From IMG/VR virus record IMGVR_UViG_3300022845_000018, positions 1-26,385 of that record: a stretch of DNA of 26,385 bases. The stretch is one strand, 5' to 3'. Source of the stretch: a virus. A program made the translations under genes and the position numbers. Under the pieces are notes generated by a model, which was given only the letters and a program-made list of their open reading frames with translations, searched no databases and was not told the origin of the DNA. This document shows, one piece after another, positions 1 through 26,385 of this stretch; position 1 is the first letter of the stretch; every line of letters starts with the position of its first letter.

Positions 1-35
1 ACCACAGGGCCAAATGTTTGTTGGTATCCAGTCAT
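1..35 (-). CDS. 5' end of a further leftward gene, cut by the window edge
   Basis: An ATG at 35-33 overlaps the TGA of the 64-aa gene (34-32) in the ATGA arrangement that recurs in this arm. A GGAGATTAGAG-like ribosome binding site lies just upstream. Only eleven codons (MTGYQQTFGPV) are inside the window, so no function can be given. The overlap and the continuing leftward gene order make it likely that this is a real start. Confidence 0.5.
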   Translation of the reverse strand, partial: MTGYQQTFGPV

Positions 36-226
36 GTCTCTAATCTCCATTCCATGTTTCTGTTTCTGATCTCCTCCAGCAGTTCATCTGCCTTCGGGTT
101 GTCGTGGCGCAGGCAGGTCTTGTAGCAATTCAAAATGTATTCATCCCCCAGATCCTTGATCCAGACGGGCCCATCGTGGCTGAACCATTGCCCGCGGCCA
201 ACACGCTCTTGCGGGTCATCAGACAT
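32..226 (-). CDS. small phage protein, 64 aa, unknown function
   Basis: The protein runs from MSDDPQERVG to MEWRLET. I chose the ATG at 226 because it overlaps the end of the upstream DUF3310 gene by 8 nt (ATGTCTGA), a typical translational coupling. The longer upstream reading frame would lie wholly inside the DUF3310 gene. The central stretch WIKDLGDEYILNCYKTCLRH, followed by a charged ELLEEIRNRN helix, resembles short accessory phage proteins with a conserved 'M.d.yI.N....l' region. That resemblance is from memory and no function is known. It is followed directly by another ATGA-coupled gene at the left edge. Confidence 0.72.
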   Translation of the reverse strand: MSDDPQERVGRGQWFSHDGPVWIKDLGDEYILNCYKTCLRHDNPKADELLEEIRNRNMEWRLET

Positions 227-653
227 CTGCCATCTCCACAAGGCGTTGCAGGTGGTGGATAGCTTTCTTGATGTCATCGAGGCCACCCTTCTGCCGCTCA
301 CGTGCAAGGTACGCAATCGCCACGCCCTTGTGGTACCCACGGTACTCGTCTGGTGTGAGCCACGCTTCCATGGCCTGCCACGGCTGGATACCCATGTCCT
401 TATAGTGGTTGCCGCCAACCTGTGTGGCCAGTGTAGATGTAGTCATAGCTTTCTCCTCTGCTTCTCTAATAAATACTTCTCGTGGTGTGCCGACCCTGTC
501 GAGCAGGCTCTGCGCAAACTGTTCAGTCACACCACAAACATCGGCGGCCTCTGCCGCTGTCGATAAGTTGTTGTGTACAAGGTGGTACCATACGCGGTCC
601 TCGTCACTCTCACCCCATGGGGCAGGTGCGAGGGTCACTGGCCTCTTACTCAT
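219..653 (-). CDS. DUF3310 (SaV-like) protein with an N-terminal HTH-like extension, 144 aa
   Basis: Residues ~78-143 carry the signature of DUF3310, a small domain widespread in phages: GGNHYKDMGIQPW at 79-91, then a helix rich in AYLARE and KGGLDDIKKAIHHLQRL. The family is sometimes annotated as a nucleotide-kinase-like protein, but its biochemical role is not settled. Residues ~20-60 (LSTAAEAADVCGVTEQFAQS and following) look like a helix-turn-helix or small helical bundle. The start at 653 follows AGGAGAG. A second in-frame ATG at 446-444 (M70) has its own strong site, AGAGGAGAAAGCT, and would give a 75-aa DUF3310-only protein, close to the usual family size. The gene may therefore make two products. 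Confidence 0.85.
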   Translation of the reverse strand: MSKRPVTLAPAPWGESDEDRVWYHLVHNNLSTAAEAADVCGVTEQFAQSLLDRVGTPREVFIREAEEKAMTTSTLATQVGGNHYKDMGIQPWQAMEAWLTPDEYRGYHKGVAIAYLARERQKGGLDDIKKAIHHLQRLVEMADV

Positions 654-666
654 ATTACTCTCCTGT

Positions 667-695
667 ATTGTAGTTTAGTTTGTATACTATGTCAA
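667..695 (-). promoter_or_regulatory. candidate sigma70-type promoter in front of the DUF3310 gene
   Basis: On the minus strand TTGACA (695-690) and TACAAT (672-667) are separated by exactly 17 nt, and the spacer contains GTATAC. The -35 box overlaps the stop codon of the upstream gene. Against it, the expected start point near 660 would fall inside the AGGAG ribosome binding site, leaving only part of it on the transcript. I therefore rate it as a candidate only. Confidence 0.35.
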
Positions 696-949
696 GTTGA
701 AAGTCGCCGTCGCGTCGCGGCAGCGATAAGTCTGTTGAGCTGGTCTTCTGTACTCAACATCAGGTCGTCGGCGTACACCAAGGGTGGCTTGGCCCCGCCG
801 TCCGCGTCCTCCATCTCCGCCCAGCACTCCTCGCACAGCCAGTACCCGGTGCGCTCGCCCCACGCCACATCCTGAGTGGGGTGTCCGGCCATCTCAGGTG
901 CGTTCTCGTAGCACCAGTCGCACCTCGCCCATATCTCAGGCAGCTTCAT
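692..949 (-). CDS. small zinc-ribbon-like protein, 85 aa
   Basis: Two CxxC pairs are visible, C10-x-x-C13 (RCDWCYE) and C39-x-x-C42 (LCEECWAE), about 26 residues apart. This is a typical spacing for a treble-clef or zinc-ribbon site. The C-terminal part (VYADDLMLSTEDQLNRLIAA) is probably helical. The ATG at 949 has a strong GAGGAGGA site that lies inside the end of the upstream gene, with which it overlaps by 14 nt. Metal binding is inferred from the cysteine pattern only. The target, whether nucleic acid or protein, is unknown. Confidence 0.72.
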   Translation of the reverse strand: MKLPEIWARCDWCYENAPEMAGHPTQDVAWGERTGYWLCEECWAEMEDADGGAKPPLVYADDLMLSTEDQLNRLIAAATRRRLST

Positions 950-1544
950 CTAAGTCCTCCTCATCCATGTCTAATTCATTAGCCTCGATGGTGTCCCACA
1001 CCGCCTCGTCACTGACGAGGTGGTCGTACTCAGCCTCCAGCTTGCGGTAGAGGTCTTGCATGTAGGATCGCCACTGCTCGATCACGTCCTTCTCGAAGTC
1101 ATCAGCCTCGTCCTCCAGCTGCCTGTCCCATGTATCCACGATCTGTTCGTGAAACTCCGTCGGACATTCGACCAGTCGGTAGAACGTGTCGTGGTCAGTG
1201 CTGAAGCTGGTGGAGTTCGCGTGACAGTACATCCCACGGCTCGTGACGTAGACGTAACCGTCTGACGCCAGCAGCTTGCGGATCATGGGGTACTGATCCT
1301 TGTGGTGATGGTCGAGGTAGGTCCGCAGGTTGTCGAATGATCCCTCGAAACAGGCCCCGTCGCCCTGCGACGAGAACCCGCTGAAGTACATACGGTCTAC
1401 CCAGATACCAACCTCTCGCATGTCCTCCTTGAAGTCTGCGTACACGCAGTCCCACCACTTGTCGTACTCGACGTTAGTGTATCGGTGTCTTTCGATCAGC
1501 CTTTCGCGCTGCTCTGACGTCACCATCTTCTCCGATCCAGACAT
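936..1544 (-). CDS. conserved phage protein with FSGFSSQGDGACFEG motif, 202 aa
   Basis: The segment from ~26 to 70 (YDKWWDCVYADFKE, then FSGFSSQGDGACFEGSF) matches a conserved motif I associate with a phage protein family often labelled antitoxin-like or hypothetical. It is seen in many lytic phage genomes. The rest is acidic and helical, with a long charged C-terminal region ending LDMDEEDLDEAA. The ATG at 1544 has a good GGGAGAAGCAC site. The gene overlaps the end of the upstream gene by 71 nt in a different frame, which is long for this genome. Recognition of the motif is from memory and the function is not established. Confidence 0.78.
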   Translation of the reverse strand: MSGSEKMVTSEQRERLIERHRYTNVEYDKWWDCVYADFKEDMREVGIWVDRMYFSGFSSQGDGACFEGSFDNLRTYLDHHHKDQYPMIRKLLASDGYVYVTSRGMYCHANSTSFSTDHDTFYRLVECPTEFHEQIVDTWDRQLEDEADDFEKDVIEQWRSYMQDLYRKLEAEYDHLVSDEAVWDTIEANELDMDEEDLDEAA

Positions 1545-1770
1545 GTGCTTCTCCCTTTGCTACGTCCGTAAGTACTGCTTTGAGGGACATGGACTCAGCC
1601 ATGAGTTCCTCGTTGGTTTGCTTAGTGCTGGTCAGTGTCAACTTGGCTGAGTGCAGCCGCCTCTCCACTTTCTCCAACCGCTTGAGTGTTGTAGTCAGCG
1701 TCCGTTGCTGGAAGCCAACCCAGAAAGTGGCGATCAGTATGGCCGCCATCAGTATGAGTGTGTCCATCAT
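1474..1770 (-). CDS. membrane-anchored coiled-coil protein, 98 aa
   Basis: An N-terminal hydrophobic segment (residues ~4-20, TLILMAAILIATFWVGF) is followed by a charged helix with heptad-like spacing (~21-65, LKRLEKVERRLHSAKLTL and on). This gives a single-pass membrane protein with a coiled-coil tail. The layout resembles i-spanins and other small phage membrane proteins, but no lysis genes lie next to it, so I do not assign that role. The ATG at 1770 overlaps the upstream stop (ATGA). A second ATG follows directly. The last 71 nt are shared with the next gene in another frame. Confidence 0.65.
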   Translation of the reverse strand: MMDTLILMAAILIATFWVGFQQRTLTTTLKRLEKVERRLHSAKLTLTSTKQTNEELMAESMSLKAVLTDVAKGEAHVWIGEDGDVRAARKADRKTPIH

Positions 1771-2000
1771 CGTAATTCCAGCCCTGTTAGGCGGGCATAG
1801 GCCCGCAGCGTGTCCATATCAGCGGCGATCCAGTCCCCCGTGTGGACGGCTGCGTTGCGCTCCTCGTAGGCTGTGGGGGACGGATCATGCAGATCAAGCG
1901 CCCCGTCGGGGTGGACCACCGTAATTACCCATGTGTAGCCTTCGGCTGTGACCAGCAGCCTCCCGACCGCTGGCTCAAGGTTTGTTGGTCTGTTGGTCAT
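1767..2000 (-). CDS. small phage protein of unknown function, 77 aa
   Basis: The sequence runs from MTNRPTNLEPAVGRLL to LRAYARLTGLELR. The first half looks like a beta-rich fold (GRLLVTAEGYTWVITVVHPDGALDL), followed by a helical end with WIAADMDTLRAYA. An AGAGGAGCAG site lies about 12 nt upstream of the ATG. The stop overlaps the next start by 4 nt. I recognise no family. Confidence 0.65.
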   Translation of the reverse strand: MTNRPTNLEPAVGRLLVTAEGYTWVITVVHPDGALDLHDPSPTAYEERNAAVHTGDWIAADMDTLRAYARLTGLELR

Positions 2001-2086
2001 TTGGTCAGTCTGCTCCTCTGTAGGGTGGACGACAGCCCCGCATGGAGTATATCAAAGGCTGACGCTGTAAGTCCGACCCGCATCAT
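1997..2086 (-). CDS. micro-ORF, 29 aa, coupled at both ends
   Basis: This short frame (MMRVGLTASAFDILHAGLSS and on) exactly bridges the gap between the metallopeptidase/VWA gene and the 77-aa gene. Its ATG at 2086 overlaps the upstream TGA as ATGA, and its own TGA (1999-1997) overlaps the next ATG in the same way. It could be a coupling peptide that keeps ribosomes moving through the operon. It has no recognisable domain, and chance cannot be excluded for 29 codons. Confidence 0.4.
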   Translation of the reverse strand: MMRVGLTASAFDILHAGLSSTLQRSRLTK

Positions 2087-3192
2087 TCCATCTCCACGAT
2101 CTCGCCGAACGGCGCGCTTGTTGCTCCGGTCGTCACCCACAGCACAGGGCAGTCAGGTGCGTCACCGAAGTCATGACAGTACAGGTCGGTGAGGAACACG
2201 ATACCAGCGGGGTCAATACCCTGCTCCTCGATGTGCTTGAACACAGGGCTGAACGCTGTACCACCACCGCCACGTGGGTTGAACTCGAAGTCACCGTCAC
2301 GCTCGATGGTGTCATAAGCACAGACCTCGTGGCTAAAGAAGATGAAGTGTATCTTGGACGGCTTGCCGTCCTCGAATACCTGCCGACACTCCGCTGCGTA
2401 CTGGTTCTTCTCGGCATCGCTGATCGAGCCAGACATATCCACGGCGAACACCAACTCACCTAGCACCTCGCCACTGGTTGAGGGCATGTACAGTCCTTGG
2501 CTCAGGAACCTGCGGTTGGGTCTGGCGAAGGTACGCTGGTCGTTCTTGGCCTTCTGCACGAACCGTTGCAGCACGTCGCGCCAGTCCACCTTGGGCTTGA
2601 GTACCTCGTCGACGAGTCGGGCCATGTTGGCGCTCAGTTTATCTATCATCTTGGCAGCCTGCGCCGCTTGGGCCACCTTGATCTTCCACTCGGCAGCCTC
2701 TTGAGCCTGCTCAGCTTGGCCACCCTCGCCGTCCTCAAGGTCGTTACCAGTACCGCCGATACCGTCGCTGTCACCGTCACCATCGGTGTCTGGCAACAGG
2801 CTGTAGATACCATCGCTCGTACCACCGCCGTTGGTGTAGATGGTCTGGTCGAGACAGCCACCCTCGATGAACTTGCCGATGCCCTCGTCCACCAGTAGCT
2901 GGTTGATGACGTAGTCGGCGGCCTTGTTCCACTTCTTGGGGTCACGGGCACCACGTCGGTAGTTGTGCTCCAGCATGGGATGCAGACACTCATGGGCCAC
3001 AAGGAACTTGAGTTCCTCGTCAGTCAGCGGCTCGATGAAGTCGGGGTTGTACAGCACACGCTTGCCATTGGTGGCTGCCGTAGGCACCTCGTCGCTCAGT
3101 GACATGGGCATGTTGAGTGCCACGCTGCCAATGAAGGGGTGCTCTAGGATCAGGCTGGTCTTGGCCTTGCTCAGTCGTTCCATCGGGTCCAT
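2083..3192 (-). CDS. DUF2201-type metallopeptidase plus von Willebrand factor A protein, 369 aa
   Basis: The N-terminal half (1-100) resembles the putative metallopeptidase domain of DUF2201: zinc-binding HECLH at 67-71 and AADYVIN at 91-97, which supplies a likely third ligand (D93). An acidic, glycine-rich linker (~134-160) has DTDGDGDSDG, reminiscent of a calcium-binding loop. The C-terminal half is a VWA-like domain with the MIDAS motif DMSGS (252-256), a downstream GGGGT (T312) and TD at 335-336. VWA proteins of this kind work with MoxR/CobS AAA+ ATPases. Such an ATPase (5488-6483) and a DUF3150 protein (4379-5242) lie in the same leftward arm, so a remodelling or chelatase-like complex is a reasonable inference. 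The start overlaps the upstream stop (TGATG). The first 97 codons are duplicated exactly at 3609-3919. Confidence 0.87.
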   Translation of the reverse strand: MDPMERLSKAKTSLILEHPFIGSVALNMPMSLSDEVPTAATNGKRVLYNPDFIEPLTDEELKFLVAHECLHPMLEHNYRRGARDPKKWNKAADYVINQLLVDEGIGKFIEGGCLDQTIYTNGGGTSDGIYSLLPDTDGDGDSDGIGGTGNDLEDGEGGQAEQAQEAAEWKIKVAQAAQAAKMIDKLSANMARLVDEVLKPKVDWRDVLQRFVQKAKNDQRTFARPNRRFLSQGLYMPSTSGEVLGELVFAVDMSGSISDAEKNQYAAECRQVFEDGKPSKIHFIFFSHEVCAYDTIERDGDFEFNPRGGGGTAFSPVFKHIEEQGIDPAGIVFLTDLYCHDFGDAPDCPVLWVTTGATSAPFGEIVEME

Positions 3193-3210
3193 CAGTTTTT
3201 CTCCAGTTCT
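2900..3210. repeat. 311-bp exact direct repeat, copy 1
   Basis: Reading base by base I found no difference between this segment and 3609-3919 (offset 709). It covers codons 1-97 of the metallopeptidase/VWA gene, its start codon and about the last 20 nt of the gene upstream. This copy is in the intact gene. Confidence 0.93.
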
Positions 3211-3338
3211 GCTTGCTCTTGGGCCGTGGCCTTACGGATCACGACAGCGTTCCACACAGCGGCGCTGTCCTGTGCTTCGGCGTCATTAGCTGCCTCAGAC
3301 CAGAACTCCTCGCCGTCTTCTTTCATCAGGTAAAACAT
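3192..3338 (-). CDS. small protein, 48 aa, upstream of the metallopeptidase/VWA gene
   Basis: The frame MFYLMKEDGEEFWSEAANDA to AELEKN is short but well placed. An AGGAAGGAAGTAA site lies upstream, and its TGA overlaps the VWA start (TGATG). The N-terminus (FYLMKEDGEEFW, then WNAVVIRKAT) looks like a small beta-hairpin domain and the end is helical. Its last residues ELEKN are shared with the 52-aa gene at 3901-4059 because the 311-bp duplication begins inside this C-terminus. Function is unknown. Confidence 0.62.
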   Translation of the reverse strand: MFYLMKEDGEEFWSEAANDAEAQDSAAVWNAVVIRKATAQEQAELEKN

Positions 3339-3341
3339 CAG

Positions 3342-3569
3342 TTACTTCCTTCCTTTGATACGTTCGGCAGCCATGTAGGACACGGCTACCTCGTTGGTTT
3401 CATCCACAATCTGGTTGAACCCATCTACAAAAGCTGCGATACGCGACAGCCCGAACTCGTCGGGCCTAGTCTTGAATATGTCGGCTATCTTGCCTGCTTC
3501 TGCGGCCATAAGGCAGAACTGGTCTGCTAGTACGAGCTCTGCCCCACGTTTTGCTAAGTTTACCGCCAC
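3342..3569 (-). CDS. small helical protein, 75 aa, GTG start
   Basis: I chose the GTG at 3569-3567, spaced correctly behind GGAGGACTGAA. The same arrangement (GGAGGATTGAA then GTG) starts the 107-aa gene at 4382. The protein (MAVNLAKRGAELVLADQF to SYMAAERIKGRK) is predicted almost all helical. Its start region overlaps the end of the chimeric metallopeptidase fragment by 10 nt. The reading frame extends further upstream, but only through the duplicated tail of the neighbouring gene. No family recognised. Confidence 0.62.
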   Translation of the reverse strand: MAVNLAKRGAELVLADQFCLMAAEAGKIADIFKTRPDEFGLSRIAAFVDGFNQIVDETNEVAVSYMAAERIKGRK

Positions 3570-3901
3570 TTCAGTCCTCCCATAAAGGCTGCCATCTTGG
3601 CAGCGATTTGGTTGATGACGTAGTCGGCGGCCTTGTTCCACTTCTTGGGGTCACGGGCACCACGTCGGTAGTTGTGCTCCAGCATGGGATGCAGACACTC
3701 ATGGGCCACAAGGAACTTGAGTTCCTCGTCAGTCAGCGGCTCGATGAAGTCGGGGTTGTACAGCACACGCTTGCCATTGGTGGCTGCCGTAGGCACCTCG
3801 TCGCTCAGTGACATGGGCATGTTGAGTGCCACGCTGCCAATGAAGGGGTGCTCTAGGATCAGGCTGGTCTTGGCCTTGCTCAGTCGTTCCATCGGGTCCA
3901 T
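3560..3901 (-). pseudogene. chimeric, truncated copy of the metallopeptidase/VWA gene, 113 aa
   Basis: Residues 1-97 are identical in DNA and protein to the N-terminus of the 369-aa protein, including HECLH (67-71) and D93. The frame then switches to IAAKMAAFMGGLKWR. That is a near copy of the C-terminus of the DUF3150 protein (IATKMAAFMGGLK at its end). The whole linker and VWA domain are missing. The open frame, the coupled start (TGATG at 3901) and the intact zinc motif leave open that a free metallopeptidase-domain protein is made. Its origin by segmental duplication joined to a neighbouring gene end is clear from the sequence. An assembly artefact should also be considered. Confidence 0.8.
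3567..3609. repeat. 43-bp imperfect direct repeat, copy 1
   Basis: This segment matches 4380-4422 with two mismatches (3574 and 3601; offset 813). It contains the last codons of the DUF3150 gene together with the ribosome binding site and GTG start of the gene that follows. It abuts the 311-bp repeat at 3609, so the two repeats meet at the chimera junction. Confidence 0.88.
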
Positions 3902-3919
3902 CAGTTTTTCTCCAGTTCT
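3609..3919. repeat. 311-bp exact direct repeat, copy 2
   Basis: This is identical to 2900-3210 as far as I can read. It begins at the chimera junction and ends inside the last codons of the 52-aa gene (shared ELEKN and TGATG). The absence of any mismatch over 311 bp means the duplication is recent, kept identical by recombination, or an assembly error. Confidence 0.93.
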
Positions 3920-4059
3920 TCAATTAGTCCACGCACTACGTCTATGGCCTCGTGTAAGTTGTCGATCTCGGTGACATTGCAGCCGTAGTGTGGCTGCTCG
4001 GCAGCGGACACTGCCCACCTCAGTCTGGCCTTGACATACTCCTTGTCAAAGGTGGTCAT
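3901..4059 (-). CDS. small protein, 52 aa
   Basis: The sequence MTTFDKEYVKARLRWAVSAA to RGLIEELEKN starts at an ATG that overlaps the upstream stop by one base (TGATG) and ends with the same overlap on the chimeric gene. It is predicted helical (VKARLRWAVSAAE; NLHEAIDVVRGLIEELEKN). Its C-terminal codons are the right end of the 311-bp duplication. Function is unknown. Confidence 0.62.
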   Translation of the reverse strand: MTTFDKEYVKARLRWAVSAAEQPHYGCNVTEIDNLHEAIDVVRGLIEELEKN

Positions 4060-4382
4060 CAGGCTCCCTCCCTCTTTTTGTGTCGTTCATACCTGACCCG
4101 TATGTCGTCGGGCCACAGGTCCAGTGGCACGTCGGTCAGTTTCTTACGGGCCACCTCCTCACCATCCAGCTGGACAGCGAAATCTGTGCCTTGCCAAGGG
4201 GCGACCATCCTGCCGCTCTCGTAGACACGAACAGCCAGCTTGCCCTTGATCTGGTTGGGGTGCACACCGACCACGTTGGCCAGCATGTACGCCCGCTTGA
4301 GTTTGCGCAGCAGTTCGACCTTCTCAAGTTCTAGTTCGATCAGTCGGTCCACCCGCTCGAACAGCTTGTCAGGTAGTGTCAC
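4059..4382 (-). CDS. phage protein of unknown function, 107 aa, GTG start
   Basis: The GTG start at 4382 overlaps the DUF3150 stop (GTGA) and has GGAGGATTGAA upstream. The N-terminal ~35 residues form a helical, leucine-rich segment (LFERVDRLIELELEKVELLRKLKRAYML). The rest appears beta-rich (GKLAVRVYESGRMVAPW, then TDFAVQLDGEEVARKKL) and ends with a basic helix. Its place directly after the DUF3150 gene suggests a partner role, but I recognise no domain. Confidence 0.72.
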   Translation of the reverse strand: MTLPDKLFERVDRLIELELEKVELLRKLKRAYMLANVVGVHPNQIKGKLAVRVYESGRMVAPWQGTDFAVQLDGEEVARKKLTDVPLDLWPDDIRVRYERHKKREGA

Positions 4383-5242
4383 TTCAATCCTCCCATAAAG
4401 GCTGCCATCTTGGTAGCGATTTCGTTGGCCTCGTCGATCTTGGTCTGTCGGAACGTGGTGTTCATCACAACGCTGTCCTTGCTCAGTCCGGCCAGCTTAC
4501 CCTCAACCTCTTGACGCATAGCCTCAAGGTTGGGATCGTCCATCACGTTGAGCCGTGGCAGCAGGTCACACAGGTCGGTGATGTTATCCAGTGTGCTCTC
4601 GTGGAACCGTGCCTTGGGGTCGTCCAGCTTGGCCAGACGGTCCGCCATGTGGACCACCCTGTCGTAGAGCCGCTGCCATACCTCTTGCATAGCACCAGTC
4701 GCAGCCTGCTTTACACGGGCCTCGACCTCGTCTTGGATACGGGACAGCTCAGCGTCAGCGATGTTCACTCTGAAGTCGTTGTTGGGTACTGGCATGACAC
4801 CAAGGTCCATCTTGAACTTGTCGCTGATCTCGCTGGCATCGGGGTAGTCCTCGACCTTGTACGCTGAGCCAAGGAAGTGCTGTGCATCCTGCACAAGCTG
4901 CGGATACTCTGGTACAAAGCGCCGTACCAGCATCTCGTACTCGCTACGTTCCTTGCGGAAGTCGGTCATAAAGGTGAGGTAGTTGGCAGTCGGCAGGATT
5001 TGGATACCCTTCACACCCCACGGCAGGGTGTTCTCGTAGAACTTGGTGCGGATCAGGCTGGCTTTCTTCTTGATGTCGTCCAGCAGGTCACACATTGGCA
5101 GCAGGCTCTTGTGAGAGCGGACAGAACCAGAGATGGCACCCTTGTTGCGGGTGGTCTCGGTGCTGATCTCCTTGTCCAGCTTGTTGGCAGACCACGTGGA
5201 GATGTTGAGCTGCACAAGCAGTGCTCGGTCAGATAGTTGCAT
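4379..5242 (-). CDS. DUF3150 family protein, 287 aa
   Basis: The features match my memory of DUF3150: an early LDKEIS segment (~22-28), KSLLPMCDLLDDI (~45-57), then RTKFYENTLPWGVKGIQILP and YLTFMTDFRKER, a middle LVQDAQHFLG...DYPDASEISDKF region and PVPNNDFRVNI. The C-terminal third is predicted coiled-coil. Members of this family typically occur beside MoxR/CobS-type AAA+ ATPases and VWA proteins in phages and bacteria, as here. Its biochemical role is not known, and an adaptor or substrate-binding role is my inference. The start has GAAGGACTGATATA upstream. The stop overlaps the next GTG start. Confidence 0.85.
   Translation of the reverse strand: MQLSDRALLVQLNISTWSANKLDKEISTETTRNKGAISGSVRSHKSLLPMCDLLDDIKKKASLIRTKFYENTLPWGVKGIQILPTANYLTFMTDFRKERSEYEMLVRRFVPEYPQLVQDAQHFLGSAYKVEDYPDASEISDKFKMDLGVMPVPNNDFRVNIADAELSRIQDEVEARVKQAATGAMQEVWQRLYDRVVHMADRLAKLDDPKARFHESTLDNITDLCDLLPRLNVMDDPNLEAMRQEVEGKLAGLSKDSVVMNTTFRQTKIDEANEIATKMAAFMGGLK
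4380..4422. repeat. 43-bp imperfect direct repeat, copy 2
   Basis: This is the counterpart of 3567-3609, here in its apparent original place: the end of the DUF3150 gene plus the GTG start of the 107-aa gene. Two mismatches separate the copies, so they are older or of different origin than the exact 311-bp pair. Confidence 0.88.
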
Positions 5243-5246
5243 TATA

Positions 5247-5501
5247 TCAGTCCTTCTTTAAGGTTGGTGCGGCTCCGGTCAGTCGGAGATACGCTTGATA
5301 GGCCAGCACTTTGCGTGCGTATCTGCTGGCGACGAACTGGTCCCACGTGGTGGGCTCAGTGGTGAAGCCTATATTCATTGCGGCTTCTTTGCGGTACTTG
5401 ACCCACTCCTCGGCGAGGCCGTCGAGTTCCGCGTCAGCGATCTGTCCACTGGTACGCAACCAGTGGACAAACGTCGGCCTCTTGGGCTCAAAAGAGGACA
5501 T
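5247..5501 (-). CDS. small protein between the AAA+ ATPase and DUF3150 genes, 84 aa
   Basis: I chose the ATG at 5501 (MSSFEPKRPTFVHWL), which overlaps the ATPase gene by 14 nt. A longer upstream frame would run through that gene. The protein is mostly helical (IADAELDGLAEEWVKYRKEA; WDQFVASRYARKVLAYQAYL) with no cysteine or catalytic motif. Its conserved place inside the ATPase/DUF3150 gene pair suggests a role with that machine. I do not recognise the family. Confidence 0.72.
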   Translation of the reverse strand: MSSFEPKRPTFVHWLRTSGQIADAELDGLAEEWVKYRKEAAMNIGFTTEPTTWDQFVASRYARKVLAYQAYLRLTGAAPTLKKD

Positions 5502-6483
5502 CTTGGTGCGCCCATGCCCAGCGAGTAAAGGCCTGTGTGTTGGCCAGATCGGGTGTCTTGCGGACAGCATGGGAGATGCTAAGGACCGAGAACTCGGCAG
5601 GCATACGGCCGGTGTAGGTCACAACACGTTCCAAGTTGGCCTCGGTGGCACGGTCAGCCAAGGCACCGGACAAGGCGTAGAGTGTGGCCGGGTCAGTCGG
5701 TACCTCTGCCGTATCGGGGTTGATGAGAATAGCATCGGGGTTGGGCAGCTTACGGTAGATACGCACAAACCCAACAAACTCAGCTGCGGCACCCTCACCA
5801 ATGGCACCCTTGAAGCACTCGTACTCTGCCTCGGCTGGCACGTTGCCAAGCACTGCACTGACACCCTCGACCCATGACCGTGGTGTCGGGTTGACGTCAC
5901 GCTGTGGGTCGAAGTCATGCAGCAAGTGAGGCCGGAACCGTGTGAAGGCGATGACCATGGGGTGTACGGCGTTGTCGATCATCCACTGTGTGCTGTCGTC
6001 GAGGTGTGTCTCGAACTCAAGCACGGTCTCACGGTTACGCAAGTGGCTCAAAACACGGTTGGCACCAGCCCTGTCGGACTGCCTGTTACCCGTTGACACC
6101 ACCGTCCACCCATTGGCCAAGGGCTTGCCGTGTAGGGTCCGAGCCTGCTGGATGTTGGCCAGTACCTTCTGTAGGTCGGCGTTGGCTTGGTTCCGATCGT
6201 CGAACAGTAGGATACCACCGCGCTCGGTGCCGGCCTTGCCCTTGAATGGGAACCATTCGGGCAGCTTGTAGCTGAAGCTGTCGCCGGCAGCGTCGGGGTA
6301 GGGTATCCCAAAGTCCTCGACCAGCATGGTCGGCATGTGCCGCTCCACGACAGGTAACCCCATAGCCTCGGCCACCTCATGGACAATGGTGGTCTTACCA
6401 CCCCCCGGAGGCCCCTCGATAGCTACGGATCGACCGAGTGGAATCAGCGACTTGAGTGTGTCTTTGAGTAATTTAGCACGCAT
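5488..6483 (-). CDS. MoxR/CobS-type AAA+ ATPase, 331 aa
   Basis: The protein has Walker A GPPGGGKT at 24-31, Walker B ILLFDD at 91-96 and a sensor-1-like VVSTGNRQSDRAG with N133. An RNR stretch at ~149-151 may supply an arginine finger. The second acidic Walker B residue is Asp (D96) instead of the usual Glu, followed by RNQA where MoxR proteins usually have INRA. These ATPases form hexameric rings that remodel a substrate through a VWA partner. The DUF3150 and DUF2201/VWA genes downstream supply that context. The ATG at 6483 follows AGGAGCCGCAA. The mRNA leader carries a hammerhead ribozyme (6506-6563), so this gene is probably translated from a self-processed transcript. Confidence 0.9.
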   Translation of the reverse strand: MRAKLLKDTLKSLIPLGRSVAIEGPPGGGKTTIVHEVAEAMGLPVVERHMPTMLVEDFGIPYPDAAGDSFSYKLPEWFPFKGKAGTERGGILLFDDRNQANADLQKVLANIQQARTLHGKPLANGWTVVSTGNRQSDRAGANRVLSHLRNRETVLEFETHLDDSTQWMIDNAVHPMVIAFTRFRPHLLHDFDPQRDVNPTPRSWVEGVSAVLGNVPAEAEYECFKGAIGEGAAAEFVGFVRIYRKLPNPDAILINPDTAEVPTDPATLYALSGALADRATEANLERVVTYTGRMPAEFSVLSISHAVRKTPDLANTQAFTRWAWAHQDVLF

Positions 6484-6505
6484 TTGCGGCTCCTATTATA
6501 TGGCT

Positions 6506-6563
6506 TGTCTCATCAGTGACATGGGTGCCACCCATGCCAGACGCCCCGTAGGGCGTTTCGACA
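6506..6563 (-). ncRNA. type II hammerhead ribozyme, upstream of the AAA+ gene (HHR-B)
   Basis: Read on the minus strand: stem II strand UGUC (6563-6560); GAAA (6559-6556); stem III CGCCC (6555-6551), UACG loop, GGGCG (6546-6542); U16.1 (6541) pairing A15.1; C17 (6540); stem I of ten pairs with one G-U (6539-6530 with 6526-6517) closed by GGC; CUGAUGA (6516-6510); stem II strand GACA (6509-6506). Every invariant core base of the hammerhead is present. Stem II is the open helix, which makes it type II. The C(UACG)G loop is an exceptionally stable tetraloop. Predicted cleavage is between 6540 and 6539, leaving the AAA+ mRNA with a 5' stem-loop. Confidence 0.9.
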
Positions 6564-6567
6564 TATG

Positions 6568-7368
6568 TCAGTGGTCCTTGATCTGGTTCAAGGCGTTGGT
6601 CATATTGGTGTAGCTGTCGAAATACTCATACATCTTGCTGTCGTAGCACATCTCGTACTTGTAGACAGCTTCACGGAGGCTACGCAGCTCCTGCTCCAAC
6701 GGCACACGGTTAGAGAAGCGGGCAGCGATCTCAGCCCAACCAGTCTCACCTTGCTTGAGGTAGGCCATAGCCTCTCGTGGTGTCCATGAGAACGCACCGC
6801 CCCAACGGGGGGCAAGTGGACACAAGTTGAGACGAATACGTGTCTCCAACCATAGCTTGAACGTGTAGTAGTTGCTGTCCTTGAGGGCCTGCTTGCCCTC
6901 TTTACGGTTGAGACACGGCACCTCGATGGGCTTGTTACCATCGACGAGTTCCCAACCAGTCTCCTTGGGCTGGACCACGGCGAAGGACGGGGTTTTGTAG
7001 TACCGACCACCCACTTCGGTGATGAGGCCCTTGTCTGACCAGTGGGTATTCACATAGGGCCCGAGGACTAACCACATGACGCGGTTGGTCAGGATAGAGG
7101 GGTAAGGGTCGAGGACAATAGGGGACAGGTCGTTGTCACCAGCAGCTTGGTAGGTGTAGCGGATAATATCCGTGGAGTAGAGCCGGACCAGTATGTCACT
7201 GGTCGTTGGCTCCATCCGGATGGTCAGGTTGTCGCTACCACGGTTGGTCAGTGGCCTTGTGTTCTGGTCTGACCGACCACGGATAGGCTTGATGGAGTTG
7301 TACTTGAGCAGTGCTGTGTTGTAGGACAGCATATGGTGGGATGGTAACTCGATGTTTCTTCCGAACAT
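6568..7368 (-). CDS. phage protein of unknown function, 266 aa, flanked by ribozymes
   Basis: I start it at the ATG at 7368 (MFGRNIELPSHH), which has a perfect AAGGAGATCAACT site. An in-frame ATG at 7455 would translate through the hammerhead structure and is unlikely. The protein is soluble-looking, with a basic middle region (RYYKTPSFAVVQPKETGWELVD), an aromatic stretch (APRWGGAFSWTPREAMAYL) and a C-terminal acidic, tyrosine-rich helix (YKYEMCYDSKMYEYFDSYTN). I recognise no domain. A predicted self-cleaving ribozyme lies immediately before and after the gene, so its message may be released as a separate RNA, which sets it apart from its neighbours. Confidence 0.8.
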   Translation of the reverse strand: MFGRNIELPSHHMLSYNTALLKYNSIKPIRGRSDQNTRPLTNRGSDNLTIRMEPTTSDILVRLYSTDIIRYTYQAAGDNDLSPIVLDPYPSILTNRVMWLVLGPYVNTHWSDKGLITEVGGRYYKTPSFAVVQPKETGWELVDGNKPIEVPCLNRKEGKQALKDSNYYTFKLWLETRIRLNLCPLAPRWGGAFSWTPREAMAYLKQGETGWAEIAARFSNRVPLEQELRSLREAVYKYEMCYDSKMYEYFDSYTNMTNALNQIKDH

Positions 7369-7388
7369 TAGTTGATCTCCTTGGGCTT

Positions 7389-7450
7389 GTCTCGTCAGTG
7401 CCGTGGTAGCCAACCACGGCAGACAGACCACCTTGGTGGTCTGTTTCGAC
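7389..7450 (-). ncRNA. type II hammerhead ribozyme, upstream of the 266-aa gene (HHR-A)
   Basis: Read on the minus strand: stem II strand GUC (7450-7448); GAAA (7447-7444); stem III CAGACCACC (7443-7435) with GGUGGUCUG (7432-7424), two-base AA turn as drawn; U16.1 (7423); C17 (7422); stem I UGCCGUGGU (7421-7413), loop UGGCU, ACCACGGCA (7407-7399), nine perfect pairs; CUGACGA (7398-7392); stem II strand GAC (7391-7389). All invariant core bases are present. Predicted cleavage is between 7422 and 7421. The stem III and stem I sequences differ fully from HHR-B but pair equally well. Stem II is only 3 bp. The 5' edge lies just after the stop codon of the 50-aa gene. Confidence 0.9.
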
Positions 7451-7451
7451 T

Positions 7452-7604
7452 TCATGGAACTAAGATTGCAGCGTAGGTAGCACCGAACCTATCGGCGACG
7501 TGCTTCCGTAGAAGCGCCTTGTCTACAGGCTGACCAAGCTGTTCACACTTGGTGCGGTACTGGTTGGTGTAGACCGCGGCGAGGTCCAGTATAATCTCGT
7601 TCAT
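7452..7604 (-). CDS. small protein, 50 aa
   Basis: The frame MNEIILDLAAVYTNQYRTKC to FGATYAAILVP begins at an ATG that overlaps the upstream TGA by one base (TGATG) behind AAGGAGATCAACT. It ends one base before the 5' strand of hammerhead HHR-A. It is largely helical with one cysteine and matches no family I know. The strong ribosome binding site is nearly identical to that of the 266-aa gene. Confidence 0.65.
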   Translation of the reverse strand: MNEIILDLAAVYTNQYRTKCEQLGQPVDKALLRKHVADRFGATYAAILVP

Positions 7605-7876
7605 CAGTTGATCTCCTTGGTGGGGTTGTTATCAAGCCAGCACTGTACTGTGTAGGCAGCGACAGCAAAGCGGACTACCATTACACCGGGCTTATGGTCA
7701 GGGAAGAAACCAGCGGCTTCCCAGCCAGCAGTACCCATGGAAGTACTACCATCCCACATATTAGCGTTGACCATGGCCCTGATATGGGCAGCACTGGACT
7801 TACCGGGGTTGATAATACGCAGCACGTCGGCGGTTGCCTCAAGGCTGTGCTCGTCGGTCTCGATTGTATAGTTCAT
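7604..7876 (-). CDS. small protein of unknown function, 90 aa
   Basis: The sequence MNYTIETDEHSLEATADVLR to AYTVQCWLDNNPTKEIN has a mixed alpha/beta look. A GKSSAAHIRAMVNANMWDG stretch is followed by a hydrophobic segment (GVMVVRFAVAAYTVQCWL) too interrupted to be a sure membrane helix. AAGGATGACTACGCT precedes the ATG at 7876. It sits between the promoter-proximal 108-aa gene and the 50-aa gene in one operon. No family recognised. Confidence 0.68.
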   Translation of the reverse strand: MNYTIETDEHSLEATADVLRIINPGKSSAAHIRAMVNANMWDGSTSMGTAGWEAAGFFPDHKPGVMVVRFAVAAYTVQCWLDNNPTKEIN

Positions 7877-7889
7877 AGCGTAGTCATCC

Positions 7890-8216
7890 TTACTTTACGA
7901 GGGAAAGCATCAGCGGTGCTGACACGTTGTTGTAGTGAATCTGTACATGAGTGTAACCATACTCAACGAGGTGACGACGTTCGTCTACTGCCACTACCTG
8001 TCCACAGTAGGGGCTTGCCTCGGAAGTAATCACAAACTCACGACCAGCAGCCCAGTCATAACCAGCGTCAGACTGGTGTAGATAGGTACGACGACGAGGA
8101 CGGATGGTAAGTATACGCTGGGAAGTGTGTTCACTTAGGTCGGCGAGGTTGACCCAAGTCACTGGCGCAGTGTCAACTTCACTGTCACCGTCGTCCATGA
8201 AGATATTATTAAACAT
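7890..8216 (-). CDS. first gene of a leftward operon, 108 aa, unknown function
   Basis: I start it at the ATG at 8216 (MFNNIFMDDGDSEVD) with AGGAGCTAACTACT upstream. A longer frame from 8282 would begin at the promoter itself. The C-terminal two thirds look beta-rich (QRILTIRPRRRTYLHQ; REFVITSEASPYCGQVVAVD; YTHVQIHYNN), suggesting a small barrel-like domain. A TTGACA-N17-TAGTTT promoter lies about 65 nt upstream. Function is unknown. Confidence 0.7.
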   Translation of the reverse strand: MFNNIFMDDGDSEVDTAPVTWVNLADLSEHTSQRILTIRPRRRTYLHQSDAGYDWAAGREFVITSEASPYCGQVVAVDERRHLVEYGYTHVQIHYNNVSAPLMLSLVK

Positions 8217-8280
8217 AGTAGTTAGCTCCTGTAAAAGAGAGATTTTATACCACCGAGCCGGGTTGGGCTTGGCGATTTTC

Positions 8281-8309
8281 AAACTAGCACGTCAGCCGAG
8301 CCGTGTCAA
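8281..8309 (-). promoter_or_regulatory. sigma70-type promoter for the 108/90/50/266-aa operon
   Basis: TTGACA (8309-8304) and TAGTTT (8286-8281) lie 17 nt apart on the minus strand. The -35 is consensus and the -10 keeps TA...T. The expected start near 8275 leaves a leader of about 58 nt with an AGGAG site before the ATG at 8216. Confidence 0.55.
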
Positions 8310-8376
8310 GTTCGGGGTTAAGCCCTTGATTTTGTTGAGTTTTTTCGTAAGTGTGTGCCAAGTATGTACCAAGAAG

Positions 8377-8830
8377 CTATCTACTTGTAAGTACTTGAAA
8401 TCATTCAATGTAGATAGATGGCGGACGCGCAAGTGCTTGATATTGCAGGAACTATATACTTATCTATCTATCTACTCGAAACTAAACGCGCTATGTTAGA
8501 AAGTGGGGGCGTGACTCGTTTACTCGAAATAGGGTTTTGCACGATAGAACAGTATAAAAAACGTAGATAGATAGATATATTATATAGATACTTTATATAT
8601 ACACACTACTACCCCTTGGTATACCCTTGGTTTTACAGGCTTTTTTCCAAGTATACGTGTATACTAAGCTCCAATACGTTACACAAGCTGTATCGTATCA
8701 AGACAAACTATACAGCAAAAAGTAGATAGATGCGTGTACTGTTTGGCTAACATACTGATAACACACAATATAAAGTAGATAGTTTTTTAGTATACGTGTA
8801 TAGTGTAAGTATACACTACTAAAGTAGACA
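8377..8830. repeat. family of GTAGATAG elements
   Basis: Copies in the plus sense start at 8410, 8563, 8722, 8775 and 8824 (the last is degenerate, GTAGACA). Copies in the minus sense lie at 8377-8384 and 8461-8475. The elements at 8461-8475 and 8563-8577 are perfect 15-bp inverted repeats of each other (TATCTATCTATCTAC and GTAGATAGATAGATA). The last three plus-sense copies are each preceded by AAA and spaced about 50 bp apart (53 and 49). Confidence 0.75.
8650..8665. promoter_or_regulatory. palindromic GTATAC operator-like site
   Basis: AGTATACGTGTATACT has perfect 7-bp arms around GT. A near copy, AGTATACGTGTATAGT, occurs at 8789-8804 and is followed by a second inverted repeat, TAGTGTA-AGTA-TACACTA (8801-8818). 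Such symmetry fits a dimeric DNA-binding protein. The site also contains GTGTATACT, the word repeated upstream of the terminase genes. Confidence 0.5.
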
Positions 8831-9005
8831 AATACCCCCCGACTAATGCTGTCAAGTATGCGCGCACCCTAAATCCCCCCGACGTATGCCGAGAGAAACG
8901 AGGTGGTTGTTCACGGGCTGCGAGGTACCGCTTGGCTTCCAACTGACCGATGCGGCTAACATAGCCGTCGTACTGCCGCAGTTTCTTATCAATGCGTGGT
9001 GCCAT
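8787..9005 (-). CDS. small basic protein, 72 aa
   Basis: The ATG at 9005 (MAPRIDKKLRQYDGYVSRIG) follows AGGAGAAAAATACT, a leader shared almost exactly with the preceding gene. The first 50 residues are basic and protein-like. The last 15 (GGYLSTLVVYTYTIHVY) read through the GTATAC palindrome region, which is odd for a protein end. It shares the short LEAKR word with the 82-aa protein just upstream. Function is unknown, and a DNA-binding role would only be a guess from the charge. Confidence 0.55.
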   Translation of the reverse strand: MAPRIDKKLRQYDGYVSRIGQLEAKRYLAAREQPPRFSRHTSGGFRVRAYLTALVGGYLSTLVVYTYTIHVY

Positions 9006-9028
9006 AGTATTTTTCTCCTGATTAAAGG

Positions 9029-9052
9029 CGGCCAGCCCTTGCAGGCTGGCCG
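9029..9052 (-). other. hairpin in the leader of the 72-aa gene
   Basis: CGGCCAGCC and GGCTGGCCG form a 9-bp stem around a 6-nt loop, followed on the minus strand by CCTTTAATCAGGAGAAAAATACT and the ATG. There is no uridine run, so a simple terminator is unlikely. A second copy of the cassette precedes the 82-aa gene. RNase III processing or mRNA stabilisation are possible roles. Confidence 0.7.
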
Positions 9053-9058
9053 TTAGTT

Positions 9059-9307
9059 TCATAGTACCCAGATTATCCGGGCATGGCAGTAAGCGAGCCG
9101 CTTGGCTTCCAAGCCTTCCAAGCCTCGACTTTTTTGCTTCCAAGCCTTGGGTTTTTTGCTTATACGGGGTTTTTTCCGAGCCGGACCGTACCAGCTTTCC
9201 GGTATACGTGCCATGATTTCGGCTATTTCTTCATGGTCGAATGCGCCCGCGCGCCAAGAGTTCTTTACCGCCAAGTTCTCTTGGCGCGCCAGTCTTTGCA
9301 TAGTCAT
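9059..9307 (-). CDS. small basic protein, 82 aa
   Basis: The ATG at 9307 has an AGGAGAAAAATACT leader. The N-terminal part (MTMQRLARQENLAVKNSWRA, then FDHEEIAEIMARIPESW) is a plausible small helical domain. The middle is very basic (ARKKPRISKKPKAWKQKSRGL), which suggests nucleic-acid binding. The end (LEGLEAKRLAYCHARIIWVL) repeats the LEAKR word of the next gene. It is the second gene behind the strong leftward promoter at 9790-9818, so it is probably early. No family recognised. Confidence 0.58.
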   Translation of the reverse strand: MTMQRLARQENLAVKNSWRAGAFDHEEIAEIMARIPESWYGPARKKPRISKKPKAWKQKSRGLEGLEAKRLAYCHARIIWVL

Positions 9308-9332
9308 AGTATTTTTCTCCTAGGTTAAAGGT

Positions 9333-9354
9333 GGCCAGCCCTTGAGGGCTGGCC
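9333..9354 (-). other. hairpin in the leader of the 82-aa gene
   Basis: GGCCAGCCC and GGGCTGGCC pair over 9 bp around a TTGA/TCAA loop. On the minus strand it is followed by ACCTTTAACCTAGGAG and the shared AAAAATACT-ATG. It is the sister of the hairpin at 9029-9052. Seven nucleotides separate it from the stop codon of the 95-aa gene. Confidence 0.72.
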
Positions 9355-9361
9355 ATTGTGA

Positions 9362-9649
9362 TTAGAGCTTAAAGACAGGCTTAGTACTTGCCTTAGTCAC
9401 GCGTGACTCTCGCTCTGGAACCTTGGCAACCTTGAGCGTGCCAAAGCGGTATCCAAAGGCAAGAGTGAAGCCTTCGTCAAGGGATCCTTTTTTGCGGGCG
9501 GCAGCAACGAATTGCGTTTCAAAAGACGCTTTGATGTCTTTGTAAGCTTTTTCAGCAAGCCGCACGGCATCAAGCCGCTTGGCGAGTGCTGCATTGGCTT
9601 CTAAAGAAACTAGAACCCAAGTCAATTCGGATGCATCACGTTTAGTCAT
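9362..9649 (-). CDS. first leftward gene after the main control region, 95 aa
   Basis: The ATG at 9649 (MTKRDASELTWVLVSLEANA) follows AAAGGGAACGACT, a moderate ribosome binding site. An upstream in-frame ATG at 9733 has no such site. The protein has a long amphipathic helix (~15-55, LEANAALAKRLDAVRLAEKA and on) and a basic, beta-like C-terminus (FTLAFGYRFGTLKVAKVPER) ending in TKASTKPVFKL. It is transcribed from the strong promoter at 9790-9818 through a leader of about 130 nt, which marks it as an early gene. Function is unknown. Confidence 0.7.
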   Translation of the reverse strand: MTKRDASELTWVLVSLEANAALAKRLDAVRLAEKAYKDIKASFETQFVAAARKKGSLDEGFTLAFGYRFGTLKVAKVPERESRVTKASTKPVFKL

Positions 9650-9789
9650 AGTCGTTCCCTTTCGAGGATTAAGATTGAAAGAGCATGACCCCATTATCGG
9701 GATCACGTCCCTAGGTGTGTTCAACGATGTCAAAAAGCGTGGGTTTGTGGCCCTTACCGATCGGACGTCGCCGCCGTTTCGATGAATTA

Positions 9790-9818
9790 TTTATAGCAAA
9801 CTATACACGCACTGTCAA
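9790..9818 (-). promoter_or_regulatory. strong leftward sigma70-type promoter
   Basis: TTGACA (9818-9813) and TATAAA (9795-9790) are separated by exactly 17 nt on the minus strand, with a GTGTATAG word in the spacer. This is the best promoter in the window and needs no phage factor. It should drive the leftward genes from 9649 on, with a start near 9783. Confidence 0.82.
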
Positions 9819-9854
9819 ATTCACTTTGTTTTATGGCGTTTTATAGGGGTGCAT

Positions 9855-10017
9855 GTATACTTGCGCGGCGCGCCGTATAGGGCAGGGGCAGGGGCAGGGG
9901 GGCCACATGGACAGGGAAATTTTTACCCCCCCGGTAGTGTAGTAAACCTCGCAAAGCACAGGCCAAAAAAAGGAACGTGTATACTTTCGAGCCTCCCAGA
10001 AACCAAACTGTATACTT
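9855..10017 (+). promoter_or_regulatory. three tandem GTATACTT motifs upstream of the terminase genes
   Basis: GTATACTT occurs at 9855-9862, 9979-9986 and 10010-10017, each preceded by a short A/C/G word (GCAT, ACGT, AACT). The spacings are 124 and 31 bp. TATACT resembles a -10 box, but no -35 lies at the right distance. Related words occur before the portal gene (ACGTGTATATT at 12400) and in the low-GC block. A phage regulator site or extended -10 promoter is possible. Confidence 0.45.
9880..9902 (+). other. G-quadruplex motif in the divergent control region
   Basis: Four runs of 3, 4, 4 and 6 guanines are separated by the dinucleotide CA each time. This satisfies the usual G3+N1-7 rule with very short loops, the most stable kind. 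It lies between the leftward promoter and the rightward structural genes. Confidence 0.7.
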
Positions 10018-10028
10018 TGCATACCCCC

Positions 10029-10058
10029 TTGTCAGACCCCACCACCCCGCGCTATCTT
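10029..10058 (+). promoter_or_regulatory. candidate promoter giving a leaderless terminase mRNA
   Basis: TTGTCA (10029-10034) and TATCTT (10053-10058) are 18 nt apart. The start point expected 7 nt after the -10 falls on the A of the ATG at 10065. There is no Shine-Dalgarno sequence before that ATG, which agrees with a leaderless transcript. Confidence 0.42.
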
Positions 10059-10064
10059 AGCGCC

Positions 10065-10544
10065 ATGGACACATACCCGCTGCATCACACCAAATGGTCG
10101 GACCGTCTGACGTTCGACATCGCCCTTGCCCTAGAGGGCAGCGGGGAGGACTTGGATGAGATCAAGGACCGGCACGGCGTAACCGCCTCGGACCTGCTGG
10201 TGTTCAACAAGGACCCGGTGTTTCTCAAGCGCGTGGAATCCTACCGCGAGGACATCCGAGAGAAGGGCATGACCTTCAAGCTCAAGGCTCGGGCGCAGGC
10301 TGAGGAGCTCCTCACAACGTCTTGGGGGCTGATCCACAGCCCGAATGTATCCCCAGCAGTCAAGGCTGACCTCATCAAGTCCACGGTCAAGTGGGCCGGG
10401 CTGGAAGCCAAGACCGAGGAGACCGCGGCTGGCGGCGGTGGTGTGAAGATCAACATCAACTTCGGGAACAATACACCGCCCATGACCCTGACAGCGGACG
10501 TGGAAGGGGAAGCCTATGAACTCGATTCAGACGATTTTCAGTAG
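10065..10544 (+). CDS. terS: terminase small subunit-like protein, 159 aa
   Basis: The protein (MDTYPLHHTKWSDRLTFDIA to ELDSDDFQ) has an N-terminal helix-turn-helix-like segment (~12-50, LALEGSGEDLDEIKDRHGVT and on), then a long helical region (YREDIREKGMTFKLKARAQA, then VKADLIKSTVKWAGLEAK). It ends in a flexible acidic tail. This architecture, and the place two short genes before the large terminase, fits a small terminase that recognises packaging sites. I chose the ATG at 10065. The frame stays open to 9849, but that part crosses the G-quadruplex and motif region and is not protein-like. The start has no ribosome binding site (see the promoter at 10029). Confidence 0.78.
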   Translation: MDTYPLHHTKWSDRLTFDIALALEGSGEDLDEIKDRHGVTASDLLVFNKDPVFLKRVESYREDIREKGMTFKLKARAQAEELLTTSWGLIHSPNVSPAVKADLIKSTVKWAGLEAKTEETAAGGGGVKININFGNNTPPMTLTADVEGEAYELDSDDFQ

Positions 10545-10737
10545 TACGTATGAGGGCGCCCCTGCAGCACGTTTGCAAACGCTTCAAGAACATGAAGACC
10601 TACGCCATGCGCTTGAGAGCGCGGGCCACTCGTACCGGACGAAGATCGTCCCCCCACGTGGCAGAACGCACCGCCGCCCAGAAGGCCGGCCGCGGGAGAC
10701 CGTGGTGATATTGGCGCGGGGGCACGGGCATGGATGA
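10516..10737 (+). CDS. small basic protein between terminase genes, 73 aa
   Basis: This ORF starts inside the end of terS with an AAGGGGA site and ends by overlapping the next start by 8 nt (ATGGATGA), as other genes here do. The middle is helical (ARLQTLQEHEDLRHALESAG) and the end basic (PPRGRTHRRPEGRPRETVVI). A competing 52-aa frame at 10550-10708 has no good ribosome binding site. Function is unknown. Confidence 0.58.
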   Translation: MNSIQTIFSSTYEGAPAARLQTLQEHEDLRHALESAGHSYRTKIVPPRGRTHRRPEGRPRETVVILARGHGHG

Positions 10738-10891
10738 GGGTGTAGGCGACTGGCATGTAATCCCCCTGAACGATCTGAAGGAGCACGAGTGCTCGGCAGA
10801 CTGCTGGTGTGGACCGACACTGGACGACGAGGCAGAGGAGTTGATCTATGTCCACCACTCACTCGATGGTCGTGAACGGGAGGTTAACTGA
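10730..10891 (+). CDS. conserved small phage protein with WHVIPLNDL...CWCGP motif, 53 aa
   Basis: The short sequence contains DWHVIPLNDLKEHE, then CSADCWCGPTLDDEAEE and a final YVHHSLDGRE. I recognise this pattern from many phages, where a protein of this size lies beside the terminase or replication genes. The cysteines (C-x4-C-x-C) and histidines suggest metal binding. The TGA overlaps the terL start by one base (TGATG), so translation is coupled. No function is established. Confidence 0.78.
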   Translation: MDEGVGDWHVIPLNDLKEHECSADCWCGPTLDDEAEELIYVHHSLDGREREVN

Positions 10892-12276
10892 TGGCGCTTG
10901 AGATTGACTACACCCCACCGCCCACAGGGCAAAAGTTCATGAAGTCCGACGCCAAGATGCGCACGCTCATAGGCCCTGTGGGCTCGGGCAAGTCGGTGAC
11001 ATGCAGCTTCGAGATCATCCGCAGGGCAGCAGCACAGCTGCCGGACGCCAACACAGGTAAGCGCAGGACACGGGCGGCTGTGGTCCGTGAGACGGCGCGG
11101 CAGCTGCAGGATACCACGATCAAGACGTTCCTCGACTGGTTCCCGCCGGGGGTGTGTGGGCGGTACATGCGCACCACCAAGACCTACTTCTTCGAGGTCG
11201 GTGACATCGAGTGTGAGATTATGTTCCGGGCGCTGGACGACGCGGACGACGTGGCCAACCTCAACTCGCTCGAACTTACCTTCGCGTGGTTCAACGAGTG
11301 CAGGGACATCCACCCCGAGATCGTGGACGCGATGTCCAAACGGATCGGGCGATTCCCGTCCAACAAGGACGGCGGGCCGACGTGGCATGGGATGTGGGGG
11401 GACACCAACCCGCCCACGATGGACACGTGGTGGTACTACCAGATGGAGAAAATTGACCCCAAGGACGGGGTCAGTACGAACGACAACGGCTGGGACGTGT
11501 TCAAGCAGCCCTCAGGGCGGAGCGTCTACGCCGAGAACATCGAGAACCTGCCGGATGGGTACTACGACACCCAAGGCCGCAGCGAGGAGTACATCCGGGT
11601 CTTCATCGACGGTGAGTACGGGCTGAGCAGCAACGGCAAGCCGGTCTACCAGTACTTCCGGCCGGACTACCACATGGCCGGCCAGACCTTGCGGCCGATC
11701 AGCAACGGCACCCGACCCATCGTGGTGGGGATGGACCTCGGGCTGACGCCAGCGGCAGTGATCGGGCAGCAGGACCCGCGGGGCCGGGCGCTCATCTTCG
11801 ACGAGCTGGTGAGCTTCGACATGGGGATTCAGCGTTTCGTGCGGACGATGCTCAAGCCACTGATCTACGAGCGGTTCCCGGGCGCGCCCATCCTGATCGT
11901 CGTCGACCCGGCGGGTACGCAGCGGGCGCAGACCGACGAGCGGACCGCGGTCGACATCATCAAGGCAGAAGGGCTGCGGGTCATCCCAGCCAAGACCAAC
12001 AAGGTCAGCGCGCGGATCAACTCCGTGGATGAGTTCCTCATGCGGCAGGTCGACGGTGACCCGGGGTTCCTGCTCGACCCAAGGTGCATGCGCCTCAAGG
12101 CTGCCATGATGGGCGGCTACCGGTTCGATAAGAACGGCGGGATTGACAAGAATAAACACAGCCACGTGGCCGAAGCGCTGCAGTACCTGATGCTACATAT
12201 TGCGTCCGCGGGAGAAGGGCAGCACATGATAGAGCGGCGGGAAGTAAAACCTGTTGCATCTGCAGGGTGGACATAG
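10891..12276 (+). CDS. terL: terminase large subunit, 461 aa
   Basis: This is the DNA packaging motor. The N-terminal ATPase has Walker A GPVGSGKS (28-35) and Walker B LTFAWFNE (129-136), whose last residue E136 is the catalytic glutamate. The C-terminal RNase H-like nuclease shows VVGMDLG with D282, ILIVVDPAG with D339 and the final HSHVAEALQYL (424-434), in which terminases of this kind usually carry a metal ligand. The length is normal for the family. It is the last gene before a strong terminator. The start is coupled to the 53-aa gene. Assignment rests on these motifs and on the portal, scaffold and capsid genes that follow in the classical order. Confidence 0.96.
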   Translation: MALEIDYTPPPTGQKFMKSDAKMRTLIGPVGSGKSVTCSFEIIRRAAAQLPDANTGKRRTRAAVVRETARQLQDTTIKTFLDWFPPGVCGRYMRTTKTYFFEVGDIECEIMFRALDDADDVANLNSLELTFAWFNECRDIHPEIVDAMSKRIGRFPSNKDGGPTWHGMWGDTNPPTMDTWWYYQMEKIDPKDGVSTNDNGWDVFKQPSGRSVYAENIENLPDGYYDTQGRSEEYIRVFIDGEYGLSSNGKPVYQYFRPDYHMAGQTLRPISNGTRPIVVGMDLGLTPAAVIGQQDPRGRALIFDELVSFDMGIQRFVRTMLKPLIYERFPGAPILIVVDPAGTQRAQTDERTAVDIIKAEGLRVIPAKTNKVSARINSVDEFLMRQVDGDPGFLLDPRCMRLKAAMMGGYRFDKNGGIDKNKHSHVAEALQYLMLHIASAGEGQHMIERREVKPVASAGWT

Positions 12277-12341
12277 TACCTATTATGTGTCACGGAACCG
12301 ACATCTCCCTGTTGGAACTTGTTAGTACGACTGCCGACTTG

Positions 12342-12374
12342 CCCTCACTGGATAATATCTGGTGAGGGTTTTTT
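12342..12374 (+). terminator. rho-independent terminator after terL
   Basis: CCCTCAC (12342-12348) pairs with GTGAGGG (12362-12368), followed by six thymines. It closes the terminase operon 65 nt after the terL stop. A small second hairpin, TTCGG-CTTG-CCGAA (12376-12389), follows at once. Confidence 0.85.
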
Positions 12375-12381
12375 CTTCGGC

Positions 12382-12410
12382 TTGCCGAAACAAAGTGCTA
12401 CGTGTATATT
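12382..12410 (+). promoter_or_regulatory. candidate promoter for the portal and head operon
   Basis: TTGCCG (12382-12387) and TATATT (12405-12410) are 17 nt apart, and TG precedes the -10. It lies directly after the terminator and 35 nt before the portal start. The -10 sits in ACGTGTATATT, the word related to the GTATACTT motifs upstream of terS. Confidence 0.5.
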
Positions 12411-12444
12411 GACATGAAGTTCTATATATGGATGACGGAGAAAT

Positions 12445-14517
12445 ATGGCCGGTCTGACCTTACTGCGCGTAGTCGGTAACGAGGAACTCGCACGCCAAGA
12501 GCGCGAGCAAGTTGACCGTGAGCTGCAGGCGCGGCAGACTGACCCGTTCATTCTGGGGCTGACAGCCTACCTCCGTGAGTGCTGGGACGCGGCGCGCATC
12601 GCGAAGAAACCCATGGAGCACATTATGTTGCGGGCCATGCGGCAGCGCAACGGTGAGTACGAGGCTAACAAGCTGAGTCAGATCAAGTCGCAAGGCGGGT
12701 CTGAAGTTTACATGATGATTACCGAGGTGAAGTGCCGGGCGGCTGAGAGCTGGCTGCGGGACATCATGCTCGATCAGGGGATGCCCCCGTGGGACCTGAA
12801 CCCGACGACACTGCCGGACTTGCCGCCTGAAGCGGAGGCAGAGATCGCCCAAGCGTTCGGGGCCGAGGTTGTCAAGATGTTGCAGACCAGCGGGCAAGCC
12901 CCGACCGGGGAGGAGATGTCTGCCCTACGCGAGATGGTGGCGCAGGATTACCGGTTCCGGGTGCTGCAAGAAGCGCAGAACCGCGCTGACAAGATGAAAT
13001 ACAAGATCGAGGACCAGTTCGAGCAAGGCGGCTGGTCAGAGGCGTTCAACGAGTTCATCACTGACCTCGTGACGTTCCCGGCGGCCTTTGTGAAGGGGCC
13101 GGTCGTGAGGCGTCAGCGCGTGCTGGGGTACTCCAAGGCTGCAGATGGCACGACGGTGGTCAAGGCTACCGAGCGGTTGGGGCCCGAGTTCGAGCGGGTC
13201 GATCCGTTCCGTATATACCCTGAGCCGGGTATCCGCCACATCAACGACGGGTACATATTCGAACATCACCATATGAGCAGGATGGAACTGGCGGACCTTA
13301 TCGGTGTGCCGGGCTACGACGACGACGCCGTGCGCAAAGTGCTCAAGACTGGTAACGGTCAGTCGTGGATCAGCGAAGACGTGGAGATCCAGAAAGAGGA
13401 GCAGGAGCGTCTGTATTACGCGTACAACTCACCTACCGATATGTACGACGCGCTGGAGTTCTGGGGCAAAGTCAGCGGAGAGATGCTGCGCGAGTGGGGT
13501 CTGGACGAAGAAGAAGTGCCGGACGAGTCCCGTGAGTACGACGCCAACGTGTGGGTCGTGGGTAACTACGTCATCAAGGCAGTGTTGAATTACGATCCGT
13601 TGGGGGAGAAGCCCTACGCCAAGACGAGCTTTATCAAACAGCCCGGGGCGTTCTGGGGCCGCGGTATCCCTGAAATCATTGAGGATTTGCAGGGTATCTG
13701 TAACGCCGCGGCGCGTGCGCTCGTCAACAACATGGGTCTGGCGTCGGGTCCGCAGGTCGAGGTAAACCTCGAACGCATCCCACCCAATGAGGACATCACT
13801 CAAATCCACCCGTGGAAAATCTGGCAGGTTATGAATGACCCGCTGGGGTCAAGCGCGCCTGCCGTGCGGTTCTCGCAGCCGGACTCACGTGCCAACGAGT
13901 TGATGGGTGTGTACGACAGGTTCTCGAAACTCGCGGACGATCACAGTGGCATCCCGTCCTATATCTACGGCGACACGAACGTGCAGGGTGCGGGGCGCAC
14001 AGCGTCCGGACTGTCGATGCTCATGGGCTCGGCGGGTAAGGGCATCCGGCAGGTCGTTATGCACATCGACGGTGATGTGATACGTCCTATTGTTAATCGG
14101 CAGTTTGTCTACAACATGCGGTACGACCCTGATGAGTCAATCAAAGGCGATGTGGAGATTGTTGCCAAGGGCGCGATCAACCTTGCTGTGAAAGAGACCG
14201 TCAATGTACGCCGCGTTGAGTTCCTCAACGCCACGGCTAACCCCATCGACGCAGAGATTCTGGGCCCCGAGGGGCGTGCTGCGATCCTGCGTGAGGTAGC
14301 CAAGGGGCTGCAGATGCCGGTCGATGAAATTATTCCGTCCCGTGATAAGCAGTCTCATGAGCAGAAGCTGGCCTCGCGGGCCTTGGCTGTCGAGGCTGCG
14401 CAAGGGGCACAACAACAACAACCCGGTGCGCCAGCGCCTACCTTCCCCGGCGGTATGCCGATGGGTGGGCAGCAGGCAAACACCGTGATGAATCGCAGCA
14501 CTGGAGGCTCGGGATGA
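12445..14517 (+). CDS. portal (head-tail connector) protein, 690 aa
   Basis: The portal forms the dodecameric ring through which DNA enters the head. Size, position after terL and content fit. An N-terminal helical region (YLRECWDAARIAKKPMEHIM) is followed by the region around 150-210. The stem-forming part is FIKQPGAFWGRGIPEIIEDL, then QGICNAAARALVNNMGLASG. The motif GAGRTASGLSMLMGSAGKGI (~515-535) is typical of portal proteins of podovirus-like phages. The end is low-complexity (AAQGAQQQQPGAPAPTFPGG). The ATG follows GGAGAAAT. The stop overlaps the next start (ATGA). Confidence 0.92.
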   Translation: MAGLTLLRVVGNEELARQEREQVDRELQARQTDPFILGLTAYLRECWDAARIAKKPMEHIMLRAMRQRNGEYEANKLSQIKSQGGSEVYMMITEVKCRAAESWLRDIMLDQGMPPWDLNPTTLPDLPPEAEAEIAQAFGAEVVKMLQTSGQAPTGEEMSALREMVAQDYRFRVLQEAQNRADKMKYKIEDQFEQGGWSEAFNEFITDLVTFPAAFVKGPVVRRQRVLGYSKAADGTTVVKATERLGPEFERVDPFRIYPEPGIRHINDGYIFEHHHMSRMELADLIGVPGYDDDAVRKVLKTGNGQSWISEDVEIQKEEQERLYYAYNSPTDMYDALEFWGKVSGEMLREWGLDEEEVPDESREYDANVWVVGNYVIKAVLNYDPLGEKPYAKTSFIKQPGAFWGRGIPEIIEDLQGICNAAARALVNNMGLASGPQVEVNLERIPPNEDITQIHPWKIWQVMNDPLGSSAPAVRFSQPDSRANELMGVYDRFSKLADDHSGIPSYIYGDTNVQGAGRTASGLSMLMGSAGKGIRQVVMHIDGDVIRPIVNRQFVYNMRYDPDESIKGDVEIVAKGAINLAVKETVNVRRVEFLNATANPIDAEILGPEGRAAILREVAKGLQMPVDEIIPSRDKQSHEQKLASRALAVEAAQGAQQQQPGAPAPTFPGGMPMGGQQANTVMNRSTGGSG

Positions 14518-14735
14518 AGCGCCCTGATCCTAAAGTAGTCAAAGCTCTCGCCTTGACGGCGCGCCAGTTCCCGGAGGTCCTAGAATGGATCGAAGGTTGG
14601 TACCGTCAAGAGCTTGAGCAGCTACCAAGTGTTGGACAGAACGTGGCACTTGCACAGGGGCGGTGTCAAATTCTTAGAGAGCTTCACGATCTTATGAAAA
14701 AGTCCCCTGAATTAGCGGCAGAATCCAGAGGATAG
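14514..14735 (+). CDS. small helical protein after the portal, 73 aa
   Basis: The gene starts inside the portal stop (ATGA). The protein MKRPDPKVVKALALTARQFP to LMKKSPELAAESRG is predicted almost entirely helical (EVLEWIEGWYRQELEQL; GRCQILRELHDLMKK). Small helical proteins at this place are common in podovirus-like phages. Their role is generally unknown, with assembly help a guess. Confidence 0.72.
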   Translation: MKRPDPKVVKALALTARQFPEVLEWIEGWYRQELEQLPSVGQNVALAQGRCQILRELHDLMKKSPELAAESRG

Positions 14736-14770
14736 CTGCGGAATACGCACACCGATGAGGAGCGTTCATT

Positions 14771-15778
14771 ATGGCACTACCAGCGCAAGTTCGGAAACAA
14801 GCTGAGGCAGTCAACAAACTGTACGAAGAACTCAATGTAGACACTACCGGGCAGGGCAACGAAGCCGAAGCCGCGGTAGAGTATGTTGAGGAAACTGGTG
14901 CGGCGCGTGAAACCGACAGCGGGCAAGAACAAGCACCCGCGCCCAAGGCAGCAGAGCAGCCTGCAAGCGACAATACCGAGAAGACCCTTGAGCAAAAGTA
15001 CAAAACCCTGCAAGGAATGTACAACGCTGAGGTCCCCCGGCTCCACACTGAAAAGCGTGAGCTTGGTAATCGTGTTCAACAACTCGAGCAGTTAATCACC
15101 TCGATGAACGCCACACCTGCACAAGAGCAGGCTCCTGCCCAGAAGCTCGTCACCGAGCAGGACATGGAAGATTATGGCGACTCCATCGAAGTCATGAGGC
15201 GCGTCTTCCGTGAGGAGATGTCGACGAAAGACGGGGAGATCAACGACCTCAGAGGGTTGGTACGGCAGATGCAAGGTACGGTGGTCCCACAGGTCCAGCA
15301 GCTTTCGCAGAACTATGCTGTGTCCAACGAGCAACGGTTTTGGGCGGACCTACAGACGGCTGTACCTGATTGGCGGGATACCAACGCAAGTCAGGAGTTC
15401 CAGTCATGGCTCCTCGAAGTTGATCCGCTCACGGGTATCCCTCGCCAGACGTATCTTGATGCCGCACAGCGCAGCATGGACGCACGGCGGGTGGCTAATT
15501 TCTTCTCGACTTGGAAGGGCATGACTGGTGGGCACGATGCTCGTACCACGCGGGGGACTCAGTCTGCCTCGGAGCTCGAACGTCAGGTAGCACCCGGCAA
15601 AGGCCGGTCTGGCGGTAATAAGCTCCAAGGCGAAGCCAAGACCTATACTACTGAGGACATCAAACAGTTCTTTACCGATGTTCAAAAGGGTAAGTATAAG
15701 GGCAAGGAGACTGATCGTGACCGTATTGAACGCGACATTTTCGCTGCACAGCGGGAAGGTCGTATTGTAACCGCATAA
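14771..15778 (+). CDS. capsid scaffolding protein, 335 aa
   Basis: It lies between portal and capsid genes, has GAGGAGCGTTCATT before its ATG and shows the usual composition of scaffolds. An acidic, alanine/glutamine-rich disordered N-terminus (~20-75, EAEAAVEYVEETGAARE and on) precedes a coiled-coil (~78-115, LEQKYKTLQGMYNAEVPRLH and on; RELGNRVQQLEQLI). A further helical region and a basic C-terminus (KQFFTDVQKGKYKGKETDRD) follow. Scaffolds guide capsid assembly and bind the coat protein through a basic C-terminal helix. Assignment is by position and architecture. Confidence 0.85.
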   Translation: MALPAQVRKQAEAVNKLYEELNVDTTGQGNEAEAAVEYVEETGAARETDSGQEQAPAPKAAEQPASDNTEKTLEQKYKTLQGMYNAEVPRLHTEKRELGNRVQQLEQLITSMNATPAQEQAPAQKLVTEQDMEDYGDSIEVMRRVFREEMSTKDGEINDLRGLVRQMQGTVVPQVQQLSQNYAVSNEQRFWADLQTAVPDWRDTNASQEFQSWLLEVDPLTGIPRQTYLDAAQRSMDARRVANFFSTWKGMTGGHDARTTRGTQSASELERQVAPGKGRSGGNKLQGEAKTYTTEDIKQFFTDVQKGKYKGKETDRDRIERDIFAAQREGRIVTA

Positions 15779-15793
15779 ACCAAGGAGCCGAAA

Positions 15794-16720
15794 ATGGTAT
15801 ATCCCGTTTCGCCGGGCCGCCCCAACTACACCGGAAACTTCATTCCGGAAATCTGGAGCGGCAAACTTATTGAGAACTTCTACGACGCCACTGTGCTCGC
15901 AGCTGTCTCAAACACTGATTACGAAGGTGAAATTCGCAGCATGGGCGATACGGTCAACATCCGTACCCAGCCAAACATCACTATCCGTGATTACGTAAAA
16001 GGCCAGAACCTCGTCGTGGAAAACCCCGACAAGCCAAAGCTGCAACTGGTCATCGACAAGGGCGAGTATTTCTCCGTTGTCGAGGACGACGTCGATAAGG
16101 TGCAGACTGATGTCAACCTTATGGACATGTGGTCCAAGGATGCGTCCGAGCAGATGAAGATCAAGATCGACCAGCGCGTCTTGACTGACATGCTGCCCGA
16201 TATTGGCACGCTGAACCGCGGCGCAACTGCTGGTGCCCAGTCTGGCGCGTTTGACCTCGGTACGGCCGGCGCTCCGCTGACCATCACCAAGGACGGCGCG
16301 TCTTCGACTGTGTCCATCGTCGACCTTATCGTCGATATGGGCACCGTTTTGGATGAAGCGAACTGCCCTGAAAGCGATCGCTTCCTTGTGATTCCGGCTC
16401 GCGCAGCTGGCCTCATCAAGAAGTCCGAGCTGAAGGACGCCTCGTTGACCGGCGACAGCACTACGCCGCTGCGCAACGGTCGTCTCGGCATGATCGACCG
16501 CTTCACTCTCTATGTGTCGCACAACCTCAACGTCACCGCCGGTAACACGTCGCTGATCGCGGGGCACAAGATGGGCTTCACCTTCGCCACACAGATGACG
16601 GAGATGGAGACGCTGCGTGCGCAGTCGACCTTCGGTAACATCGTTCGCGGCCTGCAGGTCTACGGGTATCAGGTTGTGAAGCCTGAAGCCTTGTCGACTG
16701 CAGTCGTCAACTTCTCGTAA
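15794..16720 (+). CDS. major capsid protein, 308 aa
   Basis: The product directly follows the scaffold gene with a strong AAGGAGCCGAAA site. Typical coat features are IPEIWSGKLIENFYDATVLA near the N-terminus, GDTVNIRTQPNITIRDY, then KGEYFSVVEDDVDKVQTDVN and a helix DASEQMKIKIDQRVLTDML. C-terminal GNTSLIAGHKMGFTFATQMT and FGNIVRGLQVYGYQVVKPEA are regions I associate with P22- and HK97-fold coat proteins of podovirus-like phages. The codon choice (many C-ending codons) is consistent with high expression. Confidence 0.92.
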   Translation: MVYPVSPGRPNYTGNFIPEIWSGKLIENFYDATVLAAVSNTDYEGEIRSMGDTVNIRTQPNITIRDYVKGQNLVVENPDKPKLQLVIDKGEYFSVVEDDVDKVQTDVNLMDMWSKDASEQMKIKIDQRVLTDMLPDIGTLNRGATAGAQSGAFDLGTAGAPLTITKDGASSTVSIVDLIVDMGTVLDEANCPESDRFLVIPARAAGLIKKSELKDASLTGDSTTPLRNGRLGMIDRFTLYVSHNLNVTAGNTSLIAGHKMGFTFATQMTEMETLRAQSTFGNIVRGLQVYGYQVVKPEALSTAVVNFS

Positions 16721-16733
16721 GGAGGACCTATAG

Positions 16734-17207
16734 ATGGTTGCTTATACTGACTCTCTGGGGTTCTATAAGAACTCCGCTGGCTTCGCGGCCAATTACACTG
16801 ACCGCGTAAGCGTAATCGAAATCGACATTGATTTCGCCAAGATTGCAGCGGCTCGTGCTGCTGCGAGCGCGGCTGCCTTGGGTGCCACCGACACGCTTGT
16901 GATCGGTACGCTCCCCAAAGGTGCGTACGTGGTGGCTGCTTCTGTCACTGTTGTACGTGCTGAAGGCGCAGTAGCTACCATCGACCTTGGTGTGACGGGT
17001 ACTCCCGCGCTCTGGGGCAACGACGTGGACCTGAACGCGGCAGTTGGCACTACCGCGGGCCTGACCACGGGTGCGTACTACGCTGCAGTCGACACAGGCG
17101 TACTGCTGACTGTCAACACAGCCGCTACCGATGCAGCTCGCATCAAAGTGTCGCTGGCCGTGGTCAACATGGGTGCCGATCTCGGCACGATTCCAAACGT
17201 AACATAA
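16734..17207 (+). CDS. probable capsid decoration or minor head protein, 157 aa
   Basis: The gene follows the coat gene by 13 nt behind AAGGAGGACCTATAG, the strongest ribosome binding site in this arm, which suggests a high copy number. After an alanine-rich helix (~37-52, AAARAAASAAALGATD) the protein is beta-rich with many valines and threonines (YVVAASVTVVRAEGAVATID). Small beta proteins directly after the coat gene are often decoration proteins. The role is inferred from place and expression signals, since no specific family is recognised. A GC hairpin follows the stop. Confidence 0.68.
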   Translation: MVAYTDSLGFYKNSAGFAANYTDRVSVIEIDIDFAKIAAARAAASAAALGATDTLVIGTLPKGAYVVAASVTVVRAEGAVATIDLGVTGTPALWGNDVDLNAAVGTTAGLTTGAYYAAVDTGVLLTVNTAATDAARIKVSLAVVNMGADLGTIPNVT

Positions 17208-17212
17208 CGGTC

Positions 17213-17230
17213 GGGGCCCTTCGGGGCCCC
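17213..17230 (+). terminator. GC-rich hairpin with TTCG loop after the head module
   Basis: GGGGCCC-TTCG-GGGCCCC is a perfect 7-bp GC stem closed by the very stable UUCG tetraloop. It is not followed by a thymine run, so it could be an attenuator, an mRNA 3'-end protector for the abundant coat and decoration transcripts, or a weak terminator. Confidence 0.6.
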
Positions 17231-17253
17231 ACCTACCATTTGGGGTGTGCGCG

Positions 17254-18120
17254 ATGACTACCAACCTGACAGCGAACAAAATCAAAGACACGTACAGCCA
17301 GCTGCTGCACGTCGACGGCGGGCCGGCGGCTACCGAGAAGGTCGTCTACAGCGGCACGGGCGTTGCCACAGCCCTGAAGGTCGGTACAGTGTCCGCCTCG
17401 GCTGGCAACGTACGCATCGCGGGCAACACGATCAGCAGCATTGACGAGAACGGTGACATCACCTTGAGCCCCAATGGGACTGGCTCGGTGGTTATCCCCA
17501 AGATAGATTTTACTGACCCCGCGCAGGCGCGGGCTGAGCTTGGTCTCGGGACTGCTGCGCTGGATGACACAGGCGACTTCGCCACAGCCGCGCAGGGTGC
17601 GCTGGCTGATAGCGCGCTGCAGCCCGGAGACCCAATCAGCGTGGCCTTTGGCGACGTGACCGGGCGGGCGCACGGAATCTTCTACGACCTCAGCGACCAG
17701 ACATTTACTGCAGATACAGCTACAGTTGTAGAGTTCGACACAACCGGGCTTGCAGCTGGGGTGTCGGTCACGAGCAGTACGCGGATCACGTTTGCGGCTG
17801 CAGGGGTGTACGAGATTACATCCCGCCTTCAGTTTCAGAACACCGATAACAATGACCACGACGCGGAGGTGTGGTTCCGACTGAACGGTACGGACATCCC
17901 GAACTCAGCGTCTGAGCTGGTGATACCCAAGTCTTCTGACGGCGGCGTTACTTGTCAGGCTGCTACCGGACTCCTACAAGTCACAGCGGGGCAGTACCTT
18001 GAAGTCGTCGTTGCTGTGGAAAACGCCGGGGTGACTTTGCACCATGTAGATGCACAGACTGTGCCCTACAACCGCCCAGTGATACCTGCGGTTATCCTCG
18101 TAGTGAATAGGATTGCGTAA
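17254..18120 (+). CDS. virion fibre-like protein with C1q/TNF-like C-terminal domain, 288 aa
   Basis: The N-terminal third (~1-90) has the repeat-like beta pattern of phage fibres (VSASAGNVRIAGNTISSIDE, then GDITLSPNGTGSVVIP). A short helical connector (AQARAELGLGTAALDDTGDF) follows. The C-terminal ~140 residues (GIFYDLSDQTFTADTATVVE; VYEITSRLQFQNTDN; AGQYLEVVVAVENAGVTLHH) have the strand order and motifs of a C1q/TNF-like jelly roll, a trimeric domain often found at virion surfaces. I start at the ATG at 17254 behind TTTGGGGT. A GTG nine bases upstream is possible. It may be a head fibre given its place next to the capsid genes. Confidence 0.72.
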   Translation: MTTNLTANKIKDTYSQLLHVDGGPAATEKVVYSGTGVATALKVGTVSASAGNVRIAGNTISSIDENGDITLSPNGTGSVVIPKIDFTDPAQARAELGLGTAALDDTGDFATAAQGALADSALQPGDPISVAFGDVTGRAHGIFYDLSDQTFTADTATVVEFDTTGLAAGVSVTSSTRITFAAAGVYEITSRLQFQNTDNNDHDAEVWFRLNGTDIPNSASELVIPKSSDGGVTCQAATGLLQVTAGQYLEVVVAVENAGVTLHHVDAQTVPYNRPVIPAVILVVNRIA

Positions 18121-18374
18121 TGGCTAAGAGCCCTGCTTGGACCCGCAAGGAAGGCAAGGACCCGAAGGGGGGCCTGAACGCCAAGGGGCGCGCGTCCTAC
18201 AACAAGGCCAACCCGGGTAAGCCGGGACTCAAGGCCCCGCAGCCTGAGGGCGGCTCGCGTAAGAAGTCGTTCTGCGCGCGGATGGAGGGCATGAAGAAAA
18301 AGCTCACCTCTGCCAAGACCGCCAACGACCCGAACAGCCGGATCAATAAATCCCTCAGAGCGTGGAAGTGCTGA
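18120..18374 (+). CDS. DUF6321-like small basic protein, 84 aa
   Basis: The sequence MAKSPAWTRKEGKDPKGGLN, then AKGRASYNKANPGKPGLKAP and the SFCARMEGMKKKL end with final LRAWKC match a very conserved small phage protein that I know as DUF6321. It is rich in lysine and glycine, probably partly disordered, and has two conserved cysteine spots (SFCARM and the last residue). It is present in many phages near head or adaptor genes, but its role is unknown. The start overlaps the previous stop (TAATG). Confidence 0.85.
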   Translation: MAKSPAWTRKEGKDPKGGLNAKGRASYNKANPGKPGLKAPQPEGGSRKKSFCARMEGMKKKLTSAKTANDPNSRINKSLRAWKC

Positions 18375-18505
18375 TGGCAGACAAAGGTTCCCCCAAGCCG
18401 ACCAACCCATCGCTTTGGTCGAGCGTCAAGGCGCAGGCCAAGAAAACCAGTCCGGCCCGTAAATCATGGCCGGTTACCCCCTCCGGAAAAAGGAAGAAAC
18501 AATGA
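18374..18505 (+). CDS. small basic protein, 43 aa
   Basis: This frame (MADKGSPKPTNPSLWSSVKA to VTPSGKRKKQ) has TGATG overlap with the gene before and ATGA overlap with the gene after, so it fits the tightly packed gene order. Composition is basic and low-complexity, similar to other very short phage proteins with an SLWSSVKAQAKK-like helix. Function is unknown. Confidence 0.65.
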   Translation: MADKGSPKPTNPSLWSSVKAQAKKTSPARKSWPVTPSGKRKKQ

Positions 18506-18756
18506 TTAAATGGCTAAAGCACCGTGCTGATGGGTACATATTCCCGTGGGCACAAGACCTCTCCAAACACCCGCAGCTGTTTGAAGTGACCGAGGAAGAA
18601 GCCTTCCCCGAGAAGTTCATCCCCAAGAAACTGGTCAAAAAAGCTGCGTCGAACAAGAAGAAACCACTTGACGTTTCTACAGACGACATCCCGGCGGAAC
18701 CAGAGTATAGTTCGCCAGAGCTTGAAGCTGACGCATCGAGAGATTTACCTGAATGA
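18502..18756 (+). CDS. small protein, 84 aa, unknown function
   Basis: I start at the ATG at 18502 (MIKWLKHRADGYIFPWAQDL), which overlaps the previous stop and has AAGGAAGAAAC upstream. An earlier ATG at 18466 lies inside the preceding gene. The N-terminal part is a small folded-looking segment (GYIFPWAQDLSKHPQLFEVT), and the C-terminal half is a charged, probably disordered tail. It resembles short phage proteins whose conserved core reads 'G.iy.w...la.......v'. The role is unknown. Confidence 0.68.
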   Translation: MIKWLKHRADGYIFPWAQDLSKHPQLFEVTEEEAFPEKFIPKKLVKKAASNKKKPLDVSTDDIPAEPEYSSPELEADASRDLPE

Positions 18757-19397
18757 CACCAGCCGACATCATTTCTGAAGTCCGTAAGCTCGTCAACGAC
18801 AGCCGTGTTCCCGTGCGGTATACGGATGTGGATTTGCTTGGCTTTGTGAACCAGACTCTGCGGCGCATGGTTATGTACCGCCCCGATCTTTTTATCGTGG
18901 TGCAGGACATACCCACTGTCGCGGGGTCGTCGATCCAAACTGTACCGGCCGGCGGTGTCCGGCTGGTAGAGATATACAATGTGAAGGGTGGCAACATCCT
19001 AACAGAGGTCAACAAAGACTCTCTGGACCAGACGCTACCAAGCTGGCGGTCGTCCCCTAGCGGGCAGCCCGTCAACTACATGCGCCATGTGCGCAGCCCT
19101 AATATGTTTTTCCTCTACCCACCACCTGAGAGCGGGGTCGTGTTGGTAGGTGAATACGTGGCCACGCCTGCGATGTATGGGATGGACGACGTTATAGCTG
19201 CCCCTGTGGCGGCTTACATGCCGCTTATAATCGACGGTACTGTGTTCTTGACGCAGTCTATTGACGATGAGCATATCAACTCTGGACGCGCAAAACTGTT
19301 CTCTGATATGTTCACGCAGGGTATGCAGTCAGACATGCAGATGCAGCAGCTCACAGACACAGATGCCGGATCGCTCGATCCGAAGCGGGTGGTATAA
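18753..19397 (+). CDS. adaptor-type virion protein (DUF6682-like), 214 aa
   Basis: The N-terminal helices (MTPADIISEVRKLVNDSRVP, then YTDVDLLGFVNQTLRRMVMY) and the following domain with VQTVPAGGVRLVEIYNVKGG-like strands match what I remember of DUF6682. That family is found between head and tail genes of podovirus-like phages and is usually interpreted as an adaptor or head completion protein. The middle LPSWRSSPSGQPVNYMRH and VYFLYPPPESG-like region (here MFFLYPPPESGVVLVGEY) is also typical. It overlaps both neighbours by 1-4 nt. Family assignment is from memory. Confidence 0.78.
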   Translation: MTPADIISEVRKLVNDSRVPVRYTDVDLLGFVNQTLRRMVMYRPDLFIVVQDIPTVAGSSIQTVPAGGVRLVEIYNVKGGNILTEVNKDSLDQTLPSWRSSPSGQPVNYMRHVRSPNMFFLYPPPESGVVLVGEYVATPAMYGMDDVIAAPVAAYMPLIIDGTVFLTQSIDDEHINSGRAKLFSDMFTQGMQSDMQMQQLTDTDAGSLDPKRVV

Positions 19398-20161
19398 TGG
19401 CAGACAGATCGTTCGCGTCGCTTATCCCAAGGGTAAACTCCAGCGTGCCCGGTTGCCCTCAGCCGCTCATGGAGCAGGCGATTCGCAACGCTGCGGTCCG
19501 CGCGTGCGAGCGTTCTTTGGTGTGGCGGCACGCGGAGACCCCCTACAATCTGAGCCCCGGGGTGCATCAGTATTTTTACCGTAAGCCAGAGAATACCGAC
19601 GTACACTCGGTGTTTGGTGCTGCGGTCAACGACTACCCACTAAGCAGGCTCACGCTGGAGGAGGCGCTGTACCAGTACCCCGCGTGGGCTGATTTGTACG
19701 GCGGGGTGCCGTTTGACCAGCTGTGGACTACGAGCGGGGCGCTTAACGAAGCCGCGTACAACGAAGAACCCCTCAACGCCGGTGCGACGTTCCAAATGCC
19801 TGCCGATGCGTTGGAGGCAGCGACTGAGCCCCGGGCGTTTACGCAGTTGACGCCGGATCAGTTCATCGTGCTGCCACTCCCCGATGACGCAAAACCGTAC
19901 ACGCTGCGCCTCATATACGCGTTGAAACCCAAGCGGTCCGCCACTGGTATGCAGCAGTATTTGTTCGACGAACTGGAGGAAGTCATGTTCCACGGGGCGC
20001 TGCAGGAGCTGCTCGTCTTACCGAACGAGACTTGGGGGGACCGCGAGCTGGCAGCGTACCACGCCAAGCAATATCTTTCGCACGTGACGGAACGCCGTGC
20101 GCGTGCTAATCTCGGCAATATGCGCGGTAGCATGACGGTGCAGATGCGCCCGTTCGCGTGA
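19397..20161 (+). CDS. virion adaptor or tail-tube-like protein, 254 aa
   Basis: The gene starts on the stop of the adaptor gene (TAATG). The N-terminal part (FASLIPRVNSSVPGCPQPLM, then IRNAAVRACERSLVWRHAET) and beta-rich middle (LSPGVHQYFYRKPENTDVHS; DQFIVLPLPDDAKPYTLRLI) are typical of conserved phage virion proteins found directly after the adaptor. The C-terminal helices (QQYLFDELEEVMFHGALQEL; YHAKQYLSHVTERRARANLG) look like those of ring-forming connector proteins. I infer a head-tail interface role from the order and fold pattern. No enzymatic motif is seen. Confidence 0.7.
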   Translation: MADRSFASLIPRVNSSVPGCPQPLMEQAIRNAAVRACERSLVWRHAETPYNLSPGVHQYFYRKPENTDVHSVFGAAVNDYPLSRLTLEEALYQYPAWADLYGGVPFDQLWTTSGALNEAAYNEEPLNAGATFQMPADALEAATEPRAFTQLTPDQFIVLPLPDDAKPYTLRLIYALKPKRSATGMQQYLFDELEEVMFHGALQELLVLPNETWGDRELAAYHAKQYLSHVTERRARANLGNMRGSMTVQMRPFA

Positions 20162-20176
20162 TAATGGAGTGCACCC

Positions 20177-22651
20177 ATGGTGGTAAAATTAAAGAATAAC
20201 GCTCGTGGGTTTCTTGCCGCGGCTGTTACCGATATGGATACCCAGCTTGCTTTGACCGCGGGCACCGGGGCTGCGTTCCCTACGCTTAGCGGCACTGATA
20301 GCTTCTTCGCCACACTCGTTTCGGCCGACGGCTTACTTGAGATTGTCAACGTCACCGCTCGCGCGGGCGACGTACTGACCGTTGAGCGTGGCGCTGAGGA
20401 GACAATCCCGCAAGCCTTCAACCCCGGCAGTCTTGTCGAGCTCCGCGTCACCGTGGGGAACCTCACGAGTACGACAGCTCAGGTGCAGAAGGCTTCGGAG
20501 CTTTTCCGTGAACACCGCCCCGGCGACGCACCCGATTACTTCAATCTATCTGGTGGCGCGAACGCTGTTGGCCTGAACGGTAAAGTATACCGCTTCACGG
20601 GGCTTGGCATGGCAGCCATGAGGTACTCAGTGCCGCTCGAAGCGGGCCAAACATACACTTTCCGCGGCGGGTACCAACGCTTTAAAGATAGTGGCGACCC
20701 CGCGAATGACGGGATCACCGCTGGCATCGACTGGTACAACGGGTTCAACAACAAGATCGGCGAGACGGTTGTCCATTCAGACAACACGTTGCTCGTAAGT
20801 TCGCTGCGCCGGGAGTTCGCCTATTCGGTCGGCTTCGCGGGCGGTGAAGCCTACGACGTATATGTCCCCAGTTCAGCCCGCTACGGCATCGCATGGTACC
20901 GTACCTATGGCGTCGGACATGAGACTGACCTTGACACGCTGACCCTAACGCAAACCGCGCTGCCAACGCCGCTCGTCGTGTCGGCCGACAACCTCGTCAT
21001 CCCGTCCGATTTCCAGTGGCCTGCAGGTATGATCCCTGCTGGGGCTGGCGTTGCTGATTCGTACACTGTAGAGCGCACTTTCTACGTGACGATGGGCGGC
21101 AGCGATGCAAACACGGGGACTAGCCTCGGCGCCTCATTGGCGACTATTGGCGCGGCGCTTGCAAAAGCCGCGGCGCTCGAAGTCCCGTGTGGTGTGATTG
21201 TTTACCCCGGTGAGTATACGGTTCAGCCGGACACAGAAGTCCCTGTGAACTGCCTGCTGTACGGGTACGACCTACGTGCAACGAAGCTGTCGCTGCCCAA
21301 TGGTTTGGCACAGAACAACATGTTCCTGTTGAACAGCGGCGTCAAAGTCCGCGGGTTTACGTTTACCGGATTGCAGCATGACTCAGCGCCAGACTACGTG
21401 AACGAAGACTCCGGCCTCGCAGCAGTTGCTGAGCGGGGCTACTTTACTGTCGGCTCGGAGCTGTATCGCAAGATAGCTGGGGTCGCCATAGAACCCAAGT
21501 ACGACTACCCACCCACGAAAGGCTTTGCGTTTGTGTTTAAGCCCGGTGCGGTCATCATCCGTTCACCGTACATCTCTGACTGCTCTATGCTGCACAACTT
21601 CACGCAGGACCAGCTGACGCTGCCTATCGACCGTGCAGCGGGTAACCCGCTCATGCCGCGCGGCGGCGGTAACCTGCTGGCCGACGGGTCTGTGCTTGCG
21701 CCTTCCTCGCCGCTACGGTCCGTGGTGGTCGACAGCTTTACAGGGATCAACCCGAACGGCTACGCCTACCTGATTAAACGCAACGCGTTTGTGCAGCTTG
21801 TGTCGGTGTTCACGAACTGGAGCCGCTACGGCCTGTGGTGTCTCGATGGCGGGCAGGTTACGGTCGCCAACTCCAACAACACCTTCGGGGACTACGCGCT
21901 TGTGGCGACTGGGTTCCGCAACACGATCCGCATCCCTGACCCTGTCGGGCAGCCGCGCGGCGTCTACGTTGCAACAGCAGACGCAATCCTTGAGCAACAG
22001 GCTACGATCATCGAGGAGATGTACGCACAGCTCGCTGCCGAGTTTGTGGCAGTACAGAACTTCAGCGCTGAGAACGAGGCGCTGACGCGCCGCGACGCCG
22101 CCACGCTGCTCAAGCAGCTGTCGGACGACTTCCGGTCTGGGCAAGACCGCGGGGCGCAGTTCTTTGTGAAGGGCCTGTTCAACTGGAACGCTGAGTACCA
22201 CTTCGACGCTGGGCTCCTCCCAATATTCCTGCGCAGCTGGGAGATCATCCAAGCACGAATCCTCGCACGCTGTGCTCTGACCTCTCCGGCTGAGGACATG
22301 CTGGACTCGCTGATTACGCTCATCAAGACCAATGTCGAGACGCCACCTACACTGGGGTTCCCGTCTGTGGTCGAAGCAACTGGGCAACAGTTCAGCTACG
22401 TCGGCTCGGGGGTGAACTACAACTCGCTGCCGTTCTCTCAGCGTGGCACGGGTGAGGCTGTCGACCCAGCCTTTGCGAACCTTAAACTGGAAGGCGGCCG
22501 GATATACGCCACGTTCTCGACTGAGCTCGGGGACACCTACCTCGGGGATGACTTGCGGGTAGACTTCGAACGCGGCACTGTCGAGGGGCAGGCGTTTTCA
22601 CGTGGCGTGCAGAACATTACTCTGCCGCTTATCCAAGCATTAGGAGCCTGA
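20177..22651 (+). CDS. large tail spike or fibre with beta-helix (pectate-lyase-like) domain, 824 aa
   Basis: The N-terminal ~95 residues (KNNARGFLAAAVTDMDTQLA; LEIVNVTARAGDVLTVERGA) form a module known from phage tail proteins, probably the virion anchor. Residues ~110-280 look like a beta-sandwich (PLEAGQTYTFRGGYQRFKDS). From ~296 the FYVTMGGSDANTGTSLGASL, then GVIVYPGEYTVQPDTEVPVN and KVRGFTFTGL elements have the DUF1565/right-handed beta-helix pattern of depolymerases and spikes. The region ~605-740 is helical, followed by a final beta domain. It likely binds or cuts host surface polysaccharide. No catalytic residues can be assigned with confidence. Confidence 0.8.
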   Translation: MVVKLKNNARGFLAAAVTDMDTQLALTAGTGAAFPTLSGTDSFFATLVSADGLLEIVNVTARAGDVLTVERGAEETIPQAFNPGSLVELRVTVGNLTSTTAQVQKASELFREHRPGDAPDYFNLSGGANAVGLNGKVYRFTGLGMAAMRYSVPLEAGQTYTFRGGYQRFKDSGDPANDGITAGIDWYNGFNNKIGETVVHSDNTLLVSSLRREFAYSVGFAGGEAYDVYVPSSARYGIAWYRTYGVGHETDLDTLTLTQTALPTPLVVSADNLVIPSDFQWPAGMIPAGAGVADSYTVERTFYVTMGGSDANTGTSLGASLATIGAALAKAAALEVPCGVIVYPGEYTVQPDTEVPVNCLLYGYDLRATKLSLPNGLAQNNMFLLNSGVKVRGFTFTGLQHDSAPDYVNEDSGLAAVAERGYFTVGSELYRKIAGVAIEPKYDYPPTKGFAFVFKPGAVIIRSPYISDCSMLHNFTQDQLTLPIDRAAGNPLMPRGGGNLLADGSVLAPSSPLRSVVVDSFTGINPNGYAYLIKRNAFVQLVSVFTNWSRYGLWCLDGGQVTVANSNNTFGDYALVATGFRNTIRIPDPVGQPRGVYVATADAILEQQATIIEEMYAQLAAEFVAVQNFSAENEALTRRDAATLLKQLSDDFRSGQDRGAQFFVKGLFNWNAEYHFDAGLLPIFLRSWEIIQARILARCALTSPAEDMLDSLITLIKTNVETPPTLGFPSVVEATGQQFSYVGSGVNYNSLPFSQRGTGEAVDPAFANLKLEGGRIYATFSTELGDTYLGDDLRVDFERGTVEGQAFSRGVQNITLPLIQALGA

Positions 22652-22652
22652 C

Positions 22653-23066
22653 ATGCCTACGATTACAACCCCCCGCCCACCGCTCAACCTATTTAACGTA
22701 GCCCGCGTCGTTATCCCGTCGTTCTACACGACGGTCTTGGAGACGCCGGACTACCTAATCCCTGCGGTTGGCCCCAACCCTGAGCGTACTATCGAGGCCG
22801 TAGCGCTGCTGACCTCGCTGATGGTTACCAACAACGCAACAGAGACACTGCAGCTGTCGGCGCGGATCGTGGACGCAGACGGCGTTGAGTTTTTGATCCT
22901 GAACCGGATGGACATCCCGCCGAACGATTTTGCCGTCATTGAGCTTGGCAAGCAGAACCTGCGCAGTGGGGAGCGCTTGGACCTCAAGACCGAGAACTTT
23001 CAAGGCGCAATCGCCAATCTGTCCTATGTCCTCAACCAACGCGAAGAATACACGGTGATTACATGA
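22653..23066 (+). CDS. putative virion-associated protein, 137 aa
   Basis: The gene follows the spike gene by one base. The protein is beta-rich: LNLFNVARVVIPSFYTTVLE, then SLMVTNNATETLQLSARIVD and DFAVIELGKQNLRSGERLDL. This resembles the small jelly-roll-like proteins that sit among tail fibre genes. No close family is recognised. The stop overlaps the next start (ATGA). Confidence 0.66.
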   Translation: MPTITTPRPPLNLFNVARVVIPSFYTTVLETPDYLIPAVGPNPERTIEAVALLTSLMVTNNATETLQLSARIVDADGVEFLILNRMDIPPNDFAVIELGKQNLRSGERLDLKTENFQGAIANLSYVLNQREEYTVIT

Positions 23067-23317
23067 GCAGCGTAAAGTTTGCATCCGGGCGCGAGCGCGC
23101 CGTCGGCCGGTCCTTGGTCTACACCACGCCTATCGAGCTGGACCCTTTGGCGTACAAGGGCGCAGTGGTTGCGGGTGAGGACAACCTCATGCACTATTCT
23201 GTTGGCGACCGCTGGGTCGGTGTTGCTCCTGTGCTGTCGACGCTGATCGACGCGGGCAACGCTGAGACGGATTACACCGGCGGGGCTAAGATTGACCTCG
23301 GGAGCGCCCAGACATGA
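23063..23317 (+). CDS. small fibre-module protein, 84 aa
   Basis: The sequence MSSVKFASGRERAVGRSLVY to [12 protein letters not shown] has the short strand pattern of phage fibre attachment modules (YTTPIELDPLAYKGAVVAGE, then MHYSVGDRWVGVAPVLST). It overlaps both neighbours by 4 nt. The composition suggests a surface or linker protein made together with the fibres. I do not recognise a named domain. Confidence 0.62.
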   Translation: MSSVKFASGRERAVGRSLVYTTPIELDPLAYKGAVVAGEDNLMHYSVGDRWVGVAPVLSTLIDAGNAETDYTGGAKIDLGSAQT

Positions 23318-23637
23318 ACACGATCAGTGCATCTGTATTCCAGCTGTCCTTCAGGGGCGACACGCTCGCCCGCTGGACCTCGTTCAACCCGGTCCTCGCG
23401 GACCGTGAGTTTGTGTTAGAGACAGACACTGGTCAGTTCAAAGTCGGCGACGGCACGACAGCGTATCTCAGCCTGCCATATGGCGGGATCGTTGGCCCGA
23501 CCGGCCCGCAGGGCACGTCGATCGTATTTAAGGGTTCTGTAGCAACCTTTGCCGATCTCCCGGCGACGGGGAACGAGGTGAACGATGCGTACCTCGTTGA
23601 AGCAGACGGCAACCTGTATATTTGGGATGGTGTGTAA
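23314..23637 (+). CDS. fibre protein with tropism-determinant-like N-terminal motif, 107 aa
   Basis: The stretch [20 protein letters not shown], then [20 protein letters not shown] matches a short domain common at the N-terminus of phage fibres and major tropism determinants ('R..t...w...nPvL...E...etdtg..KiGDG.t.w'). A GPTGPQG element follows, then a domain ending [15 protein letters not shown] that resembles small carbohydrate-facing modules. It may be an accessory fibre acting with the collagen-like protein next to it, with which it overlaps by one base (TAATG). Confidence 0.75.
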
Positions 23638-24773
23638 TGGCTTGGATCAATGCAGGTAGTGTAAGCGTCGGCCCCACTGGCCCGACAGGACCACAGGGCA
23701 CCCAAGGTATTGACGGTGCGGATGGTATCGCGGGGCCCACGGGGCCCACTGGTGCTGACGGACTCCCCGGTGGCCCGACCGGCCCTATTGGTGTCGCAGG
23801 CCCTACCGGCCCTACCGGCCCCGCTGGTGTTGACGGTTCCGAGGGCACGACTGGCCCTACCGGCCCACAAGGTGCTGACTCCACAATCGCCGGGCCTGTC
23901 GGCCCTACCGGTGCAGCGGGGCCCACAGGCGCTACAGGCGCGGACTCCACTGTAGTCGGCCCGACCGGTGACGTTGGACCGACTGGCCCTACTGGTGCTG
24001 ACTCAACGGTCGTCGGACCAACAGGTCCAAGCGGCGCAGGCCCGACCGGCCCAACAGGACCTACCGGTGCAGACTCCACTGTAGTCGGCCCGACCGGTGC
24101 TACCGGCGATACCGGCGATACTGGCCCTACAGGTGCGGACTCTACAGTCGCTGGCCCGACCGGCCCGACCGGTGCTACCGGCGATACTGGCCCTACAGGT
24201 GCGGACTCTACAGTCGCTGGCCCGACCGGCCCGACCGGTGCTACTGGCAATACTGGCCCCGCAGGCGCTGACTCTACAGTCGCTGGCCCTACTGGTCCAG
24301 CCGGTCTTGACGGTACCGAAGGTACCGTAGGTCCGACAGGTCCACAGGGTATCCAAGGTGATCCCGGTACGCTTGGGCCGATAGGACCGACAGGACCGCA
24401 GGGCGACACAGGCCCCACCGGGTCAGACGCAACGGTGCCCGATCCATTACTTCGGGTTAATTACCACGAGACCGTGGGGACAGTCACATCTGGAACTATT
24501 GATCTATCCACGGGCAACGTGTTCTCGGATGCACCTGCCGCCAATGTGACTTATGTGCTCAGCAATCCGCCTGCCACTGGCACTGCCTACGGCTTCACGT
24601 TGAAGGTGACGCCATCTGCGACCATCACAATAAATTGGCCTGCCTCGGTTGACTGGGCTGGCGGCACTGCACCTGATGCGCCCGCGAACGGCGAGACGGA
24701 CGTGTTTGTATTTTTCACAATTGATGGTGGGACGACTTACTACGGCTTCCAAGCTGGGGATGCAATGGCATGA
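23637..24773 (+). CDS. collagen-like fibre protein, 378 aa
   Basis: From residue ~12 to ~265 the protein is built of Gly-X-Y triplets, mostly GPT, GPQ and GAT, expected to form a trimeric collagen triple helix. The triplet register is broken again and again by the word GADSTV(V/A)GPTG, which puts seven residues between glycines. The C-terminal ~115 residues form a separate beta domain ([40 protein letters not shown]), probably the trimerisation or receptor-binding head. I start at the ATG at 23637, coupled to the gene before (TAATG). The ATG 15 nt upstream lies inside that gene. A 66-bp exact-looking DNA repeat (24121-24240) marks recent expansion. Confidence 0.87.
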
Positions 24774-26086
24774 GCGGTATTAGCACAAAGATGTTACAGG
24801 CTGCTGCTGACCGCGAGGTTGTTGGTTGGATCGCACTTCTAGGCGGAACAGGAACTGACGAAGGCAATGCCGTAGCCATAGACTCGGCTGACAACATCAT
24901 TGTGGTGGGCCGGACCTCCTCAGACGGCGGTGGCGACTTTGACCTCCTCATCGCTAAGTACAACTCTGCAGGAGCTCTGCAATGGGACCGGACTCTAGGC
25001 GGAACAGGGAATGACGAAGGCTTTGCCGTAGCCGTAGACTCGGCTGACAACATCATTGTGGTGGGCCAGACTTACTCAGACGGCGCTGGCTACAGGGACA
25101 TTCTCATTGCTAAGTACAACTCTGCAGGAGCTCTGCAATGGGACCGGACTCTAGGCGGAACAGGACAGGACCAAGGCTTTGCCGTAGCCATAGACTCAGC
25201 CAACAACATCATTGTGACGGGCCGGACCTCCTCAGACGGCGCTGGCAGCAGTGACGTTCTCATCGCTAAGTACAACTCTGCAGGAGCTCTGCAATGGGAC
25301 CGGACTCTAGGCGGAACAGCAAATGACTACGGCTACGGCGTAGCCATAGACTCGGCTGACAACATCATTGTGGTGGGCCGAGGCTACCGCGGTGGCAGCA
25401 ATGAAGTTCTCATCGCTAAGTACAACTCTGCAGGAGCTCTGCAATGGGACCGGACTCTACGCGGCGGAGCAAATGACTTCGGCAGAGCCGTAGCCATAGA
25501 CTCAGCCAACAACATCATTGTGGTGGGCTATACCGCCTCAGACGGCGCTGGCGGCGATGACTTTCTCATCGCTAAGTACAACTCTGCAGGAGCTCTGCAA
25601 TGGGACCGGACTCTAGGCGGAACAGGATCTGACTACGGCTATGCCGTAGCCGTAGACTCGGCTGACAACATCATTGTGGTGGGCCAGACCTCCTCAGACG
25701 GCGCTGGCGGCGTTGACTTTCTCATTGCTAAGTACAACTCTGCAGGAGCTCTGCAATGGGACCGGACTCTAGGCGGAACAGCACATGACGTCGGCTATGC
25801 CGTAGCCATAGACTCGGCTGACAACATCATTGTGACGGGCTGGACCGCCTCAGACGGCGCTGGCGGCAATGACGTTCTCATCGCTAAACTGCCGCCCGAT
25901 GGTTCTGGGACAGGGACATACGGCTCTTTTACTTATGAAGCTGCCGTACTTACTGATGCATACGCCGTTTTAACAGACGGACTGGCCGTACTCACCGATG
26001 CGCCCGCCGTTTTAACAGACGCTGTTGCTGTACTGACAGACGCACCTGCCGTCCTCACGGAAGAACGTATAGATATCACGCCATAA
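24770..26086 (+). CDS. seven-repeat beta-propeller (SBBP-type) protein, 438 aa
   Basis: After 23 leader residues come seven repeats of about 52 residues (~24-386), each reading [45 protein letters not shown]. This is the pattern of SBBP beta-propeller repeats, and seven copies would close one seven-bladed propeller. Repeat 4 is two residues shorter ([11 protein letters not shown]). The DNA repeats are nearly identical (156-bp period), unlike most natural propellers, so they were amplified or homogenised recently. The C-terminus has six heptads AVLTDxx ([20 protein letters not shown] and on), possibly an oligomerisation strand. It probably binds host surface ligands as part of the tail. It overlaps the collagen gene by 4 nt. 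Confidence 0.85.
24838..25890. repeat. seven 156-bp tandem DNA repeats inside the propeller gene
   Basis: The word GCTAAGTACAACTCTGCAGG recurs every 156 bp (for example 24953 and 25109), once per blade. The differences between units cluster in the loop codons (for example the TSSDGGG region) while the strand codons stay almost fixed. Repeat 4 is 150 bp. Confidence 0.9.
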
Positions 26087-26098
26087 GGAGATACAACT

Positions 26099-26385
26099 AT
26101 GACCTACACAAAAACACAAGACGGACAAGTCACAACGTTTCCTTATACTATTGGAGACTTGCACAAAGACAATCCGCAGACATCTTTCCCTCGCCGCATA
26201 CCTGATGAAATGCTTGCCTCTTATGAGGTATTTGAGGTGGTCGTTGGTGCCGCCCCACCCATCGACGAAACGACCTACAGAGCCGTTCGAGCAGACACGC
26301 CCACCTATGCAGGTGACAAGTGGCATCTTGAGTGGTCGGTTGTCGAAAAGACACCAGAGGAAAAACAAAATTATTACAATGCATC
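26099..26385 (+). CDS. start of a tail-associated protein, cut by the right edge
   Basis: The ATG at 26099 follows ATAAGGAGATACAACT. The 95 visible codons (MTYTKTQDGQVTTFPYTIGD to EWSVVEKTPEEKQNYYNA) begin with YTIGDLHKDNPQTSFPRRIP, then DEMLASYEVFEVVV. This is the typical N-terminus of phage proteins that follow fibre genes and are often of the DUF4376 or tail-fibre-assembly type. The C-terminal domain lies outside the window, so the class stays open. Confidence 0.75.
   Translation, partial: MTYTKTQDGQVTTFPYTIGDLHKDNPQTSFPRRIPDEMLASYEVFEVVVGAAPPIDETTYRAVRADTPTYAGDKWHLEWSVVEKTPEEKQNYYNA

Follow-up and report, generated by a model that had tools for sequence, protein, structure and literature searches.

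Two type II hammerhead ribozymes bracket a single phage gene

In this uncultured phage, the gene for a 266-aa protein is bracketed by two genuine type II hammerhead ribozymes, Rz1 and Rz2, which are very probably active and which we consider likely to act as punctuation of the transcript. The window, that is the whole stretch of DNA analysed, is an entire virus record of 26,385 bases in which terminase, portal and tail fibre genes are present (features of the locus in Table 1). Both ribozymes exceed the RF02276 gathering score of 37 bits and cover all 66 positions of the model. They have the type II architecture, in which loops close stems I and III and stem II is left open, and their stems are conserved. 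A GUC, an NUH-type site, lies at both predicted cut positions and self-cleavage is predicted. Read from the sequence, the cuts would fall at GUC^U, between C7422 and U7421 in Rz1 and between C6540 and U6539 in Rz2.

When searching the window with an independent descriptor, Rz1 and Rz2 were the sole matches, and 300 dinucleotide shuffles gave none on either strand. The two elements are not chance occurrences. No further Rfam families were found in the window, and a promoter-like match at 6522-6495 as well as the terminator-like sites were near chance level. As in the clustered hammerheads of Perreault et al. (2011), two same-strand hammerheads flank one gene in a phage.

Table 1. Ribozymes, genes and predicted RNA at the locus (window positions).
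Feature	Position	Strand	Details
50-aa ORF	7604-7452	-	Precedes Rz1
Rz1, type II hammerhead	about 7451-7380	-	Rfam RF02276, 44.5 bits; model R1, 83 bits; covariation. Stem II GUC/GAC; stem III closed hairpin; GUC^U; stem I closed hairpin; CUGACGA core
Rz1 pseudoknot	7411-7408 with 7387-7384	-	Loop GGCU with AGCC
266-aa gene	7368-6568	-	Shine-Dalgarno AAGGAG
Rz2, type II hammerhead	about 6563-6498	-	Rfam RF02276, 38.6 bits; model R1, 72.4 bits; sequence
Rz2 pseudoknot	6530-6527 with 6504-6501	-	UGGC with GCCA
AAA+ ATPase gene	6483-5488	-	phrog_1297, related to N4 gp24
Predicted released RNA, 882 nt	7421-6540	-	From cut sites and interval analysis; 266-aa ORF as sole gene. Leader of 53 nt, expected to begin with the stem I hairpin and a 5'-OH; tail of 28 nt, expected to end with the stem III hairpin and a 2',3'-cyclic phosphate (end chemistry from the known hammerhead mechanism)

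The first-pass annotation of this DNA had proposed two ribozymes around one gene, and the above-gathering RF02276 matches, the descriptor, covariation, intact cores and the conserved layout all bear this out. Its predicted cuts and the 882-nt interval holding only the 266-aa gene are correct to the base. It had placed stem II 1-5 nt past the upstream stop codon, and the gaps are indeed 1 nt at Rz1 and 5 nt at Rz2. The hairpin ends that it predicted for the resulting RNAs are supported by covariation, intact cores and the conserved layout.

The frame of the 266-aa gene also has an ATG at 7455, which would give 295 aa by reading through Rz1 and has no Shine-Dalgarno sequence; the start at 7368 is the likely one. 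The predicted structure of the protein is a confident model (pLDDT 89.5). We found no Pfam or PHROG match and no significant PDB fold match, and its structural matches are uncharacterised phage proteins only. The start codon of the AAA+ gene lies 56 nt past the Rz2 cut. Within 2083-6483(-) of the window, the AAA+ ATPase, a weak DUF3150-like protein and a DUF2201 metallopeptidase/VWA protein share one strand and are possibly a functional set. Among the cultured relatives in INPHARED, we found no match to the 266-aa protein, the 50-aa protein or the eight-ribozyme array described below, and Rz1 as query returned only short stretches (E = 8).

Covariation and an intact core support functional RNAs

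We compared loci that hold a relative of the 266-aa gene (L003-L012) or of the AAA+ ATPase gene (L013-L082). Hammerheads are found at the corresponding junctions, all sense to the genes, and every hammerhead match in the AAA+ clade is sense. We aligned 28 ribozymes by sequence only. In this alignment 99.3% of cells are paired (98.2-100% by helix), which is partly due to selection, as the descriptor that chose the ribozymes demands short stems and the core. Both-sided changes occur in 15 of 22 pairs, with 131 cells compared to a shuffled mean of 33, and pairing drops to about 31-35% when the partner is slid by one column. The pseudoknot joins loop I to the 3' flank of stem II (pairs 47-50/71-74; the register in Rz2 is shifted by one relative to these), and one of its pairs covaries, being C-G in 20 sequences and U-A in 8. 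Double changes and pseudoknot both lie outside the requirements of the descriptor. Moreover, a relaxed scan of the AAA+ loci on either strand gave 34 intact cores and none with one or two core changes.

Phage hammerheads share one layout between stop and start codons

IMG/VR was scanned with the fixed pattern GTCGAAAC...CACTGATGAGAC, and the matches were pooled with the loci of the relatives. The matches listed, together with these relatives, comprise at least 189 different type II hammerheads that share a common layout; all survey fractions refer to the matches listed and are not a census. Among them, a sense stop codon lies within -20 to +60 nt in 181 of 189 cases. A crude strand score (134 sense, 38 antisense) was dropped because it counted antisense ORFs in any frame, and the stop-codon test replaced it. 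In 148 of the 189 listed hammerheads the stop codon ends -2 to +4 nt from stem II, and the commonest gap is -1 nt (67/189). At this gap the ribozyme begins on the final base of the stop, most often the G of a TAG; TAG makes up 89 of the 181 stops among these matches. Of random positions, 3.9% fall within -5 to +4 nt of a stop.

Such gaps bear on a suggestion of the first-pass annotation, that cleavage is coupled to the ribosome. On top of punctuation, a ribosome terminating on GUCGAAAC might keep the ribozyme open until its release, so that the cut is timed to translation. This is sterically plausible, since in most of the 189 listed cases GUCGAAAC would lie under the terminating ribosome. In addition, a terminator close behind a gene was almost fully repressed in E. 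coli (PMC4824070). However, tight packing of phage genes, taken to its limit, yields the same gaps, and we regard this added layer as a tentative possibility. Slightly more doubtful is the fuller proposal of a dedicated, translation-coupled dicing of mRNA, in which the stop is fused to the ribozyme, the terminating ribosome licenses the cut and operons of seven or more genes are converted into hairpin-ended single-gene mRNAs.

On the downstream side, the median distance from cut to start codon is 57 nt, with 50-69 nt in 122 of 141 of the matches listed. When ORFs between neighbouring ribozymes were counted by a simple Shine-Dalgarno rule, 52 of 79 intervals among these matches held a single gene with a Shine-Dalgarno sequence, and certain intervals contained two to six genes. 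The largest run of consecutive hammerheads among the matches listed is an array at L094:8124-11317(+), where eight type II hammerheads lie at successive junctions of seven genes, with one small ORF per interval. For each gene of this array the leader is 55-66 nt long and the tail 24-33 nt. The predicted end hairpins are stable (medians -11.3 and -9.8 kcal/mol), and hairpins on both products fit transcript punctuation. Bracketing hammerheads are thus a widespread arrangement in phages with a very regular plan.

The Shine-Dalgarno sequence lies directly past the pseudoknot strand, so the cut might instead expose or mask it, or a ligand might control the ribozyme. The mean predicted exposure of the Shine-Dalgarno sequence was 0.50 uncut and 0.51 cut over 148 cases (in a model without the pseudoknot), and there is no insert of the size of an aptamer, which makes such a switch most improbable.

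Retrozymes form circles and have matching ribozyme halves. By analogy, the RNA excised here could be rejoined into a circle if the 5' half of Rz2 and the 3' half of Rz1 formed a chimeric hammerhead, whose stem II (GUC/GAC) would indeed pair in the window. We think this very unlikely. Among the matches listed, 18 neighbouring pairs differ in stem II; both members pair fully in cis in 14 of them, whereas the chimera does so in one. Half matching of the retrozyme kind is therefore not kept across phages, although the bracketing of a segment by two hammerheads is common to both systems (PMC4918200, available text). A search of 12 phage records, several of them incomplete, gave no RtcB or RNA_ligase domain, and a host ligase could substitute.

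The ribozymes are patchily distributed and Rz1 lies in an indel

In 27 of 48 rows of the AAA+ tree no hammerhead precedes the AAA+ gene, a patchy pattern with about six changes. An Rfam search of 18 relatives' loci without the hammerhead found no other ribozyme and no other family, so the cut is dispensable. Records of 50-62 kb, complete or nearly so, carry 0-3 ribozymes. Low-complexity repeats of the GGCTACGGC type follow the 266-aa gene in three relatives without Rz2 there (L019 after 2584, L024 after 1684 and L030 after 2965).

Rz1 and the 50-aa ORF form a segment of about 236 bp between copies of the repeat AAGGAGATCAACTRATG. The segment is missing from this position in the close relatives L015 and L027, where a 90-aa gene directly adjoins the 266-aa gene and AAGGAGATCAACTAATG is present as a single copy; the 266-aa gene would thus not be released alone there. 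Between the window and L014 the 50-aa ORF and Rz1 are 97-100% identical, compared to 60-83% for most flanking sequence. On L086, the contig of L027, the 50-aa ORF is found at another place between plain hairpins, so the ORF moves, whether accompanied by the ribozyme or not. Relatives of this ORF, 51% identical, occur in L087 and L088 (120 kb and 46 kb), and no directly adjoining ribozyme was seen. The plain hairpin GGCCAG...CTGGCC, followed by a T-rich stretch, recurs at gene junctions just 5' of ribosome-binding sites (window 9003-9058; L086:2950-3003 and 3158-3201, bracketing the 50-aa ORF).

The identity and indel patterns would also fit a role at the DNA level, the elements being recombination joints that swap small ORFs and RNA cutting being incidental. 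Against this, the unpaired catalytic nucleotides have not decayed and the elements lie in the sense orientation of the genes, both as RNA function demands; moreover, the 50-aa ORF is also found with no ribozyme beside it. We therefore hold it to be highly unlikely.

Discussion

The motifs, their covariation, the intact cores, the layout and the one-gene intervals are best explained by transcript punctuation. A ribozyme in the leftward polycistronic RNA would fold once free of the polymerase and of any ribosome still on the stop codon before it, and would then cut at GUC^U. Each internal product would carry one ORF. Judging from known hammerhead biochemistry, its 5' end would be a stem I hairpin with a 5'-OH, some 50-60 nt ahead of the start codon, and its 3' end, soon after the stop codon, a stem III hairpin bearing a 2',3'-cyclic phosphate. 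Such hairpin ends could allow independent translation and decay of each message, and we infer that stability or dosage may be affected.

The processing of T7 early mRNA by RNase III is comparable, as a polycistronic phage RNA is cut between genes into hairpin-ended messages. In T7, however, a protein enzyme does the cutting, whereas here the RNA is predicted to cut itself, and the end groups differ.

The first description of hammerheads around single prophage genes dates from 2011 (Perreault et al., PMC3088659). As reported in the accessible portions of that paper, similar clusters cleave in vitro and in E. coli and imply single-gene-length mRNAs, and circles or spliced products were undetected, which also argues against a circular product here. 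Its clusters likewise comprise several hammerheads, including type II, around single genes or short blocks of varied identity; the window represents another phage group and another gene. The self-processing single-gene mRNA put forward in the first-pass annotation is backed by motifs and layout, but the same idea had appeared in print for clustered hammerheads of phages. The stop/start layout, the array statistics and the indel of ORF and ribozyme do not appear in those portions of PMC3088659, and later work in subscription journals may exist. A 2017 review noted that the ORFs flanked by these hammerheads encode small non-conserved proteins, and regarded what hammerheads do in phages and bacteria as an open question (PMC6155905).

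The proposed function, release of single-gene mRNAs, is thus not new, and our analysis adds a sharper layout rule. The order of stop, ribozyme, leader and start, with arrays of up to eight ribozymes, predicts 5'-OH ends at a fixed distance of about 57 nt ahead of the start codons, and likewise messages that would terminate in stem III.

Follow-up and report, generated by a model that had tools for sequence, protein, structure and literature searches.

Paired type II hammerhead ribozymes around a single phage gene: candidates for processing a polycistronic mRNA

What might a self-cleaving ribozyme be doing between two genes of a phage? The question is raised by a window of 26,385 nucleotides, the whole stretch of DNA that was analysed (IMG/VR record IMGVR_UViG_3300022845_000018), in which a short gap between two minus-strand genes has the appearance of a hammerhead. 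Both the type II kind of hammerhead and its gene-flanking arrangement in phages are known already: pseudoknotted type II hammerheads flank prophage genes, where processing to single-gene mRNAs has been proposed, and a triple hammerhead array around ardA of A. tumefaciens is cleaved in E. coli (Perreault et al. 2011, PMC3088659). What hammerheads do in bacteria and phages has been called an open question in a review (PMC6155905). The original prediction for this locus placed a type II hammerhead in the gap and gave no biological role; the pseudoknot, the second ribozyme, the predicted excision of a single-gene mRNA and the stop-codon register described here go beyond it.

The plus strand of the window carries terminase, SU10-type portal and major head protein genes. 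Portal and terminase are closest to those of Rhizobium, Roseobacter, Pseudomonas and Pelagibacter phages at identities under 60%, which makes this an uncultured tailed phage. A collagen-like GPTG repeat gene (23622-24773), where the structural module ends, adjoins the gene of a repeat protein, which is encoded by about seven copies of a 156-nt unit (24838-25887). The genes around the ribozymes, all on the minus strand, are the following.

7452-7604, minus strand: 50-aa reading frame upstream of the first hammerhead (HHR-A), with its UGA stop at 7454-7452
7377-7382, minus strand: Shine-Dalgarno sequence AAGGAG of the 266-aa gene, read from the sequence, 8 nt before the ATG at 7368
6568-7368, minus strand: 266-aa gene (P0001) between HHR-A and the second hammerhead (HHR-B), a conserved phage family aligned in 22 rows
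5488-6483, minus strand: AAA+ ATPase gene downstream of HHR-B (phrog_1297, like N4 gp24)

The 266-aa protein has no Pfam family, no PHROG family and no relative among annotated phages; its confident structural model (pLDDT 89) finds no fold match in the PDB, and in BFVD it matches uncharacterised viral proteins only. Past the ATPase gene lie a DUF3150-like gene and then a VWA/DUF2201 gene. A 300-nt perfect direct repeat (2900-3199 and 3609-3908) creates another VWA/DUF2201 gene start, a truncated one joined to a copied 3' end of the DUF3150 gene; five relatives (L134, L137, L141, L147 and L004) hold a single copy of the repeat without the ~400 nt between, and in the window the repeat either arose by recent duplication or reflects an assembly error. 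Beyond HHR-A, on its upstream side, a strong GGCCAGCC...GGCTGGCC hairpin occurs in two copies (88%; 9022-9054 and 9325-9357) around a small reading frame (9059-9307), and the pair may perhaps be terminators or another repeat element.

The first ribozyme and its parts can be placed as follows.

7389-7450, minus strand: HHR-A, type II hammerhead ribozyme (RF02276, 44.5 bits; fold z = -4.9)
7421-7422, minus strand: predicted HHR-A cleavage site, after C17 at 7422, from the position in the aligned core
7408-7411, minus strand: GGCU in loop I of HHR-A, 5' half of the predicted pseudoknot (strict structural scan; class backed by the tail-swap test)
7384-7387, minus strand: AGCC in the 3' tail of HHR-A, the pseudoknot partner (strict structural scan; tail-swap test)

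Read along the minus strand from 7450 to 7389, the 5' half of HHR-A is GUC GAAA CAGACCAC-C(CAAG)G-GUGGUCUG U C, after which comes the cut point, and the 3' half is UGCCGUGGU(UGGCU)ACCACGGCA CUGACGA GAC. Stem II consists of 3 bp (GUC/GAC), stem III of 9 bp including A15.1-U16.1 and closed by the loop CAAG, and stem I of 9 bp closed by UGGCU; these are the lengths and coordinates that had been predicted, and both sequence and fold agree with them. The aligned core likewise contains every invariant base that had been claimed (CUGACGA, GAAA, U16.1 and C17), with C at N7, which the consensus permits. A search of the minus strand with the Rfam type II covariance model, proposed earlier as a check, places RF02276 (Hammerhead_II) at 7380-7451 with 44.5 bits (E = 3e-6) against a gathering score of 37. 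Given nothing but the sequence, RNA folding recovers the structure (-33.5 kcal/mol; z = -4.9 relative to dinucleotide shuffles), and fold and covariation agree that stems I and III are closed by loops and that stem II is the open helix, as foreseen, which is the type II layout. By position along the strand, C17 falls at 7422 and N1.1 at 7421, the very position at which cleavage had been predicted, and the RNA downstream of the cut would start with a 5'-OH at U7421. The tail motif AGCC directly follows stem II and ends 1 nt before the Shine-Dalgarno sequence; a pseudoknot between loop I and the 3' tail is found in the majority of type II hammerheads, not in all. The original prediction of a type II hammerhead at 7389-7450 is thus borne out by covariance model, core, helices, fold, covariation and pseudoknot alike. 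In every defining feature that a sequence can be tested for, HHR-A is a type II hammerhead ribozyme, and presumably a catalytic one.

HHR-A has a partner. When the whole window was compared with 4227 Rfam families at E <= 1, the sole matches were HHR-A and a second hammerhead, HHR-B, at the far end of the 266-aa gene.

6506-6563, minus strand: HHR-B, second type II hammerhead (RF02276, 38.6 bits; fold)
6539-6540, minus strand: predicted HHR-B cleavage, between 6540 and 6539, from the aligned core
6501-6504, minus strand: GCCA in the 3' tail of HHR-B, pairing with loop I UGGC at 6530-6527 (covariance-model match and strict scan)
6540-7421, minus strand: predicted 882-nt released RNA, computed from both predicted cuts

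The covariance-model match of HHR-B spans 6498-6563 and stands just above the gathering score of 37; its fold has z = -3.0. The two ribozymes share the same sense and lie one on either side of the gene, the arrangement of a hammerhead array. Since they bracket the 266-aa gene, cleavage at both would free an 882-nt single-gene mRNA, which would consist of the stem I hairpin of HHR-A at the 5' end, the 266-aa reading frame, and the stem III hairpin of HHR-B at the 3' end.

Has selection kept these structures as RNA? A structural scan under strict rules counted 215 hammerheads across 1.25 Mb of loci, most of which had been chosen for carrying one, and none once that DNA was shuffled or reversed, a difference that chance does not explain. 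In 34 related hammerheads of the lineage the core columns are invariant or nearly so, while the helices covary, most positions showing 3 to 6 pair types; in stems I and III the outer pairing is maintained through several pair types, and pair 4 of stem I is CG in 13, GC in 12, AU in 6, GU in 2 and UA in 1. A pattern constrained only at the core and at GUC/GAC gave at least 149 distinct viral matches. Among the matches listed, 139 of 149 form both hairpins at the exact positions, compared with 4 of 2,980 inner shuffles, and 122 of these 139 copies form a pseudoknot of at least 4 Watson-Crick bp with their own tail, compared with a mean of 25.5 and a maximum of 37 when tails were swapped among the same 139 copies. 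In the loci around the ATPase, gathered by the ATPase protein and not by ribozymes, the strict scan detected 52 hammerheads in the sense orientation near 67 ATPase relatives and 0 in the antisense, counts to be read as lower bounds. Ten IMG/VR loci with relatives of the 266-aa gene contain 14 RF02276 matches above the gathering score, all of them in the sense of that gene and placed before it, after it or on both sides. Covarying helices, pseudoknots with the copy's own tail and sense-only orientation among the relatives together support an RNA structure.

How might such a pair be used? We propose that a minus-strand operon transcript would run through the 90-aa, 50-aa, 266-aa and ATPase genes, that each hammerhead would fold when transcribed, its stems locked by the loop I-tail pseudoknot, and that the RNA would be cut after C17. 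The upstream product would be an mRNA that runs some 30 nt past the stop codon and ends in a stem III hairpin bearing a 2',3'-cyclic phosphate, and the downstream product an mRNA with a 5'-OH, a stem I hairpin and then the Shine-Dalgarno sequence. Two cuts would leave the 266-aa gene on a monocistronic mRNA of 882 nt, closed by hairpins at both ends, and the gene's stability and translation could thereby be uncoupled from those of its neighbours. Ends of this kind, 5'-OH with a hairpin and hairpin with a cyclic phosphate, would presumably resist 5'-monophosphate-dependent and 3'-to-5' decay. A direct translational switch, in which cleavage frees the Shine-Dalgarno sequence, was rejected: thermodynamic folding gives nearly equal access before and after the predicted cleavage and so leaves such a switch unsupported. 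We put the probability at roughly 80% that HHR-A is a genuine type II hammerhead and one of a pair that would process a polycistronic phage mRNA. Sequence and comparison supply the structure, the sense orientation, the pairing around the gene, the placement between stop codon and Shine-Dalgarno sequence, and the recurrence; what we infer is that the RNA is cut in the cell, which ends the mRNAs have, and how expression is affected.

The placement of the ribozymes relative to the upstream stop codon bears on the first alternative. The UGA of the 50-aa frame ends 1 nt before HHR-A, and that of the 266-aa gene 5 nt before the GUC of HHR-B. Neighbour statistics from a greedy ORF caller are noisy in GC-rich DNA, and a register test was used instead, covering reading frames of at least 60 codons and those viral hammerheads whose flanks were long enough; shifted positions, antisense frames and matches without stems served as controls. 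Among the viral matches listed (L013-L132), the upstream stop ends -6 to +1 nt from the ribozyme in 105 of 133 cases; the same holds for 24 of 41 hammerheads in an independent sample from cellular genomes (loci from L199 on), compared with 5 of 75 genomic pattern matches without stems, a built-in control. Antisense frames and shifted positions give registers near background. The commonest register by far is +1, in which stem II opens with the G of UAG (44 viral cases among the matches listed); of 107 abutting stops, 53 (50%) are UAG, as against 23% among the long frames of those loci (p = 1e-8). Downstream, the ribozyme and the Shine-Dalgarno sequence are spaced more loosely (median 12 nt).

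Ribosome gating, mRNA-end protection and compactness may each be the cause of this register. A tentative reading, to which we give rather low odds, is that phage type II hammerheads are coupled to translation, the terminating ribosome masking the 5' strand and gating the cut, or else that the register is selected to keep the stretch from stop codon to hairpin, the free 3' tail of the cut mRNA, close to nil. In the sharper form of the idea the ribozyme would sense translation of the upstream gene and cut only when the stop codon is empty: as the ribozyme starts at the stop, a terminating ribosome would cover GUCGAAA and so block or delay folding. The closeness of stop and ribozyme, its restriction to the sense strand and the preference for UAG all speak for gating; against it, the same packing could arise in compact phage genomes without any gating, and the 5-nt distance at HHR-B implies that the 1-nt overlap is not essential. 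Compact packing fits the closeness equally well and the excess of exact UAG/G overlaps less well, an excess that could also stem from a shared origin of the copies. On balance we regard strict ribosome gating as slightly less probable still than the broader reading. Stop codons and ribosomes are nowhere mentioned in the main text of the 2011 study (Perreault et al. 2011, PMC3088659), and the register was not found in the accessible literature, in which few subscription journals are included and from which priority is not established.

A second alternative takes the ribozymes for selfish or neutral cassettes that spread between phage genes, with cleavage tolerated and of no use to the phage. 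In 19 of the 44 rows of the ATPase tree a hammerhead precedes the ATPase by no more than some 330 nt; it is missing there from the other 25, and the tree calls for at least 5 gains or losses. This patchiness also counts against the processing reading, for it follows that the phage lineage can dispense with the ribozyme. Similar hammerheads are found at differing sites among relatives. In the window the block of 50-aa gene and HHR-A (7380-7640) is flanked by copies of AAGGAGATCAACT(A/G)ATG; in L001 the block is absent and the flanking copies are merged into one, as if it had been lost or gained via recombination between two ribosome-binding sites. All this would suit a cassette. The strict conservation of core, helices and pseudoknot argues against one, as do the strictly sense orientation and the placement exactly between stop codon and Shine-Dalgarno sequence, and we consider useless cassettes improbable.

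Other features of the distribution concern how far the association reaches. The hammerhead upstream of the ATPase is still present beside an ATPase of 52% identity, there with another pseudoknot (UUAUC/GAUAG), and genes are bracketed on both sides in several phages (L136, L180 and L186). Relatives of the 266-aa gene in L037, L128, L053, L083 and L022 were retrieved by the hammerhead pattern alone, which indicates that the link between this family and the ribozyme extends past close relatives. The strict scan overlooks copies in which a stem has a mismatch (L178) or a core-adjacent pair is altered (L179), and its counts are therefore lower bounds; ten ATPase loci, mostly hammerhead-free by that scan, yielded a single RF02276 match (L191) and nothing else when searched for other Rfam ribozymes. 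In L032, eight type II hammerheads stand within about 3.2 kb (8125-11317), one at each junction between consecutive genes; these genes include one for anti-restriction and one for a RusA-like resolvase, and each hammerhead copy has its own pseudoknot sequence.

The bracketing of single genes by hammerhead pairs in the same orientation also admits a third product, a circular mRNA formed if the host ligase RtcB joined the ends of the 882-nt RNA. RtcB takes 5'-OH and 2',3'-cyclic-phosphate ends as its substrates. We hold this outcome to be very improbable, given that spliced or circular products were sought and none found in earlier work (Perreault et al. 2011, PMC3088659) and that hammerhead spacing in the loci with ATPase relatives is highly variable. 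That the region is simply coding, the 266-aa frame being open over 6568-7455 through HHR-A to an ATG at 7455 (a 295-aa protein) with an ATGA overlap with the 50-aa gene, is scarcely credible and was rejected, because the frame is not conserved: L005 and L010 read the hammerhead in other frames as unrelated peptides and keep the RNA structure, L001 and L009 have in-frame stops in place of the extension, and a good Shine-Dalgarno sequence stands 8 nt before the ATG at 7368. Two further candidates were discarded. A promoter at HHR-B would rest on one sigma-70-like match (6522-6495) in a region with 5 found against 3.8 expected, and its TATAAT is not kept in L002; as for terminators, neither HHR-A nor HHR-B is among the terminator-like sites listed.

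The proposed processing by the HHR-A and HHR-B pair has precedents. With the published RF02276 examples the locus shares the core, the short open stem II, the hairpin-closed stems I and III and the loop I-tail pseudoknot, as well as the intergenic phage or prophage context and the multiple copies flanking single genes; it differs from them in the phage lineage and in the bracketed gene, an unannotated 266-aa family, both of which are new (PMC3088659). The arrays of Agrobacterium tumefaciens (ardA), Clostridium scindens and Azorhizobium are likewise tandem and in the same sense, cutting a polycistron into gene-sized pieces, and the ardA array, like L032, holds an anti-restriction gene between hammerheads (PMC3088659); those arrays belong to cellular genomes, whereas here they occur in uncultured tailed phages, with up to 8 copies per locus (L032). 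In haloviruses HF1 and HF2 a hammerhead (the HHphage variant) similarly lies a few nt upstream of a phage gene, that of a helicase (PMC3088659), but it is a structural variant and the window copy is canonical. Retrozymes, too, place two hammerheads of the same sense around several hundred nt (PMC4918200), but theirs are of type I or III and belong to eukaryotic retroelements, whereas here type II ribozymes enclose a conserved coding gene in a phage genome, and no retroelement features were seen.

What lifts the locus above a routine occurrence is the paired bracket, the comparison of close relatives with and without the ribozyme, and the stop-codon register. Together with its relatives it amounts to a clean natural experiment, in which close phages have or lack a ribozyme at the same junction, and to which the arrays with one ribozyme between successive genes add further cases. 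The register, if it holds up, would provide a concrete and testable tie between the termination of translation and ribozyme cleavage.
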